This document shows, piece by piece, positions 1-64,000 of a DNA stretch of 64,000 bases. The notes under the pieces are model-generated. The model was not told the DNA's origin. It saw only the letters and a program-made list of their open reading frames with translations, and did no database searches. A program made the position numbers and the translations under genes. This stretch comes from Erythrobacter longus (GTDB lineage: Bacteria; Pseudomonadota; Alphaproteobacteria; Sphingomonadales; Sphingomonadaceae): assembly GCF_000715015.1 (NCBI RefSeq), contig NZ_JMIW01000001.1:434001-498000 (forward strand). The letters are read 5' to 3'. Each line of letters opens with the position of its first letter. Within the stretch, counting starts at the first letter, position 1.

Positions 1-169
1 CAGGCGGCACAGAGATGCGCAAGGACGGGCAAGCGAGCGGGTACTGACAGCACGTCCCAACGGTCGCTAAGCGACCGCAAGGGCGACCGCCCGCCCGCAG
101 CGGTTCCGAAGCGTAGCGCAGGAAGTCTAGCGAGGACGCACCCGCGGATGCGGGTGCGAAAAACAATAA
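1..169. other. GC-rich non-coding stretch with hairpins beside the tRNA gene
   Basis: No convincing gene lies here. Two palindromes are visible: an 8-bp stem around 60-76 (CGGTCGCT/AGCGACCG) and a 9-bp stem with a GGAT loop at 137-158 (CGCACCCGC/GCGGGTGCG). The second is 11 nt beyond the tRNA 3' end, but its T-run lies between the tRNA and the stem rather than after it, so it is not a standard intrinsic terminator. A frame open from the left edge stops with TGA at 45-47 and could be the last 14 codons of an upstream plus-strand gene; that is too short to identify. Confidence 0.4.
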
Positions 170-246
170 TGGTGATCCCGACAGGATTCGAACCTGTGGC
201 CTTTGGATTAGGAATCCAACGCTCTATCCACCTGAGCTACGGGACC
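170..246 (-). tRNA. tRNA-Arg, anticodon CCT
   Basis: Read on the minus strand, the sequence folds as a complete cloverleaf. The 7-bp acceptor stem is GGTCCCG with CGGGATC (one G-T pair), the D arm contains AGCTCAGGTGGATAGAGC, the anticodon stem TTGGA/TCCAA encloses loop TTCCTAA with anticodon CCT, and the T arm carries GGTTCGAATCC. The discriminator is A and the 3' CCA is encoded. It decodes AGG, a rare arginine codon in GC-rich alphaproteobacteria. It appears to stand alone. Confidence 0.97.
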
Positions 247-281
247 AGCTCGGGTGCTCCATAGCATCATGTTCCGAGTGA

Positions 282-800
282 TCAATTCAGTTTGTCAGGT
301 GGTGCAATTGGCAAGGGCAATGGCGCAACTGCCACGCCCTCTTCGACAAGCTCCCTGGCTTCTTCAAGGCTCGCCTGCCCGTGGATTGGCGCTACATCGC
401 GCTCGCCATAGTGCATTTCGCGCGCTTCCTTGACGAAATCCTTGCCCACATAAGTGCTGTTTTCCAGAGCCTTGGCCTGCGCTTTTGCGAGCGCTTCGAT
501 GGCCTTTTGCACTTCGGCAGGTGGCGGGGCGTTGCTGACGGCCTGCTCTTTTCCAGCCTCGGAGGCTTGAACAGGCTGCGGCTGCACCTGCTGTTGGCGC
601 GTGCGCTCTGGTCCGGAATCCGGTTTGGTGTTGCTCTTGGCCGGGACCGCTGGCGCCATGGGAGCCTTGCTGACCGCGCTTGTTCCACATTCAGCGCACG
701 ACACCAGCCCGCGCGCCTTTTGGTCCTCAAAAGCAGAGGAAGACTTGAACCACCCTTCAAAGCGGTGGCCGTGTTCACAATGGAGGTCGAATACGATCAT
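282..800 (-). CDS. DUF1178 family zinc-ribbon-like protein
   Basis: This 172-residue protein has the DUF1178 layout. The N-terminus MIVFDLHCEHGH is followed by a CxxC at residues 35-38, so C8/H12 with C35/C38 could form a small metal-binding knuckle. A Pro/Ala/Gln-rich linker (about 45-95) precedes a charged C-terminal region with an EAREMHYGE motif. The biochemical function of the family is unknown. It lies 9 bp downstream of the nitrilase-family amidase gene on the same strand, and the two are probably co-transcribed with grxC. The grxC - amidase - DUF1178 order is common in alphaproteobacteria. Confidence 0.88.
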   Translation of the reverse strand: MIVFDLHCEHGHRFEGWFKSSSAFEDQKARGLVSCAECGTSAVSKAPMAPAVPAKSNTKPDSGPERTRQQQVQPQPVQASEAGKEQAVSNAPPPAEVQKAIEALAKAQAKALENSTYVGKDFVKEAREMHYGERDVAPIHGQASLEEARELVEEGVAVAPLPLPIAPPDKLN

Positions 801-809
801 CTTGCTCAG

Positions 810-1652
810 TTAGCCCATTCGGTTGTCCCAACCCGATTTGGGCATTTCTCGCCGATTAGCAAGACTGGGAATCTGGCCCCTCACCTCAGCAATGCGGGCC
901 AAGTCAATGTCGCAAAAGCCGAGGCCTGCTTCCTTGCCGCCCATATCAAGCAGCACTTCTCCCCACGGGTCCACGACCAGCGAATGACCGTATGTTTCGC
1001 GGCCGTCCTCGTGTTTGCCCACTTGTGCTGCCGCGATCACGAAGGCGCTTGCTTCGATGGCGCGTGCCCGCAGCAAGATGTGCCAGTGTGCTTCGCCAGT
1101 GGGCTTGGTGAAAGCGGCAGGCACCGCAATCACGTCGCAACGCGCTTTTCCAAGAGCATCGAACAATGCCGGAAAACGAAGATCATAGCAGACAGTAAGA
1201 CCCATGGTTCCCAACGGTGTGTCGGGTTCAGTAACCACAAATTTGCCAGGCTCATATGCATTGCTTTCTCGCCAACTTTCCCCTGATGCGAGATCAACGT
1301 CAAACATATGGATCTTGTCGTACTGGGCCGCCTGTTCGCCGTCAGAGTGGAAGTACACGGAGCGGTTCGCGTTCTTACCACCCTCGAGAGGCACTGGCAT
1401 TGATCCCAGAGCAAGATCGGTATGCCCGCTCATAGCAAGGTCATTCAAGCGCGCACGAATTTCTAGGTAGTCCGGCGAGGCCATGGTCTCGGCGGCGCGC
1501 GTTCGATTGCGGTCGAGCAGGAGAGACATCTCAGGCGTGAAAAGCACGTCCGCACCTGCGGATTGCGCCTCTTTAAGCGCCTTTTCGATAGCCTGAAAAT
1601 TCGCCTCGGGATCAATTCCCGATGTCATTTGCAGGACGGCAATTTTGGGCAT
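810..1652 (-). CDS. Carbon-nitrogen hydrolase (Nit1/deaminated glutathione amidase-like)
   Basis: A 280-residue nitrilase-superfamily amidase. The catalytic triad is visible: Glu41 (TPEM), Lys113 (YDKIHMFD) and Cys155 (TVCYDLRF). The KIHMFDVD and CYDLRFP motifs and the length fit the Nit1/NitFhit branch, which in characterised members hydrolyses deaminated glutathione. That substrate is an inference from family membership; a plain omega-amidase is also possible. The protein should be cytosolic, as no signal peptide is seen. It sits 12 bp after grxC, which fits a role in glutathione metabolite repair. Confidence 0.88.
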   Translation of the reverse strand: MPKIAVLQMTSGIDPEANFQAIEKALKEAQSAGADVLFTPEMSLLLDRNRTRAAETMASPDYLEIRARLNDLAMSGHTDLALGSMPVPLEGGKNANRSVYFHSDGEQAAQYDKIHMFDVDLASGESWRESNAYEPGKFVVTEPDTPLGTMGLTVCYDLRFPALFDALGKARCDVIAVPAAFTKPTGEAHWHILLRARAIEASAFVIAAAQVGKHEDGRETYGHSLVVDPWGEVLLDMGGKEAGLGFCDIDLARIAEVRGQIPSLANRREMPKSGWDNRMG

Positions 1653-1664
1653 TGCCAGCGCGCC

Positions 1665-1928
1665 TTAAGTGGCCAGCAAAGCGTCGAGTTCGCCTTTGGC
1701 CTCTAGTGCGGCCAGATCGTCCGAGCCGCCTACATGGGTCTCACCGATAAAAATCTGCGGCACGGTGCGTGCGTGGGGCGCGCGGGCAATCATCTCGTCG
1801 CGCTTTTCACCGCCCATGGTGATGTCATATTCGTTGTAAGTGGCACCCTTTTTGTCGAGCAAATGCTTTGCCCGCACGCAAAATGGGCATGCGAATTTCG
1901 TGTAGATATCAATCGTTGGAGCGGTCAT
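1665..1928 (-). CDS. grxC: Glutaredoxin 3
   Basis: An 87-residue single-domain dithiol glutaredoxin. The redox motif CPFC is at residues 14-17, followed by the family's cis-Pro segment (TVPQIFIG) and the GG-D signature near HVGGSDDL that binds glutathione. Length and motifs match GrxC. It reduces protein and glutathione mixed disulfides in the cytosol using glutathione. It is the first gene of the minus-strand grxC-amidase-DUF1178 unit and is divergent from hsp20, with about 180 bp between the two start codons. Confidence 0.93.
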   Translation of the reverse strand: MTAPTIDIYTKFACPFCVRAKHLLDKKGATYNEYDITMGGEKRDEMIARAPHARTVPQIFIGETHVGGSDDLAALEAKGELDALLAT

Positions 1929-1960
1929 TTCTCAATCCCGTTTAAGGCTGCCAAGACCCT

Positions 1961-1989
1961 CTTGAAAGCCGTTTTCGAACCCCTAACTA
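1961..1989 (+). promoter_or_regulatory. Candidate sigma-32 (RpoH) heat-shock promoter of hsp20
   Basis: CTTGAAA at 1961-1967 is followed after 12 nt by CCCCTAACTA at 1980-1989. This matches the sigma-32 pattern (CTTGAAA, 11-16 nt, CCCCATNT) except in the last bases of the -10. It lies on the same strand about 120 nt before the hsp20 start, leaving a long 5' UTR. The assignment rests on sequence match and the identity of the downstream gene. Confidence 0.65.
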
Positions 1990-2080
1990 ATGTGTGTTGC
2001 CGCATTTCGCCAGTCTTGGGAAATGCACCGGCAACAAACGCTAGCAGGCGCTGCACGAAACGCAGGTCTGCATTTGAACC

Positions 2081-2103
2081 AAATTGCTCAAACAAGAGGA
2101 TTT
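2081..2103 (+). promoter_or_regulatory. ROSE-like RNA thermometer hairpin over the hsp20 ribosome-binding site
   Basis: The Shine-Dalgarno GAGGA (2096-2100) lies in a predicted hairpin. AAAT (2081-2084) pairs with ATTT (2100-2103), and T-CTC of TTGCTC pairs with GAG-G, leaving the G of TTGCT unpaired or opposite a G. A TTGCT segment facing the SD with one bulged or mismatched G is the hallmark of ROSE thermometers, which are known from alphaproteobacterial small heat-shock genes. The fold was drawn by hand and not energy-minimised. Melting at high temperature would free the SD about 10 nt before the ATG at 2111. Confidence 0.55.
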
Positions 2104-2110
2104 GCACATT

Positions 2111-2614
2111 ATGTCACGTCTTGATTTTACCCCCTATCGCCGCAGCACCGTTGGCTTTGACCGTCTGTTTGACATGTTAGAGAGCCAGGCGCGCGCGTCT
2201 TCGGGTGACAATTATCCCCCTTTCAACATCGCCCGCAATGGTGAGGACAGTTACCGGATCACGCTTGCTGTCGCAGGCTTTCGCCCGCAGGATATCGACA
2301 TCACTGCGCAGGCCAATTTGCTGACCGTTCAGGGCCGCAAGCGCGAAGAGACCGATGAAGGCGCAGAAATGCTCCATATCGGCATTGCGAACCGCGGGTT
2401 TGAACGCCGGTTTGAATTGGCCGACTACGTCCGGGTCGAGAACGCGGCTCTTGCCGATGGCCTTCTCGTCATTGACCTCCTGCGCGAAATTCCCGACGCG
2501 ATGAAGCCGAAGAAGATCGCCGTGAACGGTGCCACCACTTTGAGCGCTGTGCCCCATGAAAAGGCTTTAACTGAAGAAACCTCGCCTGAGGGCAAAGAGG
2601 CAGACGCTGCCTAA
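2111..2614 (+). CDS. Hsp20-family small heat-shock protein
   Basis: A 167-residue alpha-crystallin-domain chaperone. The N-terminus has the IbpA-like RRSTVGFDRLFDMLE, then the crystallin domain at about 35-130 with YPPFNIAR, YRITLAVAGF and the edge-strand motif VENAALADGLLVIDL. It holds unfolding proteins in the cytosol during heat stress for refolding by DnaK/ClpB. I chose ATG 2111 because an AGAGGA ribosome site is 10 nt upstream and family members start at this point; an in-frame ATG at 2084 lies inside the thermometer. The gene stands alone with its own sigma-32-like promoter. The C-terminal IxI-like anchor is replaced by an acidic tail. Confidence 0.93.
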   Translation: MSRLDFTPYRRSTVGFDRLFDMLESQARASSGDNYPPFNIARNGEDSYRITLAVAGFRPQDIDITAQANLLTVQGRKREETDEGAEMLHIGIANRGFERRFELADYVRVENAALADGLLVIDLLREIPDAMKPKKIAVNGATTLSAVPHEKALTEETSPEGKEADAA

Positions 2615-2940
2615 CCGCAGCAAAGATCACAACAACTCTAACTGAAAAAGTGGGGGCGGCTCCAATGGAACCGCCCCCGCGACTTATGTCGCCCCGACCA
2701 GGTTTGACCATCCGGGTCGCAGTAGATGATCAATCCCCAGCTCGAGCTCGGTGAAGGAGGAGGCGTTTGATCGCGCATCCAGCCTTGGCATCCCAACTTT
2801 GCCGTTGAACCAATTGTAAAATCCTTAATGTGGTTCTGCGCGTAGAGTGATTGTTGCACAAGATGCAAGAGCAAACTTACAGACTTGTAAGTACGCGACT
2901 CACAATTCGTCGAAGCGCTATCAGCGCCCGAGGAACACCG
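2615..2940. other. Intergenic stretch between hsp20 and pyrG
   Basis: No gene is supported in these 326 bp. The stretch holds a strong hairpin at 2652-2678 and a smaller palindrome at 2875-2892 (ACTTACA-GACT-TGTAAGT). An open frame on the minus strand (2638-2874, 78 codons) runs through the first hairpin and has no recognisable domain, so I do not call it. The region is effectively the 3' UTR of pyrG on the minus strand. Confidence 0.5.
2652..2678. terminator. Hairpin terminator between hsp20 and pyrG
   Basis: GGGGGCGG/CCGCCCCC with an inner TCC/GGA stem makes a very stable hairpin. On the minus strand it is followed by ACTTTTTC, so it acts best as an intrinsic terminator for transcripts leaving pyrG about 260 nt upstream. 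On the plus strand, after hsp20, it lacks a T-run and would be a weaker terminator. Confidence 0.6.
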
Positions 2941-4590
<1,650 letters not shown>

Positions 4591-4685
4591 TTAAGCGTGT
4601 GTGGGGATTCGGGGCAAGCAAATTGGTGAGGCAAAGCGCCGCCAATCCACAGGGTTTACGATTTTGATGCAATTTAAGGCGAGAT

Positions 4686-5105
4686 TTACTCGCTGAGAGG
4701 GTCTGCGTCCGCTGCAGGTGTCGCAGGAGCATCGGTGGAAGCGCTACCACTGTCTTCACCAAGCAGATCATCGCTTGATGCAGCCCCGCCCTCGTCCGCT
4801 GCGCCGCCGAGAATATCCTCAGCACTTGGCGCCGCTGCGTCGCGGTCAAGGGTCGATGAAATTTCGCTAACGCTAGATGAGCTCACCGCGAGTGCCGCCA
4901 GAACGATCGACATCACCACAAACGCAACCGCCAACCACTTGGTCGAACGGGTCAGGAAGTCCGCAGCCCCGCGTGCGCCAAGTGCGCCCGATGGATTGCC
5001 GCCAATGCCAAGGCCCCCGCCTTCGGAACGTTGCATAAGCACAACTGCCACAAGTGCAGCAGCGATCATGGCCTGAATGACGGTAAGAATAAGGAACAGC
5101 GACAT
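4686..5105 (-). CDS. secG: Preprotein translocase subunit SecG
   Basis: A 139-residue membrane protein. TM1 is at about 3-23, followed by the conserved loop VLMQRSEGGGLGIGG, the amphipathic TRSTKWLAVAF segment and TM2 at about 55-75. The C-terminus is a long Ser/Asp/Ala-rich tail (about 78-139) that makes the protein longer than E. coli SecG (110 aa), as is usual in alphaproteobacteria. It assists SecYE-SecA protein export. Downstream of tpiA and upstream of pyrG, it is probably co-transcribed with them. Confidence 0.93.
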   Translation of the reverse strand: MSLFLILTVIQAMIAAALVAVVLMQRSEGGGLGIGGNPSGALGARGAADFLTRSTKWLAVAFVVMSIVLAALAVSSSSVSEISSTLDRDAAAPSAEDILGGAADEGGAASSDDLLGEDSGSASTDAPATPAADADPLSE

Positions 5106-5202
5106 ATTGGCTTCTTTTTAGGTTTGCGTGTTTGTAATCATGGGTTCTTGGCCACGCACTTAGGCATAAGCGGTTCGAACGACAAGGTTTGAGGTAAATC
5201 CG

Positions 5203-5967
5203 TTAGACGTCGGTGGTCTCGCCCGCCGCCAGGGCAATGCCCATAAAGCTGTCAGCGGTAAGGCTCGCCCCGCCAACCAAAGCGCCACCAACATTAGACG
5301 CCGCGAAGATTTCAGCCGCATTTTCAGGCTTTACCGAGCCGCCGTAAAGAATGCGCACTTCTTCCCCATGTTCTTCGCCGTAAAGCTTGATCAAAAGCGC
5401 ACGAATGGCCGCGTGCATTTCCTCGATATCGCTGGGCTGTGCGGTCTTGCCCGTTCCAATCGCCCAAACAGGTTCATAAGCAACGGCAAGCAGTTCGGTG
5501 GGGTTTTCAATCTCGGGGGGCAGCGAGGCTTTGAGCTGTTTTGTTACAAAGGCAACGGCATCGCCTGCATCGCGGGTTTCTTCGCTTTCGCCGCAGCACA
5601 TGATGACGCGCAGGCCCACGGCCAAAGCCGATTCGGCCTTGGCTCTGATGAGCGGGTTGCCTTCGCGGTGGTCTTGTCGACGTTCCGAATGACCAAGGAT
5701 CACGAATTTGCCGCCCGCATCCGCAACCATGGAGGCGGAAATATCACCTGTGTGAGCGCCGCCTTCTTTTTCGTGGCAATCTTGCGCACCAACCGCGATC
5801 TGCTCTGCTTCGCGGTGAATCGGATGAATCAACGTGTAAGGCGGAGCGATCGCCACTTCGACCTTCATGAGGCGCTGTGCCGCCCTATCGATGGCGCGCG
5901 CTTCGGAGAGCATGGCCCGTGTGCCGTGCATCTTCCAATTGCCAACGATGTAGGGGCGCTGGGGCAT
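5203..5967 (-). CDS. tpiA: Triosephosphate isomerase
   Basis: A 254-residue TIM barrel that interconverts dihydroxyacetone phosphate and glyceraldehyde 3-phosphate. Catalytic residues are present: Asn10 and Lys12 (GNWKM), His93 (GHSERR) and Glu165 (YEPVWAIGTG). The phosphate-binding loops (YGGSVKPEN and GALVGGASL) are intact. The substitution VIMCCGESEE at 121-130, usually VICVGE, is a minor variation. It starts the tpiA-secG-pyrG minus-strand series and is divergent from ppiD. Confidence 0.97.
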   Translation of the reverse strand: MPQRPYIVGNWKMHGTRAMLSEARAIDRAAQRLMKVEVAIAPPYTLIHPIHREAEQIAVGAQDCHEKEGGAHTGDISASMVADAGGKFVILGHSERRQDHREGNPLIRAKAESALAVGLRVIMCCGESEETRDAGDAVAFVTKQLKASLPPEIENPTELLAVAYEPVWAIGTGKTAQPSDIEEMHAAIRALLIKLYGEEHGEEVRILYGGSVKPENAAEIFAASNVGGALVGGASLTADSFMGIALAAGETTDV

Positions 5968-6290
5968 TCATGTTTCCTGAAAATCAAATGATACGAATCT
6001 GGACGCAAAGATGTAGGGTCAGACGGCCCGGTCCGCTAGCCGAGCGTGCAAGTTTAGTCAAAACCCATCCAACCTGTTGCCGCGAGGTCGCAGGCCCGAT
6101 AAAGCGCCGCGTCAGTCATGCTAAATGGGTAAAGCGTGTTTTTCACCCATTTTAACAGCGCCAATTGCGGGTTCCAGCTTCCTGTCACCCGTTTCGGCCG
6201 TTATGGGCATGACGATAGATATTGGTGCGCGGGACGCCTGTACGGGATCCAGGGGCGCAATGGCTTAAAACGTACTGGGAATTGACTTAA
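5968..6290. other. Divergent promoter region between tpiA and ppiD
   Basis: No gene is supported in these 323 bp, which must hold the promoters of both tpiA (leftward) and ppiD (rightward). An inverted repeat AAATGGGT ... ACCCATTT lies at 6123-6153 with a pyrimidine-rich loop. Because both neighbouring genes diverge from here, it is more likely a protein-binding site than a terminator. A 21-codon frame at 6203-6268 has no ribosome site and is not called. Confidence 0.4.
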
Positions 6291-8228
6291 ATGATTTCGC
6301 TGTTTCGTAATTTTTTCCAGTCGAAAATCGGCCTCCCGATTTTTATCGGCTTTCTCGTGATCGTTGCTTTGGCATTTGCAGCCAGCGACATTTCGGGCTC
6401 TGCGACCTTTGGCGGCCTTAGCGGTGACGACAAGATCGCAGCGGTCGGAGGGGAAACCATCTCCGCTAACGAGGCAAATGGCGCCGTCAACAATGCTCTA
6501 ACTCGCGAGCGTCAGCAAAACCCGACGATCACGATGCCCCAGTTTGTGGCCGATGGCAGCTTTGACGCCGAGATTTCCGTGCTCATCGACCGCTATGCCC
6601 TGGGAACCTTTGCCAGAAAATACGGCCTTCGCGCAGGTGACAATCTTGTGAACAGCGAAATCCTGAAAATTCCGGCTTTCCGCAGTCTGACAGGTGAATT
6701 TGACCCCGATACTTATCAGGCAGCTCTTCGCCGCCAAGGGATCACCGACGCGATTTTGCGCAAGGATATTGCCGATGGCCTGTTGGCCCAACAAATCCTG
6801 CGTCCCGTCCTCGGGGCACCGCGTCTGCCCAAAGCGGCGGCCAAGCATTACGCATCGCTTGCGCTTGAACGGCGGCGCGGGCAAATCGCGCTCGTCTCCA
6901 GCATTGCTTACGCGCCAGAAGGCGATCCAAGCGACAAAGTGTTGAGCGCGTTTTACGAACAGAACCGCGCCAATTTCATTTTGCCGGAGCGTCGCACACT
7001 GCGTTTTGCCCGGTTTGGCGCAGAAAACGTCTCAGGCGATTTAACGCCGAACGAGGCACAGATTGCCGCCCGCTTTGAACGCGATGCAGACACCTATGCA
7101 GCACAGGAGCGGCGCGCTTTCACCTCTTTTGTTGTCCCAACCGAAGATGCCGCCAAGGCGATCACCGCGCGTATCCGGGCTGGCACAAGCCTTGAAGCGG
7201 CCGCTGCCCAAGCTGGCTTTAACGTATCGCGCGGCCAACTGCGCGATCGGGAACAGACCGGCAGCGCAACCAGCGCGGCTATTGCAGAGGCTCTTTTCGC
7301 AGCTGACAGGGGCAGCCTTATCACCCCTGCTCGAAGCTCACTTGGCTGGTATGTCGCGCGCGTTGATGAGATCGAACGCACCCCTGCCCGCACACTTGCA
7401 CAAGTGCGCGGCGAGATTGCGGAACAGCTTAAGGCAGAGATGCTCGCGGCTGAATTGGAAGAGCTAAGCTCGAAGATTGAAGGGCTTGTCGACACCGGTA
7501 CATCGCTCCTTGATGTGGCTGAGCAGTTTGGCCTTACTGTCGATGTAACGCCCGGCCTGCTCGCCAATGGTCAGGTGTTTGGTGCGCCGGGGCAAACCGT
7601 TACCCCCGCCATACGCCCGGTGATCGAAACCGCGTTCCAGATGGAAGAAGGCAACCCGCAATTGGCCGAAATCGTGCCGGGCGCGCAATTCCTCGTCTTT
7701 GATGTGTCAGACATCACCACAAGCGCAGCGCCTCCGCTTGGTGAAGTGCGCGATGCGGCAATTTCTGCTTGGCGTATCGCAGAAGGCAGCAAAAAGGCGA
7801 AAAAGGTCGCAGAGGCAGCGCTTAAAGCGATCCGTTCTGGCACCCCTGTTGCCAAGGCGCTAAGTGATGCCGGAAACACTGGCGGCCAGTTGGAGCAGAT
7901 TGACCTGACCAGAGCGGAGCTTCTCGCCAATGCAAACCAGCGGCTGCCCTCGTCATTGGTGCTCATGTTCTCCATGGCGCAAGGGTCCGCCAAGCTTTTG
8001 GAAAATCAGAACGACCTTGGCTGGTTCATCGTCAATCTTGATGAGATCGTGGTCGATGACGTCGCCGATGATAACCCGCTGCTGGCCCAGACACAGCAAC
8101 AAATCGCACGCGCACTTAGCGGCGAATATGCCGAGCAATTGTCTGCCGCTGTCCGCGAAGAGGTTGGCGTTGAGCGCAATGAAGAAGCCATTGAAGCGTT
8201 GAAGCGCCAGCTCTCAGGTGAGAGCTGA
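6291..8228 (+). CDS. ppiD: PpiD-like periplasmic peptidyl-prolyl isomerase/chaperone
   Basis: A 645-residue protein with a short cytoplasmic N-terminus (MISLFRNFFQSKIG), one membrane helix at about 14-32 and a long periplasmic part. The first periplasmic half is a SurA/PpiD-like chaperone region; a parvulin-type rotamase domain lies at about 265-365 (ERRAFTSFVVPTEDAA, SLGWYVARVDEI). PpiD assists folding of proteins emerging from SecYEG. The start is chosen by the conserved FRNFFQSKIG opening, although no good Shine-Dalgarno is seen. It is followed after 34 bp by trpE, the usual neighbour in Sphingomonadales. Confidence 0.9.
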   Translation: MISLFRNFFQSKIGLPIFIGFLVIVALAFAASDISGSATFGGLSGDDKIAAVGGETISANEANGAVNNALTRERQQNPTITMPQFVADGSFDAEISVLIDRYALGTFARKYGLRAGDNLVNSEILKIPAFRSLTGEFDPDTYQAALRRQGITDAILRKDIADGLLAQQILRPVLGAPRLPKAAAKHYASLALERRRGQIALVSSIAYAPEGDPSDKVLSAFYEQNRANFILPERRTLRFARFGAENVSGDLTPNEAQIAARFERDADTYAAQERRAFTSFVVPTEDAAKAITARIRAGTSLEAAAAQAGFNVSRGQLRDREQTGSATSAAIAEALFAADRGSLITPARSSLGWYVARVDEIERTPARTLAQVRGEIAEQLKAEMLAAELEELSSKIEGLVDTGTSLLDVAEQFGLTVDVTPGLLANGQVFGAPGQTVTPAIRPVIETAFQMEEGNPQLAEIVPGAQFLVFDVSDITTSAAPPLGEVRDAAISAWRIAEGSKKAKKVAEAALKAIRSGTPVAKALSDAGNTGGQLEQIDLTRAELLANANQRLPSSLVLMFSMAQGSAKLLENQNDLGWFIVNLDEIVVDDVADDNPLLAQTQQQIARALSGEYAEQLSAAVREEVGVERNEEAIEALKRQLSGES

Positions 8229-8262
8229 TAGGCCTCTTACAGCTTTGGGATAGGTCCTCGCA

Positions 8263-9792
8263 GTGACGCTTGCCACGGGTTCACAATCAAATCTGGAGAA
8301 CGCAGGCGATGCAGCCCGCGCTCTTGCATCGGGCAGGCCTTCGCTTGTCTGGCGCAAGGTTGTGGCGGATTGCGACACTCCGGTGGGGGCTGCGCTCCGA
8401 CTGATTGAGGCTGGGCGCGGCGATTTCCTGCTGGAATCGGTGGAAGGCGGCGAAGTGCGCGGACGTTACAGCCTGCTTGGCCTTGATCCCGACCTTGTGT
8501 TTCGCGCTGACAAAAGCGGGGCGGCGATCAATGCGCGCTGGAAATCGGACCGCGACGCGTTCGAGCCTTGCGATGGCGATGCGATGCAGGAACTGCGCGC
8601 ATTGTCACAGCGGTGCCGGATTGATGTGCCAGAGGGGCTTCCCCCCGCCCTTGCGTGCCTTGTCGGGTATTTCGGGTATGAGACGATTGGTCTGGTCGAA
8701 ACGCTTCCTCGCGCGCCAGAAGGAGAGCTTGCCCTCCCCGATATGTTGTTCGTGCGCCCGACGATTATCCTGATTTTCGATGGGCTGTCCGATGAATTGT
8801 TTTGCGTGGCGCCCATTTGGGAAGCCGGCGCGCCGGATGCTGCCATCGGACGCGCGGGCGAGCGTATAGATGAAACCCTTCGCGCTCTGACCCAGCCCCG
8901 TCCAGAAGACCCCCGCGTCTCAGGAGATACCGCAGAACCTGAACTCACGCCCGTGATGTCCGGTGATGACTATAAGGGCATGGTCGCAAAGGCGAAGGAT
9001 TACATCCTTGCAGGCGATATCTTTCAGGTGGTTCTTGCTCAGCGCTTCACCTGTCCTTTTGAATTGCCACCCTTGGCGCTTTACCGGTCATTGCGCCGCG
9101 TAAACCCGTCACCTTTCCTCTATTTCCTCGACCTTCCCGGCTTTGCGATTGTCGGGTCGAGCCCGGAAATCCTTGTCCGTGTGCGAGACGGCGACGTTAC
9201 CATTCGCCCCATTGCAGGCACTCGCCCCAGAGGAGCCACGCGGGCCGAAGACGACGCCAACGAAGCCTCGCTTCTGGCTGATCCCAAGGAATTGGCCGAG
9301 CATTTGATGTTGCTGGACCTTGGCCGCAATGACACCGGACGCGTCTCTGCGCGCGGCAGTGTCGAGGTCACCGACAGCTTCACCATCGAGCGATACAGCC
9401 ATGTCATGCACATCGTCAGCAACGTCGTGGGCAAGCTCGCCGATGATAAAGACGCGCTTGATGCTGTTTTCGCAGGCTTTCCCGCAGGCACTGTCTCTGG
9501 CGCACCCAAGATCAGAGCGTGCGAGATTATCGCCGAACTGGAGCCGGAGACACGAGGCGCATATGCTGGCGGGGTCGGCTATTTCGCGCCCGATGGTTCG
9601 GTTGATAGTTGCATTGTTTTACGCACCGCCGTTGTCAAAGATGGTACGATGCACGTCCAGGCGGGCGCCGGGATCGTGGCCGACAGCGATCCCGATTCAG
9701 AGCTTGCCGAATGCCGCGCCAAAGCGGGCGCATTGATAGCCGCTGCTAAAGAAGCGGTCCGTGTCGCGAGTGAACCAGGGTTTGGCCAATGA
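8263..9792 (+). CDS. trpE: Anthranilate synthase component I
   Basis: A 509-residue chorismate-utilising enzyme that makes anthranilate from chorismate with ammonia from TrpG, the first step of tryptophan synthesis. It has the N-terminal regulatory domain with an LLESVEGG feedback-type motif, and the chorismate-binding domain (about 230-500) with FQVVLAQRF, PIAGTRPRG, DLGRNDTGR, HIVSNVVG and FPAGTVSGAPK. The start codon is GTG at 8263. The gene overlaps the next by ATGA (9789-9792), so translation is coupled to a lipoprotein gene rather than to trpG. No leader-peptide attenuator is seen in the 34-bp gap after ppiD. Confidence 0.96.
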   Translation: MTLATGSQSNLENAGDAARALASGRPSLVWRKVVADCDTPVGAALRLIEAGRGDFLLESVEGGEVRGRYSLLGLDPDLVFRADKSGAAINARWKSDRDAFEPCDGDAMQELRALSQRCRIDVPEGLPPALACLVGYFGYETIGLVETLPRAPEGELALPDMLFVRPTIILIFDGLSDELFCVAPIWEAGAPDAAIGRAGERIDETLRALTQPRPEDPRVSGDTAEPELTPVMSGDDYKGMVAKAKDYILAGDIFQVVLAQRFTCPFELPPLALYRSLRRVNPSPFLYFLDLPGFAIVGSSPEILVRVRDGDVTIRPIAGTRPRGATRAEDDANEASLLADPKELAEHLMLLDLGRNDTGRVSARGSVEVTDSFTIERYSHVMHIVSNVVGKLADDKDALDAVFAGFPAGTVSGAPKIRACEIIAELEPETRGAYAGGVGYFAPDGSVDSCIVLRTAVVKDGTMHVQAGAGIVADSDPDSELAECRAKAGALIAAAKEAVRVASEPGFGQ

Positions 9793-10631
9793 CGCGTTTT
9801 TCGATTGTTCTTTTGGGCGCGCTTGCCCCTGCCCTTGCTCTTACCGCGTGTCAGGAACAACCTGCGGGCGAACCTGTCACGCGCGCTGAAATTGGCGATG
9901 CTGTTCCGCGCGATACGACCGAGACGGTGCCCGAGGTCGCTGATGCGGGCAAGGATAACGCCGACGCAGTGTGCCGCACGGTAACCTTTGAAAGCGTGCC
10001 TCTTACCCATTGTATTGCCGACCCCGAAAAACACCGGATCAAGACCGATCTTGCGCCTTCGACAGGTGACAAATTCGGCACCATCGAAGGGTGGGCCGCG
10101 GGCCGCGATGAAAGCCGCATCGCCTTTGTCATGAACGCCGGGATGTACGGCGATGACCTGAAAGCCATCGGCTATTTCGTGCGCGACGAGGATCGCCTGG
10201 TCGAACTCAATCGCGGTGAAGGAAGCGGCAATTTCTATATGAAGCCCAATGGCGTGTTCTTCGGGACCGGCGGCACCTGGCGTATTCTGGATAGCGACAC
10301 CTTCCTACGCACTGTGGGGACGCGGCCTCAATTTGGCACGCAGTCGGGGCCGATGATGGTGATCGGTGGAAAGCTTCACCCCGATATTCAGGAGAACGGC
10401 CCCTCCAAGGCAATTCGCAACGGAGTCGGCATTGCCTCAGATGGCAAAGCGCATTTTGTGATTTCCAACGAACCGCTTAGCTTTGGCCAGATCGCACGGT
10501 ATTTCCGCGACGAATTGAAAACGCCCAATGCGCTGTTCCTCGATGGCAATATCTCGTCGCTCTGGGACCCGGCCAGTGGCCGCATGGACGCGCGCCGCGT
10601 GGGGCCTCTTCTTGTGGTGGAGAATAAATAG
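9789..10631 (+). CDS. Phosphodiester glycosidase family (DUF2233) lipoprotein
   Basis: This 280-residue protein starts with a lipoprotein signal (MTRFSIVLLGALAPALALTAC, lipidated Cys21). A DUF2233/NAGPA-like domain at about 60-278 contains MNAGMYGDD, YMKPNGVFFG, QSGPMMVIGG, RNGVGIASDG and LFLDGNISSLW, typical of the family. Relatives remove N-acetylglucosamine from a phosphodiester in eukaryotes; the bacterial substrate is unknown but is likely a cell-envelope glycan. It overlaps trpE by 4 bp and touches the next gene, yet has no obvious link with tryptophan synthesis. Confidence 0.85.
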   Translation: MTRFSIVLLGALAPALALTACQEQPAGEPVTRAEIGDAVPRDTTETVPEVADAGKDNADAVCRTVTFESVPLTHCIADPEKHRIKTDLAPSTGDKFGTIEGWAAGRDESRIAFVMNAGMYGDDLKAIGYFVRDEDRLVELNRGEGSGNFYMKPNGVFFGTGGTWRILDSDTFLRTVGTRPQFGTQSGPMMVIGGKLHPDIQENGPSKAIRNGVGIASDGKAHFVISNEPLSFGQIARYFRDELKTPNALFLDGNISSLWDPASGRMDARRVGPLLVVENK

Positions 10632-11602
10632 TGAGCAATAGCAACATGCTAAGCTACGAGCGGACACTCTACCCTCAGATTGAGCCATACGAGACGGGCA
10701 TGCTCGACGTTGGTGAAGGTCATTCGCTCTATTACGAGCGCGTCGGCACGCCCGGCGCAAAGCCTGCGGTGTTTCTGCATGGCGGGCCCGGCGGCGGGAT
10801 GTCGCCATCGCATCGACGCCAGTGGGACCCCGAGAAATACGACGTTCTCCTGTTTGATCAGCGCGGCTGCGGGCAATCGCGTCCGTTTGCCGAAATTGAA
10901 AACAACGACACATGGCGGATCGTTGCCGATATTGAGCGGCTTCGCGAAATGTGCGGGCATGACAAATGGCAGGTCTTTGGCGGAAGCTGGGGCGCGACGC
11001 TCGCGCTCGCCTATTCACAGGCCCATCCCGACCGCGCGTCTGAAATCATCCTTCGCGGCGTGTTCCTTGCACGCCAGAATGAAAAGACGTGGCTCTACAA
11101 ATATGGCGCAAGCGAGATCATGGCAGAGCAATGGGATGCGTTCTCGGGCCATATCCCAGATGCTGAACGCGGTGATCTGGTAAAAGCCTATTACGACCGC
11201 CTGACCAGCGAGGACGAAGCAACGCGGCTTGCGGCGGCAACGCAGTGGTCCTTGTGGGAAGGCACGGTTGCGACCCTTCTGCCGAATGACGATTTGCTTG
11301 CCGACTTTGAAGACCCGGCCAAAGCAGTGCCATTTGCTCGCATCTGTGCGCGGTTCTTCCTCAATGATTTCTACCTTGAGGAAAGCCAGCTGCTTCGCGA
11401 CATGGGCAAGATCGGCCACATCCCGATGATCATCGTTCAGGGCCGCCACGATATATGCACGCCACCGGGCGCTGCATGGGCGGTGAAAAAGGCGCATCCG
11501 ACGGCTGAGTTATGGATGGTCCACGACGCGGGCCATGCGGCAAGCGAACCGGGGATTATCGACGGGCTGGTGCGCGCGACGGACAAGTTTGCGGTCTGCT
11601 AA
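10631..11602 (+). CDS. pip: Prolyl iminopeptidase
   Basis: A 323-residue alpha/beta hydrolase of peptidase family S33 that removes N-terminal proline from peptides. Visible features are the oxyanion motif HGGPGGG (50-56), DQRGCGQS, nucleophile Ser119 in GGSWGATLAL, Asp274 in GRHDICTP and His302 in DAGHAA. It starts with GTG at 10631, overlapping the previous stop by one base; an ATG five codons later is an alternative. No signal peptide is seen, so it should be cytosolic. It is one of three genes inserted between trpE and trpG. Confidence 0.93.
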   Translation: MSNSNMLSYERTLYPQIEPYETGMLDVGEGHSLYYERVGTPGAKPAVFLHGGPGGGMSPSHRRQWDPEKYDVLLFDQRGCGQSRPFAEIENNDTWRIVADIERLREMCGHDKWQVFGGSWGATLALAYSQAHPDRASEIILRGVFLARQNEKTWLYKYGASEIMAEQWDAFSGHIPDAERGDLVKAYYDRLTSEDEATRLAAATQWSLWEGTVATLLPNDDLLADFEDPAKAVPFARICARFFLNDFYLEESQLLRDMGKIGHIPMIIVQGRHDICTPPGAAWAVKKAHPTAELWMVHDAGHAASEPGIIDGLVRATDKFAVC

Positions 11603-11603
11603 A

Positions 11604-11972
11604 ATGCGCCTGCATCGCGGCTACGCGCTCGCCGCCCTTTCAATCTTCGCCGTGGAGGTGGTGATCGCGCTGTTCGTGCGTGACGCTTTCATTCGCCCTG
11701 TCTTCGGAGACGTGCTGGCTGCGGCCCTCGTCTATTGCGGCTTGATGGCCATTTTCGACACGCCGAAGACCGCCGCAGCAATGGTAGCCTTTGCCTTCGC
11801 TTGTTTGATCGAGGCGTTGCAATATCTCGACGCGCTCACGTTTCTGGGCCTTGAGCAAAACCCGATTGCCCGTGTTGTCTTGGGAACGACGTTCAGCTGG
11901 GGAGACATCATCGCCTATCTGGTCGGAGCGATTGCAGCGCTCTTGATAGATAAGCGACTTTCGAAACCTTGA
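11604..11972 (+). CDS. DUF2809 family membrane protein
   Basis: A 122-residue polytopic membrane protein with about four helices. The motif [14 protein letters not shown] and the sequence [14 protein letters not shown] followed by [16 protein letters not shown] are typical of DUF2809. The function is unknown; the fold resembles VanZ-like small membrane proteins. The ATG at 11604 is chosen because it falls one base after the pip stop and starts at a normal position for the family. It is translationally close to pip and precedes trpG. Confidence 0.82.
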
Positions 11973-12004
11973 ACCACCATGGCAAATCAGCGAAAGCGTT
12001 CCAC

Positions 12005-12604
12005 ATGATCCTAGTCATCGACAATTACGACAGCTTCACATTCAACCTTGTCCATTATCTGATGGAATTGGGCGCCGATGTGCGGGTGGAGCGCAATGAC
12101 GCTTTGAGCGCGGCTGAGGCGCTTGCCACCAATGCCAGCGGCTTTCTCATTTCGCCCGGACCCTGCACGCCCAATGAGGCCGGTGTCAGCCTTGATCTGG
12201 TCGCGGCTTGTGCAGATGCGGGCAAGCCTTTGATGGGGGTGTGCCTTGGTCACCAGAGCATCGGTCAGCATTTTGGCGGCACGGTCACGCGCGGCGGATT
12301 GATGCATGGCAAAACCTCGCCTGTGACCCACGATGGCAGCGGGCTTTTCGAAGGTCTCCCCAGCCCCTTCACCGCCACGCGCTATCACAGTCTTGAGGTG
12401 ATCGATGTGCCGACAAGCCTGATCGCAAATGCTCATGCTGATACGCCGGGCGAAGATCACCCCAGCGTCATGGGCTTTCGCCACGTCGAGCTTCCGATCC
12501 ATTCTGTGCAATTTCACCCCGAAAGCATCGCGACCGAGCACGGCCACGCGCTGCTTGCCAATTTCATGAAGATTTGCGGGCTTGAACCGGAGGAACTGCC
12601 GTGA
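12005..12604 (+). CDS. trpG: Anthranilate synthase component II (glutamine amidotransferase)
   Basis: A 199-residue class I amidotransferase supplying ammonia to TrpE. The opening [19 protein letters not shown] is characteristic. Catalytic residues are Cys80 (MGVCLGHQ), His171 and Glu173 (VQFHPES). The ATG at 12005 fits the family start; an upstream in-frame start would add an unrelated leader. A dual role as folate PabA is possible, since no separate pabA is in the window. It overlaps trpD by GTGA. Confidence 0.96.
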
Positions 12605-13593
12605 GCGTCCTACCCCTTGATGCGCCTCACCTCACCCGCGCCGAGGCGGATGAAGTCTTCGCCAATATCCTCGACCTGAAAGCCAGCGCGCAGGAAATCG
12701 AAGCTTTCCTCATCGCCCTGTCCGAACGCGGTGAAACTGCCACGGAAATCGCAGCGGCGGCAAGTGCCATGCGCGCGCGCGTGAACGGTATCGAAGCGCC
12801 AGACAATGCGGTCGATTGCTGCGGCACGGGCGGCGATGGACAGCACACACTCAACGTCTCCACCGCCGTCAGCCTTGTCGTCGCCGCTTGCGGAGTTCCT
12901 GTCGCCAAACACGGCAACCGCGCCGCATCGTCCAAGTCGGGCGCAGCGGACACGTTGGAAGCACTCGGCCTTGATATGGATGCAGCCGTTCGCTGCGCAC
13001 AAAAGACGCTCGACACAGTCGGCATCTGCTTCCTCTTCGCGCGCGTCCACCACCCTGCCCTTGGCCCCATTGCGCCGATCCGCGAGAAAATCGGCAAGCG
13101 CACGATCTTCAACCTTCTTGGCCCCCTCACCAATCCCGCAGGCGTGCGCCGCCAGTTGATCGGTCTTGCCCGCCCTGAACTCGTGCCAGCCTATGCCGAG
13201 GCGAAGGCGAGCCTTGATACAGACCCCGCCTTCATTGTTTCCGGTGATGAGGGGCTCGACGAACTCAGCCTTGCAGGGGGCAACACCCTTGCCGATGTGG
13301 CTGGCGGGCAGGTCACCATGCGGCGCGTCGACGCTGGCGATATTGGCATTGCCAATGCTCCGCTCGAAGCCATTCGCGGCGATGATGCCGCCTACAACGC
13401 AGCCGCGCTCACCCGCCTGCTCGACGGTGAGAAAGGTGCATATCGCGACGCTGTCCTGCTGAACGCGGCAGGAACCCTGGTTGTCGCTGGCGTTACCGAT
13501 GATTGGACCGAGGCTGCCGCCAAAGCTGCCGAAGCGCTCGATAGCGGCGCGGTGAAAGCCCTGCTCGCCAAATGGATCGAATTGACGGTATAG
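12601..13593 (+). CDS. trpD: Anthranilate phosphoribosyltransferase
   Basis: A 330-residue enzyme that transfers phosphoribosyl from PRPP to anthranilate. The PRPP-binding glycine-rich loop GTGGD is at 75-79, with NVST at 85-88, [15 protein letters not shown] at about 103-117, and the anthranilate-side [13 protein letters not shown] and [13 protein letters not shown] motifs. It begins with GTG overlapping the trpG stop and ends 8 bp before the trpC start, so trpG-trpD-trpC are tightly linked. Confidence 0.97.
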
Positions 13594-13601
13594 CGCCCCC
13601 G

Positions 13602-14390
13602 ATGAACAAGCTCGAAGAAATCTGCCAGACGAAGCTCGGCGAAGTTGCCGCTCGCAAAGCTGCGACCTCCACCGCTGACCTTGAGGCGCTGGCTGCACAG
13701 CAAACGGCCCCGCGCGGGTTTGAAGCAGCGCTGCGAGCAAAGGCCGAAACCGGTTTTGCCCTGATCGCGGAAGTCAAAAAGGCAAGCCCCTCAAAAGGCC
13801 TCATCCGCCCTGACTTTCACCCCGCCGATCACGCGCGCGATTATGAAAAAGGCGGAGCGGCGTGCCTATCCGTTCTTACCGACGCGCCCTACTTCCAGGG
13901 CCATGAAGATTACCTCGTCGAAGCGCGCAACGCCTGCACGCTTCCCTCACTTCGCAAGGATTTCATGGTCGATCCATGGCAATGCCTCGAAGCGCGCAGC
14001 ATTGGGGCCGACGCAATCCTCATCATTGTCGCAGCGCTCGACGATATCGTGATGGCGGAAATCGAAGCAGCGGCCAGCGACTACAACATGGATGTGCTGG
14101 TCGAAGTGCACGATGAGGCAGAGATGGAACGCGCCCTGACGCACCTCAACAGCCGCCTGATCGGTGTGAATAACCGCGACCTCAAAACCTTCATCACCTC
14201 GCTTGAAACCACAGAACGCCTCGCGCCAATGGTGCCGCAAGGCACAATGCTGATCGGGGAAAGCGGCATTGCCACCCATGCCGATTGTGTCCGCCTGTCG
14301 CAAAGCGGGGTGCGCGGGTTCCTCGTCGGGGAAAGCCTGATGCGCGCCGATGATGTGGCGGCTGCGACTTCCGAGCTTTTGAACGGATAG
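13602..14390 (+). CDS. trpC: Indole-3-glycerol phosphate synthase
   Basis: A 262-residue TIM barrel that closes carboxyphenylaminodeoxyribulose phosphate to indole-3-glycerol phosphate. Motifs visible are [10 protein letters not shown] (catalytic Lys), [32 protein letters not shown] and [11 protein letters not shown] use ATG 13602 ([11 protein letters not shown]), which follows the trpD stop by 8 bp; an earlier in-frame start would lie inside trpD. The rest of the pathway (trpF, trpB, trpA) is not in this window. Confidence 0.96.
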
Positions 14391-14583
14391 CCTATCGGCA
14401 AGGCCCGGTTCCCCCATGCTGCACTGTCCTACAACTGCGAAAGATGGCATCAGGTGATCGCAATGACCATTCAGCCGCCTCTTTCATCGATCCAAGCGAT
14501 TAAAGCGCGCATCACTGAACGATTGGTTTTTTGCTCTTGAACAGTGTGTCAAGTGTGTCAAAAAGTGCCGAAAAGGAAGTAAA

Positions 14584-15057
14584 ATGAGCCGCTTAACGCA
14601 TATTGCCGAGGACGGCGCGGCGCACATGGTTGATGTGGGCGGGAAAGCCGAAACGCACCGCGTGGCGATCGCGAGCGGGCTTATCACCATGTCCAGGGAC
14701 GCGCTTGAAGCGATCCGCCAAGGCGATGCACCCAAAGGCGATGTTCTTGGCACAGCGCGCGTGGCCGCAATTATGGCAGCCAAGCGAACGGGCGACCTTA
14801 TCCCCCTGTGCCATCCGCTGGGCCTCGAGGCGGTCACGGTGGATTTCACCGTTGAAGAAGCGGGTATCCGCGTCAACGCCAGCGCCTCTCTGACCGGCAA
14901 AACCGGGGTCGAGATGGAGGCAATGGTGGCCGTATCGACCGCGCTCCTCACGATCTACGATATGGCCAAGGCAATCGACAAAGGAATGGTCATTGGCGAG
15001 GTTCGCCTGATCGAAAAACGCGGCGGCAAGTCTGGCACGTGGAAAGCGGATGTCTGA
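14584..15057 (+). CDS. moaC: Cyclic pyranopterin monophosphate synthase
   Basis: A 157-residue molybdenum cofactor enzyme that converts the MoaA product to cyclic pyranopterin monophosphate. The signature [15 protein letters not shown], the segment [11 protein letters not shown] and the end of a catalytic loop with [17 protein letters not shown] are present, and length matches E. coli MoaC. It has a Shine-Dalgarno-like AAGGAAG just upstream. The 193-bp gap before it contains a tandem 9-mer (AGTGTGTCA twice, 14543-14560). It is directly abutted by moeA. Confidence 0.96.
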
Positions 15058-16263
15058 ATGAGCGGCTGGCTTGACCTTGAAGAGGCGCAAAAAAGGCTGC
15101 TTGCTCTTGCCCCTCGCATGGGCAGCGGACAGGTCGCCGTGGACGCAGCGCTTGGCCGGGTGCTCAGCGCCGATGTAAAGGCCCGCCGGACGCAGCCACC
15201 GGCCGATCTCTCCGCCATGGATGGCTACGCGGCAGCAGGAAACGGTCCATGGCAGCTCATCGGAGAAAGCCGCTGCGGCGCTCCATTCACGGGCACCCTT
15301 ACACCGGGTCAAACGGTGCGCATTTCCACCGGTGCCCACATGCCAGAGGGCGCGGACAGAGTGCTGCTCCAAGAGGATGCGACGCGCCAAGGTGAAAGGA
15401 TTGCCGCTAACGAGGCACCTGTCCCCGATCGCCACATCAGAAGACGCGGATTCGACTTTCAGAAGGGCGACACGCTGCTGACCGCAGGCACCGTAATGGG
15501 CCCTGCACACATCGCGCTCGCGCTGTCAGGTGGCCATGCGAAAGTGCCCGTCGTGCGTCTTCCCAAGGTGGCAGTGCTCGACAGCGGGGATGAACTTGCC
15601 GCTGATCCCGCCAATTGCGCCCCCGATCAAATCCCGGCGAGCAATGGCGCGATGATCGCGGCCATGGTGGCCCCATTGGTGGGAGAGCCGATGCGTATCG
15701 GACCGGTTGCGGACGAAATGGACGCCTTGGCAAGCGCGCTGGAACAAGCGCGCGATTGCGACATCCTGATCACATCGGGCGGCGCATCGGTTGGCGACCA
15801 TGACCTTGTTCAAGACGCCTTGCGTCAATGCGGCGCGGCAATCGACTTTTGGAAGGTCGCGATCAAACCGGGCAAGCCCTTGATGGTCGCAACCCGCACA
15901 TTGGGTGAGCGCCGGCAATTGATCATTGGATTACCGGGCAATCCCGTCTCCAGCTTTGTGACCGCGTTTCTCTTCGCCCTTCCTGCTATCCGCAAAAGCC
16001 TTGGCCTTGCGCCTGAATTGCCCACGCCTCAAACCCGCATCGCTGGCGAACCTTTTGCCGCTGGCGGGCCAAGGCGCGAGTTTGTGCGCGGGATCAGCGA
16101 TGGCACTTCGGTGGTCAGCGCGAACTCACAAGACTCAAGCGCGCTTGCTTCATTAGCCAGAGCCAATTGCCTCATTGAACGCGCTCCATACGCCGCCAAA
16201 ACCGCGCAAGGTGAACTTCTCACCGTCTATAACCTCCAGAATGGCGGTTTTGCGCCGCTCTAG
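15058..16263 (+). CDS. moeA: Molybdopterin molybdenumtransferase
   Basis: A 401-residue MoeA/Glp family protein that inserts molybdenum into molybdopterin. It has the MoeA N-terminal domain with LSAMDGYAA, the middle MoCF-binding domain with DSGDEL, SNGAMIAAM, ITSGGASVGDHD, KPGKPLM and LPGNPVS, and a short C-terminal domain. The ATG follows the moaC stop without a gap (TGAATG), so the two are co-translated. It is the last gene before the independent lexA promoter. Confidence 0.95.
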   Translation: MSGWLDLEEAQKRLLALAPRMGSGQVAVDAALGRVLSADVKARRTQPPADLSAMDGYAAAGNGPWQLIGESRCGAPFTGTLTPGQTVRISTGAHMPEGADRVLLQEDATRQGERIAANEAPVPDRHIRRRGFDFQKGDTLLTAGTVMGPAHIALALSGGHAKVPVVRLPKVAVLDSGDELAADPANCAPDQIPASNGAMIAAMVAPLVGEPMRIGPVADEMDALASALEQARDCDILITSGGASVGDHDLVQDALRQCGAAIDFWKVAIKPGKPLMVATRTLGERRQLIIGLPGNPVSSFVTAFLFALPAIRKSLGLAPELPTPQTRIAGEPFAAGGPRREFVRGISDGTSVVSANSQDSSALASLARANCLIERAPYAAKTAQGELLTVYNLQNGGFAPL

Positions 16264-16304
16264 CGTCGCTGCGCGCTTGACTTGGCGAATCAAGTTGCCT
16301 ATTC

Positions 16305-16319
16305 GTTCCGCATTCGTTC
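16305..16319 (+). promoter_or_regulatory. SOS box (LexA operator) of lexA
   Basis: GTTC CGCATTC GTTC is a perfect match to the alphaproteobacterial SOS box GTTC-N7-GTTC. It lies 146 bp before the lexA start and just after a TTGACT (16277-16282) that could be the -35, so bound LexA would cover the -10. This implies LexA autorepression, relieved on DNA damage. Confidence 0.85.
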
Positions 16320-16464
16320 ACCATAATGGTCGGACGGTTAGCGTTCTGTATCGCGCCTGTTCCGTTATCTGGTTCGGTGCCTCTATGGGATGCGCAACTT
16401 TGGCACTGTGCCGCGGGACCCTATCGTTCCGGTGCACGTAGAGTGCGGCTGATGGAGTTTGCCC

Positions 16465-17163
16465 ATGCTAACGGCAAAGCAACACGAACTGATCCGTTTC
16501 ATTCAGCAGCGTCTGGAAGAAACCGGCATTTCACCCAGTTTTGAAGAAATGAAAGAAGCGCTCGATTTGAAGAGCAAGTCTGGCGTTCACCGCCTGATTT
16601 CTGCCCTTGAAGAACGCGGCTTCATCCGGCGTCTGCCCAACAGGGCACGCGCGCTGGAAGTGATCAAAAACCCGGAAGATTCCACCCCCATCCCGCGCAG
16701 CGCTCCTGCTGTTGCGGCGAATGACCGGGTGGTTGCGGCTGCTGCGTCTGCTCCCAAAGCAGCGCCAGAGCCTGCCAATGACGTGATAGAGATCCCCCTG
16801 CACGGCCGGATCGCTGCAGGCGCTCCGATTGAGGCGATCGAGGGGCAAAGCTCGCTTCCGGTTCCTGCGGCCTTGCTTGGCCCGGGTGAGCATTACGCGC
16901 TTGAGGTTTCTGGCGACTCGATGATTGAGGCCGGGATCTTTGATGGTGACTTTGCACTTGTGCGCCGGACCAACACGGCGCGCGATGGCGAAATCGTGGT
17001 CGCTCTTGTCAACGGCGAGGAAGCAACGCTCAAATACCTTCACAAAGACGGCAGCCTTGTGCGCCTGGACCCTGCCAATGCGAGCTATGACCCGCAGGTC
17101 TATGGTCCGGGCGAGGTTGAGGTTCAGGGCAAGCTTGCTGGGCTTTTGCGCCGTTACCACTGA
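16465..17163 (+). CDS. lexA: LexA repressor
   Basis: A 232-residue SOS repressor. The N-terminal winged helix-turn-helix (1-65) starts [15 protein letters not shown] and includes [21 protein letters not shown] Pro/Ala-rich linker (about 70-105) longer than in E. coli precedes the S24 peptidase domain, with cleavage site Ala118-Gly119, nucleophile Ser152 (SGDSM) and general base Lys190 (ATLKY). I use ATG 16465, which has TGGAG about 9 nt upstream. The gene has its own SOS box and is convergent with comEC. Confidence 0.97.
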
Positions 17164-17211
17164 CGGGCATGAATTGGGCGGGACTAGCCTTCGTGGTGGG
17201 TCCTGCCCGTC
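17162..17211. terminator. Possible terminator hairpin between lexA and comEC
   Basis: GACGGGCA (17162-17169) pairs with TGCCCGTC (17204-17211), with an inner GGAC/GTCC pairing in the loop. It spans the convergent gap between the two genes. No T-run follows on either strand, so any termination would be weak or Rho-assisted. Confidence 0.35.
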
Positions 17212-19516
17212 AATCCTGAGCCGCAATCCACCAACCATGCTCGCCTTGGCTCTCGCCGACGCTGGTGATGGTTTGATTGTTCAGGTCAAGCGCAAGACCG
17301 CCTGACTGCTCAAGGAACCCTCGGTCCGCTTTAAGCCAGCGCGGGCTGCAGGAGCGGGGCAAATATCGGTCAGCGACCACAATGTCGGCCCGCTCACAAG
17401 CAGCCGCCAACGCACGTTCTTCGATAAGCTCCCGGTTGCGAGCAAGCAGTAGCGACCAATCGCGCCCTCCCCGCTCAAGGACAATGGTGCAAAATTCAGG
17501 CGAGCAGCGCGCGCCCTCCCATTCAGCCAGCGGTATGGGTTCAGAAGTAACGCTTGCAAGCTCAAGCAGATTATCGCGCGAATAAGTCGACCGGCTATCG
17601 CGCAAGGACAAAAGGCTTCGGCTACCGTCGGGCGAGTTCACTGTAAGCCCAACATGGCGCCCGTCCCTGCCGATCAGGACATCAGGGATTGGCGTCGTGA
17701 GCAGCAGGCCCGTGGCAATGATGGCCGGTACAAACCCTAAGAGCCTTGCCTTTCCGGTCCACAATGCAAGCCAGAGCCCGCCGCTTGCAAAAAGGGCGAT
17801 CGTCAGGCCGCTCATCTGCGGCATAAGCTTGACCGCCCCGGGCTGTGCTGAGGTGAAGTGAGCAAGTGCAAGAAGAAGATTGAGCGATTGCTGGGTAAGC
17901 CACCAAAACGGTGCGCCAAGCCCGACAATGTCAAATATCAGCCCAAGCGCGATCAGCGGCATCGAGACGAAGGTCACAAGCGGAATTGCGATCACATTGG
18001 CGAACGCACCGTAAAGCCCGGCTCTGTGAAAATGAAACAGTACGACCGGCATAAGCGCAATCTCAATCACCAGCCCGGTCAAAAACAGCATCGCTGTACC
18101 GCGTCCCAACCGGGCAATCCCACTCTCCTCGCGCGGCGCAAGAAAGGCCCGGACCGGCGCGCTTGTATGCAGCGCCACAATCGCGAGCACTGCGGAAAAG
18201 CTCATCTGGAAACTCGGCCCAATCACGCTCTCTGGCCAAAGCAAAAGGACAAAGATCGCCGCCATCGCCACCATTCGCAGCGACAAGGCATCGCGCCCAC
18301 TTGCAAGCGCCACAAGGACCAACATCGCGGCAGCGCAGGCCCTTACCGTGGGCACCTGTGCCCCTGTCAGAAGGGTGTAGCTGATGCCCGCAAGCGCCCC
18401 GACCCCGGCGGCGAGCACCGGCAGGCGCACCCGAAGCGCCAGAGCGGGGAACAGGGCAAGGAGCTTGATTGCAAGAAAGTACGCGCCTCCGATAACCGCG
18501 CTCACATGAAGGCCGCTGATCGCAAGCAGGTGGGTCAGTCCCGCATCACGCATCGCCTCTCGGTCTTCTTCGACAATGGCGCCTCGGTCACCGCTGGCAA
18601 AAGCCGCAGCGATGTGACCCGCAGACCCATCAACCTTGCTTCGAACGTGAGTTGACAGAGCCCTTTGCGCTTGGGGGATAAAGCCAGTTTGCTTGGCCGA
18701 AGTGACGATTTCGACCCCGCCAATAACGCTTCCCGATGCAGCGAGCCCCTTGAACCAGGCCGCTCGTGCAAAGTCATAGGCGCCAGGCAGCATCGGGCTT
18801 GCAGGAGGCATCAATCGCACACGCATGCGCACCACAGCCCCTTCGACCAAGGCGCTGCCATCATTGACAAACCCGGTCGCATCATCCGGCTGGGTCAACG
18901 CGTCGAGTGGGATATTGACCCGTATCTTCCGGCTCTCACCGCTTTCGGCATCTCGCACGGCCATGGTGAGCCGTATGCGGTCTTGGGCTGGCTGATCCTC
19001 CCGCGCGAGGATGTATCCTTGCACTCGTTCGACTTTTGGCCGCTCAATTGCGCTGGCGCCCACGAACTCGGACCGCATCCAAATGACGCTTATGCCCGCT
19101 GCGAATATCAGCGCGCAGGCGATGACAGCACTGCGCAAATGATCGCGGTGGTCCTTGTCGCGCCATGCGGCAAAGGCAAACAGAGCGATGAGAAGCGCCA
19201 GGCCGATTGCGCTTGCCCATTGCCACGGTAATTTAAGGGTGAACCAAAAGAGTATCCCGCTAGCAAAGACCACCGCCAACCAAGGCGCGCGGTCAAATCC
19301 GGCTTGCGCCAGAAATCGTTCGGCCCGCTCGGCCATGGCACCGCCAAAGGCGCTCCAAATGCTGGACAATCCAGCATCCCTTTGCCACAGGCCACCCAAA
19401 GCCTTTCGGGGCGTGGCTGGGATCTGGCCCGAGGCGGTGTCAACGCCTGCGGGTTCGTCTCCCATCGGAATAATCGGCGCATCGGCCATCGGCTCGCTTC
19501 CCCCCGGGGTAGGCAC
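17210..19516 (-). CDS. comEC: ComEC/Rec2-family DNA uptake channel protein
   Basis: A 768-residue inner-membrane protein. The N-terminal region holds two to three helices and a DUF4131-like domain, followed by the multi-helix Competence domain (about 290-570) with [32 protein letters not shown] and [14 protein letters not shown]. The C-terminal part after about 600 lacks the HxHxDH of the metallo-beta-lactamase domain found in full-size ComEC. ComEC carries single-stranded DNA across the inner membrane during transformation. An internal Met about nine codons in (near 19489) may be the true start. It is divergent from gltX. Confidence 0.9.
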
Positions 19517-19554
19517 CGCTCCTTTTGCACCAAACGGATAGGAAGCTTAATTCT

Positions 19555-21003
19555 ATGACGGCCCCTGCGTCAAATTCTTTGGACAATACGCCTTCGGCAA
19601 CCAAGGCGCCTGTGGTTACCAGGTTTGCCCCATCGCCCACAGGTTTCCTGCACATTGGCGGCGCGCGCACCGCTTTGTTCAATTGGCTTTATGCCCGGCA
19701 CCATGGCGGCAAGGCGCTGTTGCGGATTGAAGACACGGACAAAAAGCGCTCCAATCAAGAGGCGATCGACGCGATTTTGGACGGGCTGGATTGGCTCGGC
19801 CTTGATTACGACGAAGAGCCCGTTTTTCAGTCTCAGCGCGCCGAACGTCATGCTGAGGTTGCTCACAAGCTGCTCGAGGCGGGCCACGCCTATAAGTGCT
19901 TTGCGACCGCCGAAGAGTTAGAGGCGATGCGCGCAGAACAACGCGCCAATAAACAGCCGATGCGTTATGATGGCCGGTGGCGCGACCGCGATCCCTCAGA
20001 GGCGCCAGAGGGTGCGCCCTACACCGTGCGTCTCAAAACGCCGGTTTCAGGCGAGGAAACCATCGACGACTGCGTTCAGGGCAGCGTTTCGGTTAAAAAT
20101 GAAGAGCTTGATGACTACATCATCCTTCGCGCCGATGGTACGCCAACCTATATGCTTGCAGTTGTTGTGGATGACCATGACATGGGCGTGACGCACGTCA
20201 TCCGGGGCGATGACCACCTCAACAATGCGTTCCGACAATTGCCGATTTACCGGGCTATGGACGAAATCGAAGGGGGATGGCCCGTTCCCGTTTACGCCCA
20301 TGTCCCGCTGATCCACGGGTCAGACGGTGCCAAATTGTCAAAACGCCACGGCGCATTGGGCGCGGAAACCTACCGCGACGAATTTGGCATCCTGCCAGAG
20401 GCTCTGTTCAATTACCTGCTCCGGCTTGGTTGGGGCCACGGTGACCGTGAAGAGATCACGCGCGATGAAGCGATTGAGCTGTTCGATCTGTCTGGCGTTG
20501 GGAAAAGCCCATCTCGCTTTGATATGAAGAAGCTTGAAAACCTTAACGGCCACTACATTCGCGAAGCAGACGATGCAAAGCTTGCCGATCTTGTTGCAAA
20601 ACGGATCGGCGAAGGCGCGGATCTGGAGCTTCTTGCAAAAGCCATGCCCGTGCTCAAAACGCGTGCGAAGAACCTCGATGAACTGGCTGAAGGGGCTGGA
20701 TTTCTGTTTGCAAAACAACCGCTCGAAATCACTGAGAAGGCGGCCAAATTCCTTGATGATGAATCAAGAGGTCTCTTGCGACGTATTTCTAGCGCATTAT
20801 CGGGCGAAAAGAACTGGACAATGGAGGCTCTCGAAGCCACTACCAAATCGCTTGCAGAGGAACTGGATCTGGGCTTCGGCAAGCTGGCGCAGCCAATGCG
20901 CGCTGCCCTTACTGGGACGACAACCTCGCCCGGAATTTTTGACGTACTGGTCCTTTTGGGACGGGAAGAATCCTTGGCTCGCATCGACGCGCAAGCTTCC
21001 TAG
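19555..21003 (+). CDS. gltX: Glutamate--tRNA ligase
   Basis: A 482-residue class I aminoacyl-tRNA synthetase that charges tRNA-Glu. The HIGH-type motif is at about 33-36 ([18 protein letters not shown]), and the KMSKS-type motif is AKLSKRHGA near residue 262. The anticodon-binding C-terminal part ends normally. I use ATG 19555, which has GGAAG 9 nt upstream; an upstream TTG is less likely. The comEC - gltX - gltA arrangement is typical of Sphingomonadales. It may also charge tRNA-Gln if the genome lacks glnS, which cannot be judged here. Confidence 0.97.
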
Positions 21004-21060
21004 GAAGTTGGGTAAGAAGCTGGGCCAACAAGGTTCTAGGAAAGATTGATTAGGAGACAC

Positions 21061-22350
21061 ATGGTGGCTGACAAGCAAGCGAAGCTCGAAATTGGAGGTG
21101 CGACACACGAATTTCCCGTGCTCGAAGGGAGCACAGGGCCCGACGTTATCGACATTCGCAAGCTGTATGGCGCAACCGGCGCTTTCACCTTTGACCCCGG
21201 TTATAAATCGACGGCAAGCTGTGAAAGCGCGCTGACGTATATCGATGGCCAGGAAGGCATTCTGCTGCACCGTGGTTACCCCATCGGACAGCTTGCCGAG
21301 CATTCCAGCTTTATGGAAGTGAGCTACCTCCTGCTCAATGGCGAGTTGCCAAACGCAGATGAGCTGAGCACTTTTGAACACACGATCACCAACCACACGA
21401 TGCTGCATGAGCAGTTGATGACCTTCTATCGCGGTTTCCGTCGTGATGCGCACCCGATGGCCATCATGTGCGGCGTGGTTGGTGCGTTGTCGGCATTCTA
21501 TCACGACAGCACCGACATCTCTGATCCAGAGCACCGCAAGATTTCGTCCCACCGCCTCATCGCAAAAATGCCAACGATTGCGGCAATGGCGTATAAATAT
21601 GCCGTGGGTCAGCCATTCCTCTACCCGGATAACTCACTGTCTTACACTGGCAACTTCCTGCGTATGACGTTTGGTGTTCCAGCAGAAGAATACGAAGTTC
21701 ACCCGGCGATTGAAAAGGCAATGGACCGGATTTTCATCCTCCATGCCGACCACGAACAGAACGCATCGACATCGACCGTTCGCCTTGCAGGGTCTTCGGG
21801 CGCAAATCCGTTTGCGTGTATCGCAGCTGGTATCGCTTGTCTTTGGGGTCCGGCCCATGGCGGTGCGAACGAAGCGGCGCTCAACATGCTGCAAGAGATC
21901 GGCACGCCTGACCGCATTCCGCATTATATTGAGCGTGCAAAGGACAAGAATGACCCGTTCCGCCTGATGGGCTTTGGTCACCGGGTTTACAAAAACTACG
22001 ATCCGCGCGCGACAGTCATGCAGCAGACACTTCGCGAAGTGTTTGAAGCGCTCAAGACGACTGATCCGGTATTCGAAACCGCTCTCAGACTTGAAGAAAT
22101 CGCGCTCAACGACGACTATTTCAAAGAGAAGAAGCTGTTCCCGAATGTCGATTTCTATTCTGGCATCATTTTGAGCTCGATCGGCTTCCCAACCACCATG
22201 TTCACCGCGCTGTTTGCACTTGCACGCACCGTTGGCTGGGTGGCGCAGTGGAACGAAATGATCTCTGATCCAGCTCAGGTTATCGGCCGTCCGCGTCAGC
22301 TCTACACCGGGCCAACGCAGCGCGATTATGTGCCGGTTGGACAGCGCTAA
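21061..22350 (+). CDS. gltA: Citrate synthase
   Basis: A 429-residue type I (hexameric, Gram-negative) citrate synthase condensing oxaloacetate and acetyl-CoA at entry to the TCA cycle. Catalytic motifs are present: [14 protein letters not shown] (first His), [13 protein letters not shown] (second His) and VDFYSGIIL (Asp). An AGGAG ribosome site sits 5 nt before the ATG at 21061. It is 57 bp downstream of gltX and ends at a strong terminator. Confidence 0.97.
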
Positions 22351-22373
22351 GACACACCCAATCTTCAAACAAA

Positions 22374-22409
22374 ACGGGCGCGGTCTGCATTGTTGCAGGC
22401 CGCGCCCGT
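22374..22409. terminator. Bidirectional intrinsic terminator after gltA
   Basis: A nearly perfect 16-bp stem (ACGGGCGCGGTCTGCA with TGCAGGCCGCGCCCGT) closes a TTGT loop. It is followed by TTTATT on the plus strand and flanked by AAA on the left, giving TTT on the minus strand. It separates gltA from the convergent kinase-like gene ending at 22428. Confidence 0.92.
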
Positions 22410-22427
22410 TTTATTGGCAGATGAGGC

Positions 22428-23864
22428 TTATTCGGCGGGCATGACGGGCAGGCTCAACTTGAACTGCGCACCGGGCATATCTGTGTTCTGTTGCTGTGGC
22501 AGAACCTCAAGGTTCCCCTCCATCGCAAGCGCCAATTTGCGAGAAATGAACAGGCCAAGCCCTGAGCCAGTGTCATTGCCACCATCGCTATCCCGGCCAA
22601 GGCGTTCAAACTTATTGAAGATTTTGCCCGCCTGCGCCTTTGTGATCCCCGGACCTTGATCGGTCACCGTGACGCTCACCATGCCAAGCGAACCCTCGTC
22701 AACATTGACCGAAACTTGGCTCTCTTCGGGTGAGTAGGCAATTGCATTGCCGATGAGGTTGATTAGCACCTGAAGCACGCGGCGAAACTCTGCCTGGGCG
22801 TAGATCGGCTCTGCCAATTTATCGACTTTCACCGAAATACCGCGCGCCTGCGCCCTCACCCCCAAAATGCCGGCGGCCCGCTGAGCAACATCGGCCAGAT
22901 CGACGCGCTCCTTTGCGGCCTTAAATCCAGGGGCTTCCACCACTTCGAGGTCGGCAAGGTCATCCAGCATCCCGGCCAAGTGCTGACCCGCTGCCGCGAT
23001 ATTGGCGGCATATTCGCTATATTCGTCACGCAACGGGCCTGCGAGCCGTGCATGGATTGTCTCTGCATTGGCCACAATGCGCGCAATGGGCTGGCGCAAA
23101 ACAGGCGTCAAAGCGCTTCCCACCAAGCGCGAGTGCTGAAGTTCGCCATTCTCGAGCGCTTCTTCCCGGTGCGCATCACCTTTGAGGGGTTCATTCGCGA
23201 TGAAAAGCAGCTCAAACCCGCGCGGTGCCGATGCAGAGGGGCCCACAGGCAGAACGCGCGCTCGCCAGCTGCGGTCAGAGCCGGGCACAGTCACCTTTGC
23301 CCCATCAAGCAAACGCCAATGGAGCGGCTGTTCATGCGCAATGCCATCAAGCTCCACATACTCGCTCCACAGCTTGCCGGGAGCGGCCTCAACCGCTTCA
23401 CACAGTGCCTCAGCATCGCTGCTGAAGGATGTGATAAATTGAAGCTTTTGCCGCGCGTCGAGCTGCGCTGTGATCTCGGCCGATGCACGATCAGCAGCGT
23501 CCAGCCAATCTACGCTGGTCCGGGTCTGTGCATCGCCTTGCGCGCCGCTTAGCCAGTTTTCGATGATGATCTCGCAGCCGCCAATGACGTCTGTGTCGTC
23601 TTCACCAGTTTCGAGAACCGGATGCACTCTTACAAAGCCGCCTACCTTGTCCTGCCCGTCAAACGCGCTGAATTCTCGGGCGATGCGAAGGCCCCGCTCG
23701 CGGCATTGGCGGACCAGTTCGCGCAGTTCAGGCACAGCCAGAGCGCCCGGCAAACGGCCACCGCAGGCCTCCTGCAATTCTGCCAGCAGCTCGTCCGCTT
23801 TGACGAGCCGGTCGTGTTCGTCAGTCAGGCCGTGCGCGGCGATAATGGACTGTTGGCGGTTCAT
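22428..23864 (-). CDS. Histidine-kinase-like protein lacking the H-box histidine
   Basis: A 478-residue soluble protein. The N-terminal half (about 50-230) looks PAS-like but is not clearly assignable. A DHp-like helix follows, then a complete HATPase domain with N-box NLIGNAIAYSPE (Asn373), G1 box DQGPG (402-406), F-box IFNKFERLG and G2 box GSGLGL (433-438). In the DHp helix the segment TPVLRQPIARI (253-263) aligns with the usual SHELRTPLTAI, so Pro254 stands where the phosphorylated His belongs. ATP binding should be intact but canonical autophosphorylation should not. It is the last gene of the minus-strand cluster, 9 bp after the DUF2336-like gene. A role as a His-less signalling ATPase, like the Tyr-variant DivL of Caulobacter, is inference. 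Confidence 0.8.
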   Translation of the reverse strand: MNRQQSIIAAHGLTDEHDRLVKADELLAELQEACGGRLPGALAVPELRELVRQCRERGLRIAREFSAFDGQDKVGGFVRVHPVLETGEDDTDVIGGCEIIIENWLSGAQGDAQTRTSVDWLDAADRASAEITAQLDARQKLQFITSFSSDAEALCEAVEAAPGKLWSEYVELDGIAHEQPLHWRLLDGAKVTVPGSDRSWRARVLPVGPSASAPRGFELLFIANEPLKGDAHREEALENGELQHSRLVGSALTPVLRQPIARIVANAETIHARLAGPLRDEYSEYAANIAAAGQHLAGMLDDLADLEVVEAPGFKAAKERVDLADVAQRAAGILGVRAQARGISVKVDKLAEPIYAQAEFRRVLQVLINLIGNAIAYSPEESQVSVNVDEGSLGMVSVTVTDQGPGITKAQAGKIFNKFERLGRDSDGGNDTGSGLGLFISRKLALAMEGNLEVLPQQQNTDMPGAQFKLSLPVMPAE

Positions 23865-23873
23865 AAGCGCGAT

Positions 23874-24818
23874 CTAAACCTCGCTCATTTCGCGCAAAGT
23901 GTCCTGTGCAACGCTCTGAGATAACGCCGCAAAACCATCGGGCAAAGGTTTGGTCCCACCCAAAACGGCCAACTGCCCTTCGATGGCATGCGCGCTGAGC
24001 CCCGCGGCTTTGAGCATGAGGGCAAGTCTTACAATTTGAGCTTCGTGACAGGCAAAGACGGCGTGTTCGCGTGGCTGGCCGGTCAATGATGCCATAGCGC
24101 TTGCGAACAAGGCAAGCCCCGCATGGCTAAGATCGAGAGCCGCAATGGCGCCCCCGTGCATCGACGAGCTTAGCCGCGCAAGAAGGCCAATGCGGCCCGC
24201 CCCTTCGTCATATGCGCGTTTGAGCTTTGCGATGGCCGCGTCAATGTGATGCTTGCCAGCCCCAAGCGGAGCCGCCTCAAACAGGTCGAGAACCCTGCTG
24301 AACACTTCAAATGGAAGCTCGCCCACGGGCATTTCCATCCGGTTCTGGCTTTGTGCAAAACGCGATTGAGCCGCCATGGTACTCATCGCAATTTCTGCAA
24401 TTTCGGGTTTATCAGAAGCGATGAGCTCCTGCATTAGAGGGCTGAGCACAGGGTCAATCGAGGCGGTTTGCTTGAGCTTTGCCGTCAGATGCCCTTCGAG
24501 CGCTACGGAATACAGGTGGTCGACCACCGTTTCATCCGATGCCAATTGCTGCGCCACCACATCCACAAGGGCTTTCAACATTTCGGAATTTTCGGGGTTT
24601 AACGGCAGTTCGCCTACAAATTGCGCGGCGATATCGTTGATCATCCCGCGCAGCCGTGCAACGATTGCGTCGCCAAAAAGGCTAGGCCCCTCGCTATCAA
24701 GCATATGCCCAATAACCGGCGCAACAGAGCGTAGCGCACGGTTGCCGCGCGCCATTTCATCCCGCAGGAATGCGTCCACCAAAGTGGACTGAGATCGGTC
24801 GATCGCCATCTTGCCCAT
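23874..24818 (-). CDS. DUF2336-like helical protein
   Basis: A 314-residue all-helical, soluble protein. The middle contains SRFAQSQNRMEMPVGELPFEVF, which resembles the conserved core of DUF2336 proteins, so I make that assignment tentatively. No catalytic motif, signal peptide or membrane helix is seen. A second in-frame Met three codons in is an alternative start. It overlaps nothing but is only 9 bp from the kinase-like gene and 41 bp from the upstream membrane-protein gene, which indicates a shared transcript. DUF2336 function is unknown. Confidence 0.6.
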   Translation of the reverse strand: MGKMAIDRSQSTLVDAFLRDEMARGNRALRSVAPVIGHMLDSEGPSLFGDAIVARLRGMINDIAAQFVGELPLNPENSEMLKALVDVVAQQLASDETVVDHLYSVALEGHLTAKLKQTASIDPVLSPLMQELIASDKPEIAEIAMSTMAAQSRFAQSQNRMEMPVGELPFEVFSRVLDLFEAAPLGAGKHHIDAAIAKLKRAYDEGAGRIGLLARLSSSMHGGAIAALDLSHAGLALFASAMASLTGQPREHAVFACHEAQIVRLALMLKAAGLSAHAIEGQLAVLGGTKPLPDGFAALSQSVAQDTLREMSEV

Positions 24819-24859
24819 TGCGTAGCACCTACAGGCTTAAGGTTAAGCCCCGGTTAGCC

Positions 24860-26077
24860 TTACATAATAGCTTTTTTATTGCGGACGCGCAGCAGCAATT
24901 GCAAAAGCGCCCCAAGAGAGAACACAAGCAAAGCGTTTTGAAGAAGGCCAAAGAAGGCTGCGCCTGCAAATATCGCCAAATGAAGAGCATTATCGCGCCA
25001 AAATGCCTGCGATGGTTTTGAGCCGGTGCTTCCAGCAAGATACGAAAGCCCTATCGCAAGCAATGGGATGGAAAGGCTCACCAGCATGGCTCCTGCCTCC
25101 CAATTGGCAATCATCAGCACCGCGCAAGAAAGCATAGTCGTCACTGGTGCAATCCAGTTTGAGAGCGCAGATTGGGCAGCGTGGAGTGATATTCCGCGGC
25201 GCAATCTTCCCGAGCTATCTGCAAGCGATGCGGCAAATGCGCCCACGCTGGCCAAGGCAATGCCTGCAGGAGCAAACCCAATACCGGCCAAGATTGCCGC
25301 AACCAAAAAGCCTGCAACTGCCGCTGCTGCTGCGATTTCGCTACCCGCGCCAAGCCACCGGTCGGCTGTTTGGCGCACGATTGCAGCAGCAATCACCGCG
25401 CCCGGCCCTGCCCAGCTTGGCTGCGACAGATTTGCTTCCATCAAGGCTTTGCCGCGAAGGTTCAGGCTCTCGGCATCGCTTGCAAGCACCCATTGGTTGT
25501 TTTCAAGCAGCGTTATTGGCACATCTTCGCGCACCACCCTTGCTTGAAGCCCGATCCGCAAGAGTAGCGAAACCGCATCGGCATCTTCTGGCATTTCCTT
25601 AAGCGCCGCGGCGCATTCCCCTGGAAGAACAGCAACGCCGCCCCAATGCTTGTCCTTGTCGATTCTTTGAAAATCAGCGGGATATGCCGCGCTTAACGGG
25701 TGATCCGAGCTGATTTCAAAGATGCAGTTTTGCAAAGCCGCGTCGGCGCCGCAATCATCGTCTAGCGCGTCCTGATCAACAATAAGGCCGTCGAGCTGGA
25801 CAAATATCGCATCATCCGCGCGCACTAGATTTGTCAGCTGAAGGTGATTGCGCAGCGCATGAAAAGAGAGCCCCTTGCCCTCGACCCTGCGCTGCTGGGC
25901 GATGATAAGTTCGCTGGCCGGCGCAGTGCACAGGCAGATGATCCGTTCACATTGCAATCGAAGCGCCAGATCGACCTGCCATTCAAGCACGCTTCGCCCT
26001 GCAAGCTTTTGCTCAGCTCGCAATGCACCGTTCGATGCACGCTCGGTCGCCGACAATAAGGCAATGCGCAAAGCCAA
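24860..26077 (-). CDS. Nucleotidyltransferase-like / multi-helix membrane protein of unknown function
   Basis: A 405-residue two-part protein. Residues 1-200 look like a sugar-nucleotide or IspD-type nucleotidyltransferase fold (QKLAGRSVLEWQVDLAL, IFVQLDGLIVD), but the GxGxR signature loop is replaced by LLSATERASNG. Residues about 225-395 hold six or more hydrophobic helices rich in Ala and Gly. The layout recalls bifunctional inositol-phosphate cytidylyltransferase/CDP-alcohol phosphotransferase enzymes, yet the DG-AR-G-D-D motif of the latter is absent. Function unknown; it may be a catalytically dead relative. It sits second in a four-gene minus-strand cluster. Confidence 0.6.
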   Translation of the reverse strand: MALRIALLSATERASNGALRAEQKLAGRSVLEWQVDLALRLQCERIICLCTAPASELIIAQQRRVEGKGLSFHALRNHLQLTNLVRADDAIFVQLDGLIVDQDALDDDCGADAALQNCIFEISSDHPLSAAYPADFQRIDKDKHWGGVAVLPGECAAALKEMPEDADAVSLLLRIGLQARVVREDVPITLLENNQWVLASDAESLNLRGKALMEANLSQPSWAGPGAVIAAAIVRQTADRWLGAGSEIAAAAAVAGFLVAAILAGIGFAPAGIALASVGAFAASLADSSGRLRRGISLHAAQSALSNWIAPVTTMLSCAVLMIANWEAGAMLVSLSIPLLAIGLSYLAGSTGSKPSQAFWRDNALHLAIFAGAAFFGLLQNALLVFSLGALLQLLLRVRNKKAIM

Positions 26078-26199
26078 GCTCCCTCAAGGATGGGCCCAAT
26101 TCCTCTGAACATGAGGCAATGCGCAGTCGCTACGCCGCTTACCCCTCTTGCATCAAGCGTAAGGGGAGAAGTCTTTCCACGATTTTGAGGCAGTTAGCG

Positions 26200-26517
26200 C
26201 TAGAAGCGTCCCGGAGCGTTGCCGCTGAAGCGGGCGAGCACAGTTTCGATTTCGCGAATTGCCGCCGGTTCGCCAGGGGCTGAACACAGCGCGTTTTCTG
26301 CCGCATCAAGCAGGTCTTGCGCATGAAAACTGGCCGCTAGCCCTTTCAAACGAAGGGCCGCAACGTTCCAATTTCCATCGCAACGTGAACGCTTTAGCAG
26401 ATCGAGGAGCTTTTCAGCGCTCTCTAAGAACGCGCCGCGCAGTTCGCTCAGCAGAGCCGAGTTATCACCCGCTGCCGCCGCGAGAGTCGCATCAAGAGCA
26501 CCACTTTCATAAGCCAT
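26200..26517 (-). CDS. Hpt-like protein lacking the phospho-accepting histidine
   Basis: A 105-residue helical protein with the Hpt core pattern AALRLKGLAASFHAQDLLDAAENAL. In canonical Hpt domains this region reads A-H-x-L-K-G; here Leu55 occupies the His position (codon CTT, one base from CAT), so phosphotransfer through this site is not expected. I start at ATG 26517 (MAYESGALD) rather than an upstream GTG. It is the first gene of the minus-strand cluster, 122 bp before the nucleotidyltransferase-like gene, and divergent from the coiled-coil gene with about 70 bp between starts. Confidence 0.7.
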   Translation of the reverse strand: MAYESGALDATLAAAAGDNSALLSELRGAFLESAEKLLDLLKRSRCDGNWNVAALRLKGLAASFHAQDLLDAAENALCSAPGEPAAIREIETVLARFSGNAPGRF

Positions 26518-26588
26518 AGTTCGCACGTCTAAACGGATTCGGGTTAATGTGGGGTTTATCCTTGTGCCCGCTGTGTTATTCTGTGGCT

Positions 26589-29186
26589 ATGGCAAGTGGA
26601 AAGCACATTCGCGCGGTCGGCCAAAACGCTCAGACCAAGGCGCAATCTGATAGTGGTTCGGCGGCTGTTGATGCCGATGCGGGCGATGGTGTCGATTTTG
26701 CTGATGCAATCGAAGCTGATGCAATCGCAGCTGGCGATGAGCTTGATCTGGCGGATTATGACCTGGACGAAAGCGTTGAAGCGCAAGAGGCTTCACCACG
26801 CGCTTCGTGGTTTGCACCAGCCTTGGCGATTTTGGCGGCGCTTGGATGGTCCGGCTTTTATGGCTGGGCGCTGCAAGATCAGCTTTTAAGCGCAGCCACC
26901 GCCCCAAGCGAATGGACACGCCTGTTCGTTGACTGGTCGGTGCCAGTCTTGTTGATTGGTGTCGCATGGCTTTTGGCGATGCGCAATTCGCAAGCGGAGG
27001 CAAAAAGGTTTGCACAAAGCGCGGCGCTTTTGTCGCAGGAAAGCCGGGAATTGGAGAGCCGCCTCACAATTGTGAACCGCGAGCTTAGCCTTGCGCGTGA
27101 GTTTCTGGGTGCACAATCGCGCGAACTTGAAAGCCTTGGCCGGATCGCGAGTGAGCGTATTTCGGCTCATGCTGATACTTTGCAGGGCCTTATCAAAACC
27201 AATGGCAAACAAGTCGAGGCGATCGGAAGCGCCAGTGAAAGCGCGCTCGCCAATATGACCCGGCTGCGTGATGATTTGCCAGTGGTCGCCAACTCTGCGC
27301 GCGATGTATCGAACCAGGTTGGCGCTGCGGGGCGCACAGCGCATGAGAATCTCGACAAGCTGGTGAGCGGTTTTGAGCGGCTCAACGAATTTGGCAGAGC
27401 AAGCGAGACGCAGGTCAAATCCCTCGATAGCCGGGTTAGCGAGACGCTGAGCCGTTTTCAGGAACAGATCGAAGCGATCGAAGAGCGCGCGGGTGCAAGG
27501 CTTGATGAGATCAAGGCAAGCGCAAGCGAATATCGCGGCGAAGTTGAAGACGCTGAACGTGCAGCATTGGAAGCGCTCCAGGACCGTGTGGCCACACTAA
27601 AGTCCAGCACAGACGAAATGGGCACGGCGCTGCGCCAATCGGAAGAGCAGGCCATGACGCAGCTGGAGGCATCCAAGCAGCGCTTCTCTGATGAAGTGGT
27701 CAAGGCGATCAATTGGCTCGACGAAGTGGACGCCAAGGCAATCGGTCTTGCGAAGAAACGGGTCGAGGAACTCAATTCCAAGGTCGCCCTGTTTGTGGAA
27801 CAATTGGATACCCGCGACCGTCAGTTCAACGAACAGGTGGTCCGCGTTCAAGAGGCGTTTTCGACCAATGAGGCGCAGGCGAGCGAAGTTCTGGCTCAAC
27901 GCTTGGCCGATCTTGATGATGCTTTGGCACAGCGGCGCCAGGCGCAAAGCGCACAAACAGAGGAGCTTGTCTCTCATTCGGGCGAGCTTAACGAGAAAGT
28001 TGAACAGCTTACCGCTCTAATCGCAGCGGCCAAGGACGAGTCTGCGTCTGCTGAAACGATGCTGTCTTCGGGCCTCAATTCGCTCGACGAACAACTTGAA
28101 GATAAGCGCGCAAAACTGCGTGAGACACAGGCCGAGATCGATAAGTTGACCGAGGCCGGGGTGCGCCTGCTTGAGATTATTCAATCCAGCGCAACCTTCT
28201 CCCGCGAAGATTTGCCAGAAGCGATGAAGAGCACGCTTGGCACTCTCACAAACGTTGAAGAACGAGCGCATAAGGTCTCCACCCTCATGCTCGCAGCCAA
28301 TGAGAAGGCAGATGCGCTGACCAACTATTTGATCGAAGCGCGTGGCAAGGTCGATGAGAGCGACGCATCGATAGAGGCGCTGCATTCCAAAACGGCCGAA
28401 AAATCAGAAGAGGCCCTTGCGCGCATTCAAGGGCTGCAAAGTGGGCTCGCGCGGCTTGCCGAGGAGAGCGAAAACCTTGCTGGAGGCACGCAGGAGCGAC
28501 TTCGCGAAGAGCTCGCCAAACTGGATGCTGCGACAAAAGACGTGTTCGAAACGCTTGAAACAGGCGCGCGTGAGAAAGTTGGCGCCCTTGCCGAAACGCT
28601 TTCGAAGCGTGCTGTGGAAGAGCTTGAACGGTCCTTGCGCAACAATTCAGCCGAAGCCGCAGGCAAGCTGGAACAAGCCGCCGCGCATGCTTCTGGTGTC
28701 AGCCGGGAGGCAACCGCCCAATTGCGCGATCAATTGAGCAAGGTGAATGAGCTTACCAAAAACCTTGAACAGCGCATTGCCCGCGCGCGCGAGCTCGCCG
28801 AAGAGCAGGTCAACAATGACTTTGCCCGCCGTATGGCATTGATCACAGATAGCCTGAATTCATCGGCTATCGATCTGACATCGGCATTGTCGCAGGAAGT
28901 TTCTGACACGTCCTGGGATGCTTATCTCAAAGGGGATCGGGGCATTTTCACAAGGCGCGCCGTGCGCCTGATCGATAATAGCGAGGCACGCGAGATTGCT
29001 GAGCTTTATCAGAATGATGCCGATTTCAAGGCCAATGTAAGCCGCTACATCCACGACTTTGAGGCTATGCTGCGCTCCGTGTTGTCCACCCGCGATGGCA
29101 AGGCCTTGGGCGTGACGGTGCTGGGCTCTGATGTCGGCAAACTCTACGTCGTGCTGGCACAGTCGATTGAGCGGCTCAGACAATAA
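26589..29186 (+). CDS. Large membrane-anchored coiled-coil protein of unknown function
   Basis: An 865-residue protein. An acidic Asp/Ala-rich N-terminus (1-70) is followed by two membrane helices (about 74-95 and 113-131) and then about 640 residues of Ala/Glu/Leu-rich heptad-like helix (135-770) that resembles MCP or SMC-type coiled coils. A compact C-terminal domain (about 775-865) contains DTSWDAYLKGDRGIFTRRAV and LGSDVGKLYVVLAQS. No HAMP, ATPase or methylation-signature motif was identified. Both termini should be cytoplasmic. It could be a scaffold or receptor at the membrane. It shares a divergent promoter region with the Hpt-like gene. ATG 26589 is chosen over an upstream in-frame start for lack of a ribosome site further up. 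Confidence 0.75.
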   Translation: MASGKHIRAVGQNAQTKAQSDSGSAAVDADAGDGVDFADAIEADAIAAGDELDLADYDLDESVEAQEASPRASWFAPALAILAALGWSGFYGWALQDQLLSAATAPSEWTRLFVDWSVPVLLIGVAWLLAMRNSQAEAKRFAQSAALLSQESRELESRLTIVNRELSLAREFLGAQSRELESLGRIASERISAHADTLQGLIKTNGKQVEAIGSASESALANMTRLRDDLPVVANSARDVSNQVGAAGRTAHENLDKLVSGFERLNEFGRASETQVKSLDSRVSETLSRFQEQIEAIEERAGARLDEIKASASEYRGEVEDAERAALEALQDRVATLKSSTDEMGTALRQSEEQAMTQLEASKQRFSDEVVKAINWLDEVDAKAIGLAKKRVEELNSKVALFVEQLDTRDRQFNEQVVRVQEAFSTNEAQASEVLAQRLADLDDALAQRRQAQSAQTEELVSHSGELNEKVEQLTALIAAAKDESASAETMLSSGLNSLDEQLEDKRAKLRETQAEIDKLTEAGVRLLEIIQSSATFSREDLPEAMKSTLGTLTNVEERAHKVSTLMLAANEKADALTNYLIEARGKVDESDASIEALHSKTAEKSEEALARIQGLQSGLARLAEESENLAGGTQERLREELAKLDAATKDVFETLETGAREKVGALAETLSKRAVEELERSLRNNSAEAAGKLEQAAAHASGVSREATAQLRDQLSKVNELTKNLEQRIARARELAEEQVNNDFARRMALITDSLNSSAIDLTSALSQEVSDTSWDAYLKGDRGIFTRRAVRLIDNSEAREIAELYQNDADFKANVSRYIHDFEAMLRSVLSTRDGKALGVTVLGSDVGKLYVVLAQSIERLRQ

Positions 29187-29206
29187 TCCGTGCAGCAATA
29201 GAGTGA

Positions 29207-29500
29207 TCAGCGCGGCGATGTGACCGATGCAGGTGGCTTTGGCAAAATGTCGAGGTCACTCGCGCTCACCCAGCCATACTCGAAATTAAGCACGAACAGG
29301 CTCGTCAGCACAATCGCGATCACGGTTGCGCGGATAAGAAGCTTGCCCGGTTTGAATGTCGCTGGTGCGCTTTCGGCTTGTCCGGGAACCATGGCCTCTC
29401 CCGCTTCCTCAGCCGTGCGCACGCCAAAGGGAAGCATGATGAACGCGCTCATCACCCAAATCAGGAAATAGACCGCAAGGATGGATGTCCACTGCATCAA
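29207..29500 (-). CDS. DUF1467 family membrane protein
   Basis: A 97-residue protein with two membrane helices. The conserved opening MQWTSILAVYFLIWVMSAF and the following LPFGVRTAEEAGEAMVPGQAESAP match DUF1467, which in alphaproteobacteria often lies at the end of the nuo-birA-coaX-rnj run, as here. The function is unknown. It overlaps the rnj stop by 4 bp, so translation is coupled. A second Met at position 2 makes the exact start uncertain by one codon. Confidence 0.88.
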   Translation of the reverse strand: MMQWTSILAVYFLIWVMSAFIMLPFGVRTAEEAGEAMVPGQAESAPATFKPGKLLIRATVIAIVLTSLFVLNFEYGWVSASDLDILPKPPASVTSPR

Positions 29501-31179
29501 TCTGCGTCCTTCTTAAGTCCGGGCATAAGCACGCGCACTTGCGGATTCTTGCCAGACCAGCGGCGTGCCGCGCGCCGGGCAGCAAGGCGCGCTGCCTCAT
29601 GAACGGCGCTTGGATCGCTTGCATCGCGGCCTTTCAGCCTGCCGATGGCCTTGAGGATATCCTCACGCGTTTCCTCAACAAAATCGGGCAAGTCCTCATC
29701 AAGCGGAAGCCCGATTGCCTCGATCAAGGGAGCTTCACCGCGGGCAAGAACGACGATCACCAACCCTTCAAACGACACCCGGCGGCGCGTGTTAACTGCA
29801 TCGCCGTCGGCTGGTGAAATGATGTCTCCATCAAGCACAAGGCGACCATTGCGCACTTGCGCGATTCTACCTGGCTTACCGGGGGCAAGGCGCACGATAT
29901 CGCCATTGGATTGCACCACATTGTTGGGAATGCCGGATGACTTTCCAAGCCGCGCCTGCTCCTGCATATGGCGCATCTCGCCATGCACAGGGACCAGAAT
30001 GTCAGGCGTCAGCCAGCTGTAAAGCGCTTCCAGTTCGGGGCGTCCCGGGTGGCCAGAGACGTGGATGAAACTTTGCCGATCGGTGATCATTTCAATCCCG
30101 CGCGCGGCCAATTGGTTCTGCATCTTGCCAACCGAAATCTCATTACCGGGGATGAGCCGCGATGAAAACAGCACCACATCGCCAGAGACCAGTTCAAGCG
30201 GATGATTTTCATCAGCGATCCGCGCAAGCGCTGCGCGAGGTTCACCCTGCCCGCCGGTTGCCAGGATCATAACATCACCGCGCGGCAAACGCATGGCGGT
30301 GTCGAAATCCACAGGTGTCGGGAAGTCTTCGAGATAGCCATTGTCCTGCGCGACCTCGAGAATTCGGTCGATTGAGCGGCCAGCCACGCACACTTGGCGA
30401 CCTGTTTCGCGCGCGACCTCTCCCAAGGTATGGAGCCGCGCGACGTTGCTCGCAAAGGTGGTAACGAGGACGCGCTTGCCTTTGTGCTTGGCAACCTCTT
30501 CCATAAGACCCTTGTGAACCGCGCCTTCAGAACCCGATGGGTTGGGATTAAAAACATTGGTGCTGTCACAAACCAGCGCCAATACGCCTTCATCGCCAAT
30601 CGCGCGAAGCTCTTCTTCGGTGGTGGGCTCGCCAATGATGGGATCTTCGTCGAGTTTCCAATCCCCTGTGTGGAAAACGCGGCCATAAGGCGTGTCGATC
30701 AGGAGCGCATTGCCCTCTGCGATGGAGTGAGCAAGCGGCAGGTAGGTGACATTAAACGGGCCGATGTCGATCTGGCCGTGGTCTTCCTCAATGATATTGA
30801 GTTCAACCTTGCCCAAGAGCCCCGCTTCTTCGAGCTTTCGCGCAACAAGGTCGGCTGTAAACGGCGTTGCATAAAGCGGTACGCCAAGCTCGCCCGCGAA
30901 GTAGGGCACAGCGCCAATATGGTCTTCATGCGCATGGGTCAGGACGATGCCAAGCAAATCCTTGGTCCGCTCTTCGATAAAATCGAGATCGGCAAAGACG
31001 AGGTCAACGCCCGGGTATTCTCCTCCCGAAAAGGTCATGCCCAAATCGACCATCAGCCATTTGCCGTCGCACCCGTACAGGTTGACGTTCATGCCAATCT
31101 CGCCCGAGCCGCCAAGGGCCAGGAAAAGCAGTTCTTGCTCTGGTTTATAATTTTTATTCACGAGCTTGTTGTTGTTCAA
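29497..31179 (-). CDS. rnj: Ribonuclease J
   Basis: A 560-residue metallo-beta-lactamase/beta-CASP nuclease with both endo- and 5'-3' exonuclease activity in mRNA and rRNA processing. The zinc-binding motif HAHEDH is at 82-87 after LGGSGEIGMNVNLYG; HTGDWKLDEDP, CDSTNV, ATGGQGEP, FIHVSGHPGR and PVHGEMRH follow. The reported start is TTG 31179; a GTG seven codons in (near 31161) is a credible alternative because the GAGGA next to the TTG is too close to serve it. It follows coaX by 17 bp. Confidence 0.94.
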   Translation of the reverse strand: MNNNKLVNKNYKPEQELLFLALGGSGEIGMNVNLYGCDGKWLMVDLGMTFSGGEYPGVDLVFADLDFIEERTKDLLGIVLTHAHEDHIGAVPYFAGELGVPLYATPFTADLVARKLEEAGLLGKVELNIIEEDHGQIDIGPFNVTYLPLAHSIAEGNALLIDTPYGRVFHTGDWKLDEDPIIGEPTTEEELRAIGDEGVLALVCDSTNVFNPNPSGSEGAVHKGLMEEVAKHKGKRVLVTTFASNVARLHTLGEVARETGRQVCVAGRSIDRILEVAQDNGYLEDFPTPVDFDTAMRLPRGDVMILATGGQGEPRAALARIADENHPLELVSGDVVLFSSRLIPGNEISVGKMQNQLAARGIEMITDRQSFIHVSGHPGRPELEALYSWLTPDILVPVHGEMRHMQEQARLGKSSGIPNNVVQSNGDIVRLAPGKPGRIAQVRNGRLVLDGDIISPADGDAVNTRRRVSFEGLVIVVLARGEAPLIEAIGLPLDEDLPDFVEETREDILKAIGRLKGRDASDPSAVHEAARLAARRAARRWSGKNPQVRVLMPGLKKDAD

Positions 31180-31196
31180 TCCTCAAGGTCTGACAG

Positions 31197-31994
31197 TCAG
31201 GCGGCGGCCAGTTTGGCCAAAATCGCGAGCCCTTCAATCGTCAGATCGGTGTCTACTTCGTCAAATATCTGTGTCGCATCATCGAACAGAACCGCAAGCC
31301 CGCCGGTTGCCACCACTTTGGTCGGGCGTCCGATTTCGGCCTTCATCTTCTCAACGATGCCTTCCATCATAGCGACATAGCCCCAGAACACGCCAATGAG
31401 CATTTGGTCTTCGGTGTTGCGTCCAATGACACTGTCATTTTCTGGTGCGCGGATAGCGATGCGCGGCAGCTTTGCAGTTTTGCCCACTAATGCGTCGAGC
31501 GACAAATTGATCCCGGGCGCGATGGATCCACCTTTGTAAGTGCCGTTGAAATCGATAGCCTCAAACTTCGTTGCGGTGCCAAAATCAATGCAGATAAGGT
31601 CGCCGCCATATTTATGGTGCGCGGCCAGGATATTGAGAGCGCGGTCCGCGCCCAAAGAGCTTGGCTGATCAACGTCCGCCACAAATGGCCAGGACGCCTT
31701 GCCCTCGCCCGCTCTCAAAGGTGTGACGCCAAAGTATTTTTGACAAAGGACGGTCAGATTGTGATCGGCACGCGGCACAACCGAGGCGTAGATTATCCCC
31801 GTAATGTCTTCGCGCGCGACGCCCTCAATCGTCAGGAGTTGCAGCAGCCAGACGGCATATTCATCGCCCGTACGCCTTGGATCGGTCGCAATGCGCCAGC
31901 GCGCACGCGGAGGCGTGACAAAACCGCCCTGCCCATCTGGCTCAAACAGAGCAAAGACAACATTGGTGTTTCCGACATCAGCCGCGAGCAGCAT
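31197..31994 (-). CDS. coaX: Type III pantothenate kinase
   Basis: A 265-residue ASKHA-fold kinase for the first step of CoA synthesis. Visible motifs are [13 protein letters not shown] (phosphate 1 loop), the [16 protein letters not shown] segment with its Asp, [13 protein letters not shown] and [23 protein letters not shown]. Type III kinases need a monovalent cation and are not feedback-inhibited by CoA. It lies 11 bp after birA and 17 bp before rnj. Confidence 0.96.
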
Positions 31995-32005
31995 CGGGTA
32001 CTCCT

Positions 32006-32731
32006 TTAAGTAACATCACCGGCTCGAATGACACGTTCAGAGCCATCCGCCAAGCGTAGCCGCAATGCGCCGTCACTTTCTTCCAGACCTGCGAAGGTTC
32101 CAGAGAGGGTGGTGCCGTCGGTGTCGTGCACTGTCACGCTTGATCCGCTGGCATGTATCGAGCGTTCAAGAAACTGCGAAAGCAGCGGGGTGAGGCCATC
32201 CTCTCGCCACTGTTGGAGCCAATGTGCAAAGCTCGCCACGAGAGTTTCGGTAAAGCTCGATGGCTCGACCGGTCCAGCAATATCCGAAAGCGCCGAAGTC
32301 TTGCGATCAGGCAAATCGGGAGCTTTCGCAAGATTGACGCCAATCCCCACGACGATGTTCTGGCCCACCATTTCGAGCAGGATCCCGGACAGCTTCCCCC
32401 CATCCAGAAGGACGTCATTGGGCCATTTGAGGCGCAGTTTGCTTGCATCCGGCAAGGCGCTCGCTGCCGCATCGTAAACCGCCATTGCCGCAACAAAGCT
32501 TAGAGAAGCTGGAGGCGGATCGCCTGCGTTCAGGTTAACGACGCACGACCCCATAAAGTTGCCGGAACCATCAAACCACTTGCGGCCCTGACGCCCTTTG
32601 CCAGCGGTCTGGCGCTTGGCAAGGAGCCAATCGCCTTCCACTGGTTTCGCGTCCGAACGAAGTGCGCCTGCAAGGTCCGCGTTAGTCGAGCCGGTTTCTT
32701 GGACGACTTTGACTGATGGATGGCGGATCAA
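32006..32731 (-). CDS. birA: Biotin--[acetyl-CoA-carboxylase] ligase
   Basis: A 241-residue monofunctional biotin protein ligase without the N-terminal DNA-binding domain of E. coli BirA. The signature GKGRQGRKW is at about 49-57, and [19 protein letters not shown] and VGIGVNL follow. It attaches biotin to the carboxyl carrier protein. Translation starts at TTG overlapping the nuoN stop (TTGA), so it is coupled to the complex I operon. It is cytosolic. Confidence 0.94.
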
Positions 32732-34209
32732 ATTGCCAAAAACAGCGAGGACGCAGCCTTATTGGTGAGGTCGGTGAGCGATCCGGTGAGCAGATAACCA
32801 AGCGGCGATACGATCACAGCGCAAATGCCCAAAAGCACCCAATGCGAAGTCTCGGCTTTCCCGGTGGCAACGCCTGCGGGTTCATCGAAGAACATGACCT
32901 TCACGAACTTGATGTAGTAGAACGCACCGATAACGCTTGCTGCAATGGCGATAGCTGCGAAGACCACAAGGTCAGCGTCCACCACGGCCTGGAACACCAC
33001 AAACTTGCTGTAGAAGCCCAGCAACGGAGGAATGCCCGCAAGGCTGAACATGAATACAAGCAACGCCCATGCGATTGCGGGACGGGTCACAGCAAGCCCA
33101 GCAATATCGCCGAAGGTCTCAAACAGATTGCCATCTTCGCCGCGCAGCAACAGCAATGCGGTAAAGCTGCCGAGGCTCATCACGACATAGATGAAAAGGT
33201 ACACCAGCATCGAACTTGCACCAGCGGGCGTCGCAACAGCCAGACCCAGCAGGATAAAGCCGACGTTGTTGATCGAGGAATAGGCGAGAAGACGCTTCAG
33301 ATTGTCCTGACCAATCGCTCCCAGCGCGCCGAACACGATGGAGGCCAAAGCGGTGAACATCACGATTTGCTGCCACGCCTGAACTTGCCCGCCAAACACT
33401 TCGAACACCACGCGCGCGGTGAGCGCTACGGCTGCGACTTTGGGAGCCGTCGCAAAGAACAGCGTCACCGGTGTTGGCGCGCCTTCGTAAACATCCGGCG
33501 TCCACATATGGAACGGCACGGCGGAAATCTTGAAGGCAAGGCCTGCCATCACAAAGATGAGGCCGAACAGTTGTCCTGTCGAAAGCTCGCCTTCGAGCCC
33601 TGCGCGAACGCTGGCGAAGTCGGTTCCGCCGGTAAAACCGTAGAGCAGGCTCATCCCGTAAAGCAGGATGCCTGAGGCAAGCGCGCCGAGGACGAAGTAC
33701 TTAAGCCCCGCTTCGGTTGAACGCTCATCCTTGCGCAGGATTGCGGCCAGCACATAGGCGGCGAGCGAGTTCAATTCGAGGCCCATGTATAGCGTCATAA
33801 AGTCGCTTGCCGAGACCATGATGCTCATGCCCACGGTCGCGAACAGGATCAGGACGGGGTATTCAGCGCGCAGCCCGCGCTCGCTCGATGCGGCGGGACC
33901 GTTGAAAAAGGCTGGCGCGACAACAAGCGCACCGATCCCTGCAAGATAGATCAAGGCCTTTGAGAAAAGCGCAAAGCTATCGACTTTGAGAAGCGTGCCG
34001 AACGCATAGCTGTCAGGGCCATCGACCCCGAGGTGGAGCCCGGGGATCGTGAACAGCCCCGCCACAAACAGCGCACTGGCAGCAACAATTGTCACAGCGC
34101 GAGCGGCCTTGTCGCCGACCCATGCAGCAACCAGCAACAGGACAAGGCCCGTGCCGATAAGGATCAGCTCTGGCGTGATGAGGGCGAAGGATGATGGGAA
34201 ATCAAGCAT
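32728..34209 (-). CDS. nuoN: NADH-quinone oxidoreductase subunit N
   Basis: A 493-residue antiporter-like proton-pumping subunit of complex I with about 14 membrane helices. The family motifs are visible, including the helix with LKYFVLGALASGILLYG, the conserved FKISAVPFHMWTPDVYEGAPTPVT and the following AVALTARVVFEVF and LKRLLAYSSINNVGF. It overlaps nuoM by one base (TGATG) and birA by four. Confidence 0.97.
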   Translation of the reverse strand: MLDFPSSFALITPELILIGTGLVLLLVAAWVGDKAARAVTIVAASALFVAGLFTIPGLHLGVDGPDSYAFGTLLKVDSFALFSKALIYLAGIGALVVAPAFFNGPAASSERGLRAEYPVLILFATVGMSIMVSASDFMTLYMGLELNSLAAYVLAAILRKDERSTEAGLKYFVLGALASGILLYGMSLLYGFTGGTDFASVRAGLEGELSTGQLFGLIFVMAGLAFKISAVPFHMWTPDVYEGAPTPVTLFFATAPKVAAVALTARVVFEVFGGQVQAWQQIVMFTALASIVFGALGAIGQDNLKRLLAYSSINNVGFILLGLAVATPAGASSMLVYLFIYVVMSLGSFTALLLLRGEDGNLFETFGDIAGLAVTRPAIAWALLVFMFSLAGIPPLLGFYSKFVVFQAVVDADLVVFAAIAIAASVIGAFYYIKFVKVMFFDEPAGVATGKAETSHWVLLGICAVIVSPLGYLLTGSLTDLTNKAASSLFLAI

Positions 34210-35762
34210 CAGTGTTGGCCCTCCCCGTCATGGCCCTCGAACTCCATGGCATTGGCCGCCTCCGAGAGTGGCTCACCGCTCGCAAGCGCAGCGTCGCTGG
34301 CAGGAGCAGCAGCGGCAAGTTGCGCATCAAGCGCGGCAATATCGGCGCGCATTGGGGCAAGGAAGCTCTCCGGATAGACGCCCATCCACAGGACTACGGC
34401 AGCAATCGGGGTCATCATAATCCATTCGCGCGCGGTGATGTCTTTCATTGCGGCGGCATCAGCGTTCTTCTGATCGCCGAAGGCCACGCGGCGGTAGAGG
34501 TAGAGCATGTAAGCTGCGCCCAGGATGATGCCGGTGGTGCTGACCAGCGCCACGAGGCTGGAAGTTTGGTAGATGCCTGCAAGCGACAGGAATTCGCCCA
34601 CAAATCCGCTGGTGCCCGGAAGGCCGATTGAGGCCATGGTGAAGAGCAGGAAAAACAGCGCGTAATACGGCATGTTGATGCTGAGCCCGCCGTAGCGTTC
34701 AATCTCACGAGTATGGAGCCGGTCGTAGATGACGCCCACACACAGGAAGAGCGCGCCTGAAACAAGGCCGTGCGAAAGCATGACGATCATCGCGCCCTCA
34801 AGCCCCTGCACGTTGAATGCGAACAGGCCCACGGTCACAATCGCCATGTGAGCAACCGATGAGTAAGCGATAAGCTTCTTCATATCCGCCTGAACCAGCG
34901 CGACGAGAGAGGTGTAGATCACAGCGATCATCGACAGGATGAAGACGAACCACGCAAAGTCCGCGCTCGCCTCCGGGAACATCGGCAGGCTGAAGCGGAT
35001 AAAGCCGTATCCGCCCAGTTTCAGCAGAACACCCGCAAGGATCACAGACCCCGCAGTCGGAGCCTGAACGTGCGCGTCGGGAAGCCAGGTGTGGAAGGGC
35101 CACATCGGGACCTTCACCGCAAAGCTCGCAAAGAACGCCAGCCATAGCCACGTTTGTGCCCCACCGGGGAAGTCGTATTGCATCAGCGTCGGAATGTCCG
35201 AGGTGCCCGCCTCGCTCACCATCCAGAACATCGCGATCAGCATCAGAACAGAGCCGATCAGCGTGTAGAGGAAGAATTTATACGAGGCGTAGATGCGGTT
35301 ATCCCCGCCCCATACGCCGATGATAAGATACATCGGGATAAGGCCCGCTTCAAAGAAGATGTAGAACAGGAACAAATCCTGCGCCGCAAACGTCCCGATC
35401 ATCAGCACTTCCATAAACAGGAAGGCCGCCATGTATTCGCCGATGCGCTTTTTGATCGAATCCCAGCTGGCGAGAATGCAAATTGGCATCAGGAAGACGC
35501 TGAGCATGATGAGCATCAGCGCGATGCCGTCGATGCCGAGAGCATAAGAGAAGCCCGCGACTAGCTCATACTTTTCCTGAAACTGCCACTGCGCGCCGCC
35601 AATGTCGTAATTTGCCCAGAGCATGACGCCCAAACCAAAGGTCACAAGCGTTGCGCCCAATGCGATCACTCGCGAGGCTTGCCCGGCGAACAGACATGCG
35701 ATGGCTGCCGCTAACGGCACCAACATCATCGTGGTGAGGATGGGAAAGTCCATTACGCTCAA
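34209..35762 (-). CDS. nuoM: NADH-quinone oxidoreductase subunit M
   Basis: A 517-residue antiporter-like complex I subunit with about 14 membrane helices. Motifs include FEAGLIPMYLIIGVWGG, KVPMWPFHTWLPDAHVQAPTAGSVILAGVLLKLGGYG and MKKLIAYSSVAHM, with the conserved Lys/Glu of the proton path. An Ala/acidic tail ends with GHDGEGQH. It starts 6 bp after nuoL and touches nuoN. Confidence 0.97.
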   Translation of the reverse strand: MSVMDFPILTTMMLVPLAAAIACLFAGQASRVIALGATLVTFGLGVMLWANYDIGGAQWQFQEKYELVAGFSYALGIDGIALMLIMLSVFLMPICILASWDSIKKRIGEYMAAFLFMEVLMIGTFAAQDLFLFYIFFEAGLIPMYLIIGVWGGDNRIYASYKFFLYTLIGSVLMLIAMFWMVSEAGTSDIPTLMQYDFPGGAQTWLWLAFFASFAVKVPMWPFHTWLPDAHVQAPTAGSVILAGVLLKLGGYGFIRFSLPMFPEASADFAWFVFILSMIAVIYTSLVALVQADMKKLIAYSSVAHMAIVTVGLFAFNVQGLEGAMIVMLSHGLVSGALFLCVGVIYDRLHTREIERYGGLSINMPYYALFFLLFTMASIGLPGTSGFVGEFLSLAGIYQTSSLVALVSTTGIILGAAYMLYLYRRVAFGDQKNADAAAMKDITAREWIMMTPIAAVVLWMGVYPESFLAPMRADIAALDAQLAAAAPASDAALASGEPLSEAANAMEFEGHDGEGQH

Positions 35763-35768
35763 AGACCC

Positions 35769-37763
35769 CTAGAGCAGCACATAAGTGACAGCGGCGATCA
35801 GCCCGAGAAGCATGATCAGCGCATAGGTGTAGAGATAGCCCGACTGGATCGTCTTGGCCGCGACCGAACCGCGCTGAACCACAGCAGCGATGCCGTTTGG
35901 TCCAAAGCGGTCAATCACGCCGATATCGCCCAGTTTCCAGAACTGGCGGCCAAGCCAGAAGGCAGGCTTCACGAAGATCGCGTCATAGAGCTCGTCGAAA
36001 TACCATTTGCGGAACACGAAGTTGTGCAGCCAGCCAAAGGTGCCCACGAACTTCGCAGGAATGTCAGGCTTCGCGATGTAGGCGATGTACGCTCCGATAA
36101 AGCCCAGCACCATGACCACAAAGGCCGAATACTTCACCCAATAGGGCACTTCATGAAGCGCGTGGATGAGGTTTTCGTTGTAGAAGATCGAGCCTGCCCA
36201 GAAGCTTGCATCATCAATGAAGCTCGGCGCGAACACCTGGCCAGCCAGAACCGCGCCCGTAGACAGCACCACAAGCGGGATAAGCATCGCAATCGGGCTC
36301 TCATGCGGGTGATAGCCGCCGGTTGTGTCCTCGCCTGCTTCCTCGGGTGTCTTGTGGACGGTGTGCTGAATATGCTCACTCTCGATCCAGCGGGGCTTAC
36401 CCCAGAAGGTGAGGAACATCAGACGCCAGCTGTAGAAACTGGTGAGGAGAGCTGCCGTCACACCTGCCCAGAAGGCAATCGTCGAAGTGGTGGTGCCACG
36501 CGCGAAGGCCGCCTCGAGGATCGCGTCCTTCGACCAGAAGCCAGCGAAACCTGCACCGAGGTGATAAACACCCAGCCCCGTGATCGCGAGCGTGCCCAAC
36601 AGCATTGCGACAAAGGTAATCGGGATCGCTTTTCTGAGACCGCCATAATAGCGCATGTCCTGCTCATGGTGCATCGCATGGATGACCGAGCCTGCCCCCA
36701 AGAACAGCAGCGCCTTGAAGAAAGCGTGCGTAAACAGGTGGAACATCGCAACGCCGTATGCGCCAATGCCGGCTGCAAAGAACATGTAACCCAGCTGCGA
36801 ACAGGTTGAGTAAGCGATAACCCGCTTGATGTCCCACTGCGTTGTACCGATGGTCGCTGCGAAGAAGCACGTTGCCGCGCCCACGATAGTCACGATCATC
36901 AAAGCAGTCGGAGCCGCTTCGAACATTGGCGAGAGACGGCAGACCATAAACACGCCCGCTGTCACCATGGTCGCTGCGTGGATGAGAGCGGACACAGGCG
37001 TCGGTCCCTCCATCGCGTCAGGAAGCCATGTGTGGAGACCCAATTGCGCCGACTTACCCATCGCCCCGATGAAGAGTAGGAAACACAGAATATCCATCGT
37101 CGGCAAACGCATGCCGAGGAAGCCGATGGTCGATCCGCTCATGCCAGCAGAGGCGGCCAATATCTCTGGAATAGAGGTCGTCTGGAACACCAGGAACGTG
37201 CCGAAGATACCGAGCATAAAGCCAAGATCGCCTACGCGGTTGACCACGAAGGCCTTGATCGCAGCAGCGCCCGCAGACGGCTTTTTGAACCAGAACCCGA
37301 TGAGCAGGTACGAGGCAAGCCCCACCCCTTCCCAACCGAAGAACATCTGAACGAGGTTATCGGCGGTCACCAGCATCAGCATGGCGAAGGTGAAGAGCGA
37401 GAGATATGCGAAGAAGCGCGGTTGATCCGGGTCTTCCTCCATATAGCCCCAGCTATACAGGTGGACGAGCGCGGAAACCGAGTTGATCACCACCAGCATC
37501 ACAGCTGTGAGAGCATCAACCCGCAAAGCCCAGTCGAAGGTCAAATCACCCGACTGCACCCATTGCAGCACGGGCACGACCTCGGCAGTATGCGTGCCGG
37601 TCAGAAACCCGATGAAAATCGGCCAGCTCAAGGCAGCCGACAGGAACAGACCGCCGGTCGTAATCGACTTGGCAATCGTATTGCCCAGCATCCGGTTGCC
37701 CAGCCCTGCAATAATCGCCGCGACCAGAGGCGCGAAGACGATCAATAGGATTTGCGTTTCCAT
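35769..37763 (-). CDS. nuoL: NADH-quinone oxidoreductase subunit L
   Basis: A 664-residue antiporter-like subunit at the distal end of the complex I membrane arm. It contains [73 protein letters not shown] and the long C-terminal lateral helix region ending in a membrane anchor ([13 protein letters not shown]). Length is usual. It lies 8 bp after nuoK. Confidence 0.97.
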
Positions 37764-37771
37764 GGCGGCGC

Positions 37772-38083
37772 TTATCCCTTCATCCGGTTGACATCATCGA
37801 CCGCAATCGTTCCGCGGCCGCGATAGTAGATGACGAGAATGGCAAGCCCGATCGCTGCTTCTGCTGCCGCAACGGTCAGAACCATCATGGCAAAAACCTG
37901 TCCCACCAGATCGCCCATGAAGGCGCTGAACGCGACAAGGTTGATGTTCACGGCGAGCAGGATCAGCTCCACCGCCATCAGGATGACAATCACATTCTTC
38001 CGGTTGAGGAAGATGCCCAGCACGCCCAGCACGAAAAGGATCGCGCCCACGACTAGGTAGTGTTCAACGCCCACGGGTCCCAT
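37772..38083 (-). CDS. nuoK: NADH-quinone oxidoreductase subunit K
   Basis: A 103-residue complex I subunit with three membrane helices. Motifs are [42 protein letters not shown] with the conserved membrane Glu, and [14 protein letters not shown] with the second Glu. It overlaps the nuoJ stop by one base. Confidence 0.97.
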
Positions 38084-38706
38084 TAGAGTTCGACCCCTTT
38101 GCCAATGTCTGGATTTTTCATAACCGTCGCCTCTTCCGGGCGGCGTGCAATTTGTTTGCCGATGTCTTGCTGTGCGCGGCTTCCTGGAGGCGGCGGCTGG
38201 AACGTCAGCACAATCGCGCCAATCATCGCCACCAGCAGGATGATGCCAGCGATTTCGAACAGCAGAATATAACGGCCATAAAGCAGCGCGCCGATAGCCT
38301 CGATATTAGAGACACTGGCGCTCGCAGCGGCGGTTCCATCGGGCGTGCCAAGTTCAATCCCGCCAGCACCATAAGCGCCCAGCCCAAGGCCAAGCTCAGC
38401 GAGAAGGATCAGCGCAATCGCAATCCCCAGCGGAAAGTTCCTGATAAACCCGGCCCGCATCGCCGCAAAGTCGATGTCGAGCATCATCACCACGAACAAG
38501 AACAACACTGCGACCGCGCCCACGTATACAATGACGAGCAGCATCGCGATGAACTCTGCCCCCACCAGCACCATCAAGCCCGCCGCATTGAAGAACGACA
38601 GGATGAGCCACAGTACGGAGTGCACAGGGTTCCGCGACATGATCACCATGACCGCGCTGGCCACGACAAGCGTCGCAAAGAGATAAAAGGCGAGTGTCTG
38701 AATCAT
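38083..38706 (-). CDS. nuoJ: NADH-quinone oxidoreductase subunit J
   Basis: A 207-residue complex I subunit with five membrane helices. [26 protein letters not shown] and [28 protein letters not shown] are characteristic, the latter containing the conserved pi-bulge helix. The tail after residue 165 is a polar cytoplasmic extension. It lies 44 bp after nuoI. Confidence 0.96.
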
Positions 38707-38750
38707 GATCCCTGTTTTTCCGTCCAGCCCGTCAAGACTTGGCCGCGCCC

Positions 38751-39239
38751 TTAACGATAGGGGGCGTCCGCTTCAAGGTTAGCCGCGATGGCCCGTTCCC
38801 ATTTGTCACCATTTGCGAGCAGTTTTGCCTTGTCATAAAGCAATTCCTCGCGCGTTTCGGTGGCGTATTCGAAGTTTGGCCCCTCGACCACGGCATCCAC
38901 CGGGCAGGCCTCCTGACAAAAGCCGCAGTAAATGCACTTCGTCATATCAATGTCATAGCGCGTGGTGCGGCGGCTGCCGTCTTCGCGCGGCTCGCTCTCG
39001 ATCGTGATCGCCTGAGCCGGGCACACCGCCTCGCACAGCTTACACGCAATGCAGCGTTCCTCGCCGTTCGGATAACGCCGCAGCGCGTGCTCACCACGAA
39101 AACGCGGGCTAAGCGGCGATTTCTCGAACGGATAGTTGATCGTCACCTTGGGCTTGAAGAAATACTTCAAGGTCAGCACGTGTGCTTTCAGGAATTCCCA
39201 AAGGGTGAAGCTCTTAAGGAGCTGTGTTGCGGTGGTCAT
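38751..39239 (-). CDS. nuoI: NADH-quinone oxidoreductase subunit I
   Basis: A 162-residue ferredoxin-like subunit that carries the two [4Fe-4S] clusters N6a and N6b on the way to the quinone site. The two motifs [12 protein letters not shown] and [12 protein letters not shown] are complete. An N-terminal amphipathic stretch ([22 protein letters not shown]) anchors it to the membrane arm. Its start overlaps the preceding exported-protein gene by one base. Confidence 0.98.
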
Positions 39240-39793
39240 CAGTCAGCCTTAACATTCGTCATTACACAGTCGCCCTGCCAGACAGGCGGATTGCGATCGG
39301 TTGATGTAGTAACTTCTTCGATTTTCAGTCGAAAAGTGATCGTTTGATCAATCTTAAACGAAGTCTCGCCAATTCGCTCGGTTACAGGAAAGCTCGTCAC
39401 GCTTTGAATTTCATAGACTGTATCCGCAATCGTAAATCCGGTTGGGATGTCGTCATCAGATTGGCGTTCCTGAAGGTCGCCAAAACGTCCGGACGAGTTT
39501 TTCATATCAGCCTGAGTGATTTTGGGCTGGCTAATGAGATAGCCTTCGTCGCCCCCTTCAAACACTAACAAGCTCTTGTAGAGCTTTAGGCGCTTCTCAG
39601 AACTCACCAAATGAAATGGGGTCGGGATCATGATGCGAGCAGTTGGGAAGTCAAACGGTGAACCAGCAGCGGCTGCAACCGTTTCGCAATCCACTTGCAT
39701 GAGCGGAAACGAGGGCTTCACGGGTTCCTCTGCGTGTAACGGTTGCTGGCCAAGTATCAGTGCCAGACCGAGCGCCATAGGTCTTAGCTTCAT
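39239..39793 (-). CDS. Exported protein of unknown function between nuoH and nuoI
   Basis: A 184-residue protein with a Sec signal peptide (about 1-21, cleavage near QPLHA-EE). The mature part has no recognised domain; it contains one conserved-looking segment FLQERQ-type polar repeats and two Cys (near residues 36 and 177) that could form a disulfide. It overlaps nuoH by 4 bp (ATGA) and nuoI by 1 bp (TGATG), so it is translationally embedded in the complex I operon. Periplasmic location is inferred. It has no known link to complex I. Confidence 0.75.
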
Positions 39794-40926
39794 GTCTGAC
39801 CTCCTGACGGCTGCGCTACTGGCGCAGCTTCAACGATTTCGCCAGGCGTCACACTTGCCGGCTCAACCACTGGCGCAGCGCTCGTAAAGTGACCGGTCGC
39901 CATCAGATAGCCGCTGATCACTGCGACAAAGCCAAGGCTCATCGGCAGGAACACCTTCCAGCCAAGCCGCATCAACTGGTCATAGCGATAACGCGGCACA
40001 GTCGCCCAGATCCAGCTGAACAGCAGGAAGAAGAAGAAAGTCTTCAAAAGGAACCAGATAAAGCCCGGCACATAATACAGCGGTGCCCACTCAAACGGTG
40101 GCAACCACCCGCCCATAAACAGGATCGCGCAAAGCGAACACATCAGCAGGATGTTCGCATACTCACCCAGCCAGAACAGCGCGAAGGCCATCGACGAATA
40201 TTCGGTCTGATAGCCAGCGACGAGCTCGGATTCGGCCTCTGTAAGGTCGAACGGTGCGCGCGCTGTCTCAGCCAAGGCCGAGATGAAGAACACCACAAAC
40301 ATCGGGAACAACAGCGGGTTAAAGAAGAACCCGTTGACGAAGCCAAGCCCGTGGCCGCGCTGTGCCTCGACAATACCGTTCATATTGAACGTGCCCGCCC
40401 ACAGGACAACGCACACGAGAATAAAGCCGATAGAGACCTCGTAAGAGATCATCTGAGCCGCCGCGCGCATGGCTGAGAAGAAGGGGTACTTCGAGTTCGA
40501 CGCCCATCCAGCCATCACCACGCCGTAAACGCCCAGCGAGCTGATCGCGAGGATGTAGAGAAGACCCACATTGATGTCTGCAAGCACCACGCCATCACCA
40601 AACGGGATCACCGCCCAAGCGGCGAGAGCGACGGTAAAAGTGATGATCGGCGCAAGCAGGAAGATAACCTTGTTCGCGGCGCTTGGAATAATGGTCTCTT
40701 GCAAGAACACCTTAAGCCCGTCAGCAAAGCTTTGCAGCAGACCAAACGGCCCCACCACATTGGGCCCGCGCCGAAGCATAATCGCGCCCAGCACCTTGCG
40801 GTCGACATAGATCACCATAGCAACGGCCAGCATGACGGGAAGCGCGATCAGGAGGATGCCCGAGATCGTGGCGATGAACCAGGCCCACTCATACGGAAGG
40901 CCAAGAGTTTCAAAGAACGCGGTCAT
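39790..40926 (-). CDS. nuoH: NADH-quinone oxidoreductase subunit H
   Basis: A 378-residue complex I subunit with about eight helices that forms much of the quinone tunnel. Motifs include [57 protein letters not shown] and [24 protein letters not shown] Pro/Val/Ala-rich C-terminal tail (about 345-378) extends past the last helix. It is separated from nuoG by a palindromic repeat. Confidence 0.97.
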
Positions 40927-40941
40927 TTACTCGTCCCCTTC

Positions 40942-41012
40942 GTGATCTCCTGCGAAAGCAGGAGCCTATCTCCGGAGTTCGATGATGGCTTCCTGCTTTC
41001 GCAGGAAATCAC
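40942..41012. repeat. Palindromic repeat A in the nuoG-nuoH gap
   Basis: GTGATCTCCTGCGAAAGCAGGAGCC (40942-40966, written here as two arms) faces an inverse copy GGCTTCCTGCTTTCGCAGGAAATCAC (40988-41012) across a 22-bp spacer. Each arm also contains its own small stem (CTCCTGC/GCAGGAG). This GTGAT-CCTGCGAAAGCAGG form resembles the REP-like repeats common in alphaproteobacterial gaps. In RNA it would form a large hairpin between nuoG and nuoH. Confidence 0.75.
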
Positions 41013-41029
41013 AGGCGCGAGGGAAAGGC

Positions 41030-43045
41030 TCATTCCGCAGCCTCCTTCATTTCTTCGCCGTGGAGCAGTTCTGCCGAACATTGTTGCATCACAGCTGACG
41101 CGCGGGCGATAGGATTGGTGAGGTAGAAATCCTTGACCGGATAGGCGCTGATCACGCCTTCGGCCTTGGCCTTGCTGTCCGCTTTCGGAAGAGAGCCATA
41201 GTCGGCGAGAGCCTCTTCACCCAAAGCAGGCACCTCGGCAATCATAGCGCCTTGAAGCTGCTCAAAGCTGTCAAAGCCAACGCTTACGCCAATGGCATCG
41301 GCGAGAGCGCGCAGGATCGTCCAGTCTTCGCGCGCATCGCCGGGCGCAAACACCGCCTTTTCAGCGAACTGAACACGGCCTTCGGTGTTGACGTAAGTGC
41401 CATCTTTCTCGGCGTATGATGCGCCGGGCAGAATGATGTCAGCGTTATGCGCGCCCTTGTCGCCGTGGTGGCCGATGTAGACCTTGAGGCTGTCCGCAAA
41501 CGGCGCAAAGTCCATCTCGTCCGCACCAAGGCTGAAGAGCACTTTGGGTTTCGCCGCCGCGATATCCGCCATGCCGCCTTCTTGCGCATAGCCGAGCATC
41601 AACCCGCCCATGCGCGCCGCGCTCATATGGAGCACGTTGAAGCCGTTCCAATCGTCTTTCACGAGGCCAAACTTGTCGACAAGCTTCAGAGCTGCGCCAA
41701 GAGCACCCGCAGCCAAAGCCGCCCCGCCAAGGATCACCGCAGGGCGTGTCGCTGCCTTCATGGCATCGCCGAGAGCTTTTGGCACACGGTTCAGAACCTT
41801 GAGGTCTTGCCCAAGGAATTCCGCCGGATAAGTGGTCTCCCACTCTGGCCCCACTACAAAGACCTTCGCGCCGGCTTTCACAGCCTTGCGAATGCGGGCA
41901 TTCACCAAAGCTGCTTCCCAGCGGATGTGCGAACCAACGATCAGAATACAGTCAGCGGTCTCAATCCCGGCAAGGCCTGAGTTAAAGTTCACCGCCGCAA
42001 GGTTCGAGACGTCGTATGTCATGCCCGTTTGGCGACCTTCAAGCAGCGTCGATCCGCAAGCCTTCAAAAGAGCCTTGGCCGCAAACATGGTCTCACAATC
42101 GACCATATCGCCAGCGACCGCCGCGACGGAGGACTTGTCGCCCTCTAGCGCGCCAGCAATCGCCCCAAACGCCTCTGACCAATCAGATGCTGCAAGTTTG
42201 CCGTCTTTGCGAACGAACACCTTGTCCAAGCGCCGTTTCGTCAGGCCATCGACCTGATAGCGCGCTTTGTCCGACAGCCACTCCTCGTTCACATCATCAT
42301 TGATGCGAGGCAAAGCGCGCATGACTTCGCGGCCCTTTGAGTGGAGCGAAATGTTCGCGCCAACAGCGTCGGACACGTCAATGCTGAGCGTCCGCTTCAA
42401 TTCCCAAGGGCGCGCTTCAAACGCATAAGGACGCGAGGTGAGAGCACCAACTGGGCAAAGGTCGATCACATTCGCAGACAGCTCATGCGCCGCCGCCTTT
42501 TCCAGATAGGTCGTGATCTGCATATCTTCGCCGCGATACAGCGCGCCGATTTCATCCACGCCCGCGATCTCTTCAGAGAAGCGCACACAGCGGGTGCAGT
42601 GAATGCAGCGGGTCATCACCGTCTTGATCAGCGGACCCATGTACTTTTCGGTCACCGCGCGGCGGTTTTCTTTCGTGCGCGAGGAGCCGCGACCATAGGC
42701 GACCGCCTGATCCTGAAGATCGCACTCACCGCCCTGGTCGCAAATCGGGCAATCAAGCGGGTGATTGACGAGCAAGAACTCCATCACCCCTTCGCGCGCC
42801 TTTTTGACCATTGGCGTGTCGGTGCGGATCTCTTGCCCCTCGCTTGCAGGAAGCGCGCAAGACGCCTGAGGCTTAGGCGGCCCCGGCTTCACTTCGACCA
42901 GGCACATCCGGCAATTGCCCGCAATGGAAAGGCGCTCGTGATAGCAAAAGCGCGGAATTTCCTTGCCCGCTTGCTCGCAAGCCTGAAGGACAGTCGCGCC
43001 CTGGGGGACTTCGATTTCCTGACCGTCTACGGTTACCTTAGGCAT
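41030..43045 (-). CDS. nuoG: NADH-quinone oxidoreductase subunit G
   Basis: A 671-residue complex I subunit of the peripheral arm. The N-terminal [2Fe-2S] site uses Cys34, Cys45, Cys48 and Cys63. The His/Cys site of N5 lies in HPLDCPICDQGGECDLQ, and two further [4Fe-4S] sites are in CIHCTRC and NVIDLCPVGALT. The rest is a molybdopterin-oxidoreductase-like domain without cofactor. It starts one base before the lipoprotein gene's end is reached and follows that gene directly. Confidence 0.97.
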   Translation of the reverse strand: MPKVTVDGQEIEVPQGATVLQACEQAGKEIPRFCYHERLSIAGNCRMCLVEVKPGPPKPQASCALPASEGQEIRTDTPMVKKAREGVMEFLLVNHPLDCPICDQGGECDLQDQAVAYGRGSSRTKENRRAVTEKYMGPLIKTVMTRCIHCTRCVRFSEEIAGVDEIGALYRGEDMQITTYLEKAAAHELSANVIDLCPVGALTSRPYAFEARPWELKRTLSIDVSDAVGANISLHSKGREVMRALPRINDDVNEEWLSDKARYQVDGLTKRRLDKVFVRKDGKLAASDWSEAFGAIAGALEGDKSSVAAVAGDMVDCETMFAAKALLKACGSTLLEGRQTGMTYDVSNLAAVNFNSGLAGIETADCILIVGSHIRWEAALVNARIRKAVKAGAKVFVVGPEWETTYPAEFLGQDLKVLNRVPKALGDAMKAATRPAVILGGAALAAGALGAALKLVDKFGLVKDDWNGFNVLHMSAARMGGLMLGYAQEGGMADIAAAKPKVLFSLGADEMDFAPFADSLKVYIGHHGDKGAHNADIILPGASYAEKDGTYVNTEGRVQFAEKAVFAPGDAREDWTILRALADAIGVSVGFDSFEQLQGAMIAEVPALGEEALADYGSLPKADSKAKAEGVISAYPVKDFYLTNPIARASAVMQQCSAELLHGEEMKEAAE

Positions 43046-43046
43046 A

Positions 43047-43463
43047 TTATTCTGCCAATCTCTTTAGACGTGAAGAATACGCCTCACAGCCGCCGATGTT
43101 ACCGTCGAATTCCCAGTTCTTGATCCTGTTGTCGGGACCGACTGCAATGCGAACATTGCAATTGTAATTAGTCGGCACGTATGTCGTAGTGCCGGTGTTC
43201 GCCGAAAAGCTTGTGCCTCCGACTTGGCCATAGGTGTTTGAGGTCTGATACTGCGGCATGTTCACGGTGAACTCACGGCCCCATCCATAAACAGTATCCT
43301 CGCCGACGTGCATTTGGCCTTGAGGATACCCGAGCGTATCAATCGCTGCTTGTAGCGGTTGACCCATAAGCGTATTTAGGCCGGTCTCCATGTTTGAAAA
43401 CGTGGCGCATCCTGCGAGAGAGAGTGCGCCAATAGCCGAAGCAATTCCGAACTTAATCTTCAT
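43047..43463 (-). CDS. Putative lipoprotein between nuoF and nuoG
   Basis: A 138-residue protein with a lipoprotein signal (MKIKFGIASAIGALSLAGC). The mature part contains a repeated-looking GYPQGQMHVGEDTVYGWGREFTVNMPQY segment and ends CEAYSSRLKRLAE. It resembles small alphaproteobacterial outer-membrane lipoproteins, but I do not recognise a named family. I use ATG 43463; an upstream start five codons earlier lacks a signal-like N-terminus. It sits 1 bp upstream of nuoG and downstream of a repeat. Confidence 0.78.
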   Translation of the reverse strand: MKIKFGIASAIGALSLAGCATFSNMETGLNTLMGQPLQAAIDTLGYPQGQMHVGEDTVYGWGREFTVNMPQYQTSNTYGQVGGTSFSANTGTTTYVPTNYNCNVRIAVGPDNRIKNWEFDGNIGGCEAYSSRLKRLAE

Positions 43464-43501
43464 TTCAGTTCCCCTCATTTTCGGCGCTGATGTAAAAATT
43501 C

Positions 43502-43584
43502 GTCATTGCGAGCGTAGCGAAGCAATCCAGAGCGAAGCGCGAAACGGCTCTGGATTGCCGCGTCGCTTCGCTCCTCGCAATGAC
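43502..43584. repeat. Palindromic repeat B in the nuoF-lipoprotein gap
   Basis: The arms GTCATTGCGAGCGTAGCGAAGC and its inverse GCTTCGCTCCTCGCAATGAC enclose AATCCAGAGC ... GCTCTGGATT. The full element of 83 bp can fold into one long stem. The GTCATTGCGAG-CGAAGCAATCC pattern is a widespread dispersed bacterial repeat type. Confidence 0.8.
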
Positions 43585-43605
43585 AATGATTTAAAGCAAT
43601 ACACA

Positions 43606-44898
43606 TCATTCCGCAGCCTCCCGGAATTGTGCGTTGTGTTCTTCGATCCGGCGCTCAAGCTCGGGGCGGAAGTGGCGGATGAGGCCTTGAATTGGCCACG
43701 CTGCAGCATCGCCAAGCGCACAGATGGTGTGACCTTCGACCTGCTTGGTGACTTCATGGAGCATGTCGATCTCTTCGATCTCGGCATCGCCTGTGCGAAG
43801 CCGCTCCATCATGCGCCACATCCAACCGGTGCCTTCACGGCACGGCGTGCATTGGCCGCAGGATTCGTGCTTGTAGAAATAGCTGAGGCGAGAAATTGCG
43901 CGGACGATATCGGTGGACTTGTCCATCACGATAACTGCCGCCGTACCAAGGCCCGAGCCAAGCTCTTTCAGCCCGTCAAAATCCATCGGTGCTGAACGGA
44001 TTTGCTCAGCAGGCACCAGCGGAACCGAAGAACCGCCCGGAATAACCGCAAGCAGATTGTCCCAACCCCCAGTAATCCCACCGCAGTGCTTTTCAATCAG
44101 CTCTTCGAACGGAATGCTCATCTCTTCTTCAACCACGCAGGGTTTTTCCACGTGGCCGCTGATCTGGAACAGCTTGGTGCCCGCATTGCCCTCACGCCCG
44201 AAGCCCGCAAACCACGCACCCGAACGGCGCAGGATCGTGGGCACAACCGCGATGCTCTCAACATTGTTCACAGTCGTCGGACAGCCATAAAGCCCAGCGC
44301 CCGCCGGGAACGGCGGCTTCAAGCGCGGCTGACCCTTTTTGCCTTCAAGGCTTTCGATCATCGCGGTTTCTTCACCGCAAATGTAGGCGCCAGCACCCCG
44401 GTGCATGAACACATCGAAGTCATAGCCCGAACCGCTGGCGTTCTTGCCAATCAGTCCAGCGTCATACGCCTCGTCAATTGCGGCCTGCAGCGTCTCAGCC
44501 TCGCGGATGTATTCGCCGCGAATGTAGATGTAGGCAGCGCGTGCTCGCATGGCGAAACCGGCGATCAGCGCGCCTTCGACGAGCTTATGCGGATCGTGGC
44601 GGATAATTTCGCGGTCTTTGCAGGAACCCGGTTCGGATTCATCAGCATTGATGACGAGGAAGCTTGGCCGGCCATCCGCGCTGGTCTTGGGCATGAACGA
44701 CCATTTGAGACCGGTCGGGAAACCCGCCCCGCCCCGGCCACGCAGGCCGCTAGCTTTGATCTCTTCGATGATCGCATCTTGTCCGCGCTCAATCAGAGCT
44801 TTCGTACCATCCCAATCGCCGCGCTTTTGCGCCGCTTTAAGGCCCCAATCTTGGAAGCCATAAACATTGGTAAAGATGCGGTCTTTATCAGCCAGCAT
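43606..44898 (-). CDS. nuoF: NADH-quinone oxidoreductase subunit F
   Basis: A 430-residue NADH- and FMN-binding complex I subunit. [15 protein letters not shown] (NADH site), the FMN region with [13 protein letters not shown], and the N3 cluster motif [10 protein letters not shown] are present. It oxidises NADH in the cytoplasm. Its start overlaps the end of the last small membrane-protein gene by 11 bp. Confidence 0.98.
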
Positions 44899-45088
44899 CG
44901 TTCGATCCTTCTCTCGTATTTGCCCCTTTGCGAGCCATCCGAAGCTGCCGCAAAGTCAAAACCTGAAACAATAAGCCCATCGCCATAAGACCAATGCCAA
45001 TCGGACGCTCACCGGTTGCCGACAGGTATGCGCCCGCGCCAAAGCCCACGAGCCCTGCAATCATAAAGGCGATGACGGCACCGTTCAT
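44888..45088 (-). CDS. Small membrane protein (66 aa) before nuoF
   Basis: A 66-residue protein with two predicted helices (about 3-22 and 28-46) and a charged tail. It overlaps the upstream 30-residue gene by ATGA and nuoF by 11 bp. No family recognised. The overlapping junctions on both sides argue it is translated as part of the nuo operon. Confidence 0.62.
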
Positions 45089-45177
45089 TTGTCGTCATCC
45101 ATCGTCTTGGCGTTGACGACAAACAGCACCACCGCAAGCGCCAGCATGACGGAACCAAGGGCAATCCAAACGGCCAT
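45085..45177 (-). CDS. Single-helix microprotein (30 aa)
   Basis: A 30-residue protein, MAVWIALGSVMLALAVVLFV plus a short charged tail NAKTMDDDK. It would span the membrane once. Its ATG overlaps the preceding stop (TGATG), and its stop overlaps the next ATG (ATGA). It is too short for most gene finders. The case for it rests on context and hydrophobicity. Confidence 0.5.
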   Translation of the reverse strand: MAVWIALGSVMLALAVVLFVVNAKTMDDDK

Positions 45178-45317
45178 CACCCGATCACCCCTTGTTGATA
45201 CAGCCCCGTTGTGACGCCAAAAATCAACACAATCACTGCCACGCGCAGCAAGCCCATCAACGCCTTGTAGGCGATGAAGGCACCAGCGAGGGCAAGAATG
45301 ATTGTGACGATGTCCAT
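45177..45317 (-). CDS. Small membrane protein (46 aa)
   Basis: A 46-residue hydrophobic protein (MDIVTIILALAGAFIAYKAL ... YQQGVIG) with one or two helices. Start ATG overlaps the preceding TAA (TAATG), and its TGA overlaps the next ATG. No family recognised. Confidence 0.5.
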   Translation of the reverse strand: MDIVTIILALAGAFIAYKALMGLLRVAVIVLIFGVTTGLYQQGVIG

Positions 45318-45490
45318 TACCGCGCATCGTCCTTGCTCAACAGCTGACGCGCTGCGCCAACTCCGCCGAACAACACGCCAAGCAGGACCCAAACGACCCA
45401 GCCATCGCCAGAGAGGAATTCCCACACGGCGAGCGCAAAGAACAACAGGCCCACAGCGCCCATGCCAAGGTTGGTTTTGGGATTGGCCAT
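45317..45490 (-). CDS. Small membrane protein (57 aa)
   Basis: A 57-residue protein, MANPKTNLGMGAVGLLFFAL continuing with a helix and VVWVLLGVLFGGVGAARQLL, ending KDDAR. Two helices are predicted. The ATG overlaps the previous TAA and its TAA overlaps the next ATG. No family recognised. Confidence 0.55.
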   Translation of the reverse strand: MANPKTNLGMGAVGLLFFALAVWEFLSGDGWVVWVLLGVLFGGVGAARQLLSKDDAR

Positions 45491-45690
45491 TACCGATCTC
45501 CCCCGCTTTTCTGCCCTTCGTCTGCCTTAGGCAGGAAGATAAAACCAAGCACCGCAAATGGCAGGCCGATACCGATAAAGGCCGGGCCAAGTGTAAGGCC
45601 GAAGGTGACACAAAGGCTCAAGCCAAGGACCAAAAAGGTAATGGCGAGCGCGCGCTTTCCGGCGATTTTATCAGCTTGGGTGTCACCCAT
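45490..45690 (-). CDS. Small membrane protein (66 aa) after nuoE
   Basis: A 66-residue protein beginning MGDTQADKIAGKRALAITFL, with two helices (about 13-33 and 35-52) and a polar tail KADEGQKSGGDR. Its ATG overlaps the nuoE stop (TGATG); two earlier in-frame starts exist but would lie inside nuoE. First of five consecutive small genes. Confidence 0.6.
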   Translation of the reverse strand: MGDTQADKIAGKRALAITFLVLGLSLCVTFGLTLGPAFIGIGLPFAVLGFIFLPKADEGQKSGGDR

Positions 45691-46358
45691 CACCATTCCC
45701 CCCGGTAATCGTGATTGGCATCGACCATTTCTTTAAGAGTGGTGGGTCCGCCCGAAGGTTCTGACGTGTGACGTCCAGGCTCCTGCGTGCCTGCTTTCGG
45801 CGTTTCGCCAGCGGCGAGCGCATCAAGCACGGCGTCGAGGCGTTCAGGGGTCAGATCTTCGTAATTGTCATCGTTGATCTGGACCATAGGAGCGGTGGCG
45901 CAATTGCCCATGCACTCCACCTCGGTCAGCGTCCAAAGACCATCTTCGGAGACGTGGCCCATCTTCATGCCGCGCTTCTTGCAAGCGCTGATGATGTCGT
46001 CAGACCCGCGCAGCATACACGGCGTCGTGCCGCAGACCTGCACATGATATTTCCCGACCGGCTTCATATTGTACATGAAGTAAAAGGTCGCGACTTCGAG
46101 CACGCGGATCACCGGCACATCGATATATTTCGCAACATATTCGATGACAGGAAGCGGGAGCCAGCCTTGCGTATCGGTCTCTTCGCCCACCTGACGCTGA
46201 GCCAGATCGAGCAGCGGCATCGTCGCCGACTTCGCCCGGCCTTCGGGGTATTTGGCGATGTGGTAATCGGCCTTTTTCTTATTCTCTTTCGACCACTCAA
46301 AAGAGCCCCAGCGCGCGCGCAGTTCGGGGGTATCGGGTGCGGGTGTACGGTCAGCCAT
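45690..46358 (-). CDS. nuoE: NADH-quinone oxidoreductase subunit E
   Basis: A 222-residue thioredoxin-fold subunit carrying the [2Fe-2S] cluster N1a. Ligand motifs CGTTPC and ECMGNC are present along with KYHVQVCGTTPCMLRG. It is longer than E. coli NuoE by a C-terminal tail (about 175-222) with ETPKAGTQEPGR, as is common in alphaproteobacteria. It is followed with one base overlap by five tiny membrane-protein genes before nuoF. Confidence 0.97.
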   Translation of the reverse strand: MADRTPAPDTPELRARWGSFEWSKENKKKADYHIAKYPEGRAKSATMPLLDLAQRQVGEETDTQGWLPLPVIEYVAKYIDVPVIRVLEVATFYFMYNMKPVGKYHVQVCGTTPCMLRGSDDIISACKKRGMKMGHVSEDGLWTLTEVECMGNCATAPMVQINDDNYEDLTPERLDAVLDALAAGETPKAGTQEPGRHTSEPSGGPTTLKEMVDANHDYRGEW

Positions 46359-46374
46359 TTAGTTTCCTCCAACC

Positions 46375-46451
46375 GTCACCCCGGCGAAAGCCGGGGTCCA
46401 GAGCGGAGCCACTAGTGTTGCAAACTGGATTCCGGCCTTCGCCGGAATGAC
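46375..46451. repeat. Palindromic repeat C upstream of nuoE
   Basis: GTCACCCCGGCGAAAGCCGGGGTCCAG (46375-46401, two arms) faces CTGGATTCCGGCCTTCGCCGGAATGAC (46425-46451) across 23 bp. It is the GTCA-CCCCGGCGAAAGCCGGGG REP-like family found throughout alphaproteobacterial genomes. The arms themselves fold as small stems. Confidence 0.8.
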
Positions 46452-46471
46452 GAGAGATGGGTTGTGCGCGC

Positions 46472-46756
46472 TCATTCGAACGTCTCACTTTCGTCTTCTT
46501 TGTTACGCAGGGAGAGAAGCTGCCAACACACGGCCACGATCAAAGCTCCAATGCCATAGGGAACAATTCCAGCAGTCCAATTGATCGGGCCGCCATCAGC
46601 GCTCCCGAATGCAAATAGGGCAACAGCCAGCACAAAAGCGAACACGACCGTGGTCAGGCGGTATGCCGTACCTTCCTGAAAACGTCGCGTAAGCAAGCTA
46701 ACCAAAGCTGTTAGCAGCGTCATAGCTATGGCTGATCCGATTAAGAATGCAATCAC
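46472..46756 (-). CDS. Three-helix membrane protein after nuoD
   Basis: A 94-residue protein with three predicted helices (about 2-22, 33-51 and 60-82) and an acidic tail [10 protein letters not shown]. It overlaps nuoD by 4 bp, so it is coupled to the nuo operon. No family recognised, and no motif suggests a redox cofactor. Confidence 0.65.
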
Positions 46757-47964
46757 CGGTCACACTCCCCAAACACGACATCAATCGCGCCAAGGATCGC
46801 GGTCGCATCGGCCAACATATGACCCTTCGTCATCATTTCCATGGCTTGAAGGTGTGAGAATGCCGTCGGGCGGATTTTGCAGCGGTAGGGTTTGTTTGTT
46901 CCATCGCTGACGAGGTAGACGCCGAACTCGCCCTTGGGGCTTTCGGTTGCGACGTAGACTTCGCCCGCTGGCACGTGGAAGCCTTCGGTGTAGAGCTTGA
47001 AGTGGTGGATCAAGCTTTCCATCGATTGCTTCATCTCGCCGCGCTTGGGCGGGGAGACTTTGCCATCGGTGCTCGCAATCGGGCCTTGCGGCATATCGCG
47101 GATACATTGCTTGATGATCTTGGCGCTCTCACGAACTTCCTTCACGCGCACCATGAAGCGGTCGTAGCAGTCCGAATTGGTGCCGACAGGAATGTCAAAC
47201 TCCATCCGGTCGTACACATCATATGGCTGCGATTTGCGCAGGTCCCATGGAATGCCAGCGGCACGGATCATTGGCCCCGAAAAGCCCCAGGCAATCGCAT
47301 CATCGCGGCCCACAATGGCGATATCGACATTGCGCTGCTTGAAGATGCGGTTGTCGATCACGAGGCTCATCGCGTCGTCAAACAGCTGGAAAAACCGGTT
47401 GTCGAGCCAATCGCCAATATCGACGAGAAGCTTCTCGGGCACATCCTGATGCACGCCGCCGGGGCGGAACCATGCCGAGTGCATGCGCGCACCCGATGCC
47501 CGTTCAAAGAAGTTGAGGCAATCCTCGCGCAGCTCAAACACCCAAAGGTTAGGCGTCATCGCGCCCACATCCATAACATGCGCGCCGATGTTCAGCATGT
47601 GGTTGCAGATACGGGTTAGCTCAGCAAACAGGACACGCAAATATTGCGCCCGCTCTGGAACTTCGATGTTCAGCAGCTTCTCGATCGCGAGCACGTATGA
47701 GTGCTCCTGACACAGCGGCGAACAGTAATCCAAGCGGTCAAAATACGGAAGCGCCTGAAGATAGGTCTTCTGCTCGATCAGCTTTTCGGTGCCGCGGTGG
47801 AGCAGGCCCACATGCGGGTCCACCCGCTCAACCACTTCGCCATCCAGCTCCATCACCATGCGAAGCACGCCGTGGGCTGCCGGGTGCTGTGGCCCGAAGT
47901 TCAGCGTGTAATTCTTGATGACTTCGCCGTTATTGGTGGGCGATTCTTCGATTTGGACGCTCAT
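46753..47964 (-). CDS. nuoD: NADH-quinone oxidoreductase subunit D
   Basis: A 403-residue 49-kDa-type subunit that forms the quinone-binding cavity with NuoB. Motifs are [67 protein letters not shown] and the C-terminal [14 protein letters not shown] end. It is separate from NuoC, as in alphaproteobacteria, and overlaps nuoC by 4 bp. Confidence 0.98.
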
Positions 47965-48725
47965 TCTTCGTCCTCCTCTTCAATTTCGATCTCGATCATA
48001 TTGGGCGGAACAGCATCCGTGCCTTCCGCCGCGTTCTCCCCAGCCCTGGCACCAGCGCCGGTGTCCGCCGGTTTCTCGGTCACTTTGGGCTTGTCCACCT
48101 GCGGCGCACCATCCGCCTTCTCATCACCGGGCAGCACGTAGTCCGAACCCTCCCACGGCGAGAGGAAGTCAAAGGTGCGCATATCCTGCGGCAGCTCAAC
48201 CGGCTCGTAGACAACGCGCTTTTCTTCTTCGGAATACCGCAATTCGGTATAGCCGGTCATCGGGAAGTCCTTGCGGAACGGGTGCCCTTCAAAGCCATAG
48301 TCGGTGAGGATGCGGCGAAGGTCCTGATTGCCCGCAAACACCACGCCATACATGTCAAAAACTTCGCGCTCCAACCAACCCGCATTGGGCCAAAGCGTCG
48401 TCACCGTAGGCACAGGGGTACTCGCATCGGTCGAACACTTCACCATCACCCGGTGGTTCTTCGTGAGCGAGAGCAGCATGTAGACAACCTCGAACCGCTC
48501 GGCACGGTCGGGGTAGTCAGCGCCCGCGATTTCCATCAACTGCTGATAATCGTGATCGTCTCTAAGCGTGCGAAGGACCGTCTCGATGTCGCCGCGCTTG
48601 GCGGAGAGGATAATCTCGCCGTGCTGCTCGCCCGACCCTTCAAGCCAAACGCTCAAAGAGCCGGCAAGAGCGTCGATCACGCCTTCATTAGAAGCGTATT
48701 TCGGAGCGGAGTGTACAACTGTCAT
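47961..48725 (-). CDS. nuoC: NADH-quinone oxidoreductase subunit C
   Basis: A 254-residue 30-kDa-type subunit. The complex I domain (about 30-200) includes [21 protein letters not shown] and [55 protein letters not shown]. The tail from about 200 to 254 is Lys/Ala/Asp-rich and ends in a run of Glu/Asp, longer than in most homologues. It overlaps the exported-protein gene and nuoD by 4 bp each. Confidence 0.96.
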
Positions 48726-49234
48726 GGCCTAGTCACCTGCAAAGAACCCCATGAACGCACAAAAATATCTGAAATCGCCGCCTCAGCAGCCTCGCTTCCG
48801 TCCGTTTGAACATTCAGCATCACTGTACGGCCATCTTTCAGATCGACGATACCAACCGCGACCTTGCCATCAGAGGCGCGGCCTTCGCTGTAGAAGGCTT
48901 CATAGCCGCTAACCGATCCGTCGATGAGATAATCGGTCTCGGGGTCCTGCTCTAATCCCTGCCGGAGTACCTCCACAGACGCACCCGGGAAACCGAACCT
49001 CGAAAGCATATCGTTCTTCAGAACGAAGAGGAAAACCGTCACGCCGGACACATCACAGCGGACCGCCTCCACACCTTCGCGCTCTTTGACCTGAACAGCC
49101 TCTTTCGCACACGGCATTTCTACCGACGCCGTGTCGAACGTGGTCTGTGCGGCGCTCCACTGGACTGGCTGAGCCGCCAAAGGCGCTGCGAGCGCCGCGA
49201 GCACAATTGCAAGGAAGGTACGGTAAATCCTCAC
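48722..49234 (-). CDS. Exported protein of unknown function between nuoB and nuoC
   Basis: A 170-residue protein with a Sec signal peptide ([22 protein letters not shown]). Two mature Cys (near residues 40 and 60) may be linked, and no known domain is seen. It overlaps nuoB and nuoC by 4 bp each (ATGA), so translation is coupled on both sides. Location in the periplasm is inferred. Confidence 0.75.
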
Positions 49235-49806
49235 CGTTCAATCGTCCCGACACGGCGAATTTTGCGCTGTAGTTGCATCACACCGTACAGAAGAGCCTCT
49301 GCCGTCGGAGGGCAACCGGGCACATAGATATCAACCGGAACAATCCGGTCGCATCCGCGCACAACGGAATAGGAATAGTGGTAATAGCCGCCGCCATTAG
49401 CGCAAGAACCCATGCTGATCACATATTTGGGATCGGACATCTGGTCGTAAACCTTGCGCAGCGCAGGCGCCATTTTGTTGCACAACGTGCCCGCCACAAT
49501 CATCACGTCTGATTGACGCGGGGATGCACGCGGCGCTGCGCCAAAACGCTCCATATCATAACGCGGCATGTTCACGTGGATCATCTCCACCGCGCAGCAC
49601 GCAAGACCAAAGGTCATCCACCAGAGCGAGCCTGTGCGCGCCCATTGGAACAGGTCTTCTGTCGATGCGACGAGGAAGCCCTTGTCATTCACCTCGGATT
49701 GAAGCGCGCGAAAATAGTCCTGATCCGGTGCACGCACTTCGCCGCCTTTGGCGGTTTCCAGAGCGCTTACGTCGGGGAGACTTGCTGGGGGAGTAATCGT
49801 GTTCAT
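49231..49806 (-). CDS. nuoB: NADH-quinone oxidoreductase subunit B
   Basis: A 191-residue subunit carrying the terminal [4Fe-4S] cluster N2. The double Cys motif [10 protein letters not shown], the [13 protein letters not shown]ys and [15 protein letters not shown], with [16 protein letters not shown] for the fourth ligand, are all present. An N-terminal extension of about 40 residues precedes the core. It is 38 bp after nuoA. Confidence 0.98.
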
Positions 49807-49844
49807 AGCTAATCCCTTAGGGCCGATACCCTATTGCCAATACC

Positions 49845-50243
49845 TCATTGCCAATCGAGGGCACCCTTCTTCCACTCATAGGCAAGGCCAATGGCGAGGA
49901 TGGTGAGGAAGGTCATCATGCCGATCCAACCGACCCAGCCTGTCTCACCCAGGCTCACGGCCCAGGGAAAGAGGAACGCTGCTTCGAGGTCGAAGATGAT
50001 AAAGCTGATCGCTACCAGATAAAACTGTACGTCAAACTGGCTGCGCGAATCTTCAAATGCGGGAAAGCCGCATTCGTACTCGGACAGCTTTTCCTCGTCC
50101 GGATTGTGCGCACCGGTAAGGCGCGAGACGCCCATCGGCAGAAACACAAAAAGAACCGAAAGCCCAAGAGCTATACCGATGAAGAGCAGTATCGGCAGAT
50201 ACTGACTAAGGTCGACTGTCTGGTCGATCATTACGCTGTCCAT
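49845..50243 (-). CDS. nuoA: NADH-quinone oxidoreductase subunit A
   Basis: A 132-residue subunit with three membrane helices. Features are the [41 protein letters not shown] motif (given in pieces: [20 protein letters not shown]), which includes the redox-switch Cys loop. An ATG at codon 5 (MIDQTVDL) is an alternative start. It is the first gene of the operon. Confidence 0.97.
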
Positions 50244-50472
50244 GTGTTTTTATCCCAGTGCGCTGCCCCCTACGCCTGAGCCGCCCTGTGTGCAAGGGGC
50301 AGAAACGCGTAAATCACGGCATTATTCGTGCACAAAATCGAATGGTCAAACCTCGTGCTTGCCCGTTTCGCAAAGCGAACGAGGGACACGGACCATTCGC
50401 GGCCCTGACCAACATTATGCCAAAGCGGACCAATCTCTAGATTTTAAAGCGATCCTTGCCTGAAAATCCGGC
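50244..50472. promoter_or_regulatory. Leader region of the nuo operon
   Basis: This 229-bp gap between nuoA and the aldehyde dehydrogenase gene (both minus strand) must contain the nuo promoter. A palindrome CGTTTCGCAAAGCGAACG lies around 50368-50385. I could not assign a -10/-35 pair with confidence, and no gene is seen. Confidence 0.35.
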
Positions 50473-51903
50473 TCACTTCATCATGCCGGCAATCGCCTTG
50501 TCGGTTGCCTTGCCATAGGGCGGCTTGAACCCGCCAAGCTTGGCAATGTCGATCTTTGGCTGATGATAGACGGCGCGTGCGTGGCTGAATTCTTTAAAGC
50601 CCTCAATCGCGTGATAGCTGCCCATGCCCGATGGCCCGACGCCGCCAAAGGGCAGGTCTTCCATTGAAATATGGAAGATCACATCATTGGTAGTCACACC
50701 GCCAGAGATTGTGCGGGTAAGAACGCGTTCTTGCTCTGCCTTGTCATCGCCGAAGTAATAGAGGCCGAGCGGGCGATCATTTTCGTTCACATAATCAATC
50801 GCTTCATCGACCGCGCGATAGGTTTTGATCGGCAGGACCGGGCCAAAGATTTCCTCCTGCATCGCCTCCATTTCATCATTCACATTCTTGAGAATGGTCA
50901 GCGGCATCTTGCGCTGATTGGCGTTGCTGAAATCTTCGCCGGCCGGATTGACCTCGATCACCTCTGCACCCTTGTTTCGCGCATCTTCGACCATACCCTG
51001 AAGCCGTTCAAAGTGGCGGTCGGATACGATGGAGGCGTAATCATCATTCTGGAGCAGCGTTGGATACATCGCGCTAGCGCCTTGAACGACGCCTTGGACC
51101 GCTTCGTCTTCGCTTTCCTGGGGCACATACATGTAATCCGGCGCAAGGCAGATTTGCCCTGCGTTCATCATTTTGCCCAAAGCAATGCGTTCACCTGCCT
51201 TGGCAAAGTCTGCGCTTTTACCCATGATAACAGGCGATTTTCCGCCCAATTCCAGTGTGACCGGCACAAGGTTCTTCGACGCGGCCTCCATCACGCGCCG
51301 CCCTGTTGGGGTGGAGCCTGTGAAGACCAGGTGATCGAAAGGAAGCGAAGAAAACGCCGCTGCGACCTCTGGACCGCCGGTGATGACGGTCAGTTCATCG
51401 GGTGTGAAATATTCCGCCACAAGTTCCGCCATCAGCATGCTGGTGCGCTCTGTAAACTCGCTTGGCTTGATCATCGCCCGGTTACCAGCGGCAAAGATCT
51501 GCATCAGCGGGCCAAAAGCCAGTTGTACCGGGAAATTCCACGGAGAAAGAATGCCGATCACGCCCTTGGGCTCATACCGAAGCTCAGCCTTCGCCCCCAA
51601 AAGTCCCAAGGGAAACTGCACGCCGCGCTTTTCGGTCTTGGCCCATTTGTCCATGTGCTTGAGCGAGTGTTTGCCTGCACCAACGGTTGTCGCAATGTCG
51701 GTCAGCATCGACTGTGTCATCGAACGATTGCCGAAATCTGCCGCCATTGCTTTACACAAGTTCTCGCCGTGGTCTTTCAAAAGCGCCATCGCGCGCTTCA
51801 CACGATCCTTGCGCATCGACATCGGCTCTGGCCGTGATGCGGTAAAGGCGTTTCGTTGCAGTTTCAGCGCCGCTTCTTGTTGTGCTCGCAGATCATCAGC
51901 CAT
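50473..51903 (-). CDS. Aldehyde dehydrogenase (coniferyl-aldehyde-dehydrogenase-like)
   Basis: A 476-residue NAD(P)-dependent aldehyde dehydrogenase that oxidises aldehydes to acids. Catalytic Glu218 (VTLELGGKSP) and Cys252 (NAGQICLAPDY) are present, with the SPWNFPVQLAF and FTGSTPTGRRV cofactor motifs. The GQICLAPDY context and absence of a C-terminal extension place it with class 3/coniferyl-type enzymes, but the substrate is unknown. I use ATG 51903 (MADDLRAQQ); a longer upstream frame lacks family support. It is divergent from the thiolase. Confidence 0.92.
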   Translation of the reverse strand: MADDLRAQQEAALKLQRNAFTASRPEPMSMRKDRVKRAMALLKDHGENLCKAMAADFGNRSMTQSMLTDIATTVGAGKHSLKHMDKWAKTEKRGVQFPLGLLGAKAELRYEPKGVIGILSPWNFPVQLAFGPLMQIFAAGNRAMIKPSEFTERTSMLMAELVAEYFTPDELTVITGGPEVAAAFSSLPFDHLVFTGSTPTGRRVMEAASKNLVPVTLELGGKSPVIMGKSADFAKAGERIALGKMMNAGQICLAPDYMYVPQESEDEAVQGVVQGASAMYPTLLQNDDYASIVSDRHFERLQGMVEDARNKGAEVIEVNPAGEDFSNANQRKMPLTILKNVNDEMEAMQEEIFGPVLPIKTYRAVDEAIDYVNENDRPLGLYYFGDDKAEQERVLTRTISGGVTTNDVIFHISMEDLPFGGVGPSGMGSYHAIEGFKEFSHARAVYHQPKIDIAKLGGFKPPYGKATDKAIAGMMK

Positions 51904-52075
51904 GGTCGCTCTCTCCCAAACCCGGTCTAGTTTCGATTTGATACTCACACTGCGCGAACTGTGCGCGCCGTGCAAGACTAATACGAAAAGCCGAGGTGTA
52001 TGTGCGTTGCCTTTCGCGTAAGCTCTCCCTAATTGCTCTGGCAAATCCATGACCCCTTTCAAAAGGACAAAAGCC

Positions 52076-53272
52076 ATGTCTCAATTCGCCGCGTCTGATC
52101 CGATTGTCATTCTCTCCTATGCCCGCACCCCGATGGGCGGCATGCAAGGGGCACTTTCCGATGTGTCTGCAACCGATCTGGGCGCGACGGCGGTGAAGGC
52201 CGCGGTGGAGCGTTCCGGCGTTCCCGGCGACAGCTTTGACCGCGCATATATGGGATGTGTCCTGCCAGCTGGCCTTGGGCAGGCGCCAGCGCGTCAGGCA
52301 GCGCTCAAAGCAGGACTTCCGAAATCCGTTCAAGCAACCACCGTCAACAAGGTGTGCGGTTCGGGTATGCAGACCGTCATCATGGGCGCAGAGGCGCTGG
52401 CGAGCGGCACAGTCAATTATGTCATTGCAGGCGGAATGGAGAGCATGACCAATGCGCCGTACTTGCTCAAAAAGCACCGCTCGGGCGCGCGCATCGGCCA
52501 CGATACGGCCTATGACCATATGTTTCTTGATGGGCTCGAAGATGCCTATGAGGAAGGCCGTGCGATGGGCACATTCGCGCAGGATACAGCGGACGAATAT
52601 CAACTGACCCGCGAAGAGCAGGACGCCTATTCGATTGAATCGCTGACCCGCGCCAATGCGGCGATTGCGAGCGGAGCATTTGCCGATGAGGTGGTGCCCG
52701 TGACGTTCAAAACCCGCAAAGGCGAAGTCACCGTCGACACCGACGAACAGCCCGGCAAAGGCCGCCCGGACAAAATCCCCGCCCTTCGCCCGGCTTTCGC
52801 CAAAGACGGCACAATCACAGCGGCCACCTCAAGCTCAATCTCGGATGGTGCAGCCGCAGTCGTCCTGACCCGTGAAAGCCTTGCCAAACAAAACGGTCAG
52901 GAACCTGTCGCAAAAATCGTCGCTATGGCTGCCCATGCGCGTGAGCCCAAGGATTTCACCGTAGCACCCGTCGGCGCGATTGAAAAAGTGCTCGCGAATG
53001 CTGGCTGGACAATCGATGATGTGGACCTGTGGGAAGTGAACGAGGCGTTTGCCTGCGTCGCCATGTTCGCGATGCGCGACATCGGCATCGACCATGCAAA
53101 GATCAACGTAAACGGCGGCGCGACGGCTCTGGGCCACCCCATCGGCGCATCGGGCACGCGCATTATCGTGACGCTTCTCAACGCGCTAAAATCGCAAGGC
53201 AAAAAGCGCGGTGTCGCAAGCCTTTGCATTGGTGGCGGTGAAGCTACCGCTGTGGCGGTTGAATTGGTTTAA
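52076..53272 (+). CDS. Acetyl-CoA C-acetyltransferase (thiolase)
   Basis: A 398-residue type II thiolase. The nucleophile Cys94 is in NKVCGSGMQ, the His in VNEAFAC and NGGATALGHPIGASG, and the second Cys near the C-terminus in SLCIGGGEA. It condenses or cleaves acetoacetyl-CoA; biosynthetic (PHB/ketone body) or degradative use cannot be told apart here. I start at ATG 52076, as an upstream frame would add an unrelated MTPFKRTKA. The gene lies opposite the aldehyde dehydrogenase and ends at a terminator. Confidence 0.94.
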   Translation: MSQFAASDPIVILSYARTPMGGMQGALSDVSATDLGATAVKAAVERSGVPGDSFDRAYMGCVLPAGLGQAPARQAALKAGLPKSVQATTVNKVCGSGMQTVIMGAEALASGTVNYVIAGGMESMTNAPYLLKKHRSGARIGHDTAYDHMFLDGLEDAYEEGRAMGTFAQDTADEYQLTREEQDAYSIESLTRANAAIASGAFADEVVPVTFKTRKGEVTVDTDEQPGKGRPDKIPALRPAFAKDGTITAATSSSISDGAAAVVLTRESLAKQNGQEPVAKIVAMAAHAREPKDFTVAPVGAIEKVLANAGWTIDDVDLWEVNEAFACVAMFAMRDIGIDHAKINVNGGATALGHPIGASGTRIIVTLLNALKSQGKKRGVASLCIGGGEATAVAVELV

Positions 53273-53283
53273 ACCGGTAAGGG

Positions 53284-53310
53284 GGGCTCTTGGCGATTTG
53301 CGAAGAGCCC
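53284..53310. terminator. Terminator between thiolase and SH3-protein genes
   Basis: GGGCTCTT (53284-53291) and AAGAGCCC (53303-53310) form an 8-bp stem with an 11-nt loop, followed by TTCCCC. It lies in the 43-bp gap between the convergent genes, so it may serve both. The T-run is short. Confidence 0.6.
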
Positions 53311-53315
53311 TTCCC

Positions 53316-53801
53316 CTACATTTCGCCCGCACCCCAGATGCGTGTCGCAAGCACCCATCCGGTTTTTCCGGCAATATCGATCTCGCAAAAACTATCGCTG
53401 CAACGCAAAAGCTCCCCGACAACCCCGGGCTGAGCCTTCCACAGCAGGGCAGAAGTCGCCGAGGCTTCTGCACGAAGCTCTGCAACGCCATCGCCGATGA
53501 TAAGCGCACCCAATTTGGGGCTAAGCTGGCTTGATGCGATCCACCCTTGAGTGCCATCAGGGTCCTGAACGAGACGCCAGCTTTCACGCAGGCGGATGAC
53601 TTGCACCGGCAAACCCTTGCGCTTGTAAACCCAATCAATCGGATAGTTTTCACTCGGGCCTTTGCGCATATTGACCTCGTCAAAACGCAAAGTCGCCCAA
53701 TAGGGCACCTCGCGGTTTTGGGCGTATGCCGTGTCATGGGCCACGCCTGTCCAAACCGTGAGGACAAGTGCAAAAACACCGAGGATTCGCAAAAGTTTCA
53801 T
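53316..53801 (-). CDS. Exported SH3-domain protein
   Basis: A 161-residue protein with a signal peptide (about 1-28, ending AYAQ) and two bacterial SH3-like units: about 35-95 (FDEVNMRKGPSENYPIDWVYKRKGLPVQV) and about 98-155 (AELRAEASATSALLW, GVVGELLRCSDSFCEI). Such domains often bind peptidoglycan or cell-wall peptides. I use ATG 53801 rather than a longer upstream start, because the signal peptide follows directly. It is convergent with the thiolase and divergent from the 2-hydroxyacid dehydrogenase. Confidence 0.85.
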   Translation of the reverse strand: MKLLRILGVFALVLTVWTGVAHDTAYAQNREVPYWATLRFDEVNMRKGPSENYPIDWVYKRKGLPVQVIRLRESWRLVQDPDGTQGWIASSQLSPKLGALIIGDGVAELRAEASATSALLWKAQPGVVGELLRCSDSFCEIDIAGKTGWVLATRIWGAGEM

Positions 53802-53945
53802 TGTGCAGTGATAGCCAGAGTGCCGCCCAGGTTTCAAGATCGCCGTTGGCTCCATCATGGCATCTTGTGCCAATTCGGGAACCACTCGGCCCACAAACCA
53901 TCTTCTTGACGCTTTGGGGCCATTGGTCCTAGCGCATGAGGCACA

Positions 53946-54965
53946 ATGTCTCAGATCGATAACCCGCCGCAATTTGCCTCTGGCAAACCCAAAGTCGTCG
54001 TCACGCGCCACCTTGCGCCCAGCGTTGAGGCCCGGATGAGCGAGCTGTTTGACGTGTCATTGAACACAACCGACGAACCCATGACGCGCGAAGCGTTGAT
54101 GGATGCGATGGCCCGGTGCGATGTGCTGGTGCCTACGGTCACCGACCGGATTGATGCCGACATGATTGACGGCGCTGGCGCAAACCTTCGCCTGATCGCC
54201 AATTTTGGCGCTGGGACCGAGCATATCGACCTTGCCGCTGCCGCTGCGCGCAAGATCATGGTGACGAACACTTCGGGCGTTTTCACCGACGATACCGCCG
54301 ACCTCACCATGGCCGGGATCATCGGCGTGCCGCGCCGTATACGCGAAGGGGTCGAACTGATCCGCACCGGTCGATGGACCGGATGGGCGCCAACAGGAAT
54401 GCTTGGCCGCAAAATCGGTGGCAAGGTTCTTGGCATAATCGGTATGGGCCGGATCGGACAGGCGGTTGCCCACCGTGCCAGAGCATTTGGGATGGAGATT
54501 GCTTACACAGGGCGAAAGCCGCTTCCCGCTGCGATGGAATCCATGCTGGGCGCGCGATTTGTGGCCGATGTCGATGCGCTTATGGCTGAGGCGGATATTC
54601 TCACCCTGCACTGCCCTTTGACGGATCAAACACGCGGCATGATTGATGCACGCCGCATCGCTTTGATGAAACCGGGTTCCAGTATTGTGAACACGGCGCG
54701 CGGTGAGATTATCGATTCTGAGGCGCTGATCGCAGCGCTTCAATCAGGGCATCTCGCGGGCGCTGGCCTCGATGTGTACCCGGATGAACCATTGGTAGAC
54801 CCGCGCCTTATCCGGCATCCCAATGTGATGACCCTCCCCCACATCGGCAGCGCCACAGTCGAGGGCCGCGAGGCATCGGGTGAAAAAGTGATCGCGAATA
54901 TCCAGTTCTGGGTGAACGGCCACAGACCGCCCGATCAGGTACTGACGGCGCTGGTCGGCGGCTGA
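53946..54965 (+). CDS. D-isomer-specific 2-hydroxyacid dehydrogenase (glyoxylate/hydroxypyruvate reductase-like)
   Basis: A 339-residue NAD(P)-dependent dehydrogenase. The nucleotide loop GMGRIG is at 166-171. Catalytic Arg252 (NTARGE), Glu281 (YPDEP) and His299 (LPHIGSAT) are in place. The sequence suits glyoxylate or hydroxypyruvate reduction, but other 2-keto acids are possible. The ATG follows ACA and has no strong ribosome site. Its 3' end overlaps the convergent lipase-like gene by 31 bp. Confidence 0.92.
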   Translation: MSQIDNPPQFASGKPKVVVTRHLAPSVEARMSELFDVSLNTTDEPMTREALMDAMARCDVLVPTVTDRIDADMIDGAGANLRLIANFGAGTEHIDLAAAAARKIMVTNTSGVFTDDTADLTMAGIIGVPRRIREGVELIRTGRWTGWAPTGMLGRKIGGKVLGIIGMGRIGQAVAHRARAFGMEIAYTGRKPLPAAMESMLGARFVADVDALMAEADILTLHCPLTDQTRGMIDARRIALMKPGSSIVNTARGEIIDSEALIAALQSGHLAGAGLDVYPDEPLVDPRLIRHPNVMTLPHIGSATVEGREASGEKVIANIQFWVNGHRPPDQVLTALVGG

Positions 54966-55669
54966 ACCTTCACAAGCTCACTTGAGACGATGCGTGTCAC
55001 GGCTTGGGCGGCGCGCCTGCCGCTGCCAAACGCCATATGCGATACATCGAGACAATGCGCCGCATCCCTCTCATGCTCCATTCCCCAAGCGCATTCTGGC
55101 GGGACAACCCCATCGGTTCGGGAATAAACCGCCACGGTATGCACGGGCGGCTTCGCGCTAAAATCATCAGCAAGCCTGGGCGCATCGACCGTATGATCGT
55201 TTAGCGCATTGTAAATGCGCCAAGCATTATTTGCACGCCGATTGCCCGAAAACGGCGTACCCAAAGTCACAACCATCTTGGCAAGCTCCGGGTGCCTCTG
55301 CGCCAGAACCCGCGCATAAATCCCGCCAAGACTCCATCCAAGAATAATTGCTGGTTCGCCGTGGATGTCGCAAACCTCCTCAAGCCGCCGGTAGCCTTTC
55401 TCGAGGCGTTCGGGTGTGACGCCGGTGACAAACCCCAATCCCGACGGGTACGCGGCAAACCCGCTCGCCGAAAAAGTGCGTCGCAGAAGGCTCGTCGAGC
55501 TGTCGTGTGAAAGAAGGCCCGGGAAAACGACAACGGGCGGCGATTGGTCGCCCAGATCGCCCGCTAAATCCACCTTATCCGCGCGGCGAAACCGGCTGGC
55601 TGCAATGAGCGGAAGCCATGGCAATTCGCGCAGCAGGAGCGCCAATGAAGGGGGTCGGGCATCGCTCAT
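54935..55669 (-). CDS. Lipase-like alpha/beta hydrolase
   Basis: A 244-residue hydrolase with the nucleophile elbow GWSLGG (Ser113), Asp186 (RTDGVVP) and His211 (VSHMAFGS). The segment VVVFPGLLSHDSSTSLLRRTF resembles the oxyanion-loop of PGAP1/triacylglycerol lipase-like proteins. No signal peptide is seen. The substrate is unknown. It ends 31 bp inside the convergent 2-hydroxyacid dehydrogenase gene and overlaps the acetyltransferase gene by one base. Confidence 0.85.
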   Translation of the reverse strand: MSDARPPSLALLLRELPWLPLIAASRFRRADKVDLAGDLGDQSPPVVVFPGLLSHDSSTSLLRRTFSASGFAAYPSGLGFVTGVTPERLEKGYRRLEEVCDIHGEPAIILGWSLGGIYARVLAQRHPELAKMVVTLGTPFSGNRRANNAWRIYNALNDHTVDAPRLADDFSAKPPVHTVAVYSRTDGVVPPECAWGMEHERDAAHCLDVSHMAFGSGRRAAQAVTRIVSSELVKVQPPTSAVST

Positions 55670-56121
55670 TAAAGAGCGAGCGAATAAAGCTTGTTAAACT
55701 CGCCCGGTTCGTATCCGCCAAAGGCTTCGCACGGTTCAAATCCGAAGCTCTTGTAAAGCCCGACGGCGGCTTCAAACAGTTCGCCCGAACCTGTTTCGAG
55801 TTTGACGGCGGTGAAGCCCAATTGGCGCGATCGCTCGATCAAATGGACCAACATCGCCTTGCCAGCACCCGTCCCCCGCGCGTCAGGATGGGCGCGCATG
55901 GATTTCAGCTCACCAAAACCATCGTGGTGCTTAAGCGCGCCGATGGAGAGCAAGCTATCGCCATTCCAAGCAGCATAGACCTCAACCTCGGGCACTTTGA
56001 GCCCCGACAAATCGAGGAAATGATTCGTGCCGGGAGGAGACCCAGCGTCCATCTCGCGCCCGTGCAGCTCGATCAGCGCAATGACTTCGGGTTCGGATAG
56101 GTCAGTGCGCCGGATTTCCAT
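55669..56121 (-). CDS. GNAT-family N-acetyltransferase
   Basis: A 150-residue protein of the GNAT fold. The acetyl-CoA-binding motif A is MRAHPDARGTGAGKAMLVHLIE (cut here to RGTGAGKAML), and motif B follows with LETGSGELFEAAVGLYKSFGFE. The substrate (small molecule or protein) is not evident. It sits 6 bp after fabB and touches the lipase-like gene. Confidence 0.9.
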   Translation of the reverse strand: MEIRRTDLSEPEVIALIELHGREMDAGSPPGTNHFLDLSGLKVPEVEVYAAWNGDSLLSIGALKHHDGFGELKSMRAHPDARGTGAGKAMLVHLIERSRQLGFTAVKLETGSGELFEAAVGLYKSFGFEPCEAFGGYEPGEFNKLYSLAL

Positions 56122-56127
56122 GTGGTT

Positions 56128-57357
56128 CTATCCCTGAAATTTGCTCATCAGCATCGAGCCATTGGTGCCGCCAAAGCCGAAGCTGTTGGTCATCACCGTA
56201 TCGAGCCCGGCGTTCTCAACAAGGCTTGTCGCGATTTCTTCAGGCTTCAATGCCGGATCGAGGTTTTCGACGTTGATCGACGGGATGATGAAGTCATCTT
56301 TCAATGCGAGCAGGCAGTAAACCGCCTCTTGCGCGCCGGTTGCGCCTTGGCTGTGGCCCGTCATCGACTTGGTCGAGCTTACCGGAGGGGTCGAGCCCTC
56401 TCCGAATACGCGGCGAACCGCTTCGATCTCGCCAACGTCGCCGACGGGCGTCGATGTGCCGTGTGCGTTGATGTAGGAGACCTTGCGGCCCTCTGGCAGG
56501 GTTTTGAGCGCTCCAGCCATCGCCCGCTCACCGCCCTCACCCGAAGGCGCGACCATGTCGGCCCCGTCGGAAGTTGCGCAAAAACCGGTGACTTCGGCGT
56601 AGATCTTCGCGCCGCGTGCCTGAGCATGCTCAAGGCTTTCGAGCACAAGCATCGCGCCGCCGCCGCCGATGACAAAGCCGTCGCGGTCCGCATCGAAAGC
56701 GCGGCTGGCGCGGGTCGGTGTGTCGTTATATTTGCTCGACATCGCGCCCATTGCATCGAACAGGCACGAGAGCGTCCAATCAAGCTCCTCGCCCCCGCCA
56801 CCAAACATCACGTCCTGTTGCCCAAGCGCGATCTGCTGCGCGGCCATGCCGATGCAGTGGAGCGAGGTCGAGCACGCCGAGGTGATCGAGAAGTTCATCC
56901 CCTTGATCTGGTAAGCGGTCGCAAGGTTTGCGCTCACGGTCGAGGACATGGTTTTGGGCACGGCAAGCGGCCCAATCCGCTTGGTCGCGCCCGATTTCAG
57001 AACCGTCTGGTGCGCAGCAAACATCGCCGATGTCGAAGGCCCGCCAGAGCCCGCGATCACACCCGTCATCGGGTTGATCACGTCTTTCTCCTCAAGGCCC
57101 GCATCGGCAATCGCCTGACCCATGGCGATATAGGCATAGGCAGCGCCCGGCCCCATAAAGCGCAGAGTGCGTTTCTCAACGTGCTGTGTGATGTCGAGAT
57201 CAACCGCGCCCGCAATTTGCGAGCGAAAGCCATGCTCGGCCATATCCTCGTTGAACGAAATGCCGGATTTGCCAGCTTTCAAAGAGGCCGTGACCTCTTC
57301 AGCGTTATTCCCAATCGAGGAGACAATCCCCAAACCTGTTATCACTACGCGGCGCAT
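56128..57357 (-). CDS. fabB: 3-oxoacyl-[acyl-carrier-protein] synthase I
   Basis: A 409-residue condensing enzyme. Catalytic Cys162 (TSACSTSLHCIG), His299 (NAHGTSTPVGD) and His335 (MTGHSQGATG) are in place. It elongates unsaturated intermediates made by FabA, so both give unsaturated fatty acids anaerobically. The gene is 46 bp downstream of fabA on the same strand, the usual fabA-fabB pair in alphaproteobacteria. It is followed by the GNAT gene with a 6-bp gap. Confidence 0.97.
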   Translation of the reverse strand: MRRVVITGLGIVSSIGNNAEEVTASLKAGKSGISFNEDMAEHGFRSQIAGAVDLDITQHVEKRTLRFMGPGAAYAYIAMGQAIADAGLEEKDVINPMTGVIAGSGGPSTSAMFAAHQTVLKSGATKRIGPLAVPKTMSSTVSANLATAYQIKGMNFSITSACSTSLHCIGMAAQQIALGQQDVMFGGGGEELDWTLSCLFDAMGAMSSKYNDTPTRASRAFDADRDGFVIGGGGAMLVLESLEHAQARGAKIYAEVTGFCATSDGADMVAPSGEGGERAMAGALKTLPEGRKVSYINAHGTSTPVGDVGEIEAVRRVFGEGSTPPVSSTKSMTGHSQGATGAQEAVYCLLALKDDFIIPSINVENLDPALKPEEIATSLVENAGLDTVMTNSFGFGGTNGSMLMSKFQG

Positions 57358-57403
57358 TGTATCCCCTGAATGCTAGTGCGAAAATTTCACGCTTTGGACC
57401 AAA

Positions 57404-57913
57404 TCAGGCCTCGGACAGCGCGACTTTCATGTCTTTAACCTGATAGATGACTTCGCCATCGGCTTCGACGATACCGTCTGCAACGCCCATGGTGAGACGG
57501 CGCGTTTGCACAGCCTTGGTGAAGGTTACGTGGTATTTCAGCATCTTGCGATCAGGGCGGACCATGCCGGTAAGCTTTACCTCGCCCACGCCAAGCGCAT
57601 AGCCGCGGCCCTTCCACCCGCGCCAACCAAGGTTGAAGCCGGTAAGCTGCCAAAGGCCATCAAGCCCAAGACAGCCCGGCATAATCGGATTGCCCGGAAA
57701 GTGGCATTCGAAGAACCACAGGTCGGGGTTGATATCATATTCAGCCACCACATGGCCTTTGCCATGTTCGCCGCCATCGCCCGAAATGTCGGTGATCCGG
57801 TCCATCATCAGCATCGGCGGCGCAGGCAATTGCGCATTTCCGGGGCCAAACAGCTCCCCGCGCGAGCATTTGAGCAGAGCCTCGCGGTCAAAGCTGGTGG
57901 GAAAATCTGTCAT
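57404..57913 (-). CDS. fabA: 3-hydroxydecanoyl-ACP dehydratase/isomerase
   Basis: A 169-residue hot-dog enzyme that dehydrates 3-hydroxydecanoyl-ACP and isomerises trans-2 to cis-3 decenoyl-ACP, the branch point for unsaturated fatty acids. His71 ([12 protein letters not shown]) and Asp85 (LGLDGLWQL) are catalytic and present. A ribosome-site AGGAG lies about 14 nt before the start, and the 120-bp upstream gap holds the likely promoter of the fabA-fabB unit. Confidence 0.97.
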
Positions 57914-58033
57914 GTGCGAACCTTACTCCTAAAGCTTTTGCTCTTTTTTTATTGAGGCGCCGATTAGCACCGTGCCCCATGGATGGAAAGGCCGGGCGCT
58001 GCTCATCGTTGATAAATGGGTTATGACGAAGAC

Positions 58034-58768
58034 CTAGCCGTTAAGGCAAACTTTGATCTGATCGGGCTCTACCCGCGCTTCGCCTCGCTCAAACCGGGAG
58101 AAGTAACTGCTCAGATCGGGGCGCTCGACAAATTCAACCAGCTTGTATCCGATCGCTTCCATCTCGCAAAAAAGTAAGGTTGGCGGGATGCCGCCTGCGT
58201 GGGTCGCTCGATCATATTCGACCACGATGATTTGGCCACCTTGCGCAAGCGCGGGCCACATACGCCACATGAATGCATAGGGTTCGGTCACCTCGCTATA
58301 GACATGGACGAGGAAAATCCGGTCGAAACTGTCCGTAGGAAGGCGCGGATCGTCGACTTCGCCCAGCTTGATGAAGGTGTTTTCAAGCCTTTCACGCTCC
58401 ACCCGCTGGCCAAGTCGGGCGAGCGCTTCGCTATCGATGTCCTGTGCAAGAACGCGTCCGCCTGCTCCCACCTGGCTGCCGAGGCGCACGGTGTAATACC
58501 CTTCGCCCGCGCCAATGTCGGCGACGGTCATACCCGGAGTGATGTTGGCAAGATCGATGATCGCCTGCGCCTCGCCGCGTTCTTCGCGCGCGTCCTCATC
58601 GGGAAAAGGATCGGCTTCACTCACACCGTTTTCAGGAATAGCGCGGTCGGGGGCAGGAAATTCAGCAACGCTTTCAGGCCGGTCGGAGACGTCCGCCTCG
58701 CACCCGATCAGCGCGCCTGCGCAAACCGCTGTAACAATAATGCGCAAAATCATGGGATAGGCGGTCAT
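58034..58768 (-). CDS. Lipoprotein with class I SAM-dependent methyltransferase domain
   Basis: A 244-residue protein with a lipoprotein signal (MTAYPMILRIIVTAVCAGALIGCEAD). An acidic linker (about 25-65) is followed by a methyltransferase domain with VADIGAGEGYYTVRL (motif I), VLAQDIDSEAL (motif II) and FLVHVYSEVTEPYAF. Exported relatives annotated as methyltransferases exist, but SAM is not known to be present in the periplasm, so the true role is unclear. It follows the caspase-like gene with a 4-bp overlap. Confidence 0.82.
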   Translation of the reverse strand: MTAYPMILRIIVTAVCAGALIGCEADVSDRPESVAEFPAPDRAIPENGVSEADPFPDEDAREERGEAQAIIDLANITPGMTVADIGAGEGYYTVRLGSQVGAGGRVLAQDIDSEALARLGQRVERERLENTFIKLGEVDDPRLPTDSFDRIFLVHVYSEVTEPYAFMWRMWPALAQGGQIIVVEYDRATHAGGIPPTLLFCEMEAIGYKLVEFVERPDLSSYFSRFERGEARVEPDQIKVCLNG

Positions 58769-59616
58769 GGGATGGGAAGCGCCCGCATGCCAGAGATGAA
58801 CACATCAAACGCCAGATCCCCCTGCCGCCACGGCGATTGGCGTTCATCGGTGCGCTTGTTCACTGCGATAGCGGTCTTGCGAAACACCTCGTCCAAGGAC
58901 TGACGCCGGTCGATCTGCTTGGCAAATTCAATCGCAAAGGGGCTGCCTTTGCCCGGTTGATCGCCATCTTCGGCGACATTGCCCGGCTCGGTCGAGAAGA
59001 ACGCAACCGCCGAAAGCCCGCGCAGATTGCCAAGCTGTGCCAGCCCGTCGCCTGCGCCCGACATATCTTCTAACCGGATAAACGAAAGGCTGCGTGTGGT
59101 CCCGTCGATCTCGATTATATCCAGAGCCGCCTCCGGCTCTGCATTGAAGAACGGATTGTTGCGGCAGGCATCAATAATGATCACGGCCCCGCGCGCGCGT
59201 GCCGTTATCTGACCAACCAGCGCATCCAGAGGGATAAGCGAGACACCGTCAGAGCTAAGCAGATAATTGAGCCCATCAAATTGAAACCCGTGGCCCGCAT
59301 AATAGAACAAGCCGATATCATCGCCCGATAGCGTATCGAGCCACGCGTCGAACCCTTCTTGCCAGTCCTGGGCGGTTGGTTCTTCCAAGACGGTCAGGTC
59401 GCGCACATTGGTAGAACGCAAGGACGAGCGGATCAGGCGCAGATCAGCAATTGGATTGGCGAGCCGCAACTGTTCATCCTGAGCCTTATCGTAATTGGAC
59501 GCGACAAGGAGCGCTTTCACCTCGGCCTGTGCGACGCTGGGCGAAATCAATGCAGCAAAAGCGAGTGCTAAAACGCCGAGGAGACGCACGCTCAAGAAAC
59601 GCATAACCACCATCAC
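58765..59616 (-). CDS. Exported caspase-like (peptidase C14) protein
   Basis: A 283-residue protein with a signal peptide (about 1-31, ending AQA). The caspase-fold domain contains the catalytic His109 in YYAGHGFQ and Cys151 in IIDACRNNPF, both intact, so it should be an active cysteine peptidase (metacaspase or orthocaspase type). A start at Met5 (59604) is also possible. The neighbouring beta-barrel gene overlaps it by 4 bp, and the lipoprotein methyltransferase gene by 4 bp, which suggests a common envelope role. The target is unknown. Confidence 0.88.
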   Translation of the reverse strand: MMVVMRFLSVRLLGVLALAFAALISPSVAQAEVKALLVASNYDKAQDEQLRLANPIADLRLIRSSLRSTNVRDLTVLEEPTAQDWQEGFDAWLDTLSGDDIGLFYYAGHGFQFDGLNYLLSSDGVSLIPLDALVGQITARARGAVIIIDACRNNPFFNAEPEAALDIIEIDGTTRSLSFIRLEDMSGAGDGLAQLGNLRGLSAVAFFSTEPGNVAEDGDQPGKGSPFAIEFAKQIDRRQSLDEVFRKTAIAVNKRTDERQSPWRQGDLAFDVFISGMRALPIP

Positions 59617-60650
59617 AATCTCAATGACAAGCCTAAGTTTAACCCATGATTGACGCGCGCATCGGAGAAGCTTTGCTCCCCTGTGACCGGAAAGAAGAGC
59701 ACAGCGCGATACCGCACATCAAGCGCCAACTGATCTGACAGGATAAATTGAGCGCCAACCGCAATATCGGGTCCAAAACTGAATTCATCGGCGTTTTCGA
59801 AGTCGGAATTAAGCTCGGCGCCGCCTTGCGTGATCGGCCGGGTGATGACCCGCGCGGTGTAGGCGGGCTGATAACTTGCGTGCACCATGCCGTTTGCAAA
59901 GGCGACGGCGTTGTCACCAAAGGGCGCGAACATTGTGACCCCTGCCCGCGCGCTGGCCGTTGTCAGCTGCGCCTCGTTCGTCGTCGCAAATTCCAGCACG
60001 CTGGATTGAGGGGGAACAAATGTGCCGGTTTCAACGGTCTGTATCTCGGATGCGATATTCCCGGTTTGGGCGCTGCGCACATTGATCTGTGCATCGGCTT
60101 CAATCCGCTCAAATCGAACGCCTGCGAAAATCGCAAACTGTTCATTCTGGCGCCTTTGCCAGGTCGCCTCGAGGTCGATCCGCTTGTAATCGACATTGCC
60201 CGAAAGCGTTTGCGTGGCGATATCGGTGATGGTGCGATCGCCTGCGGTTAACGTCGAAGTCGCTGCGGAAAGAAGCTCGATTTCGCCTGACCCCTCGCCA
60301 TAGCCAGCGCTAAAGGTAAAACGGTCGCGATCATCGCCAAAATTGACCATGCCGCCATACATCGCAAAGCCGATCTGGTTCGCGGTCACCCCTTCCCCTT
60401 CGAAAGAGGTATCAAGCGCAACATCATCGGTCTGAAACAGGTCGCGCACATTTTGCAGGAAAGCCTCGTCCGGCTGCTGCACGATGAGCGCCTGATCGCT
60501 GCCATCAGAGGTGCGAAGGTTTGAGTTATCAAAGTAATAGGCGACCCGCGGGCCAATAATCACATCGGCCGCTGCTGGGCTCGCGCTCGCAATGGCGGCC
60601 AGGCAAAGGCCGCTACGCAGCAGCGCTCTATTCGACATCCTCAACATCAA
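59613..60650 (-). CDS. Putative beta-barrel outer-membrane protein
   Basis: A 345-residue protein with a signal peptide (about 1-28, ending SPAAA-DV), alternating beta strands (for example FTFSAGYGEGSGEIELL, FAIFAGVRFERIEADAQI, LALDVRYRAVLFF) and a terminal strand ending in GLSLRL. It resembles OmpW/porin-like barrels but is not assigned to a family. Its start lies inside the prfB 3' end by 23 bp (a Met 4 codons in would reduce this). It overlaps the caspase-like gene by 4 bp. Confidence 0.7.
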   Translation of the reverse strand: MMLRMSNRALLRSGLCLAAIASASPAAADVIIGPRVAYYFDNSNLRTSDGSDQALIVQQPDEAFLQNVRDLFQTDDVALDTSFEGEGVTANQIGFAMYGGMVNFGDDRDRFTFSAGYGEGSGEIELLSAATSTLTAGDRTITDIATQTLSGNVDYKRIDLEATWQRRQNEQFAIFAGVRFERIEADAQINVRSAQTGNIASEIQTVETGTFVPPQSSVLEFATTNEAQLTTASARAGVTMFAPFGDNAVAFANGMVHASYQPAYTARVITRPITQGGAELNSDFENADEFSFGPDIAVGAQFILSDQLALDVRYRAVLFFPVTGEQSFSDARVNHGLNLGLSLRL

Positions 60651-61755
60651 CCGTTTCTCCTGTCACACGCTGGGCAAGTGCCGCAGATATGTAGCCGTCG
60701 ATTTCCCCATCCAGCACTTTGTCCGGCGAAGAGCTGGTGAAGCCTGTTCGAAGGTCTTTCACCATTTGATAGGGTTGCAAAACATATGAGCGGATTTGAT
60801 GGCCCCAGCCAATCTCGCTTTTTTCCTGATATTCGCCAGATGCCTCTGCCTCGCGGATCGCCATTTCGCGTTCAAACAGGCGCGCTTTGAGCATATTCAT
60901 CGCGGTGGCGCGGTTCTTGTGCTGTGACCGGTCGTTCTGGCTTGCCACTACAATGCCGGTGGGCTGGTGGGTAATGCGAACGGCGCTGTCGGTGGTGTTG
61001 ACGTGCTGACCACCTGCGCCCGACGCCCGGTAGGTGTCGACCTTGAGGTCGGCGGGGTTGATCTCGATGTCGATATCGTCGTCGATCACGGGGTAAACCC
61101 AGACGGATGAAAAGCTGGTGTGGCGCTTGGCCGCGCTGTCATACGGGCTGATCCGGACAAGGCGGTGGACGCCGCTTTCGGTCTTGGCATAGCCGTATGC
61201 GTTCTCGCCCTTGACCAGCAATGTTGCCGACTTGATGCCCGCCTGATCGCCTGCCTGATATTCGACTGTCTCTACCTTGAACCCGCGCCTTTCGGCCCAG
61301 CGGCCATACATTCGGAACAGCATTTCGGCCCAGTCCTGGCTTTCAGTGCCGCCTGCGCCTGCGTGGATTTCGATATAGGTGTCGTTGGCGTCAGCCTCGC
61401 CCGAAAGCAGCGCTTGAACCTTGTCGGCGTCGGCGCGCATGGCCAGTTTCTCAAGGCTGGCAAGACCATCTTTGATGATGCTTTCCTCGCCCTCAGCCTC
61501 TCCCATTTCGATGAATTCCACCGCATCGCCCATTTCGGCGCTGATGTTGTTGACCGTATTGACTGCCGTTTCGAGCAGTTTCTGCTCGCGGCTGATCTTT
61601 TGTGCTTCTTTGGGGTTGTCCCAAAGCGTGGGGTCCTGAACCCGTGCATTCAGTTCATCCAGACGCCGCAAAGCACTGTCCCAATCAAGCGATTGGCGAA
61701 CGAGACCGAGCGCTGCTTCGATCCGGTCAATATAAGCTTGGGCCTCGGCCCGCAT
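60628..61755 (-). CDS. prfB: Peptide chain release factor 2
   Basis: A 375-residue class I release factor for UAA and UGA. The GGQ motif is at 248-250 (SGAGGQHVNT) and the codon-reading tripeptide is SPY (203-205) rather than SPF, as in many alphaproteobacteria. No in-frame TGA or +1 slippery site is seen near codon 25, so the programmed frameshift of E. coli prfB appears absent. Its 3' end overlaps the outer-membrane protein gene by 23 bp. Confidence 0.95.
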   Translation of the reverse strand: MRAEAQAYIDRIEAALGLVRQSLDWDSALRRLDELNARVQDPTLWDNPKEAQKISREQKLLETAVNTVNNISAEMGDAVEFIEMGEAEGEESIIKDGLASLEKLAMRADADKVQALLSGEADANDTYIEIHAGAGGTESQDWAEMLFRMYGRWAERRGFKVETVEYQAGDQAGIKSATLLVKGENAYGYAKTESGVHRLVRISPYDSAAKRHTSFSSVWVYPVIDDDIDIEINPADLKVDTYRASGAGGQHVNTTDSAVRITHQPTGIVVASQNDRSQHKNRATAMNMLKARLFEREMAIREAEASGEYQEKSEIGWGHQIRSYVLQPYQMVKDLRTGFTSSSPDKVLDGEIDGYISAALAQRVTGETVDVEDVE

Positions 61756-61848
61756 GAGAATTCCTTTGGATTTGTTTGGCCGCCTGCGATTAGCGAGCGT
61801 AGGTCAATTGTAAAGCGCCGGATCGGATGATCCGACGGGTTAGCCAGA

Positions 61849-62379
61849 TTACTTCGAAATCGCGCGAACCGCCTGAAGCGTTTTGGAGACATGGGCGCGG
61901 TAATCGCTGTCCGAGTGCACAAGCGCAATCCGGCCATCGGGCGCGATGACGTAAGACGTGCGACTGGCAAGGCCCGAAGACCCGAGCGCGACGTCATAGG
62001 CGGAAATCAACTCCTCTCCCGCAACGCCGACGGGAAAGGCGTCGCGGCACTCTTCTTTGCTGAACCGTTTCAGGGTTTCAATATCGTCATTGGACATGCC
62101 AATCACGCTTGCCCCTTCTTTGCGAAACTCAGGCATTGCCTCTGCAAAAGCGTTTGCCTCCAACGTGCAGCCAGAAGTGAAAGCCTTGGGGTAGAAATAG
62201 AGCACCACCGGGCCGCGGCGAAGGGCCGCCGCGAGCGAAAAACCCATTTCCTTGCCTGCGAGCGCGGCCCTTGTCGTGAAGGCAGGTGCCTGCTCTCCAA
62301 CAGGGAGATCGGCTGCAGCAGGGGTTGCCAGGCCAAGGCTCGCAACCAACGTGAAAAGAGCCAATTTCGATCTGCGCAT
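61849..62379 (-). CDS. Exported peroxiredoxin (Bcp/PrxQ-like)
   Basis: A 176-residue protein with a signal peptide (MRRSKLALFTLVASLGLATP, ending AAAD). The AhpC/TSA-type domain has the peroxidatic Cys71 in AFTSGCTLEA and the following SYVIAPDGRI. The second Cys of two-Cys Bcp enzymes is not at the usual spacing, so a one-Cys mechanism or an alternative partner Cys near residue 111 is possible. It should reduce peroxides in the periplasm. It overlaps the penicillin-binding protein gene by one base. Confidence 0.85.
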   Translation of the reverse strand: MRRSKLALFTLVASLGLATPAAADLPVGEQAPAFTTRAALAGKEMGFSLAAALRRGPVVLYFYPKAFTSGCTLEANAFAEAMPEFRKEGASVIGMSNDDIETLKRFSKEECRDAFPVGVAGEELISAYDVALGSSGLASRTSYVIAPDGRIALVHSDSDYRAHVSKTLQAVRAISK

Positions 62380-64000
62380 CAGTAGATTCCACCCTGTTCT
62401 TCGGCAAAGTTTTCAGGCTGCGCCTCTGTGCGGCGAGCCGAATTACCACCCTCGCGCCCGGCCTTGATCAAAGCAAGAATTTCATCGCGCTTGGCGGCGA
62501 TTTCGTCCTGACGCGTCGAACGCTCTGGTTCGGTATCAGGTTTGAACGCCTCCCATATGACATCTGATTTCGCATCGTTGCTGGGCCAGCCTGCTTGCAC
62601 ACGCTTGCCCGTGCGCCGGTCCACCCGGACCATGCGGATGCCCTCTGGTGCAACAGGCGGCAGGTCCGACCAATGATCGCGCGAGTTTTTGATCAAATCC
62701 TTGATAATTGGGGCAACAATCGTCCCGCCATAAGCATAGCCGCCCATATTGCGCGGGTTATCAAATCCCACGTAAGCGCCAGCAACGAGCCGCTGCGTAC
62801 CTCCGACAAACCAGACGTCTTTTGGACCAGAAGTGGTGCCGGTTTTGCCAAACAATGGCAGGCCAAGGTCGTTCAGAACGGTCGCTGTCCCGCGTGTGAC
62901 GACGCCTTCAAGCATATGCATGATCTGAAACGCGGTGCGCGCATCCATCGCCTGACGGCCCTTGATCCCGAAGCGCGGCATGGATGAACCATCGTAGGCC
63001 GCCATATTGCAGCCATTACAGGGACGATTGTCTGCACGCCAGATCACCTTGCCCATGCGGTCTTGCACATAGTCGATGACGGTTGGACTGTTCAAACGCC
63101 CATGGTTCGCAAGCGCACCGTACGCCGCCACAAGGCGCGAAACGGTTGTCTCTTCGGACCCCAAAGAAGTCGCTGCATAAGGGTCTGCATCATCGCTGAT
63201 ATCAAGCGCTTTGATCGTCTTGACCACATTTTCCATGCCCGCCTGCATCCCGATCTGGACGGTCATAATGTTCTGCGATTGCTCAAGCCCGTAACGCATC
63301 GGGAATTGACCGGCGCGCCCGCCGCGAATGCACTTTTCGCCCAGCTGGCGGCCCTGATAATAACAATAGCGCGTGTTATCGATCTCAGTCGATGGGGTCA
63401 TCCCATTGTCGAGACCTGTTGCATAGACGAACGGTTTGATGGTCGAACCCGGCTGACGCATGGCCTGTGTCGCGCGGTTAAAATCAGACAGCCGGTCATC
63501 GAACCCGCCCTGCATCGCAAGCACACGGCCCGTCTGCGCGTTTTGAACCACAAGCCCGCCTTCAGCAGCGGGCGGAGTTTCAACGCGGAAACCATTGCCG
63601 CTCGGGCTGACCGTGATGACATCGCCCGCTTTCAAAGCATTGGGCAGATTGGTAAGCGGCGCTTCAACGCCATCGGAAAAGCCCACAGTGGCAGACGAAC
63701 CCGTGCGCGTCGTCACAACGCCCACCCGCCAGTCTTCGTATCGAACCGAAAGGAACGAGCTGGCAAGCTGCCCTGCCCAATTGCCTTCACTCATATCAAT
63801 GGTCGCAATCGGGCCAGACCATGCGCGCCCACCCTGATACCGCATAAGCCCTCGGCGAAGGCTGTCTCGCGCTGCTTTCTGCATCTCCACATCCAGCGAA
63901 GTGCGCACCCACAGCCCGCCTGCATAAACGCTGTTTTCGCCATCTTCTGCGGTTTCGCCAAAATCTGCGATGAGCTGGCGGCGGACTTCTTCGAGGAAGT
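62379..64000 (-). CDS. mrcA: Penicillin-binding protein 1A (bifunctional transglycosylase/transpeptidase), 5' end missing
   Basis: The frame stays open to the right edge (540 codons seen), so the N-terminal signal anchor and transglycosylase domain are outside. The visible part begins in an OB-fold/linker (SLDVEMQKAARD, GLVVQNAQTGRVLAMQGGF) and contains the transpeptidase active site: SxxK in RQPGSTIKPF, SxN in EQSQNIM, and KTG in FGKTGTTSGPKD. The C-terminus is a charged tail ending EEQGGIY. It builds and cross-links peptidoglycan. The window holds only the C-terminal portion. Confidence 0.95.
   Translation of the reverse strand, partial: FLEEVRRQLIADFGETAEDGENSVYAGGLWVRTSLDVEMQKAARDSLRRGLMRYQGGRAWSGPIATIDMSEGNWAGQLASSFLSVRYEDWRVGVVTTRTGSSATVGFSDGVEAPLTNLPNALKAGDVITVSPSGNGFRVETPPAAEGGLVVQNAQTGRVLAMQGGFDDRLSDFNRATQAMRQPGSTIKPFVYATGLDNGMTPSTEIDNTRYCYYQGRQLGEKCIRGGRAGQFPMRYGLEQSQNIMTVQIGMQAGMENVVKTIKALDISDDADPYAATSLGSEETTVSRLVAAYGALANHGRLNSPTVIDYVQDRMGKVIWRADNRPCNGCNMAAYDGSSMPRFGIKGRQAMDARTAFQIMHMLEGVVTRGTATVLNDLGLPLFGKTGTTSGPKDVWFVGGTQRLVAGAYVGFDNPRNMGGYAYGGTIVAPIIKDLIKNSRDHWSDLPPVAPEGIRMVRVDRRTGKRVQAGWPSNDAKSDVIWEAFKPDTEPERSTRQDEIAAKRDEILALIKAGREGGNSARRTEAQPENFAEEQGGIY

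What the first reader, a model, noticed from the sequence alone, without database searches (positions are those of the whole stretch)
22428..29186. Five-gene cluster resembling a His-less phosphorelay with a membrane coiled-coil partner
An Hpt-like gene, a nucleotidyltransferase-like membrane protein, a DUF2336-like protein and a histidine-kinase-like ATPase lie head to tail on the minus strand, with small gaps between most of them, and face a large coiled-coil membrane protein across about 70 bp. Both phosphotransfer-type members lack the phospho-accepting His while keeping the surrounding fold. Joint loss in two linked components suggests a coordinated module with a non-phosphotransfer role, perhaps scaffolding or ATP-driven control of polarity or cell cycle. 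I know of no described system with this set, but cannot search.
Basis: partly seen in the sequence, partly recalled or inferred. Interest (0 to 1): 0.72.

Follow-up and report, generated by a model that had tools for sequence, protein, structure and literature searches.

The report
Phosphate-dead relay beside polarity scaffold
Throughout one bacterial family, a sensor-kinase-like protein and a phosphate-shuttle-like protein have both lost the amino acid that carries phosphate yet stay conserved, often beside a large coiled-coil protein, so they would likely serve as docking and sensing parts on a predicted cell-polarity scaffold instead of passing phosphate.

Summary
Confirmed and extended. 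The kinase-like (P254) and Hpt-like (L58) proteins lack the phospho-accepting His, family-wide: in Sphingomonadaceae (broad sense) His is present in 0 of 65 kinase rows (N, D and four Gly of the ATP site kept in 65 of 65; a fifth Gly in 63) and in 0 of 83 Hpt rows. In outgroup loci (Kordiimonas and others) the same Hpt gene, divergent from the same coiled-coil gene, has His in 26 of 26 rows. The nearest kinases there keep His too (7 of 7). The receiver gene found beside that Hpt has no match at E <= 1e-8 in 8 of 8 Sphingomonadaceae genomes tried. The cluster joins two older pairs: Hpt with coiled coil, and kinase with DUF2336. In 14 of 14 genomes tried whose coiled-coil locus lacks the kinase, it lies elsewhere, His-less, next to a DUF2336-type gene. 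The 'nucleotidyltransferase' has an IPCT-DIPPS-like predicted fold with neither catalytic signature in 41 of 41. The coiled-coil protein belongs to a wide alphaproteobacterial family resembling TipN and GPR in layout; identity unverified. Best reading: a DivL-like, phosphotransfer-free docking and sensing hub on a polar scaffold. Function is untested.

The parts
22428..23864 (-). pseudo-histidine kinase (478 aa): N-terminal region (PAS-like in a relative), HisKA and HATPase_c
   Evidence: Pfam HATPase_c 6.3e-21, HisKA 6.9e-5 below cut-off; PAS_9 3.1e-4, below cut-off, in the S. colocasiae relative; a simple hydropathy scan finds no membrane helix
23103..23105 (-). codon of Pro254, the column of the phospho-accepting His
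   Evidence: alignment to solved kinases, codon checked; His in 0 of 65 rows
22443..22784 (-). HATPase_c domain with N, G1 and G2 residues kept
   Evidence: N, D and four Gly 65 of 65; second G1 Gly 63 of 65; F-box Phe 60 of 65
23874..24818 (-). DUF2336-like protein (314 aa)
   Evidence: PF10098 E 0.0027, below cut-off; 2.8e-25 in the gene at the same place in S. colocasiae; a DUF2336-type gene lies beside the kinase in 14 of 14 displaced copies
24860..26077 (-). membrane protein with predicted IPCT-DIPPS-like fold (nucleotidyltransferase plus CDP-alcohol phosphotransferase); both catalytic signatures absent
26200..26517 (-). pseudo-Hpt protein (105 aa from the likely ATG)
   Evidence: profile-profile match to the His-bearing Hpt set, prob 97.4, E 1.2e-11
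26353..26355 (-). codon of Leu58 (GTG numbering), the column of the phospho-accepting His
   Evidence: His in 0 of 83 Sphingomonadaceae rows and in 26 of 26 outgroup rows; codon checked
26589..29186 (+). membrane coiled-coil, scaffold-like protein (865 aa from the likely ATG; 879 from 26547)
   Evidence: matches in 58 of 61 genomes, own included
26808..26981 (+). two hydrophobic stretches, residues 88-109 and 130-145 (numbering from 26547), read as membrane helices
   Evidence: read from the sequence; the hydropathy scan itself calls only one segment here, near the second; it calls two in 29 of 40 class homologues
28707..29183 (+). conserved C-terminal helical region of the coiled-coil family
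   Evidence: matches in 108 of 289 class genomes; AF2 pLDDT 82.5; no PDB match with E <= 0.001

Best explanation
This is a conserved gene module in which a histidine-kinase-like protein and an Hpt-like protein have both lost the phosphate-accepting histidine while the kinase keeps its ATP-site residues, and it is predicted to work as a DivL-like docking and sensing hub on a likely TipN/GPR-like membrane coiled-coil scaffold, without passing phosphate. Shown: both losses are family-wide in the rows examined; the Hpt descends from a true Hpt that lies divergent from the same coiled-coil gene outside the family; the nearest kinases there have His; the neighbouring receiver is not found in the family's eight genomes tried; kinase and Hpt are under purifying selection. 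Inferred: the coiled-coil protein sits at a pole or growth site and anchors the pseudo-Hpt; the pseudo-Hpt would keep its old docking face to hold a receiver or a kinase dimerisation domain; the pseudo-kinase would bind ATP and a receiver and change shape; DUF2336 and the NTase-like membrane protein would be adaptors. The output (CckA-ChpT-CtrA axis or envelope growth) is a guess.
For: Kinase: His 0 of 65 (P33, R23, G4, K3, L1, A1); N, D and four Gly of the ATP site 65 of 65. Hpt: His 0 of 83 Sphingomonadaceae rows (window's genus 31: M28, L3, the window counted twice; other genera 52) against 26 of 26 outgroup rows (28, 50 and 22 distinct); all 26 outgroup Hpts are divergent from the coiled-coil ORF, 60-741 bp away. 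The two Hpt sets match as profiles, prob 97.4, E 1.2e-11. Tree: 12 cluster kinases on one side of a branch (100/100), grouped with 6 His-bearing outgroup kinases (95/96). Outgroup kinases lie beside a DUF2336-type gene in 6 of 7 loci. Outgroup receiver: no match at E <= 1e-8 in 8 of 8 Sphingomonadaceae genomes, matches in 2 of 2 others, one the source of the query. Displaced kinases kept and His-less in 14 of 14. Low dN/dS. The same genome has a Tyr-type DivL candidate, a CckA-like kinase (names recalled) and ChpT (PF10090). Precedent: DivL, a pseudokinase repurposed as a receiver sensor (PMC4211667, abstract and passages). Sphingomonadales show degeneration or loss of DivJ-PleC-DivK (PMC2877005, passages).
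Against: No localisation, binding or ATP assay exists. TipN or GPR identity is not established: Caulobacteraceae-like rows match the C-terminal model only at E 5.6e-4 and 9.6e-4 and no name was recovered. In the window protein the hydropathy scan calls one membrane segment, not two. The pseudo-kinase's partner is unknown and its nearest group is not the DivJ/PleC-type reference set. Only 7 of 16 outgroup genomes gave a kinase at E <= 1e-30. Only 42 of 80 loci hold all four minus-strand genes, and 5 of 80 have the kinase but no detectable Hpt by the coiled coil, so Hpt and kinase need not act together. DivL binds nucleotide poorly (PMC4211667, passages), so the ATP step has no direct precedent there. 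The same survey reports divK- or pleC-like genes in several Sphingomonadales, so that branch is not plainly gone.
Confidence: 0.45

Rival explanations
1. Decoy or titration: the pseudo-Hpt and pseudo-kinase bind receivers of live relays (for instance those fed by CckA-ChpT) and hold back phosphate flow, much as AHP6 inhibits cytokinin signalling in Arabidopsis; the scaffold link is secondary.
For: The segment around the lost His (RLKGLAASF) is kept in most of the 25 aligned Hpt rows (mean column identity 58%); a CckA-like kinase and ChpT exist in the genome; AHP6 known here only from a title and abstract start in a listing (PMC3572949), its missing His being recalled.
Against: The Hpt stays in the coiled-coil locus where kinase, DUF2336 and NTase are not found (22 of 80 loci), which points to the scaffold; no receiver partner is known.
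Confidence: 0.25
2. Cryptic catalysis: the kinase uses ATP for another reaction or phosphorylates another residue or protein, with the Hpt-like protein as regulatory subunit.
For: N, D and four Gly of the ATP site kept in 65 of 65 rows.
Against: The former His column varies (P, R, G, K, L, A), so there is no single replacement acceptor; nothing found suggests a substrate.
Confidence: 0.12
3. Unrelated neighbours: two ancient gene pairs that happen to sit together; each works alone and the cluster has no joint meaning.
For: They are separable: 22 of 80 loci have the Hpt without the other three, and in 14 of 14 genomes tried the kinase lies elsewhere.
Against: 42 of 80 loci, from several genera, keep all four, and many lie in the same place between gltA and rnj; both pairs lost His in the same family.
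Confidence: 0.15

Closest known systems
DivL (Caulobacter pseudo-histidine kinase)
   Same: HisKA plus HATPase layout with PAS-like sensor part, phospho-accepting His replaced; DivL facts from PMC4211667 (abstract and passages)
   Different: DivL has Tyr, and a separate Tyr-type candidate (NMSYEFRTP) exists in this genome; the cluster kinase has P, R, G, K, L or A, keeps its ATP-site residues and groups with other, His-bearing kinases
TipN of Caulobacter and GPR of Agrobacterium (polar coiled-coil proteins)
   Same: membrane-anchored N terminus and a long helical cytoplasmic part; GPR layout from PMC8262873 (passages); TipN and GPR called analogous in PMC13170164 (passage)
   Different: no named sequence of either was compared; the conserved C-terminal region is not mentioned in the passages I saw
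Hpt phosphotransfer domain (PF01627), and plant AHP6
   Same: profile homology to true Hpts; an Hpt relative without His, as recalled for AHP6 (listing only)
   Different: bacterial, divergent from a coiled-coil gene; the replacement is mostly hydrophobic
IPCT-DIPPS bifunctional membrane enzyme of Archaeoglobus (4mnd)
   Different: neither the nucleotidyltransferase loop nor the CDP-alcohol phosphotransferase signature in 41 of 41 members (signatures recalled)

Membership tests
Active histidine kinase | phospho-accepting His in the HisKA H-box | tested here: not met
   Pro254 here; His in 0 of 65 rows
Active histidine kinase | ATP-binding N, G1 and G2 residues of HATPase_c | tested here: met
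   N, G1 Asp, first G1 Gly and three G2 Gly 65 of 65; second G1 Gly 63 of 65, present in the window
Hpt phosphotransfer protein | Hpt profile homology | tested here: met
   hhalign prob 97.4, E 1.2e-11 to the His-bearing set; Pfam alone below cut-off (E 0.071)
Hpt phosphotransfer protein | phospho-accepting His | tested here: not met
   His in 0 of 83 rows of the family
DivL | Tyr at the His position | tested here: not met
   Pro in 21 of 21 rows of the window's genus; no Tyr among 65 rows
DivL | binds phosphorylated DivK-type receiver | not testable with these tools
   needs binding assays
TipN/GPR-type polar scaffold | two N-terminal membrane helices plus long coiled coil | tested here: inconclusive
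   two hydrophobic stretches by eye, one by the hydropathy scan in the window protein; two by scan in 29 of 40 class homologues; coiled coil not predicted by a dedicated program, only suggested by coiled-coil-type matches
TipN/GPR-type polar scaffold | sequence orthology to named TipN or GPR | tested here: inconclusive
   Caulobacteraceae-like proteins of 860 and 833 aa match the C-terminal model at E 9.6e-4 and 5.6e-4; no NCBIfam name
TipN/GPR-type polar scaffold | polar or growth-zone localisation | not testable with these tools
   needs microscopy
DUF2336 (PF10098) | Pfam gathering score 34.6 bits | tested here: not met
   17.6 bits here; 89.7 bits in the S. colocasiae gene at the same place, so a diverged relative is likely
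IPCT-DIPPS / CDP-alcohol phosphotransferase | catalytic signatures (GxGxR-type loop; DxxDGxxAR...) | tested here: not met
   0 of 41 (one loop-like hit in an N-terminal extension of L113 judged chance)

The most novel reading that the evidence does not exclude
A whole kinase-to-Hpt relay has been converted, once, at the root of Sphingomonadaceae into a phosphate-free hub: an ATP-gated pseudo-kinase and a pseudo-Hpt docked on an alphaproteobacterial polar scaffold family, with the old receiver lost and a dead phospholipid-synthase-like membrane protein and DUF2336 as adaptors, replacing the degraded DivJ-PleC-DivK polarity branch.
Probability: 0.3. Interest if true: 0.82.

Novelty: new variant of a known kind. 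Interest (0 to 1): 0.62.

Why it matters
Single pseudokinases such as DivL are known, but here two successive steps of a relay, kinase and Hpt, are both phosphate-dead and conserved across a family, with His-bearing relatives outside the family as a natural before-and-after comparison. It makes testable how signalling folds become scaffolds, and offers a candidate polarity hub for Sphingomonadales, where the DivJ-PleC-DivK branch is reported degenerate or lost (PMC2877005, passages). It also draws attention to an alphaproteobacterial coiled-coil family found in 108 of 289 class genomes whose C-terminal region I could not assign to a known fold.

Tried and rejected
Cluster kinase is the genome's DivL: rejected, a Tyr-type DivL candidate exists elsewhere in the genome. 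Cluster kinase is a DivJ/PleC orthologue: not supported, it groups with other outgroup kinases, though many members share a YxxYAxxIxxxxxHL stretch. Chance decay: rejected by family-wide conservation and low dN/dS. Long homologue L183 (2115 aa) as GPR itself: rejected, it lacks the proline-rich stretch at 1890-2000 described for GPR. C-terminal region of the coiled coil in PDB: no Foldseek match with E <= 0.001; this does not show a new fold. NCBIfam name for Caulobacteraceae-like homologues: none. One protein search was wasted on a stretch I had not checked to be coding. DUF2336 in print: 0 papers in the held library. A combined pseudokinase/Hpt/Sphingomonas search gave one paper, on a stress-response receiver (listing only).

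Limits of the counts: Hpt rows came from 30 of 30 same-genus loci plus the window itself (so the window is counted twice), 52 of 60 other Sphingomonadaceae loci and 26 of 40 outgroup loci; loci without a row are not counted. Several loci are one genome met twice; distinct Hpt sequences are. Kinase rows: 51 at E <= 1e-40 to the window kinase plus 14 displaced ones; all 65 are distinct. The displaced-kinase test took 14 loci of my choice among those lacking the kinase. Outgroup kinases in the tree are best hits to the window kinase; L224, L229, L231, L232 and L269 dropped out because my pattern did not find their transmitter part; several own-genome rows are long branches. The DUF2336 profile was seeded by position next to the kinase, so it is not independent; one search counts presence in the locus, many flanks are short, and 20 of its 80 loci are same-genus genomes. 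The absence of a DivJ match rests on four scored candidates per genome. dS of the window's DUF2336 and NTase pairs is near saturation, so their constraint is not well measured. Family membership of named loci is taken from their record titles; 'Sphingomonadaceae' here includes Erythrobacter-type genera.
Full report
What is there. On the minus strand, from the divergent start region outwards: Hpt-like (26200-26526, likely ATG 26517), NTase-like membrane protein (24860-26077), DUF2336-like (23874-24818) and kinase-like (22428-23864); on the plus strand the coiled coil (26547-29186, likely ATG 26589). The kinase run converges on gltX-gltA; the coiled coil is followed on the other strand by DUF1467 (PF07330) and an RNase J-type gene (gltX, gltA, rnj and coaX are names I gave from recall).

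His is gone, family-wide. In the kinase, Pro254 stands where solved kinases have the phospho-accepting His. In 51 aligned rows the column is P33, R14, K2, L1, A1, with no His. Adding 14 unlinked orthologues gives 0 of 65 with His (P33, R23, G4, K3, L1, A1), with the ATP-site N, D and four Gly in 65 of 65, a further G1 Gly in 63 and the F-box Phe in 60. In the Hpt-like protein, His is absent from 31 of 31 rows of the window's genus (window counted twice) and 52 of 52 rows of other Sphingomonadaceae, but present in 26 of 26 outgroup rows (distinct sequences 28, 50 and 22). The His-less and His-bearing sets match as profiles (prob 97.4, E 1.2e-11, 39% identity over 75 columns).

Ancestry. Outside the family (other families of the order, unnamed, and named Kordiimonas, Iodidimonas, Eilatimonas and MAGs) all 26 Hpt rows are divergent from the coiled-coil ORF, 60-741 bp away. 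Among the first 20 outgroup loci a receiver gene lies nearby on the same side in 12, and a DUF2336-type gene on the other side in 12 (the latter named by eye). In 7 of 40 loci from more distant families a His-bearing Hpt also lies divergent upstream, 123-1199 bp away. The receiver has no match at E <= 1e-8 in 8 of 8 Sphingomonadaceae genomes and matches in both other genomes, one of which supplied the query. At E <= 1e-30 the window kinase finds relatives in 7 of 16 outgroup genomes; all seven carry SHELRTPLNAI, that is, His. In the tree the 12 cluster kinases stand on one side of a branch (100/100), grouped with six of these (95/96), on a long stem. These outgroup kinases lie beside a DUF2336-type gene in 6 of 7 loci. 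So kinase-DUF2336 and Hpt-coiled coil look like two old pairs.

Linkage now. In the window's genus 30 of 30 loci (the window's own among them) have RNJ, DUF1467, coiled coil and Hpt in the same order, with the NTase-like gene seen in 26. Over 80 Sphingomonadaceae loci, 42 hold kinase, DUF2336, NTase and Hpt; 22 only Hpt; 5 kinase, DUF2336 and NTase without Hpt; 4 NTase and Hpt; 3 kinase, DUF2336 and Hpt; 1 DUF2336, NTase and Hpt; 3 none. In 14 of 14 genomes tried whose locus lacks the kinase, it is elsewhere (E <= 2.4e-114), beside a DUF2336-type gene in 14 and an NTase fragment in 11, and His-less in 14.

The coiled coil. It has matches in 58 of 61 genomes, and its C-terminal region in 108 of 289 genomes of the class. 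A simple hydropathy scan calls two N-terminal membrane segments in 29 of 40 class homologues, one in 9 and none in 2; in the window protein it calls one, while two hydrophobic stretches are visible. Two N-terminal membrane helices and a long helical part are described for GPR (PMC8262873, passages), and TipN is called its analogue (PMC13170164, passage). Caulobacteraceae-like genomes, placed so only by near full-length DivJ matches, have proteins of 860 and 833 aa that match the C-terminal model weakly (E 9.6e-4 and 5.6e-4). I could not confirm that these are TipN. Public names of close homologues say 'ATPase', for which the window protein shows no domain in Pfam.

Selection. dN/dS for the closest pairs: Hpt 0.043/1.106 and 0.090/0.726; kinase 0.096/1.014 and 0.146/1.083. 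For DUF2336 and NTase the measured pairs have dS near saturation (dN 0.37-0.43 and 0.60-0.61).

How it would work. DivL is the precedent: a kinase fold without His that senses a phosphorylated receiver and works without kinase activity (PMC4211667, abstract and passages). By analogy the pseudo-kinase and pseudo-Hpt keep docking faces and lose transfer; the coiled coil would place them at a pole. The genome separately holds a Tyr-type DivL candidate and a CckA-like kinase and ChpT, and no DivJ-model match at E <= 1e-60 in 4 of 4 genomes of its family, with four candidates scored in each. A 2010 survey reports degeneration or loss of DivJ-PleC-DivK in Sphingomonadales, while divK- or pleC-like genes occur in several of them (PMC2877005, passages). 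Whether this hub replaces that branch is a hypothesis. I saw no description of the set in the held library (listings).

Noticed in passing
window 19525-22350: The cluster lies convergent to gltX-gltA (citrate synthase) in many Sphingomonadaceae loci. In Caulobacter citrate synthase CitA acts in cell-cycle control (PMC7083601, abstract start and one passage). The neighbourhood may be chance.
   Followed up: no
L123 3880-5520 (Sphingopyxis; a similar ORF in L130 4011-5645): About 2 kb from the Hpt-coiled-coil pair, a different protein with an intact His motif (IHELRSP) and HisKA E 1.2e-8 but no Pfam HATPase match in L123: the opposite kind of loss.
   Followed up: partly
window 28707-29183 and 108 of 289 class genomes: An unnamed conserved C-terminal region of alphaproteobacterial coiled-coil proteins; helical model (pLDDT 82.5) without a PDB match at E <= 0.001.
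   Followed up: partly
L031-L050 (outgroup families): A further small protein with an Hpt-like HDMKGQGGTFGY stretch sits next to the receiver gene upstream of the coiled coil in 11 of 20 loci.
   Followed up: no
L099, L102, L125, L126, L127: Kinase, DUF2336 and NTase present but no Hpt detectable beside the coiled-coil gene.
   Followed up: partly
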